Of a stretch of DNA of 64,000 nucleotides, positions 1 through 64,000 are shown piece by piece (the stretch's first letter is position 1; each line of letters begins with the position of its first letter). Where the stretch lies: positions 62,001 through 126,000 of the forward strand of contig MWSW01000005.1 of NCBI GenBank assembly GCA_002050165.1, read 5' to 3'. The notes under the pieces were generated by a model. It saw only the letters and a list, made by a program, of their open reading frames with translations. It was not told the DNA's origin and made no database searches. Source of the DNA: Candidatus Tepidiaquacellales bacterium OLB4/UTCHB1 (GTDB lineage Bacteria > Bacteroidota > Ignavibacteria > Tepidaquicellales > Tepidaquicellaceae). A program made the position numbers and the translations under genes.

Positions 1-1335
1 ATCTTTCGCAAGATATGCATTCGCCAACCAAAGATACGAAAACGTAAATGTATCGTTTATTCTAATAGCTTCTTCAAACTCTGCTATTGCATCATCATAC
101 TTCTCCTGAGTGTACATAATTAAACCTTTGTAAACCTGTGTTGCGTCACTTTTACCTGCAATCGATTGATTTTTATTGAAACTTACAAGGGCATCGTCAT
201 ATTGTTTTGCATTAAACTGCATAACTCCAAGTTCAAAATACAGATCCGGATTTTCTGGATCGCGTTTTTTAGCTTCATCCATTAATTGAAATGCTTTCGT
301 CTGGTCACCTTTTTCACTATATATCTTTGCAAGCTTTATATAATCTTCAGTTTCAAAGTTATCTTCAGATACTTTTGAAAAATATTCGAGTGCTTTATCG
401 TAATTTTTTTTGTCTATTTCAATGTATCCGAGATATTTAAAAGCGAGCGCATTATTCGGGTCAACTTTCAGCACTTCATTTAGCAATCTTTCTGCTTCTT
501 GCAGGTCACCTAAAGCATACTTTGTTCTCGCAAAATACGAATTACCGGTTTGCGTCCCGGGTTTTAACTGAGAATATTTTTTAAATGCCTCAGCTGCGCT
601 GGCATATTGTTCACTTAAAAATAAAATTCTTCCAATCATAAAATAAGATTCTGCGAAGTTTTCGTCAATCTTAATTGATTCCTGAAATGATGTTAGTGCA
701 TCATCAAATTTTCTCTGTCTGAAGTAAACATTTCCTAAACCATAGTATGCAGCAGCGGATTTGTTATTGGATAATTGCAACGCCTTTTTGTAATTTTCAA
801 TCGCAGCTGGCAGAGCTTGTCCGAAATAGTAAGCATTCCCCAATGCTACAAATACTGCGGGATTTTTATCATCAAGTGACATTGCTCTCGTTAAAATGAA
901 AACTGCTTTTTCAACATCACCGGATCTGGAATAATTTATTCCCTGTGACAACAAAACACTGACGTTTTCCTCGTCTTCTTTGAGAGCTTTCTCATAGTAG
1001 GTATTAGCTTTGTCATAATTTTTTTGTTCGCTATAAATATCACCGAGACCTTTTAATGCTTCCACACCACTGTCATCATCTTTAAGCGCGATGTTGAAAT
1101 ATTTCTCCGCCTCCTTCAAAGAACCTGTTTCAAACAATGCTTTTCCATAGTAATAGTTAGCGTCATAACTGTCATCGTCCTTTACATATTTTTTAAGAAT
1201 TTCAAGTCCGAGAACATAATTTCCTCTTTTTACAGCATCAATTCCATCATCAATATCTTGTGCATTTATACTGGAAATTAAAAATAAAACCAGACAGACT
1301 GTTACAAAAAATGTTTTCAAGTTAAGAATTTTCAT
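1..1335 (-). CDS. Exported TPR-repeat protein (partial, runs off left edge)
   Basis: An ATG at 1335 opens a frame that stays open to base 1, so 445 codons are visible and the C-terminus is missing. The first ~25 residues form a signal peptide (basic start, hydrophobic core, end near NAQ). The rest is tandem tetratricopeptide repeats of about 34 residues, with recurring G-x-x-Y / A-x-x-Y-F / A-L positions, for example AYYGLGNVYFRQRKFDDA. TPR arrays are protein-binding scaffolds, and this one should sit in the periplasm or at the outer membrane. It starts 9 bases after the PstS-like lipoprotein gene and is the fourth gene of the tonB cluster, so it probably works with those proteins. Its binding partner cannot be read from sequence. 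Confidence 0.85.
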   Translation of the reverse strand, partial: MKILNLKTFFVTVCLVLFLISSINAQDIDDGIDAVKRGNYVLGLEILKKYVKDDDSYDANYYYGKALFETGSLKEAEKYFNIALKDDDSGVEALKGLGDIYSEQKNYDKANTYYEKALKEDEENVSVLLSQGINYSRSGDVEKAVFILTRAMSLDDKNPAVFVALGNAYYFGQALPAAIENYKKALQLSNNKSAAAYYGLGNVYFRQRKFDDALTSFQESIKIDENFAESYFMIGRILFLSEQYASAAEAFKKYSQLKPGTQTGNSYFARTKYALGDLQEAERLLNEVLKVDPNNALAFKYLGYIEIDKKNYDKALEYFSKVSEDNFETEDYIKLAKIYSEKGDQTKAFQLMDEAKKRDPENPDLYFELGVMQFNAKQYDDALVSFNKNQSIAGKSDATQVYKGLIMYTQEKYDDAIAEFEEAIRINDTFTFSYLWLANAYLAKD

Positions 1336-1344
1336 TTTATCTGT

Positions 1345-2313
1345 TTAATTTAATTGAATTGTTCTTACGGGTTGTGTTGCTGGTACAACTCCGTGATCAA
1401 GTAAAACTTGTTGTCCCGGAGTTTGCAACATAAAAGAAATAAAGCCAGATTCGAGTCCAATACCTTTAAAAGTTGTGTAAATGTAGACAACTCGATCGTA
1501 AGGATATTCACCATTAAATACTAACCCTTGATGCAACTGAACGTAATCCCTTTGAGCGCCAGCATCGTTTACGATTGATATCCTGAGAGCTTTCACTGTC
1601 GTATCCAAAGCATCCTGTTTTCCAATACCCAACCATGCCAGATTAGAAATTCCGATTGCATTCTCATTTTCGCGAATTTCCTGCAACATCTGTGCACTGG
1701 TCGAACATACAGTGGACTTATCGTAAAACTCCGCACCTTTCAAGACGTTTTCTTTTACATAATCGTATGTTGCAGAATTACGCCGTTGAATAAACGTTTT
1801 TATTTTATTGAGGTTACCTGTCATCGTTTTAGCTACCTCCGAATTTTGATCTTTATCCTGTGCAACTATATCCGTCCAGTTTTTATATTCACCTGTGAAT
1901 ATATTCATCAGATCATTTGAGGTAACTCTCAGTATCGGGTTAAATGGATTTACAATAAACGCAACTGCATCAACTGCTACCTTATGCGAATCAATCTGTA
2001 TATTGTTCTGCTTTATTATATCAGATTCTTCCCGGTTAAAAGGTCGGGTTATAACTATTAATTTAGTTTGGTTATTGACTAATTCAGCAACGGCATTTCT
2101 GCTTGGGACATAATTTACATCTAACTTAGCATTGGGATTTAATCTTATAAATTCGTTTATAAGCTGCTCCATAGCTGGTTTGAAATTCTCATCTACTGCA
2201 ATGTATGCTGATCCGGAGGTTGATAATGGCTTAATTTCCCTGTAATCCTGACAAGAGGATAATGCGAGTGGCACGATTAATAAAATGAACCAATATTTAA
2301 CTTGCATCTTCAT
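1345..2313 (-). CDS. PstS-like substrate-binding lipoprotein of the tonB cluster
   Basis: The protein has about 322 residues from the ATG at 2313. An upstream in-frame TTG at 2340 would lie deeper in the preceding gene and would put charged residues ahead of the signal sequence. The N-terminus is a lipoprotein signal with lipobox LSSC (Cys ~21). The body resembles the PBP-like phosphate-binding family (PstS type), including a YVPSRNAVAEL-like early segment and the motif NAIGISNLAWLG. It is separate from the true pstS at 7763-8839 and has no permease or ATPase genes beside it. Bacteroidota often place such a protein between tonB and a TPR gene. Its ligand is unknown, and phosphate import is not implied. 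Confidence 0.75.
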   Translation of the reverse strand: MKMQVKYWFILLIVPLALSSCQDYREIKPLSTSGSAYIAVDENFKPAMEQLINEFIRLNPNAKLDVNYVPSRNAVAELVNNQTKLIVITRPFNREESDIIKQNNIQIDSHKVAVDAVAFIVNPFNPILRVTSNDLMNIFTGEYKNWTDIVAQDKDQNSEVAKTMTGNLNKIKTFIQRRNSATYDYVKENVLKGAEFYDKSTVCSTSAQMLQEIRENENAIGISNLAWLGIGKQDALDTTVKALRISIVNDAGAQRDYVQLHQGLVFNGEYPYDRVVYIYTTFKGIGLESGFISFMLQTPGQQVLLDHGVVPATQPVRTIQLN

Positions 2314-2554
2314 TTTTCCGGAAAAGTTTTTCTTTCTCAATTCTCATCAATTCCTGTTTCTCAATTCTTTTTGCATCACGTAATTTAGATTGTACATATA
2401 AAAATCTGTAAATTGAATAGCCTATAAATATGACACCAAGCGTAATTCTCAAATTCTGTTCAAACGTTCCGCCGACGTACCCGAGTAATAAAAGAAACCC
2501 TACGATAAATGCGACAGCTGTAGCAATGTAGCTGATGATTACCGTAGGGTTCAT
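2297..2554 (-). CDS. Small two-helix membrane protein of the tonB cluster
   Basis: An 85-residue protein. Residues ~4-27 and ~35-52 are hydrophobic and likely span the inner membrane. Residues ~55-83 are highly charged (Lys/Glu/Arg) and probably helical in the cytoplasm. It lies 24 bases after tonB and overlaps the start of the PstS-like gene by 17 bases, which suggests coupled translation. I do not recognise a named family. Its constant company with tonB suggests an accessory role in that envelope complex, but this is inference. Confidence 0.7.
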   Translation of the reverse strand: MNPTVIISYIATAVAFIVGFLLLLGYVGGTFEQNLRITLGVIFIGYSIYRFLYVQSKLRDAKRIEKQELMRIEKEKLFRKNEDAS

Positions 2555-2578
2555 TTTAAATCCACTTTTAAATAACTA

Positions 2579-3550
2579 CTATTCTTCGTTACTTCCGCTA
2601 TTATCTTCTGTAGGTGTTTTGGTTGTTTCTTCTTGAGTCTTCTCTTCAGTCTTTTCTTCTTCCTTTTCCTTTTTAAACTTACTCCCTAAGGTAAAATTAA
2701 ACGGAACGCTTACCCAGACTCTTACGGGTTTTCCGTTTTGAAGTCCCGGAGTGAATTGCAATGACATAACTTTACTGCTTACTTCACTATGGAAAACATC
2801 CGGACCACTAATGCTACCAATCCTTTCAATGGAACCGCTCGTTCCGACAAGTACTCTGACAGTAACTCTACCTTCAATACCGGAAGAACGCGCAATCTCA
2901 GGATACCTCATCGAATTTCTTACAGCACCAAGGTTTACTGGTGAAGGAGCTTTTTCAACTTCGAACTGTTGGAAAATTTTATTCTGATCGAAATTTTTCT
3001 CCTCTTTCTTCTCTAACTTTTGTTCCATCTTCTCTTTTTTAAGGTCAATCTTTCCAATGAATCCAACGTTTGGTGCGTTTTCCGAACCCTCAGAAGAAAC
3101 AGGTGCCAAAATCTCTTCGAGCGCTTCCTGCGTTTTAGTTGTTAAAATCTCCGCTTCCTGTCTTGCAACAGGTTCTGGAATTAATGCTTCAAGATCTTTT
3201 AACGGAATTATCTCCTGCGGTACTTCAACTTCCGGCGGAGGAGGTACTTCTTCATCATTCGCAGATGGTGGAGTATCCAGATCTTCCAATTGTATAATAT
3301 TGGTGAGATTCTGGTCCCGCTCGTTAGCCTTTGATTCTAGAATTAACGCAAATACGTACGAACCGATTATTAACACATGTAAGAGAATAGCAAGAATGAT
3401 TCCCCTTGTAGCATACTTCTGATATAGCTTTTTAAGTTCAGGAGCACCGTAAGCCATTTTGTAAAAATAACCTTCACTGTTAATGAGGCTGTCTGAAGTG
3501 CTTTGATCCTGTACTTGATCGCTTTGAATTTTTGTGTTTTGATCCGACAT
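2579..3550 (-). CDS. tonB: TonB-family energy transducer
   Basis: A 323-residue protein. Residues ~49-71 form one membrane anchor. They are followed by a proline- and glutamate-rich periplasmic linker (VPPPPEVEVPQ). Residues ~205-288 form a TonB C-terminal domain with the typical MRYPEIARSSGIEGRVTV start and ending VWVSVPFNFTL. TonB carries proton-motive energy to outer-membrane receptors. Odd points: a ~45-residue N-terminal cytoplasmic extension and a ~30-residue Lys/Glu/Thr tail after the TonB fold. A strong ribosome site (GGGAGGT, 5 bases before ATG) fixes the start. No exbB or exbD lies in the window, so the motor proteins must be encoded elsewhere. Confidence 0.88.
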   Translation of the reverse strand: MSDQNTKIQSDQVQDQSTSDSLINSEGYFYKMAYGAPELKKLYQKYATRGIILAILLHVLIIGSYVFALILESKANERDQNLTNIIQLEDLDTPPSANDEEVPPPPEVEVPQEIIPLKDLEALIPEPVARQEAEILTTKTQEALEEILAPVSSEGSENAPNVGFIGKIDLKKEKMEQKLEKKEEKNFDQNKIFQQFEVEKAPSPVNLGAVRNSMRYPEIARSSGIEGRVTVRVLVGTSGSIERIGSISGPDVFHSEVSSKVMSLQFTPGLQNGKPVRVWVSVPFNFTLGSKFKKEKEEEKTEEKTQEETTKTPTEDNSGSNEE

Positions 3551-3661
3551 TGTAACCTCCCGGTTTTGAGTTGTTTTATTGCTTATAAAACTTTGTACAA
3601 TTTAATTAGTTCCAAAGTACTTTAATATAAACAAAACTGAATAATAAAAATATAATCAATT

Positions 3662-3964
3662 TTACTCTTTTACTTCACCAATCATCATCACTACGTAATC
3701 CTTTGCAAAACTCATAAGGTCCTTGGCGGCAGCTTTACCTTCATCAGAAGCCATTGAAGAATTAAGAGAATCAATATCATCAAAATACATTTCTGCCTGA
3801 AGAAAAAACTTATTTTCTGTATTACCAAGGCTAGTTAATTTTGTAATCTCAGTCTTTCGTAATCCGGGCATTTTTTCTACGAGCGGTATATGAATATCAA
3901 AATATCTTTTCTCAAATAGTTCAACGTCTTCGGGCTTTTTGTATAGTGCTATTAATTTTGTCAT
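3662..3964 (-). CDS. EthD-family small protein
   Basis: From the ATG at 3964 the protein has 100 residues and begins MTKLIALYKKPEDVELF. The ATG is chosen over an upstream TTG because AGGAGAT lies 9 bases before it and the EthD fold begins here. The family is a dimeric ferredoxin-like alpha/beta barrel. The segment F-E-x-x-Y-F-D-x-H-I-P-L is typical. EthD proteins are known as accessory or small catabolic proteins of uncertain reaction. It starts 7 bases after the L,D-transpeptidase gene, but a shared function is not evident. Confidence 0.75.
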   Translation of the reverse strand: MTKLIALYKKPEDVELFEKRYFDIHIPLVEKMPGLRKTEITKLTSLGNTENKFFLQAEMYFDDIDSLNSSMASDEGKAAAKDLMSFAKDYVVMMIGEVKE

Positions 3965-3971
3965 TTCTGTT

Positions 3972-5057
3972 TTATCTCCTGCTGTTTGGTCCGAAATATG
4001 GTAAAATTCCAATCGGGTTATAAAAATATTTTTTCACGATTAACTCGTCTTCCTTTGAATTATAAACATATTTATTTGAAGACTGGTCTTTAGTTGTTTC
4101 TGAATTTACGGTTTTTGTAATAACGCTTTCCACGTCATCCTCATCTATGCTTTCAAATTGCCGGCTCATATCAATTTCATTCAATTTATTCACATTCAAA
4201 TTATCCCTCTGAACTGTGAAAGTATAATTAACCATCGGTGCATTTTGCGACTGTGAAGGCTTCTTGTTGTAAGCAATGTATGCGCCTGAAATCGGTATTA
4301 CTTTTGGGTCTAAAACAAAGTAATCACGATTTGAAATATAATAATTGCCATCAAGAACGTTCTTAAGGTTCCTCGCAAGCATTACTCTGTATTCTTCTTT
4401 TGAATACTTCTTCTTATTCTTAAAGCCCTTTGGAGCGAATGCAACAACCCTGTTGGAATTATAACTGTGAACTAAAACTAAAGTACCCATTTCAGTTGCA
4501 TTGAACAATTCCCTTGCGCCATCATGCGTTAACCTTATACAACCTTTTGAGGAAGGTCTTACTCCAAGGTGAACATAATATCCTGTACCATTTATTGAAT
4601 GAAATCCAATTCCCTGATTAAACGCCATGAAATGATACATATCAGCACTATTGAACTGTGATGAAATGTGATGAGCATTTCTGTAAAAAATTGCAAATAA
4701 ACCGGGTCTGGATTCTACAGAAACTCCGAAATTCCCTGCTCCGGTTGAAACAGGGTATTTAACTTTTCTTCCATCCCTGTAATGTAAATATGCATGTTGT
4801 TCAGGTAAGACTAATTCTATCCAAGTATCCTGATCGGTATAAACGGTATCTTTTATAACTGAATTAAGATCTTTAGACGATACAAACCGCGCAGAGGAAA
4901 TTTCTCCGGATTGGCTGAACAGGTCAATTTTAGAACCGCTCGATATCTCAAAATAATTTATAAAATAACCTAAGGTCAGATAAATAAATAATACGGCAGG
5001 GAAAAAAATTGATAGCACTACAGGAGGGCGGTTATTAAACTTAATATCATTATTCAT
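3972..5057 (-). CDS. L,D-transpeptidase (YkuD domain), membrane anchored
   Basis: About 361 residues from the ATG at 5057 (a GTG two codons upstream is also possible). Residues ~12-36 form a membrane anchor or uncleaved signal. The YkuD catalytic domain lies at ~80-195 and holds the hallmark H-S-I-N-G (His ~153) and S-K-G-C-I-R-L (Cys ~173, Arg ~175). These enzymes form 3-3 peptidoglycan crosslinks or attach proteins to the wall in the periplasm. A C-terminal region of ~150 residues has no recognised domain and ends NPIGILPYFGPNSRR. The active site looks intact. Confidence 0.88.
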   Translation of the reverse strand: MNNDIKFNNRPPVVLSIFFPAVLFIYLTLGYFINYFEISSGSKIDLFSQSGEISSARFVSSKDLNSVIKDTVYTDQDTWIELVLPEQHAYLHYRDGRKVKYPVSTGAGNFGVSVESRPGLFAIFYRNAHHISSQFNSADMYHFMAFNQGIGFHSINGTGYYVHLGVRPSSKGCIRLTHDGARELFNATEMGTLVLVHSYNSNRVVAFAPKGFKNKKKYSKEEYRVMLARNLKNVLDGNYYISNRDYFVLDPKVIPISGAYIAYNKKPSQSQNAPMVNYTFTVQRDNLNVNKLNEIDMSRQFESIDEDDVESVITKTVNSETTKDQSSNKYVYNSKEDELIVKKYFYNPIGILPYFGPNSRR

Positions 5058-5106
5058 AACCACTAATATATTTATTCAAAACGAAATTTTCTATGAACAA
5101 TCTTAT

Positions 5107-5925
5107 TTATCCAAATTTACCTGTAATGTATTCTTCCGTAAGTTTTACGGTTGGAACAGTAAATAACTTTTTTGTTTTATCGAATTCTACCAGATCACCA
5201 ATAAACATGAATGCGGTAAAGTCACTTACTCTCGCGGCTTGTTGCATATTGTGAGTTACGATAATTATTGTGTAGTCATTTTTAAAATCGTGTATCAATT
5301 TTTCAATCTTCATTGTAGAAAGTGGATCGAGCGCACTCGTTGGTTCATCCATGAGTATAATCTCAGGATTAATTGCAATAGTTCTTGCAATGCATAATCT
5401 TTGCTGTTGACCCCCGGATAAGCTAATCGCAGGTTTATTCAGACGATCTTTTACCTCATCCCATAACGCCGAATGAATTAAACACCTCTCTACAATGTCA
5501 TCGAATGATTCGGATGGATTTTTACCACTTAACTTATATCCCGAAATTACGTTTTCATAAATACTCATTTTGGGAAATGGGTTTGGTTTCTGAAACACCA
5601 TTCCGACTTTGTTTCGCAAATTAATTACGTCGTACTCTGTTATATCTTTATCAAGAATTTTTATAGTCCCGGTTACTTTAGTCCTTGGTGTGAGTTCGTG
5701 CATAAGGTTTAACGACCTTAGCAAAGTTGATTTCCCGCAACCTGACGGACCGATAATTGAAGTAACAGTATTCCTTCGGATTTTAAGGTTGATTTTTTTT
5801 ATTGCTGCTTTTAATCCGAAATGAACACTTAGGTCAGTTGTTGTAATAGCAAATTTTGAGCTATCTTTTCCCTTTAGCTTCTGATGTTCCTCAAACTTCA
5901 ATTCTGTATCCAAAATAACCTTCAA
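5107..5925 (-). CDS. pstB: Phosphate ABC transporter ATP-binding protein
   Basis: A 272-residue ATPase. Walker A GPSGCGKST is at 59-67, the Q-loop Gln at ~112, signature LSGGQ at 169-173, Walker B LMDEP at 191-195 and the H-loop His at ~225. The segment VGMVFQKPNPFPKMSIYENV is typical of PstB. It powers high-affinity phosphate uptake with PstA and PstC. It starts with a TTG inside the sequence TTGA that also contains the pstA stop, a translational-coupling overlap. No phoU follows in this window; the next gene downstream is the L,D-transpeptidase. Confidence 0.96.
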   Translation of the reverse strand: MKVILDTELKFEEHQKLKGKDSSKFAITTTDLSVHFGLKAAIKKINLKIRRNTVTSIIGPSGCGKSTLLRSLNLMHELTPRTKVTGTIKILDKDITEYDVINLRNKVGMVFQKPNPFPKMSIYENVISGYKLSGKNPSESFDDIVERCLIHSALWDEVKDRLNKPAISLSGGQQQRLCIARTIAINPEIILMDEPTSALDPLSTMKIEKLIHDFKNDYTIIIVTHNMQQAARVSDFTAFMFIGDLVEFDKTKKLFTVPTVKLTEEYITGKFG

Positions 5926-6794
5926 TTATTAATTGAATATTTGTCTCTCGTTATAAATCTTACAACGAGATTCAAGATGAAAATAAGGAATATCAATATG
6001 AAAGCGCCTGCCCAGGCGAGTTTATGCCATTCCTCAAACGGTGATATTGCGTAATTAAAAATTCTTACTGGCATTGAGTCAATTGGCTCTGTTAAGGAAT
6101 AGCTCATAAACCGGTTACCGAAAGAAGTAAACAGCAATGGAGCAGTTTCACCGGCGACGCGCGCGATGGAGAGTAATATACCCGTGATAATTCCTGTTGA
6201 TGCTGTTTTTAAAACAATTTTCAAACTCGTTTTCCAACGTGATACTCCGAGAGCCAACGAAGCTTCGCGGAGATTTACAGGGACAAGTTTGAGCATTTCT
6301 TCGGTCGTTCTCGTTACTGTCGGAATCATTATAATCCCTAACGCAAAACCGCCTGCTAAAGCTGAAAAACCTCCCATGGTAAGCACAACAACTCCATATG
6401 CAAATATTCCAATAATTATTGAAGGAATCCCGCTCAGCACGTCAGTTACAAATTTAATAATGTTGGAAAATATGTTGTTCGAATATTCTGCCACATAAAT
6501 TCCGGATAAAATTCCAACCGGAATACCTATAAGGGAACCTATAGTTACAAGTATTAAAGTACCAATAATTGAATTCGCCATCCCCCCGCCCGTCTCACCA
6601 ACCGGTTTCGGCAACTGGGTAAAGAAGTCAATATTAAGCGCAGATATACCGGAGAACGTTGTATAAAAAAACACATACAGAAGTGGTGCCACACTCAGAA
6701 CAGCTGCTATCGTACATAGCGATAACATCAGACGATTTAGAATTTTCCTGCGCTGTAAATTTCCGTCGGTGAACTTTATATCATCTAATTTCAT
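5922..6794 (-). CDS. pstA: Phosphate ABC transporter permease
   Basis: A 290-residue inner-membrane permease with about six hydrophobic segments. It carries the binding-protein-dependent transport (MetI-like) domain, with the EAA-type loop near EASLALGVSRWKTSLKIVL that docks on PstB. The order pstC-pstA-pstB identifies it as PstA. The ATG follows directly after the TGA of pstC with no gap, so the two are expected to be translated together. Confidence 0.95.
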   Translation of the reverse strand: MKLDDIKFTDGNLQRRKILNRLMLSLCTIAAVLSVAPLLYVFFYTTFSGISALNIDFFTQLPKPVGETGGGMANSIIGTLILVTIGSLIGIPVGILSGIYVAEYSNNIFSNIIKFVTDVLSGIPSIIIGIFAYGVVVLTMGGFSALAGGFALGIIMIPTVTRTTEEMLKLVPVNLREASLALGVSRWKTSLKIVLKTASTGIITGILLSIARVAGETAPLLFTSFGNRFMSYSLTEPIDSMPVRIFNYAISPFEEWHKLAWAGAFILIFLIFILNLVVRFITRDKYSINN

Positions 6795-7754
6795 TCACCT
6801 TCCTTCCGCATTTCTTGTAACGCTGAATATTAATAACCTCGCGAATGAGTTAATTAGAAATGTTACCCCGAAAAGTAATAACCCTACCTCAATCAATGAA
6901 CTGAGATGTAATATTTCAGATGCTTCCGCAAATTCGTTTGCAATAACCGATGCCATTGTATAAGCGGGTTCGAAAAATGAAATATTTATATCTGCACGAT
7001 TCCCTATTACCATAGTAACTGCCATAGTTTCACCGACTGCTCTGCCGAAACCCAAAACAGTAGCGCCAAGAATTCCGCTTTTAGCATTGAGTAAAGCCAT
7101 TTTTATGGCTTCCCATTTTGTGGCACCTAATGCATAAGCAGCTTCCCGCTGAGACTGAGGAATTGCTTTGAGTACATCGCGTGAAATTGCGGTTATAATC
7201 GGGATAATCATTATTGCTAATATAATTCCTGCAGTAAGCAAACCTGTACCTAACGGTGTTCCTTGAAAAAAGGGTAAATAACCGAAATATTTTTGCAGAA
7301 ATGGTTGTAAATCAGACCGCATAAACGGAGCAAGTACAAAGATACCCCAGAAACCGAATATTATACTTGGTATTGCCGCTAAAATTTCTATTACAAAACT
7401 TAAAGTTGACTTAATTATTTTCGGCGCAAGTTCAGAAAGAAATATTGCAACCCCTAAACTCAATGGCAGAGCAATAATTAGTGCCAATATTGAGGATACA
7501 GCAGTACCATAAACAAATGCCAATGCGCCGAATTCTTTCCTCACCGGTTCCCACTCATTTGACCAGATAAATTCCCAACCAAATGCGGAGCGGGATTCAC
7601 CGGAATAAAAATACATTTCATAAATTATCCACAGTACGATTCCTAATATCATTAATGCGAAAACAAAAGTGAGATTTTCAAAAATTAAATCAGAAAATTT
7701 CTTTCTGCTTATAATAACTTTTTCTGTCCCGTGTGGAGGAATGCTTTTATTCAA
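6795..7754 (-). CDS. pstC: Phosphate ABC transporter permease
   Basis: A 319-residue permease with about six transmembrane segments and an EAA loop (EAAYALGATKWEAIKMAL). The SAFGWEFIWSNEWEP stretch after the first membrane helix is typical of PstC periplasmic regions. The start is a TTG 8 bases after the pstS stop; the next in-frame ATG would remove the N-terminal cytoplasmic part. It forms the PstAC channel for phosphate. Confidence 0.95.
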   Translation of the reverse strand: MNKSIPPHGTEKVIISRKKFSDLIFENLTFVFALMILGIVLWIIYEMYFYSGESRSAFGWEFIWSNEWEPVRKEFGALAFVYGTAVSSILALIIALPLSLGVAIFLSELAPKIIKSTLSFVIEILAAIPSIIFGFWGIFVLAPFMRSDLQPFLQKYFGYLPFFQGTPLGTGLLTAGIILAIMIIPIITAISRDVLKAIPQSQREAAYALGATKWEAIKMALLNAKSGILGATVLGFGRAVGETMAVTMVIGNRADINISFFEPAYTMASVIANEFAEASEILHLSSLIEVGLLLFGVTFLINSFARLLIFSVTRNAEGR

Positions 7755-7762
7755 ACTGTATT

Positions 7763-8839
7763 TTAAAGTGATTTGCCGTTGTGGTTTAATAAATTGAGCC
7801 TGCCCTTTACCTTTTGAATGACAACTTCAGGTAACGGTGCGTATCCTAAATTTTTTGCAAATATCGATCCTTCGGTTACTGCCCACAGAAGGAATGATTT
7901 CAGGATTCCGCCTTTCACGGGATCATCCTGATTTTCATAAACCATAATGTATGTATAACTTGAGATTGGATAAGTGTTATCGCCCCCGCTGTTTGTTATT
8001 GATTGCCCGAGATCATCAGGCATATCATTAACTGAATACTCAGCTGCTTTCATGAGTGATTCAATTGAAGGTGTAACGAATTGCCCGGCAGGATTCTGAA
8101 TATTTGCATAATTCAGATTATTCTGAACGGCGTAAACATATTCGACATAACCGATAGAATATTCAATTTGCTTTACTAAACCTGTAACGCCTTCATTGCC
8201 TTTTGCACCTTGACCAACCGGAAACCTTATACTTTGTCCGACTCCAACTTTTTCTCTCCAATCTGTTGACACCTTGCCGAGGAAATCGGTAAAGACGTAT
8301 GTCGTACCACTTCCGTCAGACCGGAAACAAACTACAATCTCTTTATCAGGGAAATTAACTCCCGGATTGGAATTTACTATTCCCGTGTCGTTCCATTTTT
8401 TTATGCTCCCGGAATAGATTCCAACCACCGCATTCTGTGTAAGGTTAATATTGTTTTGCAAACCCGGTAAATTGAAAGTTAAAACAACCGAACCGATAAC
8501 GGTTGGAAATTGGAGCAACCTTGTAGAGTACTTTGACATTATTTCATCTTGCTGGGGTTTTGAAAGCGGAATATCGGAAGCGCCAAAGTCAACGGTCTTT
8601 TCCGTAACCTGCCTTATACCGCCACCGCTACCGATTGACTGATAATTGATTTTTGCTTTCGGGTTGACTTTTTGAAATTCATGAACCCACTTCGAATAAA
8701 CCGGAAACGGAAATGTTGCACCAGCACCGTTTATCTGCTCGCTCCCCTTTTTTAATAAAGGATTTCCGGATTTTCGGGAGCAGGATAATAAAATAACCGA
8801 GAATAGAATAACTGCTACTACTGACAGGGTTAATTTCAT
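7763..8839 (-). CDS. pstS: Periplasmic phosphate-binding lipoprotein
   Basis: About 358 residues from the ATG at 8839. A TTG at 8866 is less likely because a candidate -7 element ends only 3 bases upstream of it. A lipobox (ILLSC) anchors the protein, as is usual in this lineage. PstS motifs are clear: INGAGATFPFPVY, INYQSIGSGGG and FRSDGSGTTYVFTDFL, which line the phosphate pocket. It is the first gene of pstSCAB. Phosphate-dependent control is expected from the family, but no Pho box was identified. Confidence 0.95.
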   Translation of the reverse strand: MKLTLSVVAVILFSVILLSCSRKSGNPLLKKGSEQINGAGATFPFPVYSKWVHEFQKVNPKAKINYQSIGSGGGIRQVTEKTVDFGASDIPLSKPQQDEIMSKYSTRLLQFPTVIGSVVLTFNLPGLQNNINLTQNAVVGIYSGSIKKWNDTGIVNSNPGVNFPDKEIVVCFRSDGSGTTYVFTDFLGKVSTDWREKVGVGQSIRFPVGQGAKGNEGVTGLVKQIEYSIGYVEYVYAVQNNLNYANIQNPAGQFVTPSIESLMKAAEYSVNDMPDDLGQSITNSGGDNTYPISSYTYIMVYENQDDPVKGGILKSFLLWAVTEGSIFAKNLGYAPLPEVVIQKVKGRLNLLNHNGKSL

Positions 8840-8868
8840 TATTAAATATAGATTGTGTTTGGTCAATA

Positions 8869-8876
8869 CAAATTTA
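8869..8876 (-). promoter_or_regulatory. Candidate -7 element upstream of pstS
   Basis: On the minus strand this reads TAAATTTG and fits TANNTTTG. No TTG lies 19-21 bases upstream, so it would be an activator-dependent promoter at best. Its position makes the ATG at 8839 the likelier pstS start. Confidence 0.35.
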
Positions 8877-8957
8877 TAAATTTATATCCAGTGAATCTGT
8901 AAAGAAATTATTAATATCAAAATCTTTTTTTTAATTGCTGATTTGAGTTCACACAAC

Positions 8958-8989
8958 AAAAAAGCGGAGCAATCCGCTCCGCCTTTTTT
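8958..8989 (-). terminator. Rho-independent terminator after the T9SS substrate gene
   Basis: A perfect 7-bp stem, GCGGAGC / GCTCCGC, with loop AATCC is flanked by six A on one side and six T on the other. It can therefore work in either direction. It separates the gene ending at 9020 from the pst operon. Confidence 0.9.
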
Positions 8990-9019
8990 CAATCAAACAA
9001 ACGTTTGAAGTTTATTTCA

Positions 9020-10045
9020 TTACTTCAGGAGCACCATCCGCTTAGTATCAGAAAATTTTGTGCCACTTATCCCCGTGACATTAATTCTATAGATATAAAC
9101 ACCACTTGATAATTCTGTCGCATTGAAGGTCGTATTATAACTTCCTGCTTCAAATCTACCGTTTAATAAAGTTGCAACTTCTCTGCCTGTCATATCCGAA
9201 ACAATCAATGTGATCTGTGATATCTCAGGTAACGAAAATGAAATGTTAGTTACCGGGTTGAATGGATTAGGATAATTCTGACTTAATGAATAAAACTGAG
9301 GGGTAATTCCATTACTTGTATGTGAAGTATTATCTACCATATGATGGACAGTAATATTGTGTGTTACTTTTTCAGCGAAAACGTCAATTACCTCAATGTT
9401 GCTCTTGTAGTTTGGTTTGGACGTAATAATTTCATACCGCCCGAACGGAATATTATCAATCTCATAGTTACCTTCAGGATCGGTAATAATTGAACCGAAA
9501 ATTCCGGCAGAATTCCTGATGATTACATGAATTCCCGCAATACTATTCATCGAAACATTTCTGATTTTACCTGATATTTTCGCAGTTGATCCCGCTAAGT
9601 CAGGTTCTTCGATGAGGTAAAAAAAGACGTTTTGTTCTTCGGTTGTTTCCGGACTACTTTGAGGAAAATAGATTGCCTCAGCATCTTCAAAAGTGAGTGC
9701 GTTCGGATACCATGAACCACATTCAAGTTCTTCTCCGATTCTCGGAAGAATCATCTCAAGATAAACGGGGTCAGGAGTATTGTTCGGTATTGTGATGCTG
9801 TAAAACCCGTCAGCAGCAACCGAGCTTGACCCAATTTCAATTAATGTTTGATTCTGATGATATTTGTAGGCGTACACCATACCATTAACAGCATTTTCAT
9901 TGTTCTGTACTGCCAATGCATATCCCTGAATAATATGCGCCTGAGAAATACCCGAAATGAAAAATAATGAAACGACAACTACTGTAATCAGAGATAATAT
10001 GAAACCACTCCGATTACCGGCTGAATTACTAATAAATCTTTTCAT
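9020..10045 (-). CDS. Secreted protein with carboxypeptidase-regulatory-like domain and T9SS sorting signal
   Basis: About 341 residues from the ATG at 10045. Residues ~14-37 form a signal peptide. A first Ig-like region (~40-145) precedes a carboxypeptidase-regulatory-like fold (~150-230: KISGKIRNVSMNSIAGIHV, then PEGNYEIDNIPFGRYEI). The last ~80 residues are a type A T9SS sorting domain that begins NYPNPFNPVTNISFSLP, passes through GREVATLLNG and ends KRMVLLK. It should be exported by Sec, moved across the outer membrane by T9SS and processed by PorU. The ligand or target is unknown. Confidence 0.85.
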   Translation of the reverse strand: MKRFISNSAGNRSGFILSLITVVVVSLFFISGISQAHIIQGYALAVQNNENAVNGMVYAYKYHQNQTLIEIGSSSVAADGFYSITIPNNTPDPVYLEMILPRIGEELECGSWYPNALTFEDAEAIYFPQSSPETTEEQNVFFYLIEEPDLAGSTAKISGKIRNVSMNSIAGIHVIIRNSAGIFGSIITDPEGNYEIDNIPFGRYEIITSKPNYKSNIEVIDVFAEKVTHNITVHHMVDNTSHTSNGITPQFYSLSQNYPNPFNPVTNISFSLPEISQITLIVSDMTGREVATLLNGRFEAGSYNTTFNATELSSGVYIYRINVTGISGTKFSDTKRMVLLK

Positions 10046-10581
10046 AGTTTTTTTGTTTTTTGGGTTAGTAAAATGAACCAATTTATTGAATGACGGAAAA
10101 TGGTTTATTTTCTGCGATATTACATTTTACTTTTTAGAATACTATAATAATTAGTATTGAAAATTTTTCTATGAACTTGTTGGATCATCCAGTCAGATAT
10201 TTCAATTTTTGTGTAAATGGTAAAATATAACTTCACTTGATATTCATTTTTACAACCTAACTAAAGCACCGGACTCCGTTCCACCGGTGATTAAAAAAAT
10301 AAAATTCACAGTATGATTTTAGTATTAAAGCATAACTATTCAATCAGAGTGTGATGCACAATTTAATAAGCACATTAAGAATTTATCAAAATCGAAATAA
10401 TATTACTACAATTTTTTCATTAAGGGAAGGTATCTGATCTCGGTGCAATAATAATTATGATTTACTATAATGTCAATACAGTATTATTATATTAGCTGAT
10501 AAAATTTAATTTATTATTTAGATTAAAACTTTAACAGTTTTTATACTATACTATGATAATTTTTACAGCATAAATGTAGTA
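10046..10581. other. AT-rich intergenic region
   Basis: No gene is supported here. The only structure seen is a GC-rich inverted repeat, CACCGG (10267-10272) and CCGGTG (10284-10289) with an 11-base spacer, with no T tract after it on either strand. The rest is low-complexity AT-rich DNA. Confidence 0.5.
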
Positions 10582-10612
10582 TTGAAATTAAAGGAATTTT
10601 ATTTTAACTTTG
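10582..10612 (+). promoter_or_regulatory. Promoter of tRNA-fMet (TTG-N20-TAACTTTG)
   Basis: TTG at 10582-10584, a 20-base spacer and TAACTTTG at 10605-10612 fit the Bacteroidota -33/-7 consensus. The mature tRNA starts 9 bases downstream, so transcription should begin at or just before it. Confidence 0.7.
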
Positions 10613-10620
10613 TAAAACAT

Positions 10621-10693
<73 letters not shown>

Positions 10694-10703
10694 CAATGAG
10701 TAG

Positions 10704-10730
10704 AAAGGTCGCCCAATGCGACCTTTTTTT
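10704..10730 (+). terminator. Rho-independent terminator after tRNA-fMet
   Basis: A perfect 9-bp stem, AAAGGTCGC (10704-10712) with GCGACCTTT (10718-10726), loop CCAAT, followed by further T residues to 10730. It closes the single-gene tRNA transcript. Confidence 0.9.
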
Positions 10731-10778
10731 ATATGCAGAGATTTGTTTCTGTTTATGAAATTTGTACTAATTATGAAA

Positions 10779-10809
10779 TTGCATTTCCTAAACATCAAAT
10801 TTATTTTTG
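10779..10809 (+). promoter_or_regulatory. Promoter of etfBA (TTG-N20-TATTTTTG)
   Basis: TTG at 10779-10781 and TATTTTTG at 10802-10809 are separated by exactly 20 bases, the same spacing as in the tRNA promoter. A start near 10816 would leave a leader of about 27 bases before the etfB ATG. Confidence 0.6.
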
Positions 10810-10842
10810 GAATAATATATTTACAAATTTAATTTACAGTTC

Positions 10843-11592
10843 ATGAAAGTAATCGTATGTGTTTCACTCGTTCCGGACAGCACAACAAAAGTTAAAATTG
10901 CTCAGGATGGCAAATCAATTGATGAAAGCGGGGTACAGTTTATTCTCAATCCGTATGATGAATTTGCAGTTGAGGAGGCAGTATCGCTTAAAGAAAAATT
11001 AAACGCAGAAACCCTCGCAGTTACAGTTGGTACAGATAAGGCAACTGAAGCAGTAAAGAAAGCTTTTCAAATGGGGATAGAAAATGGCGTTTTGATTAAA
11101 ACTGACAATGAGATAGTTGATACTTATTCGGTTGCAAAAAACCTCGCTGATTTTATCAACGAACAAAAACCTGATTTAGTCTTGCTCGGCAAGCAGTCAA
11201 TTGATTTTGATAGTTCAGCTTTACCTTCAATGCTGAGCGAATTAACTGGAATTCCTTCTGTCAACGTTGTAGTTAAATTGACAATCGGGGATAATAAAGT
11301 AACCGCTGAAAAAGAGATAGAAGGTGGACAGGAGATAATCTCTACTACGCTTCCTGTTATAATCGGTACACAGAAGGGGATCAATACACCACGTTACCCC
11401 AATCTCAAGAGTATTATGGCGGCAAAAAAGAAAAATGTGGAAACAAGGCATTCTACATATAATGAAAATGCAACTGAAATTATAAAAATGGAGTTACCTC
11501 CAATAAAGGGAAAAGGAAAAATCCTGACCGATGGTGCAAACTCAGTTCCCGAACTTGTAAAATTGCTCCGGGAAGAAGCAAAAGTAATTTAA
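10843..11592 (+). CDS. etfB: Electron transfer flavoprotein, beta subunit
   Basis: A 249-residue protein that begins MKVIVCVSLVPD. It contains the ETF beta AMP-binding alpha/beta fold, with NPYDEFAVEEAVSLKE early and DLVLLGKQSIDFDSSALPSMLSELTGIPSV in the middle. With EtfA it makes a soluble FAD-containing heterodimer that takes electrons from acyl-CoA dehydrogenases. It lies 16 bases upstream of etfA. The EtfD-like membrane protein at 16578 is a likely electron acceptor. Confidence 0.95.
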   Translation: MKVIVCVSLVPDSTTKVKIAQDGKSIDESGVQFILNPYDEFAVEEAVSLKEKLNAETLAVTVGTDKATEAVKKAFQMGIENGVLIKTDNEIVDTYSVAKNLADFINEQKPDLVLLGKQSIDFDSSALPSMLSELTGIPSVNVVVKLTIGDNKVTAEKEIEGGQEIISTTLPVIIGTQKGINTPRYPNLKSIMAAKKKNVETRHSTYNENATEIIKMELPPIKGKGKILTDGANSVPELVKLLREEAKVI

Positions 11593-11608
11593 CTTAAAAA
11601 ATATAATC

Positions 11609-12622
11609 ATGTCAAAAAAAGTTTTAGCATTTATTGATGCGAAAGATGGAAAGTTTAAGAACCCTGCTCTTGAAGTTTTAACCGAAGCCAACAAATTAGC
11701 CTCACTACTTAATACGGAATCTATTGCGCTTGTAATTGGAAACAATTCAGAAGAAAGTTCAAAATCTTTTGGGAATTACGGGATTAAAAATGTGCATTAT
11801 ATTGACCTGACCAAACTAAATTCAATTTCCGGAAAATCAAATTTCAGTTATTCACATTCAGCATTTTCAAAAGTTATTTCAGAATTTGCAAAAGCAAATG
11901 ATTGCAACATAATACTCCTCTCTGCCAATTCTTTGGGGAAAGATCTCGCTCCCAGAGTTGCAGTAAATCTATCAGCTTCATACTGCCCGGATTGTACTGC
12001 AATAAAAATAGATGGAGATAAACTTGTCGCTACTCGTCCGCTATTCGCAGGGAAAAGTATTGCGGATTTATTATTAAAGAATGAAACCAAAGTCATTACA
12101 TTGCGACCGAATGTTTTCAAGGTTGAAAAATTATCTGATGAAGAAGCAACTGTTATCAGTGTTGATCCCGTCAGTTTAGGTATTACAGAATCGGATTTTT
12201 CAGTCATTGTAAATGATGTAGTAATCTCATCAGGTAAACTTGATGTAGCCGAAGCTGACAGAATAGTATCCGGTGGAAGAGGTTTAAGAAGCCAAGAGAA
12301 TTTTAATTTAATTGAAGAACTTGCTGAAGTACTCGGAGCAGCTACCGGAGCTTCAAGGGCGGTTGTAGATGCGGGTTGGCGACCTCACTCTGAGCAAGTC
12401 GGTCAAACCGGTAAAACTGTATCACCATCGCTCTATATCGCTTGTGGCATTAGCGGAGCTATCCAGCACCTTGCCGGTATGTCTTCCTCAAAATGTATAG
12501 TTGCAATTAATAAAGATAAAGATGCTCCAATCTTTCAGATAGCAGACTACGGAATAGTTGGCGATGTATTTGATGTTCTTCCTGCGTTGACAAAAGAAAT
12601 TAAAAGCGTTGTCTCAAGTTAA
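11609..12622 (+). CDS. etfA: Electron transfer flavoprotein, alpha subunit
   Basis: A 337-residue protein. The N-terminal ~190 residues are the EtfA alpha/beta domain. The C-terminal FAD domain begins near [14 protein letters not shown] and holds [31 protein letters not shown] and the final [17 protein letters not shown]. These residues bind FAD between the subunits. It pairs with EtfB directly upstream. Confidence 0.95.
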
Positions 12623-12680
12623 GTAAATAAGGTGAAAAATTTACTTTGATAAATTGCAATAATTATTAAATATTGAAACC

Positions 12681-13286
12681 ATGTACGACGAAGATTTAAT
12701 TCAGGTAGATGTTTCAGGAGTATCGCTCACCTCGACGTTGCAAGACGGAGGTTACGCCGTTATTTTAAAAGAAATGAACGGTGAGCGCCGGCTTCCGATT
12801 ATTGTCGGTCAAAACGAAGCGCAGTCTATTGCTTATCAGCTTGAAGAAATCAGCACTCCAAGACCAATGACTCACGACCTGATAAAGATAATAATAGAAA
12901 AATTTGGTTATGAGGTTGATAAGGTAATTATTGATGAATTAAAAGATTCCACCTTTTATTCGAAAATATCATTTAACGATTCTCAGGTTGAAAGAATAGA
13001 TGCCAGACCTTCAGATGCAATTGCAATCGCACTAAGATTTTCAGCCCCGATTTATGTAACCGAAGACATAATGAACGAAGTCGGCTTTGTTCCGACTGAA
13101 ACAAAAATTACCGGAAAAGACACAGATGTTGAAGAGTTGCAATCTGATAAAGATGATAAAACGCCAAACATGAAATTGAAGCGACTTCAATCGGAACTTG
13201 ATGAAGCCATCCAAAGCGAAGATTACGAAAAAGCCGCCATGCTTAGGGATGAAATAAATAAAATTGACCCCCAATTTTTAAATTAA
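12681..13286 (+). CDS. Bifunctional nuclease (BFN/DUF151) with UVR motif
   Basis: A 201-residue protein. Residues ~5-135 are a BFN domain, with ERRLPIIVGQNEAQSIAYQL and the signature ARPSDAIAIALR. BFN proteins have DNase/RNase activity in plants, but the bacterial role is poorly known. Residues ~165-198 form a UVR-type coiled hairpin (LDEAIQSEDYEKAAMLRDEI), a protein-protein contact seen in UvrB, UvrC and Clp factors. It follows etfA by 58 bases on the same strand. Confidence 0.85.
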   Translation: MYDEDLIQVDVSGVSLTSTLQDGGYAVILKEMNGERRLPIIVGQNEAQSIAYQLEEISTPRPMTHDLIKIIIEKFGYEVDKVIIDELKDSTFYSKISFNDSQVERIDARPSDAIAIALRFSAPIYVTEDIMNEVGFVPTETKITGKDTDVEELQSDKDDKTPNMKLKRLQSELDEAIQSEDYEKAAMLRDEINKIDPQFLN

Positions 13287-13297
13287 ACCAACTCCAA

Positions 13298-13855
13298 GTG
13301 AAAAAAATATTTGCGTTACTTTTAGTGTTAGTTTTTTTTGCAGGCAACATTTCTTTTGCACAAATTATTAATAACGATTTAAGTCTGTCAAAGCGTAATC
13401 GTGATTTGCATCTCAAGTCCGATATTAGCAAAACAACGCTGAAAGGTGGATTAGGTGTAAATGCCGGACTTGCATTTATGGAAAGCAACACCGGATTGGC
13501 AGTTGGTGTTTTTGCCGAACTCGAAGCCGGAAGCTTTTCTTTCGTCCCGCAGGCAAATTATTGGCAGGTTAAAAAAGACAACAATTTTGAACTTGCAGCA
13601 ATCATGAGACTAAAGTTCGCTTCAACTAATATTGAACCTTTCGTTGACGGTGGAATCGGTATAAACTTTTACTCATCAGAGAAGAATTCATTTACAAAAA
13701 TTGGAGTTGACGTTGGTGGTGGTGTCGTGCTCAAAACAATTTCAAAAGATTTTAATCTCGTCATTGACGGGAAGTACAAGATAATCATCAATAACGACGA
13801 TCCGGGAAATATCAGCGGATACACGGTAACCGCCGGATTACGATTTCCCATTTAG
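13298..13855 (+). CDS. Predicted small outer-membrane beta-barrel protein
   Basis: A 185-residue protein with a GTG start. A clear signal peptide ends near ISFAQ. The remainder has alternating polar/hydrophobic strands with Gly and aromatic ends (GLGVNAGLAFMES, GGIGINFYSSE) and ends in a final strand TAGLRFPI. This is the pattern of a small (about 8-strand) barrel. No specific family or function is recognised. It lies 11 bases after the bifunctional nuclease gene. Confidence 0.65.
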   Translation: MKKIFALLLVLVFFAGNISFAQIINNDLSLSKRNRDLHLKSDISKTTLKGGLGVNAGLAFMESNTGLAVGVFAELEAGSFSFVPQANYWQVKKDNNFELAAIMRLKFASTNIEPFVDGGIGINFYSSEKNSFTKIGVDVGGGVVLKTISKDFNLVIDGKYKIIINNDDPGNISGYTVTAGLRFPI

Positions 13856-13894
13856 AAAAAATAAAACTGCAGGCTTCACTTCCCTGCCGGCTTT

Positions 13895-14620
13895 ATGAAA
13901 TCACTTGTAATTGATATTGGCAATTCCACTATCAAATCCTCCCACATAAATTCAGACCTGAAAATTGATAATTTCGTACGGAGAAATTACACTAAAAAAA
14001 GTTTACCCAAATTGCTCCGCAAAATTGCCGGTCAGGCTGCAGTTACTGAGAAGGTAATCGTTTCCGTTTCGAATAAAATCCACTACAATTCACTTGTATC
14101 AGAATTCAGCAACCTGAATTTCATCAATGACAAGATGCGCCTACCTTTTGAAATGAACTATAAAACCGATTTGGGAAGGGATAGAATTTGTGCTGTTGCC
14201 GGAGCAACGTATTATGGTGCCGATAATATTCTCATTGTGGATTTCGGTACTGCGACTACTTTCAACATCCTTTCAAAAAGACATTTTAAAGGCGGAATTA
14301 TTGCCCCGGGTTTGACCAATTCACTTAAATGTTTCACTAAAACTACCGGACTTCAGACTGCTCCGATTGATTCGAATTTACCTGCAATTGCCGATAATAC
14401 CCCGCAGGCTGTTGCTTCAGGTGTTTACCGGCTGAACAAGTTTGGTATCATGGGGATTATATATGAATTCAAAAACATATTCAATGATTTATTCGTAATC
14501 TTTACAGGTGGTAACAGTAAACATTTCCTCGATTCGGGATTTGAACATGACGTCCACGACGAGTACTTAGTCTTAAAAGGTATAAAAATAATTTCCGATT
14601 TGAATGAAAATATTAACTGA
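13895..14620 (+). CDS. coaX: Type III pantothenate kinase
   Basis: A 241-residue ASKHA-fold kinase. The phosphate-binding loop DIGNST is at residues 7-12. LGRDRICAVAGA supplies the catalytic Asp, and VDFGTATTFNIL and GGIIAPGL complete the site. It makes 4'-phosphopantothenate from pantothenate in the first step of CoA synthesis and needs a monovalent cation. Its stop codon region overlaps the start of yjbQ by 17 bases. Confidence 0.92.
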   Translation: MKSLVIDIGNSTIKSSHINSDLKIDNFVRRNYTKKSLPKLLRKIAGQAAVTEKVIVSVSNKIHYNSLVSEFSNLNFINDKMRLPFEMNYKTDLGRDRICAVAGATYYGADNILIVDFGTATTFNILSKRHFKGGIIAPGLTNSLKCFTKTTGLQTAPIDSNLPAIADNTPQAVASGVYRLNKFGIMGIIYEFKNIFNDLFVIFTGGNSKHFLDSGFEHDVHDEYLVLKGIKIISDLNENIN

Positions 14621-15023
14621 AGAATTCCTTATTGAAACAAAAGGTAATTGCGATATTATTGACATTACCGTGAACTTAAGGACCTTGTTAAAAGAATCTA
14701 AACTATCACAGGGGAATTGTACAGCTTTCGTTGTCGGTTCAACCGCAGGGATTTCAACTATTGAATACGAACCCGGGTTGTTAAAAGATATTCCGGAAGT
14801 TCTTGAACAAATAGCGCCAACCTATAAAAAATATTTCCACAATGAAACCTGGGGCGATGGCAATGGTCATTCACACGTTCGTTCCTTTATCATTAAAACA
14901 TCTTTAACGATACCTTTCAAAAATGGCGAACTATTGCTCGGCACCTGGCAACAAATCATATTGATTGATTTTGATAACAGGCCACGGTCAAGAAGAATTG
15001 TTGCACAATTCATTGGTGAATAA
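14604..15023 (+). CDS. YjbQ family protein (UPF0047)
   Basis: A 139-residue single-domain protein. The conserved motif WGDGNGHSHVRS near residue 90 and the closing GTWQQIILIDFDNRPR are hallmarks of the YjbQ/UPF0047 family. Members are trimeric and have been credited with a weak thiamine-phosphate synthase side activity; the physiological role is unsettled. It overlaps coaX and abuts the next gene by 1 base. Confidence 0.88.
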   Translation: MKILTEEFLIETKGNCDIIDITVNLRTLLKESKLSQGNCTAFVVGSTAGISTIEYEPGLLKDIPEVLEQIAPTYKKYFHNETWGDGNGHSHVRSFIIKTSLTIPFKNGELLLGTWQQIILIDFDNRPRSRRIVAQFIGE

Positions 15024-16492
15024 TGAAATCTTTTCTTGATAAGTACTACAATATAATTATTCTCAGTATTTATGCGCTTGTACTCCTGCTAAGAGTTTAC
15101 AATTTAGAACAAAAGAATTTATGGTTCGACGAAATTTTTTCGTGGCACCTCTCACAGAAAACATTTGCTGGAATAATTAACGGAACCGCCGGCGATATAC
15201 ACCCGCCTTTATTTTATTTTATGTTGAAATTATGGAGCACTCTCTTCGGTGAATCTGTGTTTGCGTTGAGAATGCTTTCTGTAATTTGTTCTCTTATAGC
15301 TTCAGTCGTATTTTTCAATATACTGAACTTAATTACACAGGAAAGGTATGCAATACTTTTCGGAATGTTCATGTATGCAATTTCGCCGGTGAATATTTAT
15401 TACTCTCAGGAAGTAAGGATGTTAAACCTCAATCTACTATTTGCCCTACTGTCCGTTTATTACTTTCTAAAAAACCGGGAACAATATTCTCAAATATATT
15501 CTGTACTTTATATACTCTTCACAGTTGCGGCGATTTATACTCATTACTTCTCGTTTCTGATTCTCTTAACACAAATGATAATTACAGGTTACGATTTTAC
15601 CAGAAACCGAACCGGAAAAATATTCAAATACATTTTGAATTTTATAATAACAATTTTATTGTATGCTCCATGGTTTTGGACTATGATACGGCAATTAATG
15701 AAAGGTCAGGAATGGCGTACGCCACAAACTGCATCAATGGTTTTCAGTAATACGATTGCCTTTTTCAATGATGTATTTTTCAGCTATTATGTCTATTACC
15801 AAACTATTCTGCCGTTAAACATTATTGAAGGCTTGTCATTATTAATGTTGCTCATTTCTCTATTTCTTCCGTTATATTTTTACTTTATCGGAAAAAACGA
15901 TTCAGTTTTCATTGTTTCGCTTTTCTTCACTGTCCCTTTTGTTACAGCAGTGCTGGTATCCATTAATAACAGTATTCTCCTCTCAAGATATCTTAGCATT
16001 TTAATTCCCTATCTGATTGCATCATTTATCGGATTTATCATTTGCGTTCGTTTTTCAATAGTAAGGATTTTGTTTTCGTCATTTCTGATTTTTGTATCAT
16101 TGACGGGAATGATTTTTAATTACAGTTACGATTTCAAAAACAACGATTACAGAGAGCTGACATCTTATCTCAACTCGAATGCGCAAGACGACGAATTAAT
16201 TTCTGTTGAACCCCATTACATGGGCTGGCACATTTTACATTACGCAAAAACAAATAATGTAAAATTTTCCGAACCGGTTACTCTCGGTTGGGATATTAAT
16301 ATGATGATTGATTCAATCCGTATAAAAAAAGATATTCAAAAAATCTGGATTGTTCTTGATTACTCCTCGCTTGACACAAACAGATATTCATCATTAAGGT
16401 CTGAGATGAAAAATATCGGATTTGAACTAAAAGATTACAGGATCTTTAAACAAATCCCGGCAAAAGTTGAGCTTTTCAAATTTGAGCGGTAA
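15023..16492 (+). CDS. GT39/ArnT-like membrane glycosyltransferase
   Basis: A 489-residue protein with about ten transmembrane segments. The first periplasmic loop contains NLWFDEIFSWHLSQKT, whose acidic residue matches the catalytic Asp of the PMT/ArnT (GT-C) fold, followed by the typical DIHPPLFYFMLKLW. The C-terminal ~130 residues form a soluble periplasmic domain. These enzymes move a sugar from a polyprenyl carrier to protein or lipid. The acceptor cannot be inferred. Confidence 0.82.
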   Translation: MKSFLDKYYNIIILSIYALVLLLRVYNLEQKNLWFDEIFSWHLSQKTFAGIINGTAGDIHPPLFYFMLKLWSTLFGESVFALRMLSVICSLIASVVFFNILNLITQERYAILFGMFMYAISPVNIYYSQEVRMLNLNLLFALLSVYYFLKNREQYSQIYSVLYILFTVAAIYTHYFSFLILLTQMIITGYDFTRNRTGKIFKYILNFIITILLYAPWFWTMIRQLMKGQEWRTPQTASMVFSNTIAFFNDVFFSYYVYYQTILPLNIIEGLSLLMLLISLFLPLYFYFIGKNDSVFIVSLFFTVPFVTAVLVSINNSILLSRYLSILIPYLIASFIGFIICVRFSIVRILFSSFLIFVSLTGMIFNYSYDFKNNDYRELTSYLNSNAQDDELISVEPHYMGWHILHYAKTNNVKFSEPVTLGWDINMMIDSIRIKKDIQKIWIVLDYSSLDTNRYSSLRSEMKNIGFELKDYRIFKQIPAKVELFKFER

Positions 16493-16577
16493 GGTAATCC
16501 AATTTTACAACTCAAAATTTTAATATCTTTAAACTTTAAGACTATATAGGTAATTTATCTCCTAAAACCTTCCTTTC

Positions 16578-18596
16578 ATGTTAAGAACCATAATATTTGC
16601 AATCGTTCTCTTCAGCGCTCTTGGTTTCTTTGTTTATTCAATGAAACGGTTCTTTGCTATTTTGAAATTATCCAAACCTCAGAACCGATTTAATAACATT
16701 GGACAAAGGCTCAAAAACACACTAGAAATTGCATTCCTGCAGACAAAGCTTTTCCGCCAGAAACTTGCAGGTTTTTTACATTTTTGTATTTACTGGGGAT
16801 TTTTGGTTCTTGGAATTGTAGTGCTCGAAGGTATTATTGAAGGTTTTTTCCCGGAATTCAGTTTCTCATTCCTTGGAGCTTTATACCCTGTCATAACGGT
16901 AACAACAGATTTGTTCGGTGCTATCGTATTTGTTGTGGTAATTTTCTCCCTAATCCGCAGGTATATAGGAACCCCGAAAAGATTACAGGTTGATACGGCT
17001 TCCCGAATGGATGCAACATTTATACTGATCTTGATTTTTCTCGTTATGATTACAATGTTTGGCGCCAATGTTGAAAGAATTATGCTCGGAAAGGATCACG
17101 GTGTAAGACCGGTCTCGGATATTATTGCCGGATTCTTAGGTGGCGGCGGATCTGATACGCTTTACCAGTTTTTCTGGTGGGCACATAATATCGTTATTCT
17201 CGGATTTCTGAACTACCTACCTTATTCAAAACATTTCCATGTTCTATCATCTGTTCCAAATACATTCTTTTCCAATTTCAAAATTGAACCCAAAGGTGTT
17301 TTAAAACCAATTAATTTCGAAGATGAAAGCATCGAACAATATGGAGCAAAAGACGTCGAAGACCTCACCTGGAAACAGGTGCTCGATGGATACACTTGTA
17401 CGGAGTGTGGCAGATGTACTGAGGTTTGCCCGGCAAATATTACAGGGAAATTACTTAATCCAAAACTCATTATTACCAATATCCGGAAACGTGCGATGGA
17501 TAAGGGTCCATTGGTATTGGATAAAAAAGAAGATGACCCTCTTCTCGAAAAACCTCTCGTTCCGGACTATATAACACCGCAGGAGCTTTGGGCATGTACA
17601 ACTTGTCTCGCCTGCGTGAACGAATGCCCCGTTATGATTGATCACGTAACATCAATCGTAGATATGCGCAGAAATCTTTCATTAATGGAGTCGGATTTTC
17701 CCGATGAGTTGAACACTGTTTTCAGAAATCTGGAAAATAACGAATCTCCGTGGGCCTACAGTGCAGAAGAAAGAAATGACTGGATAAATGAGTTACGCGA
17801 TGAACTTGAAAGCGAAAATAAAAAATCAGGATTGCATAAGCTCAGCGAAGTTGGATCGGCGAACGAACTTGATGTAGTATTCTGGACAGGGTGCATGGGT
17901 GCATTCGATAAACGCTACCGGAAAGTTACGAAATCATTCGCACAAATTCTTGACGATGCAGGCGTAAAATATGGTGTTCTCGGAAACGAAGAAAAATGTA
18001 CCGGCGACCCTGCAAGAAGGCTCGGCAACGAATTCATCGCCCAGGGACTTATGACAAAGAATATCGAAACGTTCAAACGATATAACGTGAAAAAAGTCGT
18101 TACCGCTTGCCCACATTGTATGCACACGCTTAAAAACGAATATTCTCAATTTGGTATAGAACTCGATGTAACCCACCACACTGAATTTATTGATAACCTG
18201 ATTAAACAGAAGAAGATTACTCCCGGAAACGAAATTAAGGATAAAATAACCTATCACGATTCATGTTATTTGGGGAGATATAATGATATATACGATCAAC
18301 CACGAAATTCACTCGAAAGTGTGCCGGGATTGGATATTGTCGAAATGCCAAGAAACAAGGATCGTGGCTTGTGCTGTGGCGCTGGTGGCGGTAGAATGTT
18401 CATGGAGGAAACTGAAGGTAAACGTATTAACATTGAGCGAACTGAAGAAGCTCTCAAAACTGGTGCAAATACAATTACCGCTGCTTGTCCGTTCTGTATG
18501 ACGATGTTGACTGACGGAGTTAAAACAAAAGAAAAATCTGACGAAGTGGATGTAAAGGACATTGCTGAAATTGTCCTTGACTCAATAAAAAAATAA
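16578..18596 (+). CDS. EtfD-like membrane Fe-S oxidoreductase (ETF to quinone)
   Basis: A 672-residue fusion. Residues ~1-215 are a NarI-like membrane domain with about five helices and possible haem-ligand His residues. Two 4Fe-4S motifs follow: Cys 274/277/280/284 and 340/343/346/350. Two CCG-type domains end the protein: Cys 439, 474, 511, 514 and then Cys 563, 599-600, 637, 640. This layout is that of EtfD and HdrD-related proteins, which accept electrons from ETF and reduce menaquinone. The nearby etfBA supports that role. It differs from the single-FAD ETF-QO of mitochondria. Confidence 0.85.
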   Translation: MLRTIIFAIVLFSALGFFVYSMKRFFAILKLSKPQNRFNNIGQRLKNTLEIAFLQTKLFRQKLAGFLHFCIYWGFLVLGIVVLEGIIEGFFPEFSFSFLGALYPVITVTTDLFGAIVFVVVIFSLIRRYIGTPKRLQVDTASRMDATFILILIFLVMITMFGANVERIMLGKDHGVRPVSDIIAGFLGGGGSDTLYQFFWWAHNIVILGFLNYLPYSKHFHVLSSVPNTFFSNFKIEPKGVLKPINFEDESIEQYGAKDVEDLTWKQVLDGYTCTECGRCTEVCPANITGKLLNPKLIITNIRKRAMDKGPLVLDKKEDDPLLEKPLVPDYITPQELWACTTCLACVNECPVMIDHVTSIVDMRRNLSLMESDFPDELNTVFRNLENNESPWAYSAEERNDWINELRDELESENKKSGLHKLSEVGSANELDVVFWTGCMGAFDKRYRKVTKSFAQILDDAGVKYGVLGNEEKCTGDPARRLGNEFIAQGLMTKNIETFKRYNVKKVVTACPHCMHTLKNEYSQFGIELDVTHHTEFIDNLIKQKKITPGNEIKDKITYHDSCYLGRYNDIYDQPRNSLESVPGLDIVEMPRNKDRGLCCGAGGGRMFMEETEGKRINIERTEEALKTGANTITAACPFCMTMLTDGVKTKEKSDEVDVKDIAEIVLDSIKK

Positions 18597-18631
18597 TTTA
18601 AATTACAATTTAACTTAAGGAGAAATATTTA

Positions 18632-19777
18632 ATGTCTTACTATTTCACATCGGAATCTGTCAGTGAGGGACATCCCGATAAAATTTGTGATCAGGTATCA
18701 GATGCAATTCTTGACGATATACTCGCAAACGATCCTCAGGGGAGAGTTGCATGTGAATCTTTTTGTTCAACCGGTATGGTTCTTGTCGGAGGAGAAATTA
18801 CAACCTCACATTATGTAGATGTTCCAAAAGTTGTCCGAGATGTTGTAAGGGATATCGGTTATACAAAAGGTGAATATTGTTTTGACAGCAATTCAATAAG
18901 CGTTATGTCAGTAATTCACAAACAATCATCTGATATTGCACAAGGAGTTGATACCGGAGGTGCAGGCGATCAGGGAATGATGTTCGGATATGCTAAAAAT
19001 GAAACTGAAGAATTTTTGCCACTTACAATTTCACTTGCTCATAAATTACTTCTGAAACTTGCTGACATCAGAAAACACCATCCATCAGTAATGGGATATC
19101 TCAGACCTGATTCCAAATCGCAGGTAACTGTCGAATATTCCGATGATCATAAACCTGTCAGGGTTGATACAGTTGTCATTTCGACTCAACATGACCCGGA
19201 AGTTAAGCAGGATGAAATTAAAAATGATATAATCGAAAATGTCATTAAAAAAGTTATTCAAGGAAATTTAATTGACGAAAACACGAAATATTTCGTAAAC
19301 CCTACCGGTAATTTCGTTATCGGTGGTCCTCACGGAGACACGGGTTTAACGGGGAGAAAAATTATCGTGGATACATACGGCGGTTGGGCGCCTCACGGTG
19401 GCGGTGCGTTCTCGGGGAAGGATCCAACTAAAGTTGACAGAAGCGCAGCTTACGCAACCCGACATATTGCAAAGAATATCGTTGCAGCCGGGCTCGCTGA
19501 TGAATGTACAATTCAGATTTCCTATGCAATCGGTGTTGCTGAACCGGTTTCAATTTATGTTAACACTCACGGAACCGGGAAAATTGAAGATAAAAAGTTG
19601 TCTTCCATTATTTTCAAAGAGATTGATATGACACCTAAAGGTATTATCGAAAGGTTGCAACTCAGGAGGCCGATTTATAGAAAAACTGCATCATACGGAC
19701 ATTTCGGTAGAAGTGAGGATACTTTTACCTGGGAAAAACTTGATCTCATTGATACTATCCAAAATGCTTTGAGGTAA
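18632..19777 (+). CDS. metK: S-adenosylmethionine synthetase
   Basis: A 381-residue enzyme that makes S-adenosylmethionine from methionine and ATP. GHPDK (13-17), the GAGDQG loop (110-115) and the glycine-rich [16 protein letters not shown] segment bind ATP and metal. AAGG-type ribosome site (TTAAGGAG) lies 9 bases before ATG. Only 35 bases separate it from the preceding gene, so there is no room for a SAM riboswitch. Confidence 0.96.
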
Positions 19778-19778
19778 C

Positions 19779-20522
19779 TTGATAAATGAATTTTTATACG
19801 GATTGAGCTACCCGTTCAAGACGATGAAATTATTTTTCAAAAATCCAAAAATTTTGTTGCTATCAGTAGTCCCGTTAATTTTGAATTTTCTGATTTACGG
19901 GACTATTTTCTATCTGGCTGTAGTGTACCTGTACGATCATATTCTGTTATTATCGGAAAGTGTTTTCGGTAGTGGTGGCGCTTTTCATTTCATTATCAAT
20001 TACCTCTTGTTCATTGCTACGTTTTTTGTGGTCTTATTTGTTTGTTATTTATTGTTCGTAATTGCCGGTGGATTACTCTGCGCTCCGTTTAATGAAGCTA
20101 TCTCGCAGCGGGTAGAAAAGATTAAATCAGGTAGTTTGATTTCTTCCTCTAAAGGTTTTTTATCCGACGTGTTTTCAAGTATAAAATCCGAAGTATTAAA
20201 ACTATCGCTCTTGTTTTCAATCACCGTACCGTTATTCCTCTTAGGATTGTTACCATTTGTAGGATTCATTTTCGCGGGTGCTGCAACAATTTTTTCAATG
20301 TTGTACAATACCCTCGATTTCATTGATTATCCTTTAGCCAGACGAAATACGGGATTGAAGCAAAAAATCAAGTTGGTCTTGTCAAATAAACCGCTATCAT
20401 TAGGTTTCGGTGCAACAGCATTTTTAATCACTTTCTTGCCCGGAATTAATATTGTTTTGAGACCGATGCTTGTTGTTGCGGGAACTTCGCTGTATTTTGA
20501 TAGATTTTCACAGACTGTTTAA
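19779..20522 (+). CDS. EI24-domain (CysZ-like) membrane protein
   Basis: A 247-residue protein with four or more long hydrophobic segments. It begins at a TTG one base after the metK stop (M-I-N-E-F-L-Y-G-L-S-Y-P-F). The EI24 pattern includes ALCAPFNEAISQRVEKI-like and IDYPLARR motifs. E. coli CysZ of this family imports sulfate. Coupling to metK would suit sulfur supply, but the substrate here is not proven. Confidence 0.78.
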   Translation: MINEFLYGLSYPFKTMKLFFKNPKILLLSVVPLILNFLIYGTIFYLAVVYLYDHILLLSESVFGSGGAFHFIINYLLFIATFFVVLFVCYLLFVIAGGLLCAPFNEAISQRVEKIKSGSLISSSKGFLSDVFSSIKSEVLKLSLLFSITVPLFLLGLLPFVGFIFAGAATIFSMLYNTLDFIDYPLARRNTGLKQKIKLVLSNKPLSLGFGATAFLITFLPGINIVLRPMLVVAGTSLYFDRFSQTV

Positions 20523-20680
20523 TGTTTTTTACGCACACCTAACTCGTTTATATACTGCAATCATGAACAACCGGAAAATTACTAGAATATTTACTAAGAA
20601 ACTGTTCAGGTATAATCAAAAGCGCAATTGATTTTTTATCGTAAAGGTTATCAAAAGCATTTTAACTGAAATTGTTTATC

Positions 20681-20696
20681 CTGCAAAAAATTGCAG
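20681..20696. repeat. Perfect inverted repeat upstream of purL
   Basis: CTGCAA (20681-20686) and TTGCAG (20691-20696) around an A4 centre form a 16-base palindrome 57 bases before the purL ATG. It may be an operator. No T tract follows, so it is not a terminator. Confidence 0.4.
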
Positions 20697-20753
20697 AGGA
20701 AATAAAAGATTTGAAAAATTCATTAAAGTTTAATATTTCAAATATCTCATATA

Positions 20754-22967
20754 ATGACTTATCCGGTAGTTAATAAATCTCTTGCATTCGAGTTAGGACT
20801 TCTTGAAGAAGAGTATGAAAAAATTTTATCCATCCTTGGCAGAACACCAACCTATACTGAACTTGGTATTTATTCTGTCATGTGGAGCGAACATTGTTCG
20901 TATAAAAATTCAATTCTCAAAATTAAGACACTCCCCCGCTCCGGTGGGAAATTATTAGTAAATGCGGGCGAAGAAAATGCAGGTTTAATTGATATAGGTG
21001 AGGGTTTGGCAGTAGCATTTAAAATTGAATCACATAATCACCCATCAGCTGTTGAGCCCTATCAGGGCGCTGCAACCGGTGTCGGAGGTATCTTAAGGGA
21101 TATATTTACAATGGGGGCAAGACCTGTAGCAGCACTGAATTCATTGCGGTTCGGAAAATTGAATAATGAGAGAAATAAATTTCTCTTCCGCAATGTTGTT
21201 AAAGGTATCGGTGACTACGGAAATTGCTTTGGTGTTCCGACCATAAGCGGTGAAATATACTTTGAAGAAAGTTATAACGATAATCCGTTGGTTAATGCAA
21301 TGGCAGTAGGGCTTGTAAGGCACGACAAAACTGCGACGGCAAAGGCATCCGGTATCGGGAATCCTGTCTTCATCGTTGGTTCTGCAACCGGGAAGGACGG
21401 TATCCACGGTGCGACTTTTGCTTCAGAAGAAATTTCTGATTCATCGGAATCGAAACGACCGAGCGTACAGGTAGGCGATCCTTTCACGGAAAAACTTCTC
21501 CTGGAAGCGACACTCGAACTTATTAATTCCGAAATTGTTGTCGGGATTCAGGATATGGGCGCTGCGGGAATTACTTGCTCAACTTCAGAAATGAGCGCCA
21601 AAGGTGATGTTGGGATGAAAATAAATCTCGATGAAGTTCCGCTTCGCGATAGCAACATGACAGCTTACGAGATTATGCTCTCCGAATCACAGGAAAGAAT
21701 GCTTGTTGTTATTAAGAAAGGTCAAGAGGATAAAGCAAGGGAAATATTTGAAAAATGGGATTTGAACTGCGCATTAATTGGAGAAGTTACAAGAGACAAG
21801 AATATTAAAATATTTTATAAAGGTAAACTTGAAGCGGACGTACCTGCACGAAGTCTTGTGCTTGGTGGCGATGCACCTGTTTATCAAAGGGAATCCAAAG
21901 TTCCCGATTACATCGCTGAAACTACCACTTTCGATGCAGAGGCTTTGTTAATGCCGGATAATTTTAATAATGTGCTTTCAAAACTGTTATCCGATCCTGA
22001 CATCGCCAATAAAAAATGGGTTTACAGTCAATACGACTCTCAGGTAATGACAAACTCCATTGTATTGCCCGGAGGCGATGCTTCTGTAATCCGGATTAAA
22101 GGTTCAAAGAAAGGAGTTGCCATGAAAGTTGACTGCAATTCAAGATACGTTTACCTAAATCCATACGTTGGTGCAATGATATCTGTAGCTGAATCATGCA
22201 GGAATGTCGTGTGTACAGGCGCTTCTCCGCTCGGCATCACAAACTGTCTTAATTTCGGCAATCCGTACGATCCTGAAGTTTACTATCAATTTTCCGAAGC
22301 GGTAAGGGGAATCGGAGATGCCTGCAGAAAGTTTAACACTCCCGTTACCGGCGGAAACGTCAGTTTCTATAATGAATCTCAAAACTTTGCAATTTTACCT
22401 ACACCGGTAATTGGTGTAATTGGTTTGATCGACGATGTTTCCAAAATAGTAACATCAGATTTTAAACAAAGCGGAGATTACGTAATATTAATCGGCAAAC
22501 AAAATTCAAATGAAGTCGGCGGGTCACAATATCTGAAAACTATCCATGATAAAATTACCGGAAAACCACCGTTGATCGATCTTGATTTTGAGTTAAACCT
22601 CCACAATACATTGCTCAGGTTAATGTCGGAATCACTCCTGAATTCGTGTCATGATATTTCTGATGGAGGTATTGCTGTTGCACTTGCTGAATGTTGTATC
22701 ACCGGAGAAAATAAAACAGGATGTAAGATTGAAATGAATTTCGTCCATAGGGATGATTTCGAATTATTTGGTGAAACTCAAAGCAGAGTAATTGCAAGCA
22801 CTTCAAACGCTGAAAAAGTTATTGCACTCTGCAAAGAAAATAATCTCGACGCAGTTTGTATCGGACAGACCGGTGGGGATAGGCTAATCATAAATGAGTT
22901 TATTTCTAGCAGTATTGCTGATTTAGCAAAAAGCTATTTCACTTCTATCGGAATAATAATGGATTAG
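20754..22967 (+). CDS. purL: Phosphoribosylformylglycinamidine synthase subunit PurL (small type)
   Basis: A 737-residue protein, the length of the small PurL that works with separate PurQ and PurS. Motifs include [20 protein letters not shown], the ATP/Mg site [18 protein letters not shown] and [16 protein letters not shown]. It converts FGAR to FGAM with ATP and glutamine-derived ammonia in purine synthesis. purQ and purS are not in the window. Confidence 0.95.
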
Positions 22968-22975
22968 TTTCAAGA

Positions 22976-23638
22976 ATGATTTCAAAAATTATATTTTTAT
23001 TCTTATCAATTTTGCTGCTTCTGAACTTAAATCTGAAAGCAGCAGATTCCAATTATTCGACAGTTCAATCATCGGAGTTTTTCAACAGCACTAATATCAA
23101 ACCGGAATTTTACCGGAAGCGCAATTCAATTACGAAAGATGAAAATTCCGTCATACCAATTGCAATAGGTGTCTGGTCATTTTTATATTTATTAAATCCG
23201 ACAATTCAATATGAAGACGATAAACTAAGGGCAGGTATTACGAAAGAGTTTTCTCTTGGCTTTGGTTACTTCGGCGAATACAGGTTAGGTCTTGAATATT
23301 CGTTCATCTTTAAAGAAAACCAAAAAAGCCAGCTAAGATTTTCAATGCATTACGATTATCTGCTCAAAGACATCGAACCTTCAAACATGTTGCAGGGAAC
23401 GAGCGTTTTTACTGTAGGTGGAAGTTGGTTTACAGATTTCGACGGGCACGGTGCAGGTCCTGAAGTAGCTTACGGCTATTCGATCAGAAACGATAAATTC
23501 CTTTTCTATCCGCACATAAAGCTCAGGCATACATTTATGATGCAAAAAAAGAAATCAGATATTACTGATTTATCGTTTGGAATTATTATTGGAATTGCAA
23601 ATCCGTTTATAGATTTAAAAATTCGGAGAAAGAATTGA
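22976..23638 (+). CDS. Predicted beta-barrel protein preceding the Mla genes
   Basis: A 220-residue protein with a signal peptide ending near NLKAA. The segment from ~75 on has amphipathic strands with turns (FSLGFGYFGEYRLGLEYSF, FTVGGSWFTDF) typical of outer-membrane barrels. It begins 8 bases after purL and its stop overlaps the TTG start of mlaE. This tight coupling suggests a role with the lipid transporter, but no family is recognised. Confidence 0.6.
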   Translation: MISKIIFLFLSILLLLNLNLKAADSNYSTVQSSEFFNSTNIKPEFYRKRNSITKDENSVIPIAIGVWSFLYLLNPTIQYEDDKLRAGITKEFSLGFGYFGEYRLGLEYSFIFKENQKSQLRFSMHYDYLLKDIEPSNMLQGTSVFTVGGSWFTDFDGHGAGPEVAYGYSIRNDKFLFYPHIKLRHTFMMQKKKSDITDLSFGIIIGIANPFIDLKIRRKN

Positions 23639-24456
23639 GTAAAATTTCAAATACAAATTTGAATGTAATAGTTAAACTGAATTCAGCTTTCAATTTAAGT
23701 TTACCCGTATCAGTTGAAGAATTTTTAGAGAAGACAGGTAAAATATTTCTTTTTGCAAAAAGATTTTTTACTGAAGCTTTCCTTCCTCCGTTCGATTTCA
23801 GGGAAGCTTATAAACAGTCGTTTTCAATCGGATATAAATCACTTCCGTTAATCGGAATTACAGGATTCATCATAGGGTTTACATTGACTCTTCAGTCAAT
23901 ACCGACATTAAATAAATTCGGCGCTGCATCGTTAGTACCCTCAATGGTAGCCGTTGCAGTTTTGCGTGAAATCGGACCGGTAATATCGTCACTAATATTT
24001 GCAGGAAAAATAGGTTCTGGTATTGGTGCTGAACTTGGTTCAATGAGAGTTACTGAACAAATTGACGCTATGGAAGTTTCCGGAACGAGACCATTCAGAT
24101 ATCTCGTTGTTACAAGGATCATTGCATCAACTTTCACCTTGCCGTTGCTTGTCATTTACGCTGATCTCATTGCGTTATTGGGCGGATTCATTGCAGTAAA
24201 TATTTCATCTCCGATGAATCTGAACCTCTACTTTATGAGCGCATTTTCGGGACTTGGATTTATGGATGTAATCCCGGCAACAATTAAAACATATTTCTTC
24301 GGGTTTGCAATCGGACTCGTTGGTTGCAACGAAGGCTGGAATGCAGCGCGGGGTACAGAGAGTGTTGGAATCGCAGCGAATACTGCTGTCGTGATTTCAT
24401 CGCTGATGGTGATTATTATTGATATGTTGGCAGTTCAAATAACTTCGCTTTTATGA
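23635..24456 (+). CDS. mlaE: Mla-type lipid ABC transporter permease
   Basis: A 273-residue permease. The first ~55 residues are cytoplasmic. The MlaE core starts near ITGFIIGFTLTLQS and holds REIGPVISSLIFAGKIGSGIGAELG-type and ARGTESVG motifs. It moves phospholipids between membranes with MlaF and MlaD. The start is TTG, inside the stop of the previous gene; the next ATG lies in the core, so a non-ATG start is required. Confidence 0.93.
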   Translation: MSKISNTNLNVIVKLNSAFNLSLPVSVEEFLEKTGKIFLFAKRFFTEAFLPPFDFREAYKQSFSIGYKSLPLIGITGFIIGFTLTLQSIPTLNKFGAASLVPSMVAVAVLREIGPVISSLIFAGKIGSGIGAELGSMRVTEQIDAMEVSGTRPFRYLVVTRIIASTFTLPLLVIYADLIALLGGFIAVNISSPMNLNLYFMSAFSGLGFMDVIPATIKTYFFGFAIGLVGCNEGWNAARGTESVGIAANTAVVISSLMVIIIDMLAVQITSLL

Positions 24457-25199
24457 ATATGAATGGTACTGACATTGCATTAAAAATTGAAAATGTTACT
24501 AAAGCTTTCGGGAGCCTTAAAATTCTGAAAGGTGTTAACCTCGAAGCAAAAAAAGCCGAAACGATTGTAATACTTGGAAGGTCGGGGACAGGAAAATCTG
24601 TTATTCTAAAATGTATTATCGGATTGCTAACTCCAGATTCGGGCAAAATAATTGCTTTTGGGATGGATAGTCACAACCTGACGAAAGAGCAGCGACCTAT
24701 ATTCAGGAAAAAAATCGGTTACTTGTTTCAGGGTGGTGCTTTGTACGATTCAATGTCAATCAGAGAAAATCTCGAATTCCCTTTAATAAGACAGGAAGAT
24801 TACCAGGGGGAATTGCTAACGGACAAAGTAATATCAGCACTTCGAAGCGTCGGGCTCGAATCTGCAATTGATAAAATGCCGTCTGAAGTATCAGGTGGGA
24901 TGATGAAACGAATAGCGCTGGCACGTACTCTAATACTCGAGCCAGAAATTATCCTTTATGATGAACCGACAACGGGGCTGGATCCGTTTACTTCTAAAGA
25001 GATATCAGAACTAATTATAAAACTTAAAGAGGAAAGAAAAGTAACTTCAATAATTATTACGCACGATATCCCATGTGCAAGACTTGTGGCTGACCGTGTA
25101 GTAGTATTGAAAGATGGAATTTTTTTCAAACAAGGTACTTTCAGCGAAATGGAGTCTTCAGACGATGAATTCGTCAGAGGATTTTTCGATTTTAAATGA
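24453..25199 (+). CDS. mlaF: Mla-type lipid ABC transporter ATPase
   Basis: A 248-residue ATPase. Walker A GRSGTGKS is at 42-49. The MlaF-specific segment KKIGYLFQGGALYDSMSIREN, signature VSGGMMKR and Walker B ILYDEPTTGLDP follow. It overlaps mlaE by 4 bases and is 6 bases ahead of mlaD. Confidence 0.94.
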   Translation: MNMNGTDIALKIENVTKAFGSLKILKGVNLEAKKAETIVILGRSGTGKSVILKCIIGLLTPDSGKIIAFGMDSHNLTKEQRPIFRKKIGYLFQGGALYDSMSIRENLEFPLIRQEDYQGELLTDKVISALRSVGLESAIDKMPSEVSGGMMKRIALARTLILEPEIILYDEPTTGLDPFTSKEISELIIKLKEERKVTSIIITHDIPCARLVADRVVVLKDGIFFKQGTFSEMESSDDEFVRGFFDFK

Positions 25200-25205
25200 T
25201 TTATT

Positions 25206-26279
25206 ATGGATAAAAAGAAAAGTATTAAACTTGGTATTTTCATTTTAATCGGGTTTGCTGCACTGATGTATGCGCTTTTTTACATTGGCAGTCAAGAGAA
25301 CCTGTTTACCGATACGATAATTATCAACTCCGACTTTGAAACCGTGAGTGGCTTGAATGTTGGAAATTCCGTGAGGTTTGCGGGTATAGTTGTTGGAACT
25401 GTAAGTTCTATTGAAATTATCGGAACGAACAAAGTCAGAGTTACAATGACGATAAGGGATGAAGTAAGAAAATTTATCAAACGTGATTCGAAAGTTTCAA
25501 TTGACTCAGAGGGGCTCGTTGGGAATAAAATCGTAGTTATTTCCGCCGGCTCTGAGAAAGAGCCCGAAGTTTCAAGTGGCGATTTTCTTTCTTCAAGTAA
25601 ACCGGTTGATATCGGTGACATAATCAATAACCTGAACGAATCAACCAAACAGGCAGAAATTATAGCCCGCGATCTTGCCAGCATTTCAGGAAAAATTGAT
25701 AAGGGCGAAGGAACGATCGGCGCGCTTGTTAATGATAACAGCCTCTACCGCACCGTTGATTCTACGATGAGAAGTTACGCTTCAATTACCGGTAACGTCA
25801 ATCAGATTATTGATCAGGTATCAAAATCGGTTTATCAGGTAACTCTTCAGGTTAACACGTTGTCCGACGAAATTGGAATCATTACGACAAATATTGCGGA
25901 TATAACAAGAAAAATTAACTCAAGCGAAAGCCTTGTAGGAACACTTCTGACAGATACGGTTTTTGCAAACAACCTTAAGGAGGTAATTGTGAATACAAAT
26001 CAAACGACAGCGAACCTGGAGCGTGGAGCCTTTGGGTTTTATCAAAATATGGAAGCGCTAAAACATAACTTCCTCTTTAAAGGGTATTTTGAGGATATGG
26101 GATATTGGGATAAAGAAGAATGGGAAAATGAAATGAATTACAGAGAATCAAGATTACTTCAGAAAGAGAAAGAACTCATTGAAAGTTCAAAACAAATTGA
26201 AGAACTCCGGAATCAAATTAAAAAACTTCAGGAGAGGTTAAATGATTATCAATCTGATACAAACAGTTTCAAAAAGTAA
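25206..26279 (+). CDS. mlaD: MlaD/MCE-domain lipid transport protein
   Basis: A 357-residue protein. Residues ~8-25 form a membrane anchor and ~35-115 one MCE domain (FETVSGLNVGNSVRFAGIVVGTV). A long helical region follows and ends in a coiled coil at ~300-350 (rich in Glu, Lys, Gln). MCE rings form the lipid conduit in the periplasm. The protein is much longer than E. coli MlaD (183 aa), mainly through its helical C-terminus, which could bridge the periplasm. No mlaC or mlaB gene is adjacent. Confidence 0.9.
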   Translation: MDKKKSIKLGIFILIGFAALMYALFYIGSQENLFTDTIIINSDFETVSGLNVGNSVRFAGIVVGTVSSIEIIGTNKVRVTMTIRDEVRKFIKRDSKVSIDSEGLVGNKIVVISAGSEKEPEVSSGDFLSSSKPVDIGDIINNLNESTKQAEIIARDLASISGKIDKGEGTIGALVNDNSLYRTVDSTMRSYASITGNVNQIIDQVSKSVYQVTLQVNTLSDEIGIITTNIADITRKINSSESLVGTLLTDTVFANNLKEVIVNTNQTTANLERGAFGFYQNMEALKHNFLFKGYFEDMGYWDKEEWENEMNYRESRLLQKEKELIESSKQIEELRNQIKKLQERLNDYQSDTNSFKK

Positions 26280-26874
26280 TTCCTTTTATTTTACTGCGAT
26301 TGTTTTTTTCCTGTCGTTGATTTTATATTCCTGTACTTCCTCAAAGCAAACTAAAACGGAGGAGATTTTACAACATGAATCAGAGGTTACATCACCGGAG
26401 TTGACCCAATTAATTATTGATGCTGCAATGTCAGAACAGAAAAATCCAATGTATAGCAAAACACACGATTCTACATATCTGTATTGGCTTGATAACCGGT
26501 TAGTAATATTGAGGAATCAAAGCAAATGCAATATATTCGCATTGAATACACTTTATATTGCGGGGTTTAAAACACCGGATGTAAACACATTGACAAATGA
26601 CCTCATGGATGAATCGAGATTTAACGATATTTTCCCCGTTGTTAAGATTGAAAATCCGGATGAAATAAGACAAGGTGACTTATTAGTATGGTACGGTCAC
26701 ATGATAATTTTCGATTATTTAATTAAGCGAAACGGCAGGTATTACGCTCAAGCCTGGTGGGCAGGAACGAGACAGCCCGATAACGGTGAAAATATTATAA
26801 ATAACGTTATTTATGGAAAATATCCTTTAAAAGAATTTTTTATTGTTAGAAGACCTGTGATTGATACTCCCTGA
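26242..26874 (+). CDS. Lipoprotein with NlpC/CHAP-like cysteine-hydrolase features
   Basis: A 210-residue protein that overlaps mlaD by 38 bases. A signal with lipobox LYSC (Cys ~31) makes it a lipoprotein. KCNIFALNTLYIAGF places a candidate nucleophile Cys ahead of a helix, and GDLLVWYGHMIIFD supplies a candidate catalytic His, the order expected for CHAP/NlpC-type amidases. It could trim peptidoglycan or be a lipid-linked partner of the Mla complex. The assignment rests on motif spacing only. Confidence 0.6.
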   Translation: MIINLIQTVSKSNSFYFTAIVFFLSLILYSCTSSKQTKTEEILQHESEVTSPELTQLIIDAAMSEQKNPMYSKTHDSTYLYWLDNRLVILRNQSKCNIFALNTLYIAGFKTPDVNTLTNDLMDESRFNDIFPVVKIENPDEIRQGDLLVWYGHMIIFDYLIKRNGRYYAQAWWAGTRQPDNGENIINNVIYGKYPLKEFFIVRRPVIDTP

Positions 26875-26983
26875 TTTTAAAAGAAAAATTCTCTTTATTG
26901 TCAGCTATAATATTATTATTTTTCAGATTAATTTTAATTTCAAATTTAAACTTAAAAACAAAATAATTTAAGGAGAACATTAA

Positions 26984-27229
26984 ATGGAAAGAAGTGAAAT
27001 TCTCTCAAAAGTCATATCCTCAATTGTTGATAAATTGGGAGTAGAGGAATCAAAGGTTACTGAGAATGCTAATTTTATCAATGATCTTGGTGCAGACTCA
27101 CTTGATACCGTTGAACTTGCCATGAAATTTGAAGAAGAATTTGATATAAAAATTCCTGATGAAGATTCTCAGAAGATTACGACTGTGAAAGAGGCAGTTG
27201 ATTACATCGAACAAAAATTAGCTTCCTAA
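26984..27229 (+). CDS. acpP: Acyl carrier protein
   Basis: An 81-residue acidic helical protein with [10 protein letters not shown], where Ser 39 receives the 4'-phosphopantetheine arm. AAGGAG lies 8 bases before the ATG. It carries growing acyl chains in fatty acid synthesis and stands 20 bases ahead of fabF. Confidence 0.96.
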
Positions 27230-27249
27230 ATTTTTACAACCATCCTTAA

Positions 27250-28497
27250 ATGAAAAGAAGGGTCGTAGTTACAGGATTAGGTGTGATTTCACCTGTAGGT
27301 CTTAATTTAGAGGATTTTTGGAAATCTCTAACCGAAGGGAAAAGTGGTGTCAAAAATATTACTTATTTTGATACCACAAATTTCAATACAAAATTTGCAG
27401 CTCAGTTGACCGGATATGATCCGTTGAATTATATGGACAGGAAACTGTCACAAAGGTGCGACCCTTTTACTCAATATGCCATATCAGCAACTCAAATGGC
27501 AATTAACCATTCAGGGTTAAATCTTGAACGTGTGGATAAAAATTCAGTCGGGGTTGTCTATGGTTCCGGCATTGGCGGAATGTGGACATACGACAAGCAA
27601 CAGCGAAATCTGTTTGAACGTGAAGGTTCACCTGACAGGATTAGTCCGTTCTTTATTCCGATGCTGATTGCAGATATTGCTGCCGGAAGAATTTCTATGC
27701 AATACGGTTTCAAAGGTCCTAACTACGCTACAATTTCCGCTTGTACGACATCAGCTCATTCAATAATTGATTCTGTAATGATAATACAGCGCGGTAATGC
27801 GGATGTTATGGTAACCGGTGGATCGGAAGCTGTTATCTGTCCTATGGGGGTTGGCGGTTTCAATGCAATGAAAGCACTCTCCACAAGAAACGACGCACCT
27901 GAAAAAGCATCCAGACCATTCGATAAAAACAGAGATGGATTCGTTATGGGTGAGGGCGCTGCCACGTTGATCTTAGAAGAATTGGAACACGCCAAATCAA
28001 GAGGTGCGACTATTTATGCTGAAATAAGCGGAATTGGTATGTCGGCAGATGCTCACCACATTACCGAACCTGCACCGAACGGTGAAGGGGTTGCCAACGC
28101 TATTAAAATTGCAATTAATGATGCCGGACTTAAACCTGAGGATATCGACGCAATTAATGCCCACGGTACTTCAACACCACCAAACGACAAAAATGAAACA
28201 GCTGCAATAAAATCCGTTTTCGGTGAACGCGCTTACAACCTTAATGTTCATTCAATAAAGTCAATGATAGGTCATCTGCTTGGTGCCGCCGGTGCTATTG
28301 AGGCTATATCCTCAATTCTCTCAATCAGGGACAATATAATTCCACCAACAATTAATTTCGAGGAACCGGATCCCGATTGTGACCTTAATTACGTTTTTAA
28401 CACTGCCCGCAAAACTGAAGTTAAAACCATAATCTCTGATAATTCAGGATTCGGTGGACACAACACTGCAATAATTTTTCAGCAATACGAAGATTGA
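27250..28497 (+). CDS. fabF: 3-oxoacyl-ACP synthase II
   Basis: A 415-residue condensing enzyme. The Cys-His-His triad is present: Cys 165 in ISACTTSAH, His 305 in NAHGTSTP and His 343 in KSMIGHLLGAAGA. It elongates acyl-ACP with malonyl-ACP. The acpP-fabF-rnc order is a widely conserved bacterial arrangement. Confidence 0.96.
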   Translation: MKRRVVVTGLGVISPVGLNLEDFWKSLTEGKSGVKNITYFDTTNFNTKFAAQLTGYDPLNYMDRKLSQRCDPFTQYAISATQMAINHSGLNLERVDKNSVGVVYGSGIGGMWTYDKQQRNLFEREGSPDRISPFFIPMLIADIAAGRISMQYGFKGPNYATISACTTSAHSIIDSVMIIQRGNADVMVTGGSEAVICPMGVGGFNAMKALSTRNDAPEKASRPFDKNRDGFVMGEGAATLILEELEHAKSRGATIYAEISGIGMSADAHHITEPAPNGEGVANAIKIAINDAGLKPEDIDAINAHGTSTPPNDKNETAAIKSVFGERAYNLNVHSIKSMIGHLLGAAGAIEAISSILSIRDNIIPPTINFEEPDPDCDLNYVFNTARKTEVKTIISDNSGFGGHNTAIIFQQYED

Positions 28498-28516
28498 GGG
28501 TTGACAATATTTTTAA

Positions 28517-29341
28517 ATGTTTAAATTCCTGCAAAAATTCAAAATTCCACTTCCTTTTTTCAGAAAGAGAAAAAAGTCCATTGTATCGGAAAGAAGCGAA
28601 GGTAATATTAATTTTATCAAACTCCAATCTGCACTTCATTATAAAATAATTAACAAAGACTATTTCATTACAGCGTTAATGCATCGTTCCTTTGTTAAAA
28701 TAAAAAGGAATTTCCTACCAGCAGGATTAATTTCAAATGAAAGGCTAGAATTTCTTGGCGATGCCGTTCTTGATCTGATTGTAGCCGAATACCTCTATCA
28801 CAACTTCCCGCAAAACGAGGAGGGCGATCTTACGAAATTCAGGTCAATTCTTGTTAACAAACGATTTCTTGCCGAGCGGGCGAAGAATATTAAACTTCAG
28901 GATTTCATTCTCGCATCTTACACCGCAATGAGATCTATTGAAGAAGGCTACGACTCTATACTTGCCGATGCTTACGAAGCTATAATCGGAGCAATATTTC
29001 TTGATTCCGGCTATCAGGCCGCAAAAGAATTTATCATAGAGGAGATTTTTGTTAAGCTGGATATAAAGTGGTTAGATGAATACGACGAGAACCATAAAAG
29101 CAAACTCCTCGAATATGCTCAGGCAAACACAAACTATATCCCTCAATATAACGTAACAAACGAAGAAGGGCCTGAACACAACAAAACTTTTACAATTAAT
29201 GTTTATTTGAACGGACAAATGTTAGGAACAGGTCAAGGGAAATCCAAAAAACAGGCTGAACAACAGGCGGCTAAAAATGCATTACAACATTTAGACAAAA
29301 TTACATCAACCAAACATACAAGAAAATCTCCGCAAAAATAA
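28517..29341 (+). CDS. rnc: Ribonuclease III
   Basis: A 274-residue protein. The RNase III signature NERLEFLGDAVLD is at 74-86, and Asp 151/Glu 154 (LADAYEAIIGAIFLD) complete the metal site. A double-stranded RNA-binding domain occupies ~190-262 (HNKTFTINVYLNGQMLGTGQGKSKKQAEQ region). It cuts dsRNA in rRNA precursors and mRNA. The ~30-residue basic N-terminal extension is longer than in E. coli. Confidence 0.94.
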   Translation: MFKFLQKFKIPLPFFRKRKKSIVSERSEGNINFIKLQSALHYKIINKDYFITALMHRSFVKIKRNFLPAGLISNERLEFLGDAVLDLIVAEYLYHNFPQNEEGDLTKFRSILVNKRFLAERAKNIKLQDFILASYTAMRSIEEGYDSILADAYEAIIGAIFLDSGYQAAKEFIIEEIFVKLDIKWLDEYDENHKSKLLEYAQANTNYIPQYNVTNEEGPEHNKTFTINVYLNGQMLGTGQGKSKKQAEQQAAKNALQHLDKITSTKHTRKSPQK

Positions 29342-29354
29342 TTTTGGTTTAGTA

Positions 29355-29385
29355 TTGACATTTGGATATTGCACCGATATTTTTG
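29355..29385 (+). promoter_or_regulatory. Promoter of porUV (TTG-N20-TATTTTTG)
   Basis: TTG at 29355-29357, 20 bases, then TATTTTTG at 29378-29385. A start near 29391 gives a leader of about 150 bases ahead of the ATG at 29545. It lies 14 bases after the rnc stop. Confidence 0.55.
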
Positions 29386-29544
29386 AAACTAAAAAAAGGA
29401 GAAGAAATTTATTAAGTATTTTCGATTATTTTATTAATTTTAATTATTGATATAAAAAATATTTTAACCATTTTTTGAAGATTCCGGAAATGAGAACTTT
29501 AATAAATGGTTTTTTATTTTATCAAGCAAAAATGTCCTTTTGTA

Positions 29545-32500
29545 ATGAATAACCTGAAAATCTTACTTTATATAATACCCTTTCTTATTTTTTCATTTGC
29601 CGGTGATTTAATTGCACAACGTGATGTAAAGAATCCAACGCCATCCAACGAATCAATTTCAGTATCAGATTATAAAATTGTATCATCAGATAGTCGATCT
29701 ATCACGGTTGACTTCACTCCACAATATAATAGTACACTTACTTTTTTAAATTCAGGAATTGAGAATTTTAAACCCGGTAGTCCACAATTATCGCAAAGAA
29801 TATTCCCGGTTTTTCTACCGGTCAGTGAAGGAAACAGGATTGAACTTCTAGATTACAAATATAGAGATATTCAAAATATCGAAGTAAATCCAGTACCCGA
29901 AATTGTAAGGGGAAAAGGAGATATGAGTTTCGACTACAACTATCAAAAGGATAACGGGATTTATTCGACTAATACATTTTTCCCCAAAGATCCGGGTGAA
30001 TTGGTATTTTCAGGTTCCCTCAGAAACAAATATTTCGGTGCGGCAATAATTTCACCCTTACAATATAATCCGGTTACAAGAACACTTCGAAGGTATGAAT
30101 ACATCCGTTTCAGAATTATCTTTGGCGGATCACCGGTTAAATCTAATCGTATTATCTCAAAGGAAGCATATTCATTTTTTAGCAATACGGGACTTAACTG
30201 GAAAGAGGCATTAAACTGGTCAACAGTTCAATTCAATGAAAACAGTGGTTCAGGGATTTCAAACAGTGTACTTGCAAACGGTGATTTTTATAAAATCGAG
30301 ATAAATGAAACCGGTATCTATAAAATTGATAAAACGTTACTCGAGTCCGTAGGAATAAATACCTCTGCTATTGATCCACGTACATTAAAACTTTACGGTA
30401 ACGGTGGGAGAAAATTACCTTTTAAAAATTCTGATCCAGTACCGGAAGACCTGATAGAGAACAGCATTTTCGTTTATGGTGGAGACGATGGTAGTTTTGA
30501 TAATGGCGATTACATCCTATTCTTTGGTAGATCTGTGAGAGACGTTGAGTATAATTATTCTAACCAAAAATTATCACACTACAATAATCCGTTTTCTAAT
30601 TCCAATTATTATTTCCTGACTTATGGTGGGAACCTTGGTTTAAGAATGGAGATTGTTCAATCACCCAATCAACCAAACGTGCCTGAGTTCACCTCTTTCC
30701 CGGAAATCGTTTGGGACGATCCAGACGTTAATAACCTCGGCGCAACCGGAACGCTTTGGTTTAGCCAGCGGATCGGGCTTGGCGAGTCATATATTGCAAA
30801 TAATACACTGCATGGATATTCACCGGGAAGCGAAATTAACCTCGAGTTTAACTTTGGAAACGCTTCAAGTTCAACCACTACTTTTAAAGTAAGCGATGGT
30901 GCAGGATTTAATAACATAACTCAAATCGGTGGAGTTGGCGGTGAATTCGCTCATATAAATGCATACACATTTACGAAGAGTTACAGCCTCCCTTCCGGAA
31001 ATTTATCTGTATTAAAACTTGAAATTCCAACCGGTCAAAATACTTCAACTGCCTCTGCTTATGTTGACTGGTATGATTTAAACTACGACAGAACTTATAA
31101 CAGCGCTGTCAATAATGTTTTTCACTTCAGATCGCCTGATTTAACCGGAATGGGACAATATAAAATTTCAACCTTCTCATCACCGGATATAAGAATTTTC
31201 GATGTATCAGAAAATTTCAATTCGAAAATTATCGTACCCATTTCGTATTCAAATGGGATTGCAGTATTCCAGTCAAACCACAATGCGAATTATTTAAGGG
31301 AATATTTTGCGATTGGTGGCGATAACTATTTAACTCCGAAAAGTATTTCACAAAGAATAGACAATCAAAATTTGCGCGGAATAACTGAAGGCGCAACGTT
31401 CATCATCATTTCACCGAAGGATTTCATGGAGGCAGCATATAAGCTGAAACAACATCGTGAAACACCAGGTGTTGATTACATTAAAACTATTGTTATTGAC
31501 ATAGACCAGATTTATAACGAGTTCAGTGGTGGTTTATTAGATCCGGTTGCGATTAGAAATTTCTTGAAACATGCGTTTTACAATTGGAGCGTAGCACCGT
31601 TTTACGTAATGTTTCTTGGAGACGGAACATACGACTTCAGGAATATTTACAATGTTCCGGTACGGAACTGGTTACCACCAATTCAAACTGACTCCCCTAA
31701 CGTTGATGAAGTTGTCAGTTACCCAAGCGATGATTTCTTTATTGAGTTCAATGAGAATTATGTTGAACCTCAACCCGGCAAACCTGATATGGCTACTGGC
31801 AGGTTGTGCGTTAACTCCCTCGATGAAGCAAATAACGTTGTCCAGAAAATTATTGAATACGAATCAGGTTCCAATAATGGAATTTGGAAAAAAACCAATA
31901 TGTACGTAGCTGACGACGGTTGGACAACCTCGCAGACCGGTGGTGGCGAGGGGAATATTCACACATTCCAATCCGAAATAATTGCAGAAAATATGACTCC
32001 TCCGGACTTTGAGAAACAAAAAATTTATATTGTTACTTATCCCACTACTGTAACGCCACAGGGTAGAAGGAAACCACAGGCGAACGAAGATATTATTAAC
32101 GGCTGGAACGAAGGGAAGCTCGTAATAAATTATGTCGGTCACGGTAGTACTGACCTTTGGGCACATGAACAAATATTTGAGAGACAGACTTCAATTCCCA
32201 GATTAGTAAACAAAGGGAAATATCCGTTCGTAACAATTCCAAGTTGCGACCTTGCCAGATTTGATGATCCGTTCTCACTTAGCGCTGGTGAAGAGCTTGT
32301 AAACATCCGGGAACGTGGCGCAATTGGTGTACTTGCTGCTTCAAGGCCGGTTTACAGCTCTCCTAATGCTGCTTTCAATGAAGCTGTATGGAATCACTTT
32401 ATGAACCTGAAAGATACTCTGAACCTGCCAATCAGAATCGGAAAATCCATTTACCTCGCAAAGCAACTGGTTGGACTTGCAAACAGTAATTCCGCCAAGT

Positions 32501-33600
32501 TCTTTTTACTTTCTGACCCAACCGTGAGGGTTGATATTCCACAATATTTCACGGTTATTGACAGTATTAATAATTACACCGGAAGCGATACCGCAGAAAT
32601 TAAGGCGCTTCAGAAAGTTAAACTATCTGGAAGGATTTTACATCCCGACTCCACATTTTGGAATACGTTCAACGGTTCAATTTCAATAAAGGTTTTTGAT
32701 GTTGAGAGACATATTACTTATTTCGATTTCGGCATTCCGTTCAGGTTCAGACTGGATGGCGGAAAACTGTTCACAGGGAATACAACTGTAGAAAATGGAT
32801 TGTGGACAATTGAATTCGTCGTTCCAAAGGATATATCCTATGCTACCGGAAATGGAAAAATTCTGGCTTATTTCAATAACCAGACAACTGACGGTTCAGG
32901 TTATTCCAATAAGTTTATTCTGAACGGATTGGATACAAATGCTCCGATTGATACCGTCAGTCCGGAAATTGGTCTATTTCTTGGTGATAGAAATTTCAGA
33001 AGCGGCGATATCGTTAATCAAAATACTAAAATCATTGCGGACTTTTACGATGAATCAGGTATAAATCTTACCGGAACCATCGGGCATAAGATAGAGGCAA
33101 TGTTAAATAATGATCCTGACCAGAAGATTGATCTCACAAACTATTATAACTCAACTTCAAATTACCAGAATGGTACTCTTGAATATCCGCTTACAAACCT
33201 GATAGACGGCGATTACAACTTGAAGGTAACTGCATGGGATACATATAACAATTCAGCTTCTGAAACTATTTCGTTCCGTGTTTCAAATAATTCTGAGTTG
33301 GTTCTTGCGGATGTATATAATTACCCTAACCCGATGAGAGATAAAACTGAGTTCATGTTTCAACATAACTTCGACTCTAATATTGACGTTGAAATAAAGA
33401 TTTACACAGTTAGCGGAAGAATGATAAAAGAATTGAATCAATTAAATATTACAGATAAGTTTGTCTCCATACCTTGGGATGGTCGTGATAATGATGGCGA
33501 CGCAATCGCAAATGGAACTTACATTTATCGTATAACTATAAAGACACAAAGCGGCGATTATACCAATACAACAACCGGTAAAATTGCCGTATTAAATTAA
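29545..33600 (+). CDS. porU: PorU-type C25 peptidase, T9SS sortase
   Basis: About 1351 residues from the ATG at 29545; an in-frame ATG at 29506 would put 13 extra residues before the signal peptide. The signal ends near DLIAQ. The C25 (gingipain-like) domain spans ~600-990. Its catalytic His is in NYVGHGSTDLW (codon 32140-32142, residue ~866) and Cys in IPSCDLARFDDP (32245-32247, residue ~901); the 35-residue spacing fits clan CD. The C-terminus is a FlgD/T9SS-like Ig fold (YNYPNPMRDKTEF, ending GKIAVLN). PorU cleaves sorting domains from T9SS cargo and links cargo to the cell surface. porV follows at once. Confidence 0.92.
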   Translation: MNNLKILLYIIPFLIFSFAGDLIAQRDVKNPTPSNESISVSDYKIVSSDSRSITVDFTPQYNSTLTFLNSGIENFKPGSPQLSQRIFPVFLPVSEGNRIELLDYKYRDIQNIEVNPVPEIVRGKGDMSFDYNYQKDNGIYSTNTFFPKDPGELVFSGSLRNKYFGAAIISPLQYNPVTRTLRRYEYIRFRIIFGGSPVKSNRIISKEAYSFFSNTGLNWKEALNWSTVQFNENSGSGISNSVLANGDFYKIEINETGIYKIDKTLLESVGINTSAIDPRTLKLYGNGGRKLPFKNSDPVPEDLIENSIFVYGGDDGSFDNGDYILFFGRSVRDVEYNYSNQKLSHYNNPFSNSNYYFLTYGGNLGLRMEIVQSPNQPNVPEFTSFPEIVWDDPDVNNLGATGTLWFSQRIGLGESYIANNTLHGYSPGSEINLEFNFGNASSSTTTFKVSDGAGFNNITQIGGVGGEFAHINAYTFTKSYSLPSGNLSVLKLEIPTGQNTSTASAYVDWYDLNYDRTYNSAVNNVFHFRSPDLTGMGQYKISTFSSPDIRIFDVSENFNSKIIVPISYSNGIAVFQSNHNANYLREYFAIGGDNYLTPKSISQRIDNQNLRGITEGATFIIISPKDFMEAAYKLKQHRETPGVDYIKTIVIDIDQIYNEFSGGLLDPVAIRNFLKHAFYNWSVAPFYVMFLGDGTYDFRNIYNVPVRNWLPPIQTDSPNVDEVVSYPSDDFFIEFNENYVEPQPGKPDMATGRLCVNSLDEANNVVQKIIEYESGSNNGIWKKTNMYVADDGWTTSQTGGGEGNIHTFQSEIIAENMTPPDFEKQKIYIVTYPTTVTPQGRRKPQANEDIINGWNEGKLVINYVGHGSTDLWAHEQIFERQTSIPRLVNKGKYPFVTIPSCDLARFDDPFSLSAGEELVNIRERGAIGVLAASRPVYSSPNAAFNEAVWNHFMNLKDTLNLPIRIGKSIYLAKQLVGLANSNSAKFFLLSDPTVRVDIPQYFTVIDSINNYTGSDTAEIKALQKVKLSGRILHPDSTFWNTFNGSISIKVFDVERHITYFDFGIPFRFRLDGGKLFTGNTTVENGLWTIEFVVPKDISYATGNGKILAYFNNQTTDGSGYSNKFILNGLDTNAPIDTVSPEIGLFLGDRNFRSGDIVNQNTKIIADFYDESGINLTGTIGHKIEAMLNNDPDQKIDLTNYYNSTSNYQNGTLEYPLTNLIDGDYNLKVTAWDTYNNSASETISFRVSNNSELVLADVYNYPNPMRDKTEFMFQHNFDSNIDVEIKIYTVSGRMIKELNQLNITDKFVSIPWDGRDNDGDAIANGTYIYRITIKTQSGDYTNTTTGKIAVLN

Positions 33601-33625
33601 AAAATTCATCAAACGGAGGAATAAT

Positions 33626-34768
33626 TTGAACATTCAAAAAATTAAAAACAGTGCGCTTCATCTGATATTGATATTTTTATTCATGATAACAGTAATACCT
33701 GATATTTCAGCACAGAATACCAATGCAGTTTCAACCGGTGTTCCATTTCTATTAATCGGGCCAAACTCAAGGTTTTCCGGCATGGGAGAATCCGGAGCCG
33801 GTATTGCAGATGATGCAACTGCCATGCACTGGAATCCCGCCGGTCTATCATTTCAAACCGACAGTGATTTGGAGATTAACTTCACTCACTCTCCATGGTT
33901 AGCTGGTCTTGGTATCGGAGATCTGTTTTATGATTTTGTTGCTTCAAAGAAATATGTACCGGAACTTAACGGTACGTTAGGAGCAAGTCTTACCTACCTG
34001 AATATCGGTGAGATTATTTATACTGACGAACTTGGTAACACTGACCCTTCAAGAAACTACAAGGCGTACGAACTTGCTTTTGCTGTCGGGTACGGAACAA
34101 AGTTATCAAATGACTGGGGAGTCGGAGTTACCACAAGATTTATATACAGCAGACTTTCTCCGGGTGACCTTCAGGTTGGAAATGAACGCGGAACTGGTAC
34201 AGCATTTACAACGAGTTTTGATTTATCTGGAATGTGGCGACCATCAGGCGGACCGAAATTTTTAAAAGATAAATTGTCAATCGGTTTGAACTTATCAAAT
34301 CTCGGTCCAAAGATCTCTTATGTTGACGCTGATCAGGCCGATCCTATACCAACTAATCTTAGGCTCGGGATTGCATATCAGATATTAAAAAATGAAGGTA
34401 ATGAGATCACCTTGGCAGCTGACTTTTCAAAGTTGTTAGTTAACAGATTTACCGACGAAAACGGCAATCCGGCATCCGATCCCTTTTATGAGGCGTTGTT
34501 TACTTCCTGGAAGGGTGGTATAAACGGCATCGGAAAAACTATCCAGTCTTCAATCGGAGTTGAATATTGGTACGGTGCTCCGAGGCTGATTGCACTCAGA
34601 GCCGGCTTCTTTTACGAAGACCCCTCGAACGGTAACAGGCGGTTCATTACCCTTGGCGCAGGTATTAGATATAGCAAATATGGCTTCGATTTCAGCTATA
34701 TTGATGCGCTCGTTGATAATCACCCACTCGCCAATACTCTCAGGTTTGGCTTGATTGCAAATTTCTAA
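33626..34768 (+). CDS. porV: T9SS outer-membrane shuttle protein PorV
   Basis: A 380-residue FadL-like barrel. The start is TTG with GGAGGA 6 bases upstream. A signal peptide ends near PDISAQ. The N-terminus FLLIGPNSRFSGMGESGAGIADDATAMHWNPAGLSF is typical of PorV/LptO, and the last strand ends LRFGLIANF with a C-terminal Phe. PorV carries cargo from the translocon to PorU. Adjacency to porU supports the call. Confidence 0.92.
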   Translation: MNIQKIKNSALHLILIFLFMITVIPDISAQNTNAVSTGVPFLLIGPNSRFSGMGESGAGIADDATAMHWNPAGLSFQTDSDLEINFTHSPWLAGLGIGDLFYDFVASKKYVPELNGTLGASLTYLNIGEIIYTDELGNTDPSRNYKAYELAFAVGYGTKLSNDWGVGVTTRFIYSRLSPGDLQVGNERGTGTAFTTSFDLSGMWRPSGGPKFLKDKLSIGLNLSNLGPKISYVDADQADPIPTNLRLGIAYQILKNEGNEITLAADFSKLLVNRFTDENGNPASDPFYEALFTSWKGGINGIGKTIQSSIGVEYWYGAPRLIALRAGFFYEDPSNGNRRFITLGAGIRYSKYGFDFSYIDALVDNHPLANTLRFGLIANF

Positions 34769-34774
34769 TTTTCC

Positions 34775-34798
34775 GGGGGAGCTGGTCTCCCCCTTTTT
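34775..34798 (+). terminator. Rho-independent terminator after porV
   Basis: A perfect 7-bp G/C-rich stem, GGGGGAG (34775-34781) with CTCCCCC (34787-34793), loop CTGGT, then five T. It lies just after the porV stop and before the M6-like gene, so that gene would need read-through or its own promoter. Confidence 0.85.
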
Positions 34799-34814
34799 CA
34801 TAATCAATCCCTTT

Positions 34815-37800
34815 ATGTTCAGAAATAAATTCTTCCTTGTCATTTTCCTTTATGCTTTCCTATCTCATTCAGTTAAGGCTCAGGAATTAAAAAATTTACA
34901 ATTTGAATTATCACATCCGCTAAAATTCGGTAACGAAAATTCATATTTAACACCACGCTTCGATGTATCGCAAACTGATTCGATTAATGTAGTGGCAATT
35001 CTAGTACAGTTTCAGGAAGACGATAATTCATTCACAACCGGTAACGGAAAATTTGACCTGTCAGATAAATATTATAATGCAACGTTGCAACGCGATACTG
35101 TAATTGACTCCCCGCCTTACGATAGCGCTTACTTTGCGGACCATTTGAAATTTTTAATCAATTATTGGGATAAAGCGTCTGACGGAAAACTAAAGGTGAA
35201 ATTTGATTTACTCGGACAAGTGATTACGCTTCCCAAAAAAATGGAGGAATACTCACCACGGGATAATGAACCTGATTTCAGACGGCTCGGTGATCTCTTT
35301 ACAGATGCATGGACGATCGCTGAACATCAAATTGACTTTTCGCAATACGACCAAAGCAAGACTGCATTCGTCATTTTTCATGCCGGAACGGGTAGAGATG
35401 TTGACCTTAAGTCTGTTCTTGGTTTCGATCCTACTCCGTTTGATTTACCGAGTGTTTATCTTGGGTTGAAAAATTTAAAAGAATTTTATGGAAATACCTA
35501 CGATGGTTATGTCACCAATAGTGGTTTTAAAATTCAAAACTCAATGGTAATTCCATCAAATGAGTTACGTGAACTTGATTTGATAAGTGGTAAATATTTA
35601 TTACGCCTTGGAATAAACGGAATACTCGTCGCAACATTCGGGAGTTACCTTGGATTGCCCGATTTGTTCAATACTCAGACAGGTCGAACTGCAATCGGCA
35701 GATTTGGTTTAATGGATGGCCAATCAATATTTAGTTATAACGGTATATTCCCGCCTGAGCCCTCTGCATGGGAAAAGGTTTATCTCGGATTTAAAGAACC
35801 GATTGTTATTAGTTCAGGTAACCAGTTGTTGAATATCAAAGAATCTTCAACGGGAAACTTCACAGATTCAACTATATTCAAAGTGCTTATCAGCAGTCGG
35901 GAATATTTTTTAATTGAAAATCGCAACCGTGATCCTTATCACAATGGACTTAAAATTTATACCCGTAACCGTTCTTTTAACGATTCAAATGTTTACACTC
36001 AGGATATTTCAGGCTTTGAAAGTTTCAACATTGATAAGATCCGGGGCAATGTTACTGATGTTTCAAATCCTGATTGGTCACTGCCGGGATTAATTAACGA
36101 TACTGCAAACTTCAGAGGTGGAATCCTTATTTGGCATATAGATGAAAATGTGATAGATGAAAATATCTCCAGTAACTCTATTAACAATAACATCAAAAGA
36201 AGAGGCGTATCACTTGAAGAAGCAAAAGGATCTCAAACTATCGGTGTTACCTTCAGTACGCCTTTCGGTGATATTACCGGTGACGGTACGATTTACGATT
36301 ATTGGTTTAAAGGTTACCACGGAGTTCCCGAAACTATATATAAAAATGAATTCACACCTTCTTCAATTCCGAATTCGCTTTCATATTCTCTTGCAAATAA
36401 TTTCATTTATGTAACGGAATTCGATACAATATCACCTTCGATGAATTTCAGAGTGAAAATTGGTTCTGATATAATAAGTCCACTTGCAGGTTTTCCAATT
36501 AGGCTTCCTGTTGACACAACAGGAAATTCACAAGTAATTGCATTCGATTTCATGAATGTTTCGGGCGATCAAATTTTTGCAAATTCGAATAATAACGTTT
36601 ATGGATTCAATCTTAATGGCTCAAGTATTGGTGGAACTGCTGTACTTATTCCTAAGGCAGGTAAATTTATACCGTCAACATTGCGTGGTGAATCTGTAAA
36701 CACTTTATTTGCACTTAGTGACTCTGAATTAAAATCATACAACAGCAACGGTATCTCGAATTCCAGAATATTAAATAGCGGAACAGTATCCGCGCCTTCG
36801 TTAGTAATACAGAATAGAGGAGCTGTCTATCTTGGTTTCAACACCGGTGTGATAAATAGTTACGATCAAAACCTAACCGAAGTTAGGGTTGATTCCATTC
36901 AGGGTTCTGTAATTGCTTTCTCTCAAAATGTAACAGATTCATTTTCGGTTATTAACGGCAATTTTAAATATTTGGTTACGGGAAATATTTCAACTGCTAC
37001 TTCTCAGGATATTCTGACAACGGATTTAAATAACAGATTAATCTTAAACGGTAATCAAATTAAAATATCTTACAACTATTCCGCTATAAATTCATCGCCT
37101 GTACTTGCAGATTTGAACAGGGACGGACGACAAGAAATAATTTTTGTTGCTGACAGTACAATTTTTGCAATTAACTCTAACGGTGTTCTGGTTGATAACT
37201 TCCCTATCAACTTTGACCGGAATATTTCATCCGGAATAAGTGTGGCCGATATAAATGACGATGGTATCTCCGAGTTACTTTTTGTAACATCAGACGGCAA
37301 TCTTTACGCTTACGGTGTAAACGGGAAAATATTAAATGGATTTCCACTGCTTGTTTCCTCTAAAACAATTTCTACTCCTGCAATATTAAATGCAGATGGA
37401 TACTTTGGTCTGGCCGTTTTGGGTAACGATGGATTTCTTTACGCCTTCAGAACTAATCATCAATACAAACCTGAAAATGTGTATTGGAAAAATTATCTGG
37501 GTAACGAATCATTATCCAATCATAATTACACAGGAAATGCACATTCACCCGGCTTTACGAGTAAATTACCTGAATCTAAGGTATATAATTGGCCAAATCC
37601 GGTTTATGATGGAAAAACTTATATTCGGTATTTCATTAATGGAATTGCCTCTGACGTGAAAATAAAAATCCTTGACCTCTCCGGTGAACTTGTAACAGAA
37701 CTTAACGGACCGGCATTTTCCAATTCAGAAAACGAGATCCTCTGGGATGCAGGCAATGTTCAGAGTGGCGTGTACTATGGCGTGATAACTGCAAATATTG

Positions 37801-37847
37801 ATGGTTCCGAAGTAACGAGAATTATTAAAATTGCTGTTGTAAAATAA
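34815..37847 (+). CDS. M6-like secreted protein with degenerate zinc motif, FG-GAP repeats and T9SS-like tail
   Basis: About 1010 residues from the ATG at 34815. The signal ends near SVKAQ. The M6 (immune inhibitor A-like) domain spans ~45-400, with FVIFHAGTGRD and GLMDG...SAWEKVYLGF landmarks. At the zinc site, where M6 enzymes have HEFGH before YLGLPDL, this protein has ATFGS (residues ~273-277), so both His and the Glu are lost. Later repeats resemble FG-GAP/VCBS blades (ADLNRDGRQEIIFVAD, ADINDDGISELLFVTSDG). The last ~85 residues form a T9SS-like sorting domain (YNWPNPVYDGKTYIRYF). It is probably surface-exposed and non-proteolytic. Confidence 0.82.
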   Translation: MFRNKFFLVIFLYAFLSHSVKAQELKNLQFELSHPLKFGNENSYLTPRFDVSQTDSINVVAILVQFQEDDNSFTTGNGKFDLSDKYYNATLQRDTVIDSPPYDSAYFADHLKFLINYWDKASDGKLKVKFDLLGQVITLPKKMEEYSPRDNEPDFRRLGDLFTDAWTIAEHQIDFSQYDQSKTAFVIFHAGTGRDVDLKSVLGFDPTPFDLPSVYLGLKNLKEFYGNTYDGYVTNSGFKIQNSMVIPSNELRELDLISGKYLLRLGINGILVATFGSYLGLPDLFNTQTGRTAIGRFGLMDGQSIFSYNGIFPPEPSAWEKVYLGFKEPIVISSGNQLLNIKESSTGNFTDSTIFKVLISSREYFLIENRNRDPYHNGLKIYTRNRSFNDSNVYTQDISGFESFNIDKIRGNVTDVSNPDWSLPGLINDTANFRGGILIWHIDENVIDENISSNSINNNIKRRGVSLEEAKGSQTIGVTFSTPFGDITGDGTIYDYWFKGYHGVPETIYKNEFTPSSIPNSLSYSLANNFIYVTEFDTISPSMNFRVKIGSDIISPLAGFPIRLPVDTTGNSQVIAFDFMNVSGDQIFANSNNNVYGFNLNGSSIGGTAVLIPKAGKFIPSTLRGESVNTLFALSDSELKSYNSNGISNSRILNSGTVSAPSLVIQNRGAVYLGFNTGVINSYDQNLTEVRVDSIQGSVIAFSQNVTDSFSVINGNFKYLVTGNISTATSQDILTTDLNNRLILNGNQIKISYNYSAINSSPVLADLNRDGRQEIIFVADSTIFAINSNGVLVDNFPINFDRNISSGISVADINDDGISELLFVTSDGNLYAYGVNGKILNGFPLLVSSKTISTPAILNADGYFGLAVLGNDGFLYAFRTNHQYKPENVYWKNYLGNESLSNHNYTGNAHSPGFTSKLPESKVYNWPNPVYDGKTYIRYFINGIASDVKIKILDLSGELVTELNGPAFSNSENEILWDAGNVQSGVYYGVITANIDGSEVTRIIKIAVVK

Positions 37848-37868
37848 CTGTATTCAATTCTATCTTAT

Positions 37869-37902
37869 GGTGAATTATCTTGTGAGGTTATTCACCTTTT
37901 TT
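37869..37902 (+). terminator. Terminator-like hairpin before the GT2 gene
   Basis: GGTGAAT (37869-37875) pairs with ATTCACC (37890-37896) across a 14-base loop, followed by six T to 37902. It ends the M6-like gene and sits 4 bases before the next start codon. Confidence 0.7.
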
Positions 37903-37906
37903 ATTA

Positions 37907-39007
37907 ATGGAAATATTCATTTCAGTATTTTTTATAACTTACCTCGCACTCCATCTTTACTTTCTAAAAGGATTGCGAATTTCAACTACATTAGAAAAAT
38001 TTTCATTAAAGAATCCTCCCTCAGTCAGCCTGATTGTAGCTGCAAAAAATGAAAAGGATGTAATTGCAAGATGTATTCAATCGCTGAAAGAAATTAAATA
38101 TGAAGGTACACTCGAAATCATACTCGTAAATGATAAATCTGACGATAACACAAAGGAGATTATGATTAAAGAATCTCAGGGTGATAGCCGAATAAAAGTA
38201 ATAGACTCTAACCGTACCGAAACATCAAACTTGAAAGGAAAGGCGAACGCACTTGATACTGCAATCAGACTCTGCCGTGGCGAGATAGTCATAACAACTG
38301 ACGCTGATTGTACGGTTCAAAGCGAATGGGTGAAATCTATGTCATCTTACTATGATACTTCAACTGCAATGGTTAACGGGTTCACAACAATCGATACAAA
38401 TCAAAAGTTGTTCGATAAACTTCAGGCTTTGGATTTTATTTATTTGCTTTCACTGGCATCATCGAGTTGTGGGATCGGGCGAATTCTTAGTTGTATCGGA
38501 AATAATATTTCATTTCGAAAAGATATCTACATGCAACTCGGCGGTTTCGAAAAAATCGGATTCTCAGTTACAGAAGACCTCGCATTAATGAGGGCTATTG
38601 ACTCAATTAAAAATGTTAAGATAAAATTCCCTACAGATGATAGAAATGTGGTAACTTCACAACCCTGCGCGGATTTGCGAGCTCTTTTCAATCAGAAAAA
38701 ACGCTGGTTCAGAGGTGGATTGGGAATCAGACCATTTGGATATATTACCGGGATTGAATTGTATATCGCAAATCTTTATTTACTCACAGGAATTTTCTTC
38801 ACACCTCCCGCATTCTATTTCACAATGGTTGGAATAAAGTTTGTCTCCGAATTGATTCTTCTAATACCGCTTTTGAAAATATATAAAAGTACCGGATTGT
38901 TGAAATATTTTATTCACTTCCAAATTTATTTCGCTTTATATGGACTTTTACTGCCGTTTACGTTTGTTTTAGGGAATAAAATTAAATGGAAGGGACGGAA
39001 ATATTAA
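37907..39007 (+). CDS. Family 2 membrane glycosyltransferase
   Basis: A 366-residue processive-type GT2. One N-terminal and about three C-terminal membrane segments flank a GT-A domain with LIVAAKNEKDVIARCI, VNDKSDDNT, the metal motif TDADC and the acceptor motif QKKRW. Such proteins use nucleotide sugars to make glycolipids or polysaccharide. The substrate is unknown. Its stop overlaps the stop of the convergent gene at 39004 by 4 bases. Confidence 0.88.
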   Translation: MEIFISVFFITYLALHLYFLKGLRISTTLEKFSLKNPPSVSLIVAAKNEKDVIARCIQSLKEIKYEGTLEIILVNDKSDDNTKEIMIKESQGDSRIKVIDSNRTETSNLKGKANALDTAIRLCRGEIVITTDADCTVQSEWVKSMSSYYDTSTAMVNGFTTIDTNQKLFDKLQALDFIYLLSLASSSCGIGRILSCIGNNISFRKDIYMQLGGFEKIGFSVTEDLALMRAIDSIKNVKIKFPTDDRNVVTSQPCADLRALFNQKKRWFRGGLGIRPFGYITGIELYIANLYLLTGIFFTPPAFYFTMVGIKFVSELILLIPLLKIYKSTGLLKYFIHFQIYFALYGLLLPFTFVLGNKIKWKGRKY

Positions 39008-39654
39008 AATTTTATAAGTGGAAAATGAAATCTTGTATTTATATTGATTGATGAATATTCTCCGGCGTAGGTATATTTTCCAACAATATCGAAAATGAAA
39101 ATTGTAAACCCTAAACCTGCTGAGACTCCTATTTTGCTATCTGAAAGCAACATATCCGGATTATTCTCAGCAGGTGTGACAACTCGTTTAATGCTTAGCT
39201 GTCCGACTTCAAGTGATGCGACAGGCATTGTGAAATAATTTGGTAACAGCTGTGTAAGTAAAACATCAACGCTACCACCAAATTGTGTTATAGTTGTCTC
39301 GAATACTTCAATCCGATTTGTCGCTTTGAACTCTTCAGCGCCTGAATGTTTTTGATATTGGAAGTATCCGCCGATAAAGAAAGGGAAAAGATCAGATGAA
39401 GCAAATTCTATTTTTCCTCCAAATGTAAATGCTGCACGGGAATTCTTACCAAAGTCCTGAATTGGAAATGAAATTCCTATATTTGGTGAAATGAATAATC
39501 CTGAAATTGAGTAAGGCTTTTGACTCTCATGTTTTAAAATATGTTCACTCGCTAACCTTTTATCACTTAATAAATATCCTTCATTAACGGTTTCCTGAGC
39601 AGTCAAAGATACTGCAATAGACATCATGAATATAAAGACAATGCAGAATTTCAC
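39004..39654 (-). CDS. Predicted outer-membrane barrel protein
   Basis: A 216-residue protein with a GTG start and a signal peptide ending near VSLTAQ. The C-terminal ~160 residues alternate in barrel fashion (SGLFISPNIGISFPI, AFTFGGKIEFASSDLFPFFIGGYFQY) and end NINTRFHFPLIKF. No named family is recognised. It starts 3 bases after the DUF2520 gene and is last in the prmC-dtd-DUF2520 operon. Confidence 0.6.
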   Translation of the reverse strand: MKFCIVFIFMMSIAVSLTAQETVNEGYLLSDKRLASEHILKHESQKPYSISGLFISPNIGISFPIQDFGKNSRAAFTFGGKIEFASSDLFPFFIGGYFQYQKHSGAEEFKATNRIEVFETTITQFGGSVDVLLTQLLPNYFTMPVASLEVGQLSIKRVVTPAENNPDMLLSDSKIGVSAGLGFTIFIFDIVGKYTYAGEYSSININTRFHFPLIKF

Positions 39655-39657
39655 GCC

Positions 39658-40521
39658 TTAATAAGATAGAAGTTTGATAAAACTATTGTATTTATCTTTA
39701 TCCATTTTTCCGTTTCTGTATGCAATCTCAACAGCTCTTTTGCTGATTGTCTTATAAAATAATTGAAGATCATTATTGTTGTCAATAGAACTTAGATGAG
39801 CTTTCAAAGTTTTAATATCGTTTCTTACAATCGGTCCAGTAAGGGATTTATCTACACCGTATGTGTAAACATTATTCAACGTTTTCGAAATTATCGGTGA
39901 AAACACCTTTGAAACATCTGTAATATTTTTATTAACTGTTTTCATTATATCGTTAATGATATCAATATAACATACTAAAAAGTTTGATGCTATAACACTT
40001 GCAAGATGGTATAATGGCTTTTTGTCAATCGGTATATTTAGGGTAACCGAATTAAACTTCAATGCAATTTCCCTCATCAGTTTAATACATTTTTTACCAC
40101 CTTCGATTCCAATCGTAATTCCTTCAAAGAGGTGATTATTTTTGTATGTAATTTTATTGAAAGTTTGAATCGGGTGAAACGAGCCACTGTTTGAAGATGG
40201 CAGAATCCCTTTAAATACTTCTGATGAGACACTTCCGGATGTATGGAATATGGTTCTTCCTCGCAAACTGTTCTTCATCTCCTTAAGGGAATTACAAACA
40301 ACTCCTAACTGCCCGTCTTTTACACATATTATTATTGTTTCAGAACCGTCACCGGCTACAGAATTAATATTCACGGAATAATCGCATCCAACTCTCCCTG
40401 ACAATTTCTTCAAAATTGATAAATCTTTTCCTACGACATTTACAATCTGAAAACCTGTTTCATGAAGTGAAAATAAAAGTGAAGACCCAACATTACCAAT
40501 ACCGACGATTGTAACTTTCAT
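39658..40521 (-). CDS. Rossmann-fold DUF2520 protein
   Basis: A 287-residue protein. The N-terminal NAD(P)-binding fold begins VTIVGIGNVGSSL. The DUF2520 C-terminal helical domain starts near residue 140 (GSFHPIQTF and HLASVIASNFLVCYID motifs). The architecture resembles pyrroline-5-carboxylate reductase or prephenate dehydrogenase relatives, but the reaction is unknown. The ATG directly follows the TAA of dtd. Confidence 0.85.
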   Translation of the reverse strand: MKVTIVGIGNVGSSLLFSLHETGFQIVNVVGKDLSILKKLSGRVGCDYSVNINSVAGDGSETIIICVKDGQLGVVCNSLKEMKNSLRGRTIFHTSGSVSSEVFKGILPSSNSGSFHPIQTFNKITYKNNHLFEGITIGIEGGKKCIKLMREIALKFNSVTLNIPIDKKPLYHLASVIASNFLVCYIDIINDIMKTVNKNITDVSKVFSPIISKTLNNVYTYGVDKSLTGPIVRNDIKTLKAHLSSIDNNNDLQLFYKTISKRAVEIAYRNGKMDKDKYNSFIKLLSY

Positions 40522-40968
40522 TTATCTCTCCAAAATAATTGTTACCGGTCCGTCATTTGTTAAGTTCACTTTCATTTCAGCCGCAAATACTCCGGTTTGA
40601 ATTTTTGAACTATCGTAATATTCTGTTGCATAATTTACTAAATGTTCGTAAATCTTTTTAGCCTTTTGAGGCTCCTCGGCATTAATAAAACTCGGGCGGT
40701 TACCACTTTTATTGTTATCCGCACATAAAGTGAATTGTGATACAAATAAAATACTTCCTCTGATATCGGATAAACTTAAATTCATTTTGCCATTTGCATC
40801 ATCAAAAATGCGAAGATCAATTATCTTTCTGCACATCAGCTCTGCTATTGAAAAGTTATCACCTTTGGCAACACCGATGAAAACAAGTAACCCGTTATCT
40901 ATTGAAGCGACATTTTCATTCTTAACTTTTATATCAGCGTTTAATACTCTTTGAATAACAGCCTTCAT
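40522..40968 (-). CDS. dtd: D-aminoacyl-tRNA deacylase
   Basis: A 148-residue protein with all DTD marks: start MKAVIQRVLNADIKV, active-site FVSQFTLCAD and the C-terminal gly-cis-Pro motif NDGPVTIILE. It removes D-amino acids and glycine mischarged on tRNA. It overlaps prmC by 4 bases. Confidence 0.95.
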   Translation of the reverse strand: MKAVIQRVLNADIKVKNENVASIDNGLLVFIGVAKGDNFSIAELMCRKIIDLRIFDDANGKMNLSLSDIRGSILFVSQFTLCADNNKSGNRPSFINAEEPQKAKKIYEHLVNYATEYYDSSKIQTGVFAAEMKVNLTNDGPVTIILER

Positions 40969-41825
40969 CCAATCTTCAATACCCTTTCAATTCCATTTAG
41001 ATCTTTATAAAAATAGTAATCCGTTAAACTATTTTCCTTCATCAGGTCTTCCAATTTTTCGGACAGGTCATACGCAATTTCAAAAATACACGAAAACTTG
41101 TATGTAGCTTCGGACAATATGTGAAGGAATTTTCTGTAAAATGTGAGACCATCGCTCTCGTCAGTAAGCGCAACCTTTGGCTCAAATCCGGAAATTGCTT
41201 TATCCAAAAGTTTGTAATCGGTTGCGTTTATATAAGGTGGATTTGAAATTAGGTAATTTATTTGATTGGATAGCTTATTCATTTTCAAAAAATCCCGTTC
41301 TACAATTGTGAGTTGGTCATCAGCGATATCATTTATTTTTTTATTCTGCTCCGCAGTTTCAATGGCTGATTTAGAAATTTCAAGAGAAACAATTTTATGT
41401 TTTACATTTAAGCGGGAAAGCTCTTTTGAAACAGCAATTGGAATGCAACCTGAACCAGTTCCGACTTCAAGAATCTTTACATCTGTTAACTGTTTGCTTT
41501 TTATATCGTCAATGAGAACTTCCACAAGACACTCTGTTTCAGGTCTGGGTATGAGAACACTCGGGTTTACAAGTATCCGACAGTCCATGAACTCTGTTTC
41601 ACCAAGAATGTATTGCAACGGTTCACCTTTCAATCTACGCCTCAGCATATTTCTAATAATATCCAGTTCACCCGCACTTAAAGGTTTTTCAAATTCGAGA
41701 TACAGTTTGACCCTGTCACAACTGAATATATGACATAACATTAACTCAACATTCAGCCTTGCGTCTTCAATCCCATTTCCCTTTAACACAGAAGTTGAAG
41801 AATTTAAAACTTCAAGTAATTTCAA
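40965..41825 (-). CDS. prmC: Release factor glutamine methyltransferase
   Basis: A 286-residue SAM-dependent enzyme. The helical N-terminal domain ends with GEPLQYILGETEF (~67-79) and LIPRPETE (91-98). SAM is bound at VGTGSGCI (121-128), and NPPY (195-198) is the catalytic motif. It methylates the GGQ glutamine of release factors. The start is TTG; the next Met at residue 29 would cut into the domain. Confidence 0.94.
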   Translation of the reverse strand: MKLLEVLNSSTSVLKGNGIEDARLNVELMLCHIFSCDRVKLYLEFEKPLSAGELDIIRNMLRRRLKGEPLQYILGETEFMDCRILVNPSVLIPRPETECLVEVLIDDIKSKQLTDVKILEVGTGSGCIPIAVSKELSRLNVKHKIVSLEISKSAIETAEQNKKINDIADDQLTIVERDFLKMNKLSNQINYLISNPPYINATDYKLLDKAISGFEPKVALTDESDGLTFYRKFLHILSEATYKFSCIFEIAYDLSEKLEDLMKENSLTDYYFYKDLNGIERVLKIG

Positions 41826-41839
41826 CCCAGATTAAAATT

Positions 41840-43498
41840 TTAATTCTCAAAAACAACTTCTCCACCCAAGATTGTCTTTTCAACCTTAACGCTCAAAAGC
41901 TTTTCAGGATCTGAAAATATATCCTCGCTCAACACAATCATATCAGCATATTTTCCCTTTTCAATCGTTCCGCGGTCTTCCTCTTGAAAACAGGAATACG
42001 TTGACCAGATTGTAAATGACCTTATTGCATCATCCAGTGACACTACCTGAGCAGTGTTTGGAACATTGAATTGATTTTCTCCAATAAATTTTCGCTGAGT
42101 TAGGTAGTAAATTTGAATGAACGGATTAATTTGGTGAAACGGAAAATCCGTTCCGGAAACAAACATTCCGCACGACTCTTTTATTGAACGCCAGTTTGCA
42201 ATTTTGTTTAAATATTCAGCGCCTATAAATTCGGAAACAATCTGCATATCACTCATTCCGATATCAGGTCTGACGGAAGGAATAAGTTTATGCTCCTTAA
42301 ATCGTTTGAGAATTTCTTCATCAGTAAATTCTATATGCTCGATTACTGTTCGACTTCCATCCATATTTAAGTCCCTGCTGACTTTATCAATTACATCAAG
42401 CACATTTTTAATTGCCTTATCCCCTACTGCTTTAACCCGAACCTGAAAGTTTTTTTCTAATGCGCGTTTAAAAACATTTTCAATTTCACCCTGGCCGTTA
42501 TATGGTTCCGGTGATGAAGTTTCATTCAAATATTTTCCTTCCATTATCGCCTGCTGAAATTCAAGACCGCCATCGTAATCGAGAGAAACAGAGCGGATTG
42601 TTAGCCTATCCTTGTAATTTTTCTCCATACCTTTTTCAAGATATTCCTCAAATGCCGGGTATCCCGCAGATAACACCGCATAAACTCTTATTGGAAGGAT
42701 GTTCGAATCAATCAACTCTTTGAACAAGTTAAGAGTACCCGTTCCGACTGTTCTGTCCTGAATACCCACAAAACCCCATTTGTTTAACTCCTTAACACCT
42801 TCAATTACAAACTTACGAATTTGATCATCCGTCAGTTCGGGAATTTTATTCCTGACAAGCTCAAGCGCCCCGTCAAAGAGCAATCCCGTTGGAGCCCCGT
42901 TTGAATCAAATTCAATAATTCCATTGTCAGGACTTTTCGTATCTCTGTTAATCCCAGCACTCTCAAGTAATTTTGAATTAACCCATACTGTATTTCCTGC
43001 AAGATTTATGAGATAGATATTGTGCTCTGTCGAAATTGAGTCAAGGAGTGTTTTGTTAATTTTTTGTAGTTCCTCTACAGGAATAACAAACTCGCTCCAT
43101 CCAAATCCAGCTATCCATGAACCGGGTGGGGAATCTTTTACTTTTTCACGAACTTGTTCAAGAATATCATCCAATGATTTCGCAGTAACCAGACTTATCA
43201 CATTAAGATTTTTTGAATATTCTACAATGGAACCTTCTGCATCAATGAAACCTGGTAAAACTACTTTACCGCTCAGGTCAATTTCATTAATACCGGAATA
43301 TTTTTCCCTGAGACCGGAAGTTGTTCCCGTTTCAAGTATTTTTCCATCTTTTACGGCAATTGCTTCCACTATCGTTCCCGCCGAATCCATAGTGTGAATC
43401 TTCCCGTTCACGAAAATTAAATCCGGATTACCCTTCGAACATGATTGCATTATCAGCATCGGAATAATGAGCAGTGTAAATAAAAAATAATGTTTCAA
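41840..43498 (-). CDS. Amidohydrolase-family (YtcJ-like) lipoprotein lacking most metal ligands
   Basis: A 552-residue protein with a TTG start and a lipobox (IMQSC, Cys 20). The YtcJ/amidohydrolase_3 fold is clear from VVLPGFIDA through SGTDFPFHQINPF to GTIEKGKYADMIVL. Expected ligands are replaced: the His-x-His after GFIDA is Glu88-Gly-Ser90, the usual GH is Gly168-Asn169, VHD is Ile246-Gln247-Asp248, the bridging Lys position is Ser305, and the His before A-I-G-D is Lys356. Only His388 (IEH) and Asp451 (GTDFP) remain. It is likely a non-hydrolytic envelope protein, or has a very different chemistry. Confidence 0.82.
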   Translation of the reverse strand: MKHYFLFTLLIIPMLIMQSCSKGNPDLIFVNGKIHTMDSAGTIVEAIAVKDGKILETGTTSGLREKYSGINEIDLSGKVVLPGFIDAEGSIVEYSKNLNVISLVTAKSLDDILEQVREKVKDSPPGSWIAGFGWSEFVIPVEELQKINKTLLDSISTEHNIYLINLAGNTVWVNSKLLESAGINRDTKSPDNGIIEFDSNGAPTGLLFDGALELVRNKIPELTDDQIRKFVIEGVKELNKWGFVGIQDRTVGTGTLNLFKELIDSNILPIRVYAVLSAGYPAFEEYLEKGMEKNYKDRLTIRSVSLDYDGGLEFQQAIMEGKYLNETSSPEPYNGQGEIENVFKRALEKNFQVRVKAVGDKAIKNVLDVIDKVSRDLNMDGSRTVIEHIEFTDEEILKRFKEHKLIPSVRPDIGMSDMQIVSEFIGAEYLNKIANWRSIKESCGMFVSGTDFPFHQINPFIQIYYLTQRKFIGENQFNVPNTAQVVSLDDAIRSFTIWSTYSCFQEEDRGTIEKGKYADMIVLSEDIFSDPEKLLSVKVEKTILGGEVVFEN

Positions 43499-43621
43499 TT
43501 TCGTTTCAGTTTTGATTCCTGTAACATACCGAATATAGCTTTCTATTAAAATGCATTATGATTCATTTATATTGAATTAAGGCTATTAATTGAATAATTT
43601 CGCAAATAATCCAAACAAATA

Positions 43622-44089
43622 ATGCCAGGCAATTTCTCATTACGAAAACTTTATTATTCAATCAGCGAAGTAAGCAAAATTTCCGATCTCGAGCAGTACG
43701 TGCTTCGATATTGGGAAACTGAATTTGAACATCTAAAACCTGCCAAAAATCTAGCTGGTAATAGAATCTACACTAATAAAGATATCAAACTTATCTTATA
43801 TATAAAGAAGTTACTGCGTGAGGAGAAATACACAATTGAGGGTGCTAAAATTATGCTTAAAAAATATACCGGACGGGAAATTGAAGATTACAACGATACA
43901 ACTGAGAGTGAAAAAAACAGTAATATGGAAATTGTTAAACAAGATGAGAATGAGAGTTATTCACTTTTCAATAACCCGGGGGAGGAAGAAAATATTTCAA
44001 CAGAGCAACTCCAATCCGAAAATAAAAAGCTCCGAAAGGACCTCTATGAAATAAAAAAATTATTAAAAGATTTGCTTGATGAAATTTAG
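43622..44089 (+). CDS. MerR-family transcriptional regulator
   Basis: A 155-residue protein. The N-terminal winged helix-turn-helix (~9-77: YSISEVSKISDLEQYVLRYWE, then NRIYTNKDIKLILYIKKLL) is of MerR type. The acidic C-terminus has a coiled coil at ~128-153 for dimerisation and no ligand domain or metal-binding Cys. A weak promoter-like pair, TTTG (43511-43514) and TAGCTTTC (43536-43543), lies upstream. Its target is unknown. Confidence 0.87.
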   Translation: MPGNFSLRKLYYSISEVSKISDLEQYVLRYWETEFEHLKPAKNLAGNRIYTNKDIKLILYIKKLLREEKYTIEGAKIMLKKYTGREIEDYNDTTESEKNSNMEIVKQDENESYSLFNNPGEEENISTEQLQSENKKLRKDLYEIKKLLKDLLDEI

Positions 44090-44710
44090 CATAACTCTTT
44101 TTAAAATAATTTCGATAAACTCTTCATCATAATGTAATGAATTATTTTTTATCATTCGGATCTACTTAAAATTCCACCTTTATTACTTGTATTCTAAATT
44201 GTCCTTATAATTTTCTGCAAAAAAGTCAGACACTATCCAACTCAACTTACCAACTTTTAATAAATTTGATTGTAACGTTAAATTATTCGTAGTTGTGTTT
44301 GTTAATTTAAAATTCCGAAATACAAATTTACAAAACACCATTTTGATTCGTTACATTTTAAAACATATTGAACCAAACTTCGGTGTGCATTTTCAGCAGA
44401 GCCATCATTCATGAGATCGGTTTAAGACACATCTCAAAATAAAATTGAAGAACTTAATACATTTTCTTAATGAATACAGTAGTGCATCCGTGAACAGAAT
44501 TACCGAAGGTAAAATCCTGCGACGTTAATAGAGAAGCTTATTAATGAAGATTTGTCGGAGTGATGATCCATAGAGTACTGAATTTTTCAATTATCGAATA
44601 CACACACTTGCCAGATGCTTATAAACTACAATAAGGGAGTTATATTATCTAAAATTAAAACACGCCAAAAGATCGGAGTAGATTTTCCTTTAAACGAAGT
44701 GTAAATATTT
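44090..44710. other. Gene-free stretch between convergent merR and pntB
   Basis: About 620 bases with no supported gene or terminator. Short reading frames with ordinary-looking codons occur, for example ATG 44615 to TAA 44704 (29 codons), but none has a recognised motif. It could be decayed coding DNA or simple spacer. Confidence 0.45.
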
Positions 44711-46111
44711 TTAATAATTTTTCAATTCATTTGTAAGTTTCGTAAGTGCATCTTTTGCATCTCCGAAATACATAAGCGCATTTGGGTAACCGAAAAGTTC
44801 ATTTTCAATTCCGGCATATCCGGTTGCCATTGACCGCTTGTTAATAATTACGGTTTTCGCTTGTTCAACGTTGAGCACAGGCATTCCAAATATCGGACTT
44901 TGCGGATTTGTTTTTGCTGCCGGATTCACAACATCATTAGCTCCGATAACTAAAACTACATCAGTATTGGAAAAGTCATCGTTAATTTCTTCAAGGGCGA
45001 ATAGTTTATCGTAAGGTACATTGGCTTCAGCAAGTAAAACATTCATGTGACCCGGCATTCTCCCTGCAACAGGGTGAATGGCAAATCTTACCTGAATTCC
45101 TTTCTTTTCAAGTATGTTAGCTAAATCCCTGACTGCATGCTGTGCCTGTGCAACTGCCATACCGTAACCTGGGACAATAATTACACTTGAAGCGGAATCA
45201 AAGATCATGGCAGCTTCTTCAAATTCAACTGATTTCACATCCATCCTTTTTGACGTTCCAGTTTCATCAGAGCCACCGGTGTTATCCCAACCGCCGAGTA
45301 AAACGTTCATGAGCGACCGGTTCATGCCTTTGCACATAATGTTCGTTAGAATAATGCCTGATGCGCCGACGAGAGCACCTGCAATAATTAACATTACATT
45401 CTGCAACACGAAACCTGTCATTGCAGCGGCAATTCCGGAATAAGAATTCAACAGGGATATAACCACAGGCATATCAGCACCGCCAATTGGCAGAACTACA
45501 AGTACTCCGAGCACCAAACCAACTGCAATCATAACAACATATAGCCAAACATTCTGAACATCGAAGAGAGTATAAACAGTTAGTGCTACTACACCTACAA
45601 TCAGAATAAGATTAACTGCATTTTGGAGAGGAAATTTTATCACCTTACCGGAAATCAGTTCCTGGAGTTTCCCAAATGCTATAAAAGAACCACTAAACGT
45701 TACAGCTCCGACTATAATACTCAGACCGATTGCAATATTTATATCAACCGGAAGGCTCTGGTGCTTTTCATCGAAAATGTACCGATAATACTCTGAAAAT
45801 GCCACCAGAACAGATGCGCCACCACCAAAACCGTTGAGAGCTCCAACCATCTGCGGCATTGAAGTCATCTTAACTTTCACCGACATTATTGTTCCTATTA
45901 AACTACCAATGACAATTCCAATTACTATCAGTTCGTAACTAATAATTGATTTACTCAGGAGTGTAACAACAACAGCGATGAACATTCCCGTTGCTGAAAT
46001 AAAATTTCCTGTACGCGCTGTCCGCGGTGAACCGAGATATTTTATTCCGTAAATGAACAGAACTGAAGCAACCAGATAAGCGATATTTGTAATTATTTCA
46101 ACTATATTCAT
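44711..46111 (-). CDS. pntB: NAD(P) transhydrogenase subunit beta
   Basis: A 466-residue protein. The N-terminal ~270 residues hold eight or nine membrane helices (domain II). The C-terminal ~180 residues are the NADP(H)-binding domain III, with VIIVPGYGMAVAQAQHAV and VRFAIHPVAGRMPGHMNVLLAEANVPYD-type motifs. It exchanges hydride between NADH and NADP with proton movement. It overlaps pntAB by 4 bases. Confidence 0.95.
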   Translation of the reverse strand: MNIVEIITNIAYLVASVLFIYGIKYLGSPRTARTGNFISATGMFIAVVVTLLSKSIISYELIVIGIVIGSLIGTIMSVKVKMTSMPQMVGALNGFGGGASVLVAFSEYYRYIFDEKHQSLPVDINIAIGLSIIVGAVTFSGSFIAFGKLQELISGKVIKFPLQNAVNLILIVGVVALTVYTLFDVQNVWLYVVMIAVGLVLGVLVVLPIGGADMPVVISLLNSYSGIAAAMTGFVLQNVMLIIAGALVGASGIILTNIMCKGMNRSLMNVLLGGWDNTGGSDETGTSKRMDVKSVEFEEAAMIFDSASSVIIVPGYGMAVAQAQHAVRDLANILEKKGIQVRFAIHPVAGRMPGHMNVLLAEANVPYDKLFALEEINDDFSNTDVVLVIGANDVVNPAAKTNPQSPIFGMPVLNVEQAKTVIINKRSMATGYAGIENELFGYPNALMYFGDAKDALTKLTNELKNY

Positions 46112-46398
46112 TTCTCTCCCTTATCTTTTTTAAACATTTTCAGCATTCGGTCTGTCACAAGATAACCTCCGACAACATTGATGGTTGCGAAAATAATGGC
46201 AATTAAACCAAGTATATTAGAAAGGTTGAAATTGTCCGAACCAGCGCTTAATAATGCACCGACTATCGTTATTCCGGAGATTGCATTTGATCCCGACATG
46301 AGCGGAGTGTGTAGCGTTGGTGGTACTTTTGTGATAAGTTCAACCCCTACAAAAACTGCAAGGACAAAGATGATGATCAGCATTAAGATTGAATCCAT
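46108..46398 (-). CDS. pntAB: NAD(P) transhydrogenase alpha subunit, membrane part
   Basis: A 96-residue protein with three membrane helices. The segment TLHTPLMSGSNAISGITIVGA is the diagnostic domain II motif. In this organism the alpha subunit is split, as in Rhodospirillum, into soluble PntAA and membrane PntAB. It shares one base with the pntAA stop. Confidence 0.93.
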   Translation of the reverse strand: MDSILMLIIIFVLAVFVGVELITKVPPTLHTPLMSGSNAISGITIVGALLSAGSDNFNLSNILGLIAIIFATINVVGGYLVTDRMLKMFKKDKGEK

Positions 46399-47537
46399 TA
46401 TTTTGATAATTTTAATTTCTCTAAAAGTTGAGGTAGTTTAACTTCTCCATTGTATGTTACTAGCATTGACGAGATTACCTCGTCCTGAAGATCAAACTCA
46501 ATTTTACCTTCTTTGGAGATATGCTGTAACAGGCTTAAAACATTTTTGGAATAAAGTTCGCTGGCATTAACCGGAATCATGCTTGGTAAGTTTGAATAAC
46601 CGATAATTTTCACGCCATGAAATTCAACCAATTTATCTTGCTCACTTAATTCACAATTTCCACCAAATTCAACTGCCATATCGAGAATTACTGAACCTTT
46701 ACGCATATTCTTAATCATTTCTTCGGTAACTAAAACCGGTGCTTTTTTTCCAGGAATTAGCGCAGTTGTAATAACTATATCTGCTCCGGTTATATGTTTG
46801 AAAATGAGTTCTTTTTGTTTCTTTAAAAATTCATCGGACGTTTCCTTTGCATAACCTTTTTCATCCTGCATATCTTCGTCAGTTTCAACTTCAATAAACC
46901 TTCCGCCAAGCGAGAGAACTTCTTCTTTCACAGCTGCTCTGATATCGGAAACTTCAACGATTGCACCAAGCCTTTTTGCAGTGCCAAGCGCCTGTAACCC
47001 TGCAACACCTGCCCCCATGATAACCACTTTAGAAGGTCTGATCGTACCGGCAGCTGTCATCATTAAAGGAAATATTTTTCCCAACTCATTAGCTGCGATT
47101 AATACAGCTTTGTAACCGGCAAGATTCATTTGCGAACTCAGCGCATCCATCTTTTGAGCGATTGTCGTTCTCGGTACCAGATCCATCGCGAGAACGTTTA
47201 TGCCTCTGTCAGACGTGTACCTGGAAATCATAGGATCAATCAACGGGTAAAAAAATGAAATCAGCGTTGAACCGCTTTTGATCATCGAAAGGTCATGCTC
47301 ACTTCTAGGGCGCTGAACCCTGACAATAATCTCCGACGAGTTGTAAAGTTCCTGAGCTGAACTTACTCTAATCGCACCTGATTGGATAAACTCATCATCG
47401 CTGAAAAATGAATTTGTACCCGCGCCACTCTCAAAGTTTACCTTAAAACCAAGTTTAATAAGCTTTGATGTTGTGTCAGGTGTGATTGAAACCCTGTTCT
47501 CATTTTCGTAAGTTTCTTTTGGTATTCCTATAATCAC
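46398..47537 (-). CDS. pntAA: NAD(P) transhydrogenase alpha subunit, soluble NAD-binding part
   Basis: A 379-residue protein with a GTG start (M-I-I-G-I-P-K-E). It has the alanine dehydrogenase/PNT N-domain and the Rossmann domain with VVIMGAGVAGLQALGTAKRLGA. It binds NAD(H) as domain I. The three genes pntAA-pntAB-pntB form one operon on the minus strand. Confidence 0.94.
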   Translation of the reverse strand: MIIGIPKETYENENRVSITPDTTSKLIKLGFKVNFESGAGTNSFFSDDEFIQSGAIRVSSAQELYNSSEIIVRVQRPRSEHDLSMIKSGSTLISFFYPLIDPMISRYTSDRGINVLAMDLVPRTTIAQKMDALSSQMNLAGYKAVLIAANELGKIFPLMMTAAGTIRPSKVVIMGAGVAGLQALGTAKRLGAIVEVSDIRAAVKEEVLSLGGRFIEVETDEDMQDEKGYAKETSDEFLKKQKELIFKHITGADIVITTALIPGKKAPVLVTEEMIKNMRKGSVILDMAVEFGGNCELSEQDKLVEFHGVKIIGYSNLPSMIPVNASELYSKNVLSLLQHISKEGKIEFDLQDEVISSMLVTYNGEVKLPQLLEKLKLSK

Positions 47538-47595
47538 GATTTTTTTTATTTTGATTCCTGTAAACTAATTTTTATAGTTGTAATAATCATTGACT

Positions 47596-49014
47596 TTAAT
47601 CAGTATAACCGTTGCTTTTTGTTTCTGTATGCTGTAAATCTTCAAACAACGAATTTATTTCGTTTAATATATTCTCAAACTTGGGTTGCAACATTTCTAA
47701 ATTACTTTTGATGATATTGATGTCAGGAACGTCTGTACTTAAAATATGATTTTCGATGCTGTGTAATTTATCCCGAATGTCATCCTTCCCTATGTAAGCA
47801 AAACTTGGTTTCAGTTTATGAGCAATCTGTTGTATTTTTTTAAAATTAAATTCATCAGCTGCTTTATATAATTGGTCAACCTCAGGATATGTTTGTGTTT
47901 TGAACAATTCCAAAATGTTCATGATAAGTTTATTGTCGGTACCAATATTTTTAACCATGTAATTATAAATCACATTCGGGGTATTTTTCGGACTTTTGTT
48001 ATTTGCAACATGAATTTCCTCGTGCCCGGTGTTATCGCTGGATTTTTTTTCAGCTTCATCAAAATTTTTGTTACCGAATTCTTTAGTTCCATTGTCCTCT
48101 ATTATATTCGGCTTTCCTACGAGCTGCCCGACTTCGTTCAACAGTTGAGTTTCCTCAAACGGTTTTGTAACAATACCATTCATTCCTGCCTCCAGCGCGC
48201 GTTTCCTGGTTTCCGGAAAGACATCAGCGGTTATCGCAATTACCGGAATATTAAAGTTAATATGTTCTGATGAATACTTCCTTATGATACTAATTACTTC
48301 GAAACCGTTCATTTCCGGCATTTGAATATCTAGCAAAAGCAAATCGAATTTATCGAGATCAAGTAAGTTCAAAGCTTCCCTTCCGTTTTCAGCCAACTCA
48401 ACTCTCGCTTTAAGTTTATTGAGCATCTGGTGAATCACATATTGGTTCATTTGATTATCCTCAGCCAACAATATACGCAAACCATCTAAATCATTTAGCG
48501 TCGAAGCAGCACTGGTATGTTTAACAACTTTATCGCTATCACCTGTAATAAATGGAATTGAAATTATAAATTCTGAACCATTCCCAGGTTCGCTGTGCAA
48601 TTCAATTTCCCCGTCCATTAATGTAACCAACCGTTTGGTTATCGCAAGACCGAGACCGGTACCACCATATTTTCTTGAAATATCTGAATCCACCTGAGTA
48701 AAACTCTCAAATATTTTCTCCTGATTCTTTATTGAAATTCCAATTCCGGTATCCTCAACACTAAACCTCAAATATTTTTCAGTATGGGTTACAGTTATTT
48801 TCACTGAACCAGTAGGAGTAAATTTTATCGCATTATTAATAAGGTTTACGAGAATCTGGTTTAGCCTTACGGGATCACCAATAACAATGTCAGGTACATC
48901 AGGACTAATTTCAAAGTTCAGCTTTAATCCTTTATCGTCGGCAATAAAAAAGAATAATTTGTAAACAGAATCCATCATATCCCTTAAATCAAAATCTATG
49001 TACTCTATAGTCAA
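47596..49014 (-). CDS. Hybrid histidine kinase, C-terminal fragment (ATPase, receiver, Hpt)
   Basis: A 472-residue fragment in the same frame as the upstream gene and separated from it only by a TAA. It would start at a TTG directly after that stop. The HATPase domain (~8-155) has NLINNAIKF, EDTGIGI and GGTGLGLAI. The receiver (~178-300) has phospho-Asp 229 in LLLLDIQMPEMNG. An Hpt domain (~345-460) has His 399 in AHKLKPSF. It lacks the DHp helix, so alone it cannot autophosphorylate. It is best read as the second half of a broken kinase. Confidence 0.85.
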   Translation of the reverse strand: MTIEYIDFDLRDMMDSVYKLFFFIADDKGLKLNFEISPDVPDIVIGDPVRLNQILVNLINNAIKFTPTGSVKITVTHTEKYLRFSVEDTGIGISIKNQEKIFESFTQVDSDISRKYGGTGLGLAITKRLVTLMDGEIELHSEPGNGSEFIISIPFITGDSDKVVKHTSAASTLNDLDGLRILLAEDNQMNQYVIHQMLNKLKARVELAENGREALNLLDLDKFDLLLLDIQMPEMNGFEVISIIRKYSSEHINFNIPVIAITADVFPETRKRALEAGMNGIVTKPFEETQLLNEVGQLVGKPNIIEDNGTKEFGNKNFDEAEKKSSDNTGHEEIHVANNKSPKNTPNVIYNYMVKNIGTDNKLIMNILELFKTQTYPEVDQLYKAADEFNFKKIQQIAHKLKPSFAYIGKDDIRDKLHSIENHILSTDVPDINIIKSNLEMLQPKFENILNEINSLFEDLQHTETKSNGYTD

Positions 49015-51351
49015 TTAGCCTGCTTCAATTTTAGAGAAGTCCAGTATATCGTTTATGATCACAAGCAGGTTGTTGGCAGAAAATTTTATTGCTTTAAGGT
49101 TTTCGTAATCCTTACCGGAAAATCCCCGATCCATCAATATGTTCGTTAATCCGATTATTGCGTTCATCGGAGTTCTTATCTCGTGACTCATGTTTGAAAG
49201 AAATTCAGATTTCACCCTTACGGCTTCTTCAGCATCTTCTTTCGCCCTGCTTAGTTCATCTTCTTGTTGTTTTCTAAAAGTAATATCAGTTTGCGAACCT
49301 GCCATCCTGTAAGGCTTTCCTTCATTATCAAACAATGCCATACCTCGGATTAGCATCCATCGGTATGTTCCGTTTTTGTGACTCATCCGGTATTCCTGCT
49401 CATAATTATTAATCTTACCACAAAGGTAGTCATCTAATATTTGAAGCGCTTTTTGAGCATCATCCGGATGAATAAGTGATTTCCAACTATCGTAAGACGT
49501 AGGTAATTCATCGCTTGAGTAACCAAGCATTTCACCCCATCGCGGGGAAAAGTAAATCTTTTTGTTTGTAATATCCCAGTCCCAAATTCCATCAGTACTG
49601 CCCGATACAGCAAGGTTAAATCGCTCGTTAACCTCGAGTAGTTTCTCCTCGGCAATTTTCCTTTTGGAAATATCAACTGAAATGCTGAGTACAATTAGCT
49701 CACCAAATTCATCTTCAAGCGGAACCTTCACAGTATAAAACCAACTGACTTCACCATTTAATTTTTTAATCTGTTCTTCAAACCTTATTTCTTTCTTTAA
49801 TTTGATTGCCTCCATATCAGAAGCATCACTTAAACCTGAAATGGTATTCTCGGGTTTGAAATCATCAGATAACATAGTGTCAGGCAATTTTCCGAATAGT
49901 TCGGCTGTTGCCCTATTGACTAGGATAAACTTCCCATTTGCATTTTTCACGTAAATACAATTCGGATCGGAATTAATTACATTCTCTATAAACCTTTGTT
50001 GCAAAATTAATTTGCTCTCGGCTTTTAGTTTATCTGTTATATCATTAATTGAACCTGCCAGACCATCAAGTTTGCCCAACTTGTCGAGTGTGTATGAAAA
50101 GCTGATTTCTACCCATCTTGTAACACCGTTCATCGCAATCATTTTTACTTCAAGCAACTCGCTCTCCGATTCAAGGCTCAATAACCTTTTCATCGCATCA
50201 GCTATTTCATTGCGATATTCATCGGAAACATAATTCAACAACCTATCGGAAAGAACAAATTCCTTGTCGTGTCCGAAAATCCTTGTCCACGCGTCGTTCA
50301 GATAAGTAATTACTCCGTCTTTGTTAGTTTTAAAAATTGCTTCCGTTATCGTATTGACAACCAGATCGTAGTTCTGCTTTGCCTGTTCCACTTCTGCGTA
50401 TGCAATTTTTTTATCCGTGAGATTTTCCAGACCAAATACCACCGAATGCACCACACCTCGCTCATTCTTTACCGGTGTATATGTAAGCTCGTACCATTCC
50501 TCTCCGGACTCACTTTGCTCTCTATAATTGTATTCAACGGATTCACCACTTAACGCTTTTTTGAAATGAAACAGAAAATCCTCATGATTTTCTTTTTGAA
50601 TGTAATTTAATATGTCGTCACCGATTTTAATTTCAGGTTTTATTTCCCAACCAAAACTTTCTTTGATGTTATCATTAAACATAATTATCTCATGTTTAGG
50701 TGTAAGGAGAAGAAGGGATTTCTCACTACTGTTTATAATCGCTCTGGAATTTTCAGTTTGATCGTACAAACGCTGCTCAAACAGTGTATTGATGTTGAGA
50801 ATGTAAAAAACGCAAATGATTGTAATTGCGATTGAAGCAAATGTTGAAATGACGAACAACAGGACTTCTATTCGCTCGCCTATTTCCTGCGAACCGAATA
50901 TATCGAAATCATGAATCAATGAAACAGCAAGCAATAATACGCTAATGTACAATAAAATTAATATTACTTTATCTTTGTACAGATAATTCAATATTAATGC
51001 AGTAACAATGCAAGGGATGTAAAATAAAAACGCACCTGCGTCTTTGCTAAGATTGTCATTAATAATGTAGATTATAATGTTTACCAACGTGAGAAACAAA
51101 ATCGTCGCAAACCTGTGCAAGCCGCGATGGTTCAAATAAATCGCAAGTAAATATATTGGAGCAATAATCGATAAACAAATTATTGTAATAGGATCCGGGA
51201 ATAGATTGTAAACAAGAATGAGCAACAATATAATAAATGCAAACGAAAGCACACAAATGCGATTTGTGAAAATTATCTTTTTCTCTATCGCACTGTTTTC
51301 AGCAAATGAAATTCCCGTTTCAGATATACTTTTCCAAAATTTCCTTAGCAC
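49015..51351 (-). CDS. Hybrid histidine kinase, N-terminal fragment (membrane sensor, PAS domains, DHp)
   Basis: A 778-residue fragment with a GTG start. About six membrane helices occupy ~28-190. Four PAS/PAC units follow (~205-320, 325-445, 455-575, 580-705), then the DHp helix with His 723 in [10 protein letters not shown]. Translation stops at TAA (49015-49017) right after DFSKIEAG. In related kinases, including the one at 54271-56124, the next residue is Lys, so AAA to TAA explains the break. The combined protein would have about 1251 residues. Confidence 0.88.
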
Positions 51352-51369
51352 AGGGATAAATAGGTTTAT

Positions 51370-51996
51370 TTGAATTTAACTAAATTTTATTTTAGTTTTG
51401 ACAAACTAACTATTCATTTGAAAGACAATATACTTCCGGAAAACAACAGAAAACCAGCCAAAGGAACGCTTCTCGTTTCATCACCATTAATTGAAGATTT
51501 CTTTCGAAGAACCGTCATACTAATCACTGAACATAACGACGTGGGTAGTGTAGGATTTGTTCTGAATGCAAAATTAACCGTAACTCTCGGTGAGGCAATT
51601 CCTGAACTTGAGACTATGAATTCCGATTTGTATTTGGGTGGTCCGGTTCAACGGGAACTATTGAATTTCCTGCACAAGATCCCTGATATAATTGAGGGGG
51701 GCTACGAAGTTGCTGATGGCATTTATTGGGGTGGAAATTATGAAATCTTAAAAATTCTTGCAGACTCCGGTGAAATTAAAAATGATGATATTACATTTTT
51801 TCTCGGATATTCCGGTTGGGCGCCCGGGCAACTCGAAGATGAACTGGCGCTTAATACCTGGTACGTTACTGATGCTAAAGCTGAGGATATTTTCCATAAA
51901 AGCCCTGAAGTAAATCTCTGGCGAAAAGTCCTTAAGCGTATGGGTGGCAACTTCAATATTATTTCTTCTTTCCCCGATGACCCTTCAATGAACTGA
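51370..51996 (+). CDS. YqgE/AlgH family protein
   Basis: About 208 residues from a TTG at 51370; another in-frame TTG at 51418 is equally possible and sits nearer the conserved start ([22 protein letters not shown]). Landmarks are [16 protein letters not shown] and [17 protein letters not shown]. The family's biochemical function is unknown. It is divergent from the kinase by 18 bases, and its end overlaps the convergent RmlD-like gene by 38 bases. Confidence 0.88.
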
Positions 51997-52872
51997 ACCT
52001 TTGTAACTCGCATCTGATTTGTGTTTGAATAGTTTTAGGAGTACAACCTATTGAAAGCAGTTTCGAAATATTCATTGATACATCGGGAACCTTGTAGGTT
52101 ACGTCAAATTCGTCCATCGTTACTCCACGTAGCAATGACTTGTTGAATCCTCCGATTTCACAAACGAGTTCACCAATCTCAAATCTGGAGACTCTGTCAC
52201 ATCCACCGAAATTAATCACACCTGTTGACTCTTTTGTGCTAATGAGTTCCCAGGTTAGTTCTGCAGCTTCCTCCAGAGAGAGCGGAGTTCTGAATTGGTC
52301 AGTGAATAGTTTCACCGCCTTCCCTGAGACAAGATTTTTCAGCACTTCACCGAAATGATTCACTTTGCCGATGTTTGTAGTTCCAATCATTAAGGCAGTT
52401 CGAAGAATGGTACAATTATCGGTACTTTCCCTGACCGCAATCTCACCTAAATATTTGCTCTCCGCGTATAATGACTTAGGATTTATTTTCCCCGCTTCGG
52501 AAATGAAACTTCCCTGTTCACCACCATAAACCAGATCGGTTGAATAATAGAACATTTTTATATCCTGTTCATTGCACAATTCCGCTATTGTTCGGGATAC
52601 CGAAACATTGACGTTCATAACTTTTTCGCGTCCCGCCTGTTCGCAGTCAGCAACACTTGAAATCGCTGCCGCATGCAGAATTACATCTGGTTGAAAACAT
52701 TTTATTACAGACCTCAGTGCCGGAACATCCGCTAGGTCAATTTGCCTGCAATTGAACTGTGTTGCATTACCCGGTTCGCTGTGGTACAGCGTCAGTATTT
52801 TCCCCTTTTCTGAAAGCAGGCGATTCAGAAGTAGCCGAACATCCCCCCACCTCCGGTTATCAGTATTTTCAT
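51959..52872 (-). pseudogene. RmlD-like SDR epimerase/reductase, frameshifted at its N-terminus
   Basis: The ATG at 52872 encodes MKILITGGGG, the expected NAD(P) Rossmann start, but that frame hits TGA about 16 codons in. The rest of the protein (LLLNRLLSEKGKI onward, YYSTDLVYGG, and a Tyr-x-x-x-Lys at YAESKYLGE) lies in another frame. Restoring one base in the C6 run at 52843-52848 (plus strand) joins both parts. The alternative TTG start at 52879 gives an N-terminus without the glycine motif. It resembles dTDP-4-dehydrorhamnose reductase and related SDRs. It may be a sequencing error, a true lesion or a phase-variable tract. Confidence 0.78.
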
Positions 52873-52925
52873 TGAGCAATTAATCAAGTTCTCAATTAAT
52901 ATAAAAGTGAATTCTGCGAACAAAT

Positions 52926-52950
52926 TTCCGCCGGAATGAATTTACTTTTG
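52926..52950 (+). promoter_or_regulatory. Candidate dinB promoter with palindrome
   Basis: TACTTTTG (52943-52950) fits TANNTTTG, but no TTG lies at the right distance. The perfect 11-base palindrome TTCCGCCGGAA (52926-52936) sits just upstream and may be a regulator site. The start at 52976 would have a ~20-base leader. Confidence 0.35.
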
Positions 52951-52975
52951 CAAATATACCTTATATTATTAAGGC

Positions 52976-54274
52976 ATGGATAAGATCAGTTCATCATACT
53001 TCATTCCCCGTGGCGACAACCGTGAAGCGCAGCATTTCAAACGTGTGCGGATTATGCCACTATATTCATTCCCTCATTTCACTGATTTCAACTATATGAT
53101 TACAGAGCATCACAACCGGTATTTTCTTCACCTGGATCTCGACGCTTTCTATGCGCAGGTTGAGCAACGGGATAATCCCAACCTCCGTGGAAAACCTGTA
53201 GGAGTGGGAGCATCCACAGATGGTAAGGGGATAATTATGAGCGCTTCATATGAGGCAAGGCGCGTCGGGATTGATTCGGTTATGTCCGCTTATGAAGCGC
53301 TGAAAATATGTCCGACATTGGTATGCCTTCCGTGTTGCGGACCAAAATATGAAACCATACTTAACAACATTTTTAATATAATCTCGGATTATGTGCCTCA
53401 GAAGTGCATAGAGAAATACAGCATTGACGAGTGTTTTGTTGATCTCACCGGAGCAGGCAGGAATTTCAGTGAAACAGAAGCAATCTCAAAAGAGATAAAA
53501 GAGCGTATAAAGACCTCAGAAAATCTGACGGTTTCAATGGGTTTATCTTACAACAAGACATACGCTAAACTGGGGACAAAGTTCAACAAACCTGACGGTT
53601 TCACAAGACTTGAAAAAAGTGATCGCGAGAAGATTTTTCCATTGCCGGCAAAAAGTATTTGGGGAATCGGGACAAGAATTGACCGGAGATTACGGTTATT
53701 GAAGATAAAAACTATCGGTGACCTTGCAAATGCCCACCCTGCAGTTTTAAAAAAGGAATTCGGAATAAACGGTATTGTATTCAGAAAAATGGCAAGAGGC
53801 GAGGATACATCAGAGATCTTTCGCAAACAACGTCCCGAAAAATCGTTCTCACATCAACACACACTTGACAAACCGGTCTATGATACAGGCGATGTTGTCT
53901 CAGAAATCCGCCGAATTGCTGAGTACCTGTGCAGAAAAATGCGATCAAAGAAACTTGTCGGGAAGAAGCTAATCCTTACAATACGCTATGAAAACCTGCT
54001 CTACGATTTTGCAGAATCAAATATGCAGGAGCACACAAATGATGACAGGATAGTTGTTAATACTGCAATGAACCTTTTCAAAAAACTCTTTCCACCACAA
54101 AAGACAATCCGGGCAAGGATGTTCGGAATGTGCGTGACAGACCTGTACACCGATCCCGGGAGCTACAATCTGGAGCTATACGCAAGCCGGACACCGATGC
54201 CATTCCATGCACTTGATGCACTGAAGGAGAAATATGGCGAAGGGATTATAAGGCTGGGATTGGACAAATATTAA
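52976..54274 (+). CDS. dinB: DNA polymerase IV (Y-family)
   Basis: 432 residues from the ATG at 52976; an in-frame ATG at 53096 would give the usual length and begins closer to the catalytic fold. Asp 54 (HLDLDAFYA) and Asp 151-Glu 152 (YSIDECFVDLTG) hold the two metals. A helix-hairpin-helix thumb (WGIGTRIDRRLRLLKIKTIGDL) and little-finger domain follow. It performs error-prone translesion synthesis. Its stop overlaps the convergent kinase stop by 4 bases. Confidence 0.93.
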   Translation: MDKISSSYFIPRGDNREAQHFKRVRIMPLYSFPHFTDFNYMITEHHNRYFLHLDLDAFYAQVEQRDNPNLRGKPVGVGASTDGKGIIMSASYEARRVGIDSVMSAYEALKICPTLVCLPCCGPKYETILNNIFNIISDYVPQKCIEKYSIDECFVDLTGAGRNFSETEAISKEIKERIKTSENLTVSMGLSYNKTYAKLGTKFNKPDGFTRLEKSDREKIFPLPAKSIWGIGTRIDRRLRLLKIKTIGDLANAHPAVLKKEFGINGIVFRKMARGEDTSEIFRKQRPEKSFSHQHTLDKPVYDTGDVVSEIRRIAEYLCRKMRSKKLVGKKLILTIRYENLLYDFAESNMQEHTNDDRIVVNTAMNLFKKLFPPQKTIRARMFGMCVTDLYTDPGSYNLELYASRTPMPFHALDALKEKYGEGIIRLGLDKY

Positions 54275-56124
54275 CTCTGATGTAATTCTAAAGATTTAGC
54301 AAATCTTGAAATCTTTTCAATCAAGGTTTTTTTGTCAACCGGCTTCGGGATAAAATCATCCATACCGTGACTGAGTACATTTATCCTGGTTTCGGGAAAT
54401 GCGTCTGCGGTTAACGCAATGATTGGAATATTCGAGTTCAGTTCCCCGTGCTTGTTTTCTCTGATGACTTGCGTCGCTTTATATCCGTTCATTACGGGCA
54501 TTTGCAGATCCATTAAAACGAGGTCAAAGGAATTGTTTTTAAGCTTTTCAATAGCAATCTCACCGTTTTCAGCAATATCAACTTTTGCCTGAAGTTTCTC
54601 TAGAATTTGTTTGCCGACAAATTGGTTTATCTTGTTATCTTCGACTAACAGGATTGAAAGGTTTTTCAAAGTTATTTCTGAAGGTTTGATTTCTAGTGTT
54701 GACATTTCAAGTTGTGATTTGCCCTTTTTAACCGGGATCACAAATTTGAATTCAGAGCCTTTACCCTCTTCGCTGGTAACTGTGATCTCACCGCCAAAGT
54801 GTTCGACCAACTTTTTGCAAATCGCCAGACCAAGCCCCGTTCCGCCGTATCTGATCCTTGTATCTTCCGAAACCTGCGTGAAGCTTTCGAATATGTTCTC
54901 TAATTTTGATTCCGGAATTCCTATTCCGGTATCGGCAACTTTAAATTCGATGAAGTATGAATTGTCTTTTATAAAACTAAGGTTACATGTGATTTTCACC
55001 TCACCTTCGCGTGTAAATTTAACAGCATTGTTCAGGAGGTTCATCAAGATCTGATTTAATCTTATCGGGTCGCTTGAAATATATTCAGGTATTGCATCGT
55101 CAATTTCGAAGTGAATCTTAAGAAGCTTCTCATCTGCTCTGAACTTTGCAGCTTTAACCAGTTCAGTAATCTGTCGCCGTAACGAAAAATCTGAATCAAC
55201 AAGCTCAATTTTTCCTGCTTCAATTTTTGAAAAGTCCAGAATATCATTTACAATATACAATAAATTATCTGCAGCAAATTTAATTGAAGTTAAGTATTCC
55301 TTCACTTTTGCGGGGACTGTGTAATCTTCGGTTAAGTCAATTAATCCGACTATTGCATTAAGCGGCGTTCTGATTTCGTGGCTCATGTTTGATAGGAACT
55401 GAGATTTCGCAGCCGTTGCCTTTTCCGCATCCGACTTTGCAATTGCAATTTCAATCTCGCTTAATTTCCTTTCAGTAATATCAAATGAAAATCCCAACAG
55501 AAACGAGTCATTATTTGTTTTACCTTGAATGTAAGTTTTATAAGTAAGGAAGTACCTCTCTTGAGCGCCTTTATCAATCTTTTCCTCATAAATGACCGTT
55601 CCTTTTTCCTGCTTCACCCGGTTATCGTGTTCAATCATAATCTTGGCGGCTTCCTGCGAAAAAATCTCCGTGTTACGTTTTCCAATTAGCTCTTTTTGGT
55701 TTAGACCATGATACCTGCAATAAACATCATTTACGAAAATATACCTCCCGTCAAAATCCTTAAGGTAAATATGCATTGGCATTGAGTTCAGGATGCTTGC
55801 CATGAGGTTTCTTTGTTCATTGAGTTCATGAAGATATTTTGTTTTCTGTTCAACCTCTTTACGCAATTCTACATTTATTCTCTCGTAATCAGCAATTCCT
55901 TCCTTTATCTTTTGTTCAAGCTCTGAGTTAAGCTTGTTAAGCTTTTGGTTTGATGCAAAAAGTTCATTTGAGCTTATCTCAAGAATGCGTTCAAGTCGAA
56001 GGTGTGCTTCATTCAGGTCAATGTACGCACTTTTTACAGCGTTCAAAAATTCTTCAATCTCTGATAGTGAAATGTTTTTCCCTTTGAGATGTTTATCAAT
56101 TTGTCGTTGTAATAGTCTGTGCAA
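54271..56124 (-). CDS. Soluble PAS hybrid histidine kinase with receiver
   Basis: A 617-residue protein. The start is TTG with AGAGGAA 5 bases upstream. A helical region (~1-100, coiled coil) precedes one PAS domain (~105-215), DHp with [10 protein letters not shown] (~247), ATPase with NLLNNAVKF and GGTGLGLAI, and a receiver with LMDLQMPVMNG. There are no membrane helices. It starts 14 bases after the FIST gene, so the FIST protein may be its signal input. No DNA-binding output is attached. Confidence 0.92.
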   Translation of the reverse strand: MHRLLQRQIDKHLKGKNISLSEIEEFLNAVKSAYIDLNEAHLRLERILEISSNELFASNQKLNKLNSELEQKIKEGIADYERINVELRKEVEQKTKYLHELNEQRNLMASILNSMPMHIYLKDFDGRYIFVNDVYCRYHGLNQKELIGKRNTEIFSQEAAKIMIEHDNRVKQEKGTVIYEEKIDKGAQERYFLTYKTYIQGKTNNDSFLLGFSFDITERKLSEIEIAIAKSDAEKATAAKSQFLSNMSHEIRTPLNAIVGLIDLTEDYTVPAKVKEYLTSIKFAADNLLYIVNDILDFSKIEAGKIELVDSDFSLRRQITELVKAAKFRADEKLLKIHFEIDDAIPEYISSDPIRLNQILMNLLNNAVKFTREGEVKITCNLSFIKDNSYFIEFKVADTGIGIPESKLENIFESFTQVSEDTRIRYGGTGLGLAICKKLVEHFGGEITVTSEEGKGSEFKFVIPVKKGKSQLEMSTLEIKPSEITLKNLSILLVEDNKINQFVGKQILEKLQAKVDIAENGEIAIEKLKNNSFDLVLMDLQMPVMNGYKATQVIRENKHGELNSNIPIIALTADAFPETRINVLSHGMDDFIPKPVDKKTLIEKISRFAKSLELHQS

Positions 56125-56137
56125 TTATTCCTCTTAT

Positions 56138-57280
56138 CTATTGAATTTCTTTTAAAGCGGTAATAGTCATAGTCTGGTTGTGTAGCTCACAACTAGCTTC
56201 GTTACTGAACGGTGAAATTTCACCGTAGGAATAGAACCCGGTCGTAACAGGAACATTATTGAACACTGCTCTGACTGCATCAACTTCTTCCTCAACCATT
56301 TGCTTCAATATCAGCTTTCTCCCTACACAGCTAATCATGATTGCAAGATCGGGGAAAATATCTTTTAGTGGCTCGAGCGTTTTTTCTGCTGCAACATGCG
56401 CTCCGTCAATTATCCGGTCAAGATTTGCCTTCATTAAGCGCACGTAACTACCTTCAGGAATATTCCCTGCAAAAGTGAGGCTCTGCTGCTTTTCATTGAT
56501 GCCAAGTATTGTACGTACCACCGGTTTCCTATCCACTTCCGTCCTCATGCTCAACGGGAAAAGTAAACCGGAGGCAGGCAGATTGTCCGCTTCGTCTCCA
56601 AGGTACGATTTATAAAGTTCCAACGCAGGTGTGTTGTCCAGTTCAAATAAAATATTATCCTTCGATTTTGTAACTAATCGCTCAGTGCCGAAACTATCCC
56701 ATCCTCCCATTGATCCGTAACCGAATACGAGATTGTCACCATAAAATCCGACGGCGGAAACAATACCCGGCTGAGCAATGAAATCCTGATTCACTATTAA
56801 TGTTTCTTGAAACCTATCCGAATCCCCGGCAAGTCCACCGGTTACATTCACACCTTTTGGAAGTGCTTGTTTCATTCCTTCAACTAAGAGCGAGCCGTTA
56901 ACGTTTAAACCCTCCGATAGCACAAAGACATGTTTTAAGCCGACAGGATCGAAACCCGCAATTAAATCAAAACCCGCCTGTTTACAAGATACCGCGGGGC
57001 TTAAATTAATAGTCCGACACTTTGCACAAGAAGAATCAAACTTAACTGAGGTTAATACTAGATGTTCATCCGTTACTTTAGCGCCTTGAATTTCTCCCGC
57101 AGTTGAGCAACCGATTACGGCATTTGTTTGAAAATGGGAACGAAGTTCAGAAAGAATTTTTGATTTTAGTAAATTTCCGGAGCCAAAAATAACAGTTAAG
57201 TCAGAATCTTCCGATAAATCATTCTTCGTAAAACTCTTCCAACCCTCAGAAACTGAATAAACCCGTTGATCAATTTTCAT
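56138..57280 (-). CDS. FIST-domain sensory protein
   Basis: A 380-residue protein. FIST_N covers ~25-215 (NAVIGCSTAGEIQG, NVTGGLAGD) and FIST_C ~225-360 (NTPALELYKSYLG and SCVGRKLIL). FIST domains are predicted small-ligand sensors found next to signal transduction genes. There is no signal peptide. It is 14 bases ahead of the hybrid kinase. A palindrome TTACCTCAGGTAA at 57297-57309 lies 17 bases before its start. Confidence 0.9.
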   Translation of the reverse strand: MKIDQRVYSVSEGWKSFTKNDLSEDSDLTVIFGSGNLLKSKILSELRSHFQTNAVIGCSTAGEIQGAKVTDEHLVLTSVKFDSSCAKCRTINLSPAVSCKQAGFDLIAGFDPVGLKHVFVLSEGLNVNGSLLVEGMKQALPKGVNVTGGLAGDSDRFQETLIVNQDFIAQPGIVSAVGFYGDNLVFGYGSMGGWDSFGTERLVTKSKDNILFELDNTPALELYKSYLGDEADNLPASGLLFPLSMRTEVDRKPVVRTILGINEKQQSLTFAGNIPEGSYVRLMKANLDRIIDGAHVAAEKTLEPLKDIFPDLAIMISCVGRKLILKQMVEEEVDAVRAVFNNVPVTTGFYSYGEISPFSNEASCELHNQTMTITALKEIQ

Positions 57281-57296
57281 GGCTTAGTTTTTTAAT

Positions 57297-57309
57297 TTAC
57301 CTCAGGTAA
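57297..57309. repeat. Small palindrome upstream of the FIST gene
   Basis: TTACC and GGTAA around TCA. It could be an operator for the FIST-kinase pair. There is no supporting second copy. Confidence 0.3.
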
Positions 57310-57340
57310 CTTTAAAATTTTTCATTATCCACAATTGAGC

Positions 57341-58090
57341 TTAATCTAGTTGAAATACAAAATCCTCAAGTTTTATCAAGTGTTCCGGCTTTTTTATTCC
57401 CTTTTCATCTTTGACGATTTGGCAGTCGCTGATTTCAATTATTGAATACTCTCCTGTAAGGTAATCATATTCCTCCCGGCTATAATTGTAATAATTATCT
57501 AAAGAATCACACCACGCAATATTATGATAACCTATATGAGTCTCAGCTATAAGATAAAATTCACTTTCTATAAATTTGTACTTGTGGTCAAACCCCCATC
57601 TCCAGGCGGAACCAGAATAATGGGAAATTGTCAGCACCTCACCATTAATTTTAATATCCCACAAAGGATCTCCGAATGCTCCACCACAGAATTTACACAA
57701 TATGACGCTGTCCTTCAAAATCCCGAGCGTGTACCCATCGTCAGTTTTAAATAAAATCATAAGTTTTCTCGATGGGATTGACTCAATATCGTCAATATTC
57801 TCTTCTTCATCTTTAAAAGACAAAACCACCGCAATATCATTCATGGTATCTTTATTCAAATCACCTGTTGCTCCTACAAATATTTCATAATCACTTGGGA
57901 TAAACTTCTTTGCTTCAGGCGGGAGTTCATAAATGCGATCATCAACCGGAACTACGGAAACAAGGTCTTGCTCCACATTAAAAGAAAATGGTTTCTCATG
58001 CGCATTTAAACAATACGGATTGATAAATACAGTTGCAAAAGTAAAAAATGAAATTAATGTTATGTAAATCAGGTTATCTTTACGATGCAT
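57341..58090 (-). CDS. Hypothetical exported protein
   Basis: About 249 residues from the ATG at 58090. The upstream TTG at 58147 is rejected because it would lie inside the promoter. A signal peptide ends near CLNA. The segment FVGATGDLNKDTMNDIAVVLSFKDEE resembles an FG-GAP/VCBS-like calcium loop (D-x-N-x-D-x-x-x-D). ILCKFCGG holds two Cys. No family is recognised. Likely periplasmic. Confidence 0.65.
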   Translation of the reverse strand: MHRKDNLIYITLISFFTFATVFINPYCLNAHEKPFSFNVEQDLVSVVPVDDRIYELPPEAKKFIPSDYEIFVGATGDLNKDTMNDIAVVLSFKDEEENIDDIESIPSRKLMILFKTDDGYTLGILKDSVILCKFCGGAFGDPLWDIKINGEVLTISHYSGSAWRWGFDHKYKFIESEFYLIAETHIGYHNIAWCDSLDNYYNYSREEYDYLTGEYSIIEISDCQIVKDEKGIKKPEHLIKLEDFVFQLD

Positions 58091-58144
58091 ACTTCTAAAT
58101 AAATTAACAATTTTCTCCACATGAATTATTAATTTTCTTTCGTG

Positions 58145-58176
58145 CAAAAGTTAAAAACTATTTCTAAAAAATACAA
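58145..58176 (-). promoter_or_regulatory. Promoter of the hypothetical exported protein gene
   Basis: On the minus strand TTG (58174-58176), 20 bases, then TAACTTTT followed by G; 7 of 8 positions fit TTG-N20-TANNTTTG when N is free. A start near 58138 leaves a ~48-base leader to the ATG at 58090. Confidence 0.4.
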
Positions 58177-58541
58177 AAACTGAAATGATTTTATCATTCA
58201 AATATTCATAATATCTGTAATTCTATTATACTACCACTTAAATTTCAATAGTGAACCATGAGCTATACTTTAATTAAATTTTAAGGTAAGAGTTTAAGCA
58301 TACTATCAGATATTAAACAATTTCAAAAGATCAAATATAATATGGGAGTAGTGATGAAAACACATTCTTCAAAATTGCTTTGATATGAAAAACGGGGAAA
58401 TCTTGCGGGAGGCAGACAAGCCTGAAGACAGCTGGAAAATTTATCGTACATCTTACAACCATGAACAACTAAACAAAAATTAATATTCACTAACGGAAAT
58501 AAAAACCTGAAAATAAATCAAAAGTCTGAATTTAATCTGAC
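58177..58541. other. Gene-free stretch with one very short frame
   Basis: AT-rich spacer upstream of the hypothetical gene and downstream of the DUF4199 operon. A 32-codon frame (ATG 58385 to TAA 58483, plus strand) stands out by higher GC (begins MKNGEILREADKPEDSW) but has no ribosome site or known relative. Confidence 0.4.
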
Positions 58542-59042
58542 TCAATAAGAGCCAGTAAAATTGCTCTTTTCCTTTCTAAGGAAAACTGAAACCAACGCTG
58601 AAATAATAGTACCCATAACAAGTGCAGAAATCACTGATTGTATCATATAATTTTTCAGGTTAAAGTAACCTTCAGCCTCTTCGCGCTTCATCCCGCCATG
58701 ATTAACCGAATATTCAATGACATTTCTAAAAAAATCCGGTGTTATTAATGTATGAATTATGTATTGAATTACCGGGCTTAATATTACCACAATCATTGTT
58801 ACCATCATTCCGCTTTTAAATCCATCTTTCCATTTGAAATAACCGCTGTAATAATTTCGCTTTTTGTCTAAAATGGCAAGTACAAATATCGCTATTGAAG
58901 GGATTGCAAAGAGGAGCGTAAAATTTGCATGTCTATCAATTTTTTCATCGTGTAAACCAATTGCCTTTTCAAAGGACATCCACGCGAGTACTGCACATGA
59001 ATAAATTATTCCCCACTTAATTTCGATTGCAAAACGATTCAT
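58542..59042 (-). CDS. DUF4199-type four-helix membrane protein
   Basis: A 166-residue protein with four hydrophobic segments (~10-25, 42-60, 75-100, 135-158). The pattern KWGIIYSCAVLAWMSFEKAIG and YYSGYFKWKDGFKSG-like loop is typical of DUF4199, common in Bacteroidota. Function unknown. It follows xerC/D by 17 bases. Confidence 0.78.
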   Translation of the reverse strand: MNRFAIEIKWGIIYSCAVLAWMSFEKAIGLHDEKIDRHANFTLLFAIPSIAIFVLAILDKKRNYYSGYFKWKDGFKSGMMVTMIVVILSPVIQYIIHTLITPDFFRNVIEYSVNHGGMKREEAEGYFNLKNYMIQSVISALVMGTIISALVSVFLRKEKSNFTGSY

Positions 59043-59059
59043 ATTAAAAAATTAAAAGA

Positions 59060-60022
59060 TTATGCTTTTGGGTGAGCCCGTTTGTAAACCTCTTTTAGTT
59101 TTTCGGGCGTTACATGAGTATAAACCTGAGTAGTTGAAAGATTTTCGTGTCCAAGCAAATCCTTCACGGCTCTGATATCCGCTCCGTTGTCCAGCAAATG
59201 TGTAGCAAATGAATGTCTGATTACGTGTGGTGATTTCTTCTTCAGCTCAGATACCCGCATTAATGTTTTCTTTACTAACCTTTGCACCTGTACTTTGTAA
59301 AGCGGTTTACCTTTATTAGAAATGAAAAGTTCACGATGATTGTTAATATTGCAAATATTTCTAATCTCGATGTAATTTTTAATCGCAACTTCCGCATGTT
59401 CACCAAAAGGGACAATCCGTTGTTTACTTCCTTTACCCGTTACTTTAATTGTCCGTTTTGAAAAATTTACATCCTCGAGTCGAAGTGAAATGAGCTCTGA
59501 TAACCTGATCCCGGTTGAATAAAACAATTCAATCACCGCCCTATCAAGTAATCCGAGATCGAGGCTGTCCCGTGAACCGAGCAACTCATCGAATTCTTTT
59601 TGGGTAATAAATTCAGGTAATTTTCCGGGAGTTTTCGGAAATATCAGATTTGATGCAGGATTTGCACACGTGTAGTTTCGTCTCTTTAAATACTTGAAGA
59701 AAGATTTCAGTGCGGAAATCTTCCTGCGAATAGAAGTTTTTGAAAATTGGGAATTGACCTTATCCGGAAATATTTTACTTGTTTCATCGGACAATTCCGC
59801 TATAAAGGATTTTAAAATTGGTTGATCAATTTTGCCAAGATCAACCGTAAATGAATTTAAACTTTCATCCGTAAATTTTTCGGTTGGATTGAAATTTACA
59901 AACAGAAACTTCCCTAATTGCATCAGATCGTTTTTGTAAGAGAGAATAGTATTCACTGAATAAAACTTATTATCGCTCAGATAACGTAAAAACTCGTTAC
60001 AATATTCAATGAATGATTTCAT
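59060..60022 (-). CDS. Tyrosine recombinase XerC/XerD type
   Basis: A 320-residue protein with the core-binding SAM-like domain (~5-115) and the catalytic domain. All catalytic residues are visible: Arg 173 (STGIRLSEL), Lys 197, His 266-x-x-Arg 269 (PHVIRHSF), His 292 (LLGHENLSTT) and Tyr 301 (QVYTHV). It resolves chromosome dimers at dif with its partner. It overlaps tldE by 1 base and sits among housekeeping genes, which argues against a phage integrase. XerC and XerD cannot be told apart here. Confidence 0.92.
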   Translation of the reverse strand: MKSFIEYCNEFLRYLSDNKFYSVNTILSYKNDLMQLGKFLFVNFNPTEKFTDESLNSFTVDLGKIDQPILKSFIAELSDETSKIFPDKVNSQFSKTSIRRKISALKSFFKYLKRRNYTCANPASNLIFPKTPGKLPEFITQKEFDELLGSRDSLDLGLLDRAVIELFYSTGIRLSELISLRLEDVNFSKRTIKVTGKGSKQRIVPFGEHAEVAIKNYIEIRNICNINNHRELFISNKGKPLYKVQVQRLVKKTLMRVSELKKKSPHVIRHSFATHLLDNGADIRAVKDLLGHENLSTTQVYTHVTPEKLKEVYKRAHPKA

Positions 60023-61356
60023 CAGATTGCATCGGATATAGACGAAAAGTTGAAATCTTTAACTTTAATATCAGGAACTACAATTTTGCTTCTGCCAGTT
60101 TCACTCCCTACTGATCTTTTATTCGCTGACATATCCATAATGTTATTCAGTACGTTCATCGGGGATTCGTTGAACCGGAAGTTTTTTAAAGGCTTTGTGA
60201 TCTTTCCGTCCTCAATCAGAAATACTCCATCGCGTGTCAATCCGGTCAACAAAATCTGTTTTGGATCAACTCCCCTGATGTACCAGAACCTGGTAACGAG
60301 AACCCCATAATCCGTAGAGGCAATCAAATCGTTTAAAGTTCTGTCATTATTTCCCTCAAATATAAAGTTTGTTGGATACGGGATCGAATCGGATTTCGTT
60401 TTGAAAGCCCAGAATCTGTCGGTTGGCATATTTTTTAAAATGCCGTTTTCAATCCAATTTATTTTGTTTACCGGAGTCCCGTCATAATTAAATGGCGATG
60501 ATGGTGCAATGTTATCAGCAGGATTGGAATAAATATTGACAACATCGGAAGCAACTTTTTGTCCTATTTTATTTCCGTTAACTTTGTCCGAAAAGTAACT
60601 TCTACCTTCATCTGCCGAACGCCTGTTAAGATACCATTGTAAGTTAGCTAACAAATCACATGTAGCTGCACCTTCAAGAACAACGGTATATTTCCCGGGT
60701 TTCAGCTCCTGCGGGTTCCTTGACAATTCTGATTTTGCAATTACCTCTTCTGAAAGAGCAACAGAATCAAGTTCAGAATTATCCGAATAAATTCTGTGAA
60801 TTTTACTTGAACCAGTACCATCTTTAGTCCTGACTGTTGCAGAGAAATCAATCTCAGAAGAAGGGTGATACACAAATACTCCACGGGAGTTTGCAACCGC
60901 ACTGCCTCGGTCTGAAGTTTCTATATAACCCGCCGAGATGAGATCCCTTCGGACACATTCTTCAATAACATGACGGATTAGATCAATCCTTTCGCGCGAT
61001 TCCATTTTTGCAGTATCTTCAAAGTATTCCTTCACATGAAGATATTCTTGTCCACCTTCCTCAGGTGGCGTGAATTCTTCATCTTCAGGGGCAAGCTTTG
61101 CAAGTTTCTCCGATGTCCTTAACCCGTTCTCAATCGTTCCGTCATCTATAGAATTAATATTTGCGCTACCGGATCGCTTCCCGAATATTGACCGGATGGA
61201 TATGTTCAATCGGTTAATAGCTCCGCAGGTTGTAATGTTATTTCCTGCAAAACGAATGTTATACGATTTTGTTTCGCTGATATTGAGAACAATATCTTCC
61301 GCATTCGAGCGTGATATGATCTTTTCTGCAAGCTCCTTCAAATCTTTTTCTATCAT
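60022..61356 (-). CDS. TldE/PmbA-type metalloprotease partner
   Basis: A 444-residue TldD/PmbA family protein without an HExxxH motif, the feature of the TldE half. N-terminal, middle and C-terminal parts match the family (IRFAGNNITTCGAINRL, GKYTVVLEGAATCDLLANLQW, LLTGLTRDGVFLIEDGKI). It should form a heterodimer with TldD that unfolds and cuts small peptides. Its ATG shares one base with the tldD stop (TAATG). Confidence 0.9.
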   Translation of the reverse strand: MIEKDLKELAEKIISRSNAEDIVLNISETKSYNIRFAGNNITTCGAINRLNISIRSIFGKRSGSANINSIDDGTIENGLRTSEKLAKLAPEDEEFTPPEEGGQEYLHVKEYFEDTAKMESRERIDLIRHVIEECVRRDLISAGYIETSDRGSAVANSRGVFVYHPSSEIDFSATVRTKDGTGSSKIHRIYSDNSELDSVALSEEVIAKSELSRNPQELKPGKYTVVLEGAATCDLLANLQWYLNRRSADEGRSYFSDKVNGNKIGQKVASDVVNIYSNPADNIAPSSPFNYDGTPVNKINWIENGILKNMPTDRFWAFKTKSDSIPYPTNFIFEGNNDRTLNDLIASTDYGVLVTRFWYIRGVDPKQILLTGLTRDGVFLIEDGKITKPLKNFRFNESPMNVLNNIMDMSANKRSVGSETGRSKIVVPDIKVKDFNFSSISDAI

Positions 61357-62963
61357 TATATCTGCTCCTTTGTGTTCAATATATTAACCTTCCGGAACCG
61401 TGCAGGTGATGAACCATGACTGACCGGAGATACCTGTCCCGGTTCACCTTTACCACAGAAGAAAGATCCGCCAAGTTTATATTCAGATTCATCGCATATT
61501 GCGTCACAGGAATTCCAGAAATCAACTGTATTTCCCTGATAGGCGACATCTTTCAACATTCCGACAATTTTACCGTTTTTAATATGCCAGAAATCCTGTC
61601 CGGTAAACTGAAAGTTGTATCGTTGCTGATCAATGCTCCAACTACCATCGCCGATTATAAGAATTGCTTCATCCGTATCAGCGACAAGATCGTTAAGAGA
61701 GAGCTTACCTTCACCGGGCATCAGAGATACATTGGGCATTCTCTGTATCGGAAAACTTGACCAACTATCACAATACGCGCATCCGAATGATTTCTCCTGA
61801 CCGATATACGACGCAAGCTCCCTTGTAGTCTGGTAATTGACAAACTTCCCGTTTTTAACAATATGCCATTCAGTGGTTTTGACACCGTCATCATCATACC
61901 CTCTCGTAGCAAGTCCGTGCTTTTGTGTTCGGTCAGCAACAAGGTTTACAATTTCAGATCCATACTGAAGATTATTTAACTTATCCGGAGTTAAAAAACT
62001 TGTTCCCGCATAATTAGCTTCAAAACCAAGCGCCCTGTCTAACTCTGATGGATGACCGCACGATTCGTGAATTGTGAGCCAAAGGTTCTGCTGGTCGAGA
62101 ATGATATCCATTTTCCCTGGCTTTACTGAAGGTGCTTTAAGTTTCACCTTTGAGTTTTCAACACACCGGTTGATTTCTTCAGCCCATGGATATTCGTTAA
62201 CCTGTTCATAACCTCTGCCTATTGGAGGGCTTAGTGTTTTCCTTGATGCAAACTCCCCTGTAGATTTGTCAATTAAAGTTACTTCAGTCTCAGCCCACAT
62301 CCTGATAAGGTTTTGTTTAATATATGAACCTTCTGACGATGCAAAATATTTCCATTCGTTGACAAACCACATAAATGAATCAACAAAATCAGCACCTGCC
62401 TCGTTTGCGATTTTATTGTTATTTAATTGTCTGGATATTTTATCATCAATTGATATTTCAAACGGATTAATTAAAACCGGAGTACTCCATTCGTCAACAT
62501 GAGCTTTTACCGGCGCAAGTGTAACAGTTTTTATTTGCAATGTTGCATTTGCTTCTGCCAGGTCACATGCAATATTGACCGCTCTGATGATTTCCTGTTC
62601 ATTTATTTTATAACTTGAAGCGAATCCCCACGAACCTTTACTAACAACCCTCACACCGAAACCAAAATCTTCACCATCATTGATACCGGTAACCCGTTGT
62701 TCCCGAGTATTAATTCGCTGATTCCGAAACTTGCAAATTCTAATATCGGAATAAGAGGCATTCCTTTTTTTTGCAGTTTCAATGGCTATATCCGCGAGTC
62801 GTTTGAAGTCAATATCAGTCAGGCTATAAAAAGCCGAAAGGTAAGATTGATATTCCTTTTCATTGGAAAGTCTCCCTGCAAAAACGGAATCTGCAACCGA
62901 ATTTGAAAGTGCAGCGCCGCAACACCCTATTATTCCGGTTCGTAAGAAATCTCTTCTGTTCAT
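61356..62963 (-). CDS. tldD: TldD-type zinc metalloprotease with twin-arginine leader
   Basis: A 535-residue protein. The first ~30 residues read as a Tat-type signal: NRRDFLRTG, a hydrophobic stretch and an AxA-like end (VFAG). The TldD core has the zinc motif HESCGH (residues 299-304; codons 62052-62069) and a typical glycine-rich C-terminus (GGSFFCGKGEPGQVSPVSHG). The TldD/TldE pair is known from E. coli as a cytoplasmic peptide protease. A leader on one subunit only is unusual. Confidence 0.9.
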   Translation of the reverse strand: MNRRDFLRTGIIGCCGAALSNSVADSVFAGRLSNEKEYQSYLSAFYSLTDIDFKRLADIAIETAKKRNASYSDIRICKFRNQRINTREQRVTGINDGEDFGFGVRVVSKGSWGFASSYKINEQEIIRAVNIACDLAEANATLQIKTVTLAPVKAHVDEWSTPVLINPFEISIDDKISRQLNNNKIANEAGADFVDSFMWFVNEWKYFASSEGSYIKQNLIRMWAETEVTLIDKSTGEFASRKTLSPPIGRGYEQVNEYPWAEEINRCVENSKVKLKAPSVKPGKMDIILDQQNLWLTIHESCGHPSELDRALGFEANYAGTSFLTPDKLNNLQYGSEIVNLVADRTQKHGLATRGYDDDGVKTTEWHIVKNGKFVNYQTTRELASYIGQEKSFGCAYCDSWSSFPIQRMPNVSLMPGEGKLSLNDLVADTDEAILIIGDGSWSIDQQRYNFQFTGQDFWHIKNGKIVGMLKDVAYQGNTVDFWNSCDAICDESEYKLGGSFFCGKGEPGQVSPVSHGSSPARFRKVNILNTKEQI

Positions 62964-62975
62964 TTTGTTATTATT

Positions 62976-64000
62976 TTAAACTTCCATTTCCTCTTTGATT
63001 TCAGACTTCAATAAAGTCTTGCTCTTGCAAACCGGACACTCGAGAAAGTCGCCGTCTTTCTTCGTAAATTTCTTTACGAGGTAGTTGTTGTTACAGTTAT
63101 CGCATACTTGTCTTACCGGCAAATAATTTGATATGAAATCGCAGTCTGGATATCTTGAACAACCATAAAACAACCTCTTTAACTTTCCGCCACGCCTCTC
63201 AAGCAGGTCACCGGTTTCACATTTCGGACACTTTATCCCGAGCGTGATCGGCTTTATTCCATTGCACTTTGGATAATTTGTACATCCGTAAAATTTTCCA
63301 AATTTCCCAACTTTAACTGCCATAGGAGCCCCGCACAAATCACAGGTTACTCCTTCGGCCAGTTTTTGATTTTCTTCATGTTCCTCCAGAAGCGGCATTG
63401 ATGCTTTACACTTAGGGTATTTTTCACATGCGAGGAATTGACCGTTTCGTCCCCATTTTTTCACCATCACTGCGCCGGTTTCATTGCCACATTCCGGGCA
63501 TGGTATCTCTGTTTTTTCCGATAATGATTTTTTAATTTCAAGCGCGCGTAAATCAGCTTCTGTGAGGTCTTTGCTGAATGGAACGTAAAAATCATCAAGT
63601 ACTTCTTTATAAGTCGCAGCACCATTTGCAATCGTATCAAGTTCATCCTCCATCTTTGCTGTAAAACTTACATCAATAATATCCGGAAAATGTTTGATGA
63701 GAATTTCATTAACTTTTAAACCTAATTCAGTTGCATATAAACGGCGCTCGCTAAGCTCTACATATTTTCTGTCAATAACGGTTGATACGATCAGAGCGAA
63801 TGTACTCGGCCTGCCAACTCCAAGAGTATCGAGTTGCTTAATCAATGAACTTTCTGTAAATCTTGGTGGCGGGATTGTAGAATGCTGTTGCTTTAGAAGT
63901 GAAATCGATTTTAGATAATCGTCAACACTTAAATTATCAGGAATTTTTGAAAACTCTTCTTCTGTTTTTACTTCACCTTCATCCTGGATTACTTCATAGA
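62976..64000 (-). CDS. topA: DNA topoisomerase I, C-terminal part (partial, runs off right edge)
   Basis: The frame is open to base 64000, so the N-terminus is outside the window. PPRFTESSLIKQLDTLGVG and GRPSTFA mark the type IA topoisomerase core just after the toprim/active-site region. Four zinc-ribbon units follow (CPECG...CEKYPKC, CDLCG...CTNYPKC, CPKCE...CSRYPDC, CDNCN...CPVC). It relaxes negative supercoils. It is 12 bases upstream of tldD. Confidence 0.94.
   Translation of the reverse strand, partial: YEVIQDEGEVKTEEEFSKIPDNLSVDDYLKSISLLKQQHSTIPPPRFTESSLIKQLDTLGVGRPSTFALIVSTVIDRKYVELSERRLYATELGLKVNEILIKHFPDIIDVSFTAKMEDELDTIANGAATYKEVLDDFYVPFSKDLTEADLRALEIKKSLSEKTEIPCPECGNETGAVMVKKWGRNGQFLACEKYPKCKASMPLLEEHEENQKLAEGVTCDLCGAPMAVKVGKFGKFYGCTNYPKCNGIKPITLGIKCPKCETGDLLERRGGKLKRLFYGCSRYPDCDFISNYLPVRQVCDNCNNNYLVKKFTKKDGDFLECPVCKSKTLLKSEIKEEMEV

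Follow-up and report, generated by a model that had tools for sequence, protein, structure and literature searches.

A catalytically dead M6-type peptidase beside porV and its genomic companion, an intact metalloprotease, in Bacteroidota outside Bacteroidia

Introduction

Why should a bacterium keep a secreted peptidase-like protein that has lost its zinc-binding motif, and why beside the genes for the sortase and shuttle of the T9SS? The question is raised by a gene, here called M6i, in a stretch of 64,000 nucleotides from Candidatus Tepidiaquacellales bacterium OLB4/UTCHB1 (contig MWSW01000005.1, positions 62,001 to 126,000; hereafter the window, whose numbering is used unless another contig is named). 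A preliminary description of this DNA took the retained fold as a sign of selection for a binding or structural role, perhaps linked to PorU and PorV. T9SS biology is based largely on Porphyromonas and Flavobacterium. Here we examine M6i in the window and across the phylum.

Results

Both upstream neighbors of M6i have the identities first given to them. PorU, the T9SS sortase (C25), is encoded on the forward strand at 29506-33600 and scores 926 bits against NF033707 (cut-off 420), and PorV, the T9SS shuttle, is encoded at 33626-34768 on the same strand and scores 280 bits against NF033710 (cut-off 250). The window genome has two further C25 proteins of about 1620 residues (L109 and L113; G000:C2:92873-95359 and 85298-87856), which are PorU2-like and lie below the cut-off of that family, at 346-354 versus 450 bits.

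M6i itself (34815-37847, forward strand) is open throughout its 1010 codons, so the gene is intact as stated earlier, and the full-length AlphaFold model has a pLDDT of 90.5. The 1010-residue product, a T9SS-type secreted pseudo-M6 peptidase, opens with a probable Sec signal peptide (34815-34880) that forms helix 2-21 in the model and would be cleaved after SVKA, before Q. An M6-like domain with a beta-rich extension follows (residues 45-560, 34947-36494), and then a beta-propeller region (residues 561-915, 36495-37559), the least conserved folded part of the protein in the family alignment (0.32). The FG-GAP-like blades already recognized in this region are recovered by Pfam FG-GAP_3, above its cut-off in the full protein, and by Foldseek propeller matches. 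The putative C-terminal T9SS-type domain (CTD; residues 916-1010, 37560-37844), the T9SS-like tail of the preliminary description, is all-beta in the model, and its profile matches the CTDs of PorU (6za2) and PorZ (5m11) in the PDB; Por_Secre_tail (PF18962) falls just short, at 24.6 bits against a cut-off of 27.

The zinc site has been lost as described, with ATFGS in place of HEFGH at codons 35631-35645 (residues 273-277), followed by the landmark YLGLPDL at 35646-35666. In the full-length model, helix 268-278 (NGILVATFGSY, 35616-35648) occupies the place of the zinc-binding helix. The adjacent segment, LGLPDLFN...IGRFGLMDG (residues 279-303, 35649-35723), is among the most conserved parts of M6i (mean 0.85) and retains D283, the GLPD aspartate at the third M6 ligand position, which is invariant in all 64 aligned members. 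A scan of the whole window protein found no HExxH and not even one HE dipeptide, which rules out another such motif aligning to the site.

The M6 fold claimed for the protein is well supported. Searched alone, the M6 domain matches Pfam Peptidase_M6 at 24.5 bits (cut-off 22). TIGR03296 (M6dom) matches 64 of 64 M6i members, with the window protein below the cut-off of the model (74 versus 110.8 bits). Since Foldseek matches of the full-length protein were swamped by propellers, we modeled residues 45-560 separately (pLDDT 93.2), and the top three PDB matches were all immune inhibitor A2 (InhA2; 4yu6/4yu5, E 8e-15 to 3e-14), followed by ADAM-type metzincins. This structural comparison, which the preliminary description had proposed, removes the doubt that the domain is M6; a sequence search of the PDB with the M6-domain profile returned no M6 match. 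M6i shares with InhA2 the fold, the active-site helix and the GLPD aspartate, but lacks HExxH and carries in addition a propeller and a T9SS-type CTD. With the M6 fold present and HExxH missing, the window protein is by motif not an active peptidase of this family.

Against NCBIfam release 20, M6i scores 823 bits with NF052323 (cut-off 600, model positions 4-1043) and is, as judged by this profile, a full-length member of that family, the 'T9SS-dependent M6-like inactivated metalloprotease'. The dead M6 site is thus not new, as the name given by the NCBI curators already states the inactivation. Our search of the literature on M6, pseudoproteases and Ignavibacterium with PorU found no paper on M6i.

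M6i is present in 152 of 395 genomes of the phylum and in 40 of 40 near relatives, and is single copy and near-universal in the lineage; the sampled genomes are mostly metagenome assemblies. None of 92 full-length orthologues has HExxH at the dead site, where the family consensus reads NGLLxASxGSxLGLPDLFNT, and a single chance HExxH away from the site occurs in one of them. Pairwise dN/dS, for pairs with usable dS, is 0.02-0.08, indicating strong purifying selection; among the most similar pairs the dead site has a dN close to zero. The alignment and the dN/dS values, both called for at the outset, show that the loss is lineage-wide and the fold maintained. The loss of HExxH is old and shared across the family. 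Together with the position of porV, which lies directly 5' of M6i in nearly all loci across the phylum, these data back the early suggestion of selection for a non-catalytic role. One family (f28) has a short M6i of about 860-890 residues with a reduced propeller and an intact CTD (L082:8028-10616).

The strongest partner of M6i lay outside the view of the preliminary description. It is an intact metalloprotease of 1030-1170 residues without a family name, which we call MA; no NCBIfam equivalog model scores above its cut-off for it. Its Pfam domains are Peptidase_MA_2 and PD40, and it carries a TolB-like propeller. Of 81 rows in the alignment, 80 have HExxH and a downstream E, and one is a gap. 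The C-terminal stretch, over which Pfam gave no match, is probably an outer-membrane barrel, to judge from its sequence. Outside the window's order, 87 loci have room for MA 3' of M6i; it occupies that place in the same orientation in 83 of them, and in 70 of the 87 it lies within 250 bases of M6i. The two genes are linked in 0 of 21 cases in the window's order; the MA gene of the window genome (G000:C12:45357-48503) is divergent from sprA and about 170 bases away from it, and in all six genomes examined in the window's family the MA gene adjoins sprA divergently.

M6i and MA have exactly the same distribution. Both occur in 152 of the 395 genomes and neither in 243, and no genome has one alone. 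The pattern was first met in 53 hand-picked genomes and then checked on the full 395. The phylum search for MA used the MA alignment and yielded a list of 152 genomes identical to that for M6i; the lists were copied manually for this comparison, and for both proteins a wide gap separates the scores counted as present from those counted as absent. Both genes are still present where they are unlinked, that is, in the window's order and in families f24 and f39. These unlinked families weigh more for the pair than do the joint losses in family f32, perhaps the Balneolaceae, where the pair is missing three times, always jointly, on the PorV tree: in f32 M6i and MA adjoin, one deletion could explain each joint loss, and three co-losses are weak alone. 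Strong correlations link the evolutionary distances of M6i, MA, PorV and PorU throughout, and the partial distance correlations of M6i (a modest 0.44 with MA, 0.36 with PorU) do not by themselves single out MA. Two f40 genomes, G239 and G360, have PorU above cut-off and lack both M6i and MA, which are both present in G085 of the same genus; either the two genes were lost together in a separate event, or the assemblies have a gap here.

The pair is independent of the sortase PorU. Fourteen f32 genomes with completeness of 95-100% have no PorU and retain M6i, PorV and SprA, so that of the two links suggested for M6i the one to PorV stands, through adjacency, and the one to PorU is unneeded. We found no C25 peptidase of any kind in these 14 genomes, and PorZ is absent or marginal in them. 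PorU2 (NF052324), considered as a substitute sortase, was found in none of the 12 tested, and the 12 tested for CTDs have 5-32 matches per genome; PorV, SprA and CTD proteins thus persist beside M6i in PorU-less genomes. On the PorV tree the PorU losses in the f32 set, in which PorV, M6i and MA were retained, fall in about three separate places. PorU and PorV without M6i are also common, in f30 and in f6, f7, f9 and f11 of the window's class.

Four further near-complete genomes (L200, L201, L202 and L206; G227, G250, G151 and G286) have SprA, PorV and CTD proteins, and have neither PorU, a C25 peptidase, M6i nor MA. They apparently have a T9SS without any of these proteases, from which it follows that the M6i-MA pair is dispensable.

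Discussion

The best reading of these observations is that M6i is an old, catalytically dead M6 peptidase that serves as a non-catalytic part of the T9SS in Bacteroidota outside Bacteroidia. Its exact co-occurrence with MA leads us further, to a pseudopeptidase-peptidase pair accessory to the T9SS in these bacteria, a proposal that we hold to be about evenly balanced between right and wrong. M6i would be exported by Sec and then by the T9SS and would remain close to PorV on the cell surface. Clients, or MA itself, may be held by the empty cleft and propeller of M6i; MA would thereby be correctly placed to cut or mature proteins that are secreted or belong to the outer membrane. The steering of MA by M6i is modeled here on the pseudoprotease iRhom, which acts for ADAM17. 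To the extent that we draw on that system, the likeness is one of concept only, namely that an inactive relative of a protease steers an active metalloprotease at the surface: M6i and MA are bacterial and without homology to it, and their interaction is a proposed one. A bolder version, in which the two proteins are an undescribed T9SS proteolytic module and M6i-guided MA replaces the sortase in processing secreted proteins in PorU-less Bacteroidota, seems to us improbable.

Two other accounts of a non-catalytic M6i have to be weighed against the pair. M6i could be a member of the PorV/PorU attachment complex that handles CTD cargo in the manner of PorZ or PorQ, with MA merely co-inherited. 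Like PorZ and PorU in the Porphyromonas gingivalis complex, M6i would combine a beta-propeller with a CTD at the T9SS outer membrane; the resemblance of its CTD to theirs, the adjacency of porV and M6i nearly everywhere and the partial correlation with PorU all speak for such a role. Yet M6i differs in having an M6-like domain, it is retained in the 14 genomes where PorU is gone and PorZ absent or marginal, and it is the distribution of MA, not that of PorU, that is identical to its own. Most genomes with M6i also have the PorZ N-domain; M6i therefore coexists with PorZ, and the narrower idea that it substitutes for PorZ is ruled out. On balance we regard membership of the attachment complex as possible but rather unlikely. 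M6i might instead be ordinary conserved cargo, a surface binding protein that gave up catalysis and has no role in secretion. T9SS cargo is typically built of a signal peptide, a propeller and a CTD, as M6i is, and the window's genome has about 115 CTD matches, but a single-copy, near-universal gene fixed beside porV is unlike typical cargo, and the exact co-occurrence with MA also argues against this account, which we judge unlikely.

There is very little to recommend the idea that M6i retains some peptidase activity through another metal or other residues. In the family alignment H189 and D283 are invariant and H441 nearly so, as such an activity might require, but all 92 sequences have other residues in place of the catalytic E and the two histidines of the helix, and we take the H189 and H441 segments to be motifs common to M6-like proteins, not a site built anew.

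What is new here, relative to a family name that records the inactivation and makes no mention of an MA partner or of independence from PorU, is the exact companion of M6i and the independence of the two from the sortase. The accessory subunits of BAM in the F. johnsoniae structure (PMC12611786) were considered as relatives of M6i or MA and are unrelated. In the lineages sampled outside Bacteroidia, 152 genomes carry the pair, either within the porV operon or at another site, which in the window's family adjoins sprA; a module preserved in other lineages may thus be absent from the Porphyromonas and Flavobacterium models. The natural sortase-less cases, in which secretion parts are left, open T9SS function without PorU to testing.

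In the window's own family the immediate surroundings of M6i have two further features. Between porV and M6i (34775-34793, forward strand) lies a hairpin that resembles a terminator and has a T run, and most of the same-family relatives listed have a hairpin of other sequence at the same place; given this hairpin, M6i may be transcribed separately or with attenuation in the family. On the 3' side, a glycosyltransferase-like protein of 366 residues is encoded on the same strand (37907-39007), and a gene of near-equal length (367 residues) follows M6i in L107; the glycosyltransferase-like gene may be part of a local cluster in this family.

Follow-up and report, generated by a model that had tools for sequence, protein, structure and literature searches.

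A membrane-anchored amidohydrolase-fold protein without its metal site, conserved throughout an order of Ignavibacteria, is probably a pseudoenzyme

A stretch of 64,000 nucleotides from Candidatus Tepidiaquacellales bacterium OLB4/UTCHB1 (the window; contig MWSW01000005.1, 62,001 to 126,000) encodes a protein that, with a probability of roughly three in four, is a pseudoenzyme: an envelope lipoprotein with a complete amidohydrolase fold that no longer binds its pair of catalytic metals. The fold is kept, the metal site is lost and the protein is under purifying selection, as in other pseudoenzymes of the amidohydrolase superfamily. Judged by its residues, it would lack both hallmarks of a catalytic, metal-dependent amidohydrolase, namely a complete six-residue metal site and the polarising histidine. 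The original prediction of a maintained pseudoenzyme in the envelope is supported by losses found across the order, dN/dS values of 0.02-0.07, an invariant lipobox cysteine and an intact predicted fold. As the protein has been kept intact by evolution although its metal residues are replaced, it probably performs a different, non-zinc task in the envelope.

The protein and its predicted fold

The gene and its anchoring residue are as follows; "clade" denotes the orthologues found in the order.

41840..43498, minus strand: coding sequence of the 552-aa amidohydrolase-fold lipoprotein without metal site; TTG start, uninterrupted reading frame
43439..43441, minus strand: Cys20 of the lipobox, present in 40/40 clade members that have the N-terminus

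The protein matches PF07969 (Amidohydro_3) with an E-value of 2.6e-71 and 241.9 bits, against a cut-off of 29.7, and covers the profile end to end (2-472 of 472). Together with the open frame and Cys20, this agrees with the claim that the gene is full length and its product lipidated. Among solved structures the best sequence match is 3icj (5e-27). The AF2 model (pLDDT 92.8, pTM 0.88) matches 3icj at 3.1e-39 in Foldseek, and VIA-align superimposes it on 3igh (Z 47.7, rmsd 3.7, 475 aligned) and on 3icj (Z 44.9, rmsd 3.6, 462 aligned), nearly as well as an intact relative, which has Z scores of 49.8 and 47.5 against the same two structures; the structure alignments comprised 31 sequences. The window protein is thus predicted to have the TIM-barrel plus β-sandwich fold of 3icj and 3igh, as expected of an Amidohydro_3/YtcJ homologue. 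No NCBIfam model scored above its cut-off for the protein, and a scan for promoters and terminators gave scores below the shuffle means. The same genome encodes one other full-length PF07969 protein (L002; G000:C19:19119-20513), in which all metal residues are intact and which, as its reading frame is listed, has no evident signal peptide at its start.

Residues at the former metal site

The only experimental definition of PF07969 metal residues that was found is that of the metal-dependent bile salt hydrolase BwBSH1. In that enzyme (PMC13081902), the metal residues are H110, H112, K373 (carboxylated), H441, H474 and D583, H196 is the catalytic polarising His, and alanine mutants at each of the six metal residues, as well as H196A, are inactive. 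By motif order, which is how the positions were mapped, the six metal residues would correspond to residues 88, 90, 305, 356, 388 and 451 of the window protein, and N169 fits H196, the polarising His, and not a metal ligand. The relevant positions were counted in 42 clade, 36 sister and 29 other rows. The named-scan clade members L071-L075, several of them evident duplicates of genomes already represented, were left out of these counts, and L161 was removed from the sister group beforehand and counted under "other".

43229..43237, minus strand: E88-G-S90, former HxH metal ligands; clade 88 = E31 D7 N2 and 90 = S26 N14, with two clade rows cut short there; sister H 36/36
42992..42994, minus strand: N169, former catalytic polarising His ("GH"); clade N22 S8 T5 D5 P1, with His in no clade row; sister H 36/36
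42584..42586, minus strand: S305, former bridging (carboxylated) Lys; clade S30 T8 C2 E1 G1; sister K 36/36
42578..42580, minus strand: D307, new acidic residue ending barrel strand 4; clade D29 E13 of 42; sister Y32 F3 S1
42431..42433, minus strand: K356, in place of the strand-5 metal His; K in 42/42 clade rows and in 0 non-clade rows
42335..42337, minus strand: H388, retained strand-6 ligand position, variable in the clade (Y28 H7 N3 S2 A1 G1)
42263..42331, minus strand: E390, R410 and D412, clade-specific charges after strands 6 and 7; E390 38/42, R410 38/42, D/E412 41/42
42146..42148, minus strand: D451, retained strand-8 ligand position; clade D31 N6 G3 E2

The window protein therefore has substitutions at four of its six metal positions (H to E88, H to S90, K to S305, H to K356). 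Every residue that the original prediction had named (E88-G-S90, G-N169, I-Q247-D, S305, K356, H388, D451) is present at its number, and its reading that only H388 and D451 persist holds for the window protein, which keeps 2/6 metal residues. Its count of five replaced ligand positions is inexact, since neither "GH" nor "VHD" is a metal ligand: four ligands have indeed been replaced, N169 stands at the catalytic His, and Q247 is at a position that does not define the site, varying among intact relatives (His in 33/36 sister and 8/29 other rows).

Misalignment hiding other ligands was considered and rejected on the basis of the ligand tables, the count of His columns and an independent profile alignment. 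In the profile built from the 36 intact sister proteins, all the named columns are aligned at the highest posterior class, and the family alignment places no other set of His, Asp or Lys residues at the site. A search of the 42 clade rows for a compensating His site gave a best column with His in 23/42; the proteins of the clade contain 1-7 His each versus 9-17 in the sisters. Of the 40 columns that are invariant in the clade, 38 are found in the intact relatives as well, the exceptions being Cys20 and Lys356. In the model, residues 305/307 end strand 4 (299-307) and 356 ends strand 5 (352-356), with 388/390 following strand 6 (385-387) and 410/412 following strand 7 (406-409). An intact relative, modelled likewise, has its metal residues at these same strand ends.

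Distribution in the order and the class

A first search found relatives in 58/59 genomes. At an E-value of 1e-80 or better, an orthologue is present in 41/44 genomes of the order, giving 42 orthologues, as one genome contributes a further, partial copy; the same substitutions, sought in these related genomes, are found order-wide, and 42/42 orthologues are defective. The metal site is kept in 0/42 clade rows versus 36/36 sister rows, a contrast that is more than chance. The idea that the change is private to this genome was rejected, the same losses occurring in relatives across the order. In the class, 73/391 genomes have a match at E 1e-80, of which 41 belong to the order and 32 do not, and 31/32 of the latter keep all six residues, by which a spread of the substitutions through the class was rejected as well. 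Among 395 genomes of the phylum no clade member was detected beyond the order at E 1e-90; the two matches outside the order at this threshold (G105 and G140) are both intact proteins. L071-L075 are named clade members, from MAGs labelled "Ignavibacteria/Ignavibacteriae/Bacteroidetes".

The three absences within the order probably reflect assembly gaps and not true losses. In G031 the contig begins inside prmC, the match to which starts at base 22 and is followed by dtd, the DUF2520 gene and the outer-membrane-like gene; in G037 no prmC was seen at all; and G041 is 75% complete, with a sole, weak prmC match.

Two further sequences stand apart. The exception among the 32 matches outside the order, L161 (G147:C36, family f8), has a separate, independent partial loss within an intact lineage (K to R, GH to GE, HAIGD to EAHGD, EH to EC), in which HxH and the last Asp remain. 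Genome G042 has a second, partial pseudoenzyme copy (L210/L070; G042:C237), behind which stand prmC, dtd, DUF2520 and the gene of the outer-membrane-like protein; that genome has 6% contamination, and the copy possibly comes from a mixed bin.

Origin and selection

The maximum-likelihood tree comprises 97 proteins and omits L041, L070, L080, L071-L075 and six near-identical rows from a single genus. In it the clade forms one branch (SH-aLRT 100, stem of 1.05 changes per site) nested among intact proteins of the same class, without one of these standing out as its exact sister, and none of the order's copies placed on the tree groups with the intact sister group. Among the 25 closest pairs, those with a computable dS have dN/dS of 0.019-0.066; the values are simple Nei-Gojobori estimates, and dS is saturated in more distant pairs. 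In 4/20 sister loci examined, a same-strand prmC-dtd pair begins 0.6-4 kb downstream of an intact relative, at about 0.6 kb (L203, G202), 1.9 kb (L197, G134), 2.6 kb (L200, G045) and 3.9 kb (L204, G055), the other 16 showing no such linkage. These four loci suggest that the site was probably lost in place. The simplest history, and a likely one with only 4/20 sister loci linked, is in-place loss in the ancestor of the order, as opposed to loss in a spare duplicate.

Gene neighbourhood

The putative pseudoenzyme gene heads a conserved run of genes, all on the minus strand; the plus-strand neighbour listed last lies outside the run.

40965..41825, minus strand: prmC, release-factor glutamine methyltransferase (TIGR03534, 5.2e-66); 14 nt from the pseudoenzyme gene; adjacent in 26/26 loci
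40522..40968, minus strand: dtd, D-aminoacyl-tRNA deacylase (TIGR00256, 1.2e-48); 4-nt overlap with prmC; 25/26 loci
39658..40521, minus strand: DUF2520/Rossmann protein (PF10728, 3.6e-28); 25/26 loci
39004..39654, minus strand: outer-membrane-like protein with a signal peptide and a C-terminal Phe; no Pfam or NCBIfam match; 25/26 loci
34755-37847, plus strand: NF052323, "T9SS-dependent M6-like inactivated metalloprotease" (NCBIfam, 4.5e-247)

The 26 loci come from distinct genomes, 17 of one family and 9 of the other, and the single locus without the full run ends at a contig edge, with part of its dtd visible. At one locus (L136, G004:C67, about 8471-8482) the prmC match is broken in two at about residues 121-126, which points to a frameshift or to faulty assembly. 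The outer-membrane-like protein is found in 42/44 genomes of the order and has distant homologues in families f10, f12, f22 and f26, where, in the 8 loci examined, its gene is not beside prmC, dtd or such an amidohydrolase. Obligate coupling of the pseudoenzyme to this protein was rejected for this reason, homologues being unlinked in families that have no pseudoenzyme.

Beyond the run lies a convergent unit encoding PorU, PorV, the inactivated M6 protein and a glycosyltransferase. The M6-like neighbour reads ATFGS where M6 proteases have HEFGH, and every aligned orthologue covering the motif also lacks it. Two conserved hydrolase folds with dead metal sites thus lie about 4 kb apart.

What the protein may do

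In the favoured explanation, the sequences show that in the common ancestor of the order a class-wide amidohydrolase lost its metal residues and gained the invariant Lys at the strand-5 metal His, an invariant Asp/Glu two residues past the lost bridging Lys, and the mostly conserved E390, R410 and D/E412. Since then the protein has stayed intact, with its lipobox Cys conserved, under purifying selection and within one conserved gene run. K356 and D/E307, with the neighbouring charges, may make up an ionic cluster on the floor of the pocket as a structural stand-in for the metals; a Lys-acid cluster of this kind is plausible from the strand positions on which its placement is based. The protein would then work by binding, either to a ligand or as a scaffold in the envelope, and the outer-membrane-like protein, whose gene closes the run, is a possible partner. 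The most likely mechanism is that of a non-catalytic, lipid-anchored barrel that acts by binding, for which CRMP-4 and the Pseudomonas pDHO chain, described below, are analogies. There are counter-points: prmC and dtd serve translation as housekeeping genes and do not point to an envelope function, the outer-membrane-like protein also occurs unlinked where the pseudoenzyme is absent, E390 and R410 are not invariant, and the persistence of D451 in 31/42 and of H388 in 7/42 leaves a small probability of a weak single-metal site in the window protein.

The boldest reading, which we consider doubtful, is that a periplasmic metal-dependent amidohydrolase of the ancestor was converted in place into a protein with a metal-free pocket built on the invariant Lys-acid pair, in which the Lys is functional, in covalent or acid-base chemistry or in the recognition of an anionic ligand, so that the active site would be re-purposed and not dead. 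That it is a metal-free enzyme, with new chemistry in the same barrel from a re-equipped pocket in which Lys356 serves as Schiff base or general base together with Asp/Glu307, is unlikely. Both residues are new and invariant in 42/42 while the rest of the pocket drifts, and selection is strongly purifying; nevertheless, other expected active-site positions vary (Y/H/N/S/A/G at 388, N/S/T/D/P at 169, D/N/G/E at 451), pairing a buried Lys with an acidic residue is also the simplest way to replace missing metals structurally, and there is no clue to a substrate or pathway. Metal-independent members of the LigI type have an invariant catalytic Asp at strand 8. A mechanism of this type was rejected, the strand-8 D451 being present in only 31/42 and so not invariant.

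It is quite improbable that the protein is still a metalloenzyme, holding an unusual or single metal through E88, D307, H388 and D451. In favour, H388 and D451 persist in the window protein, and its residues 88 and 307 are acidic. However, these two retained positions vary freely, which makes a residual metal site unlikely: both residues are kept in 7/42 clade rows (the window protein included, and the only rows with H388), D451 only in 24/42 and neither in 11/42. Moreover, the invariant Lys occupies a former ligand position, and no His column exceeds the 23/42 given above.

It is very improbable that the pseudoenzyme is an accessory of the type IX secretion locus next to it (PorU-PorV-inactivated M6) and not a partner in its own gene run. 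PorV and the inactivated M6 gene are about 4-8 kb away, and the M6 gene and the glycosyltransferase are present in 24/26 loci, in both families, but they belong to a separate, convergent transcription unit, and the M6 family is class-wide (above cut-off in 194/294 genomes) and hence does not track the pseudoenzyme. Decay of the gene, or a frameshift, assembly or annotation error, for which nothing speaks beyond the loss of catalytic residues, was rejected with near certainty by order-wide copies that are full-length in nearly all 41 genomes (a few are cut by contig ends), stand at the same locus and have low dN/dS.

Comparison with known relatives

With the YtcJ-like/PF07969 enzymes (3icj, 3igh and BwBSH1, PMC13081902) the window protein shares a full-length fold and profile match, and several intact sisters also have a signal or lipid anchor. 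Unlike these enzymes, it has 4/6 metal residues and the polarising His replaced, and has the clade-specific K356 and D/E307. The M6-like neighbour is alike in being a conserved envelope or secreted hydrolase fold from which the metal motif has been removed; it differs in its unrelated fold, in its class-wide distribution and in having already been named by NCBI.

Pseudoenzymes of the amidohydrolase superfamily are already known, and no described example from PF07969, from Ignavibacteria or from this order was found in the literature covered, in which few subscription papers were included. In a single-sequence phmmer search against PDB chains, neither a CRMP nor a pDHO was among the matches at E 0.001. 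CRMP-4 keeps two of six metal residues, has lost the bridging Lys, has a pocket and has no known dihydropyrimidinase activity (PMC4051505). The human, dihydropyrimidinase-like CRMPs are like the window protein as amidohydrolase folds, non-catalytic in CRMPs and probably so here, with 2/6 metal residues, no bridging Lys and the pocket kept, and differ as PF01979 proteins of the eukaryotic cytosol, the window protein being a PF07969 bacterial lipoprotein whose metal site has an invariant Lys. The pseudo-dihydroorotase (pDHO) chain of Pseudomonas (PMC7053772) is inactive, yet required for ATCase activity, and the same source describes a fungal pDHO domain without zinc ligands. The Pseudomonas chain is alike as a bacterial amidohydrolase-fold chain reported inactive and needed for the assembly of a partner. 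It differs in belonging to another subfamily, the window gene encoding a lipoprotein with no transcarbamoylase gene beside it.

For an entire order, the blanket annotation of PF07969 proteins as metal-dependent hydrolases is probably wrong. The clade with its sister families offers a before-and-after series for a metal centre that was dismantled and replaced. Metal-less amidohydrolase folds are known mainly as animal CRMPs and pseudo-dihydroorotases; the window clade is bacterial, membrane-anchored and spread through an order, and it apparently takes the position in the genome that intact enzymes still occupy in sister families.
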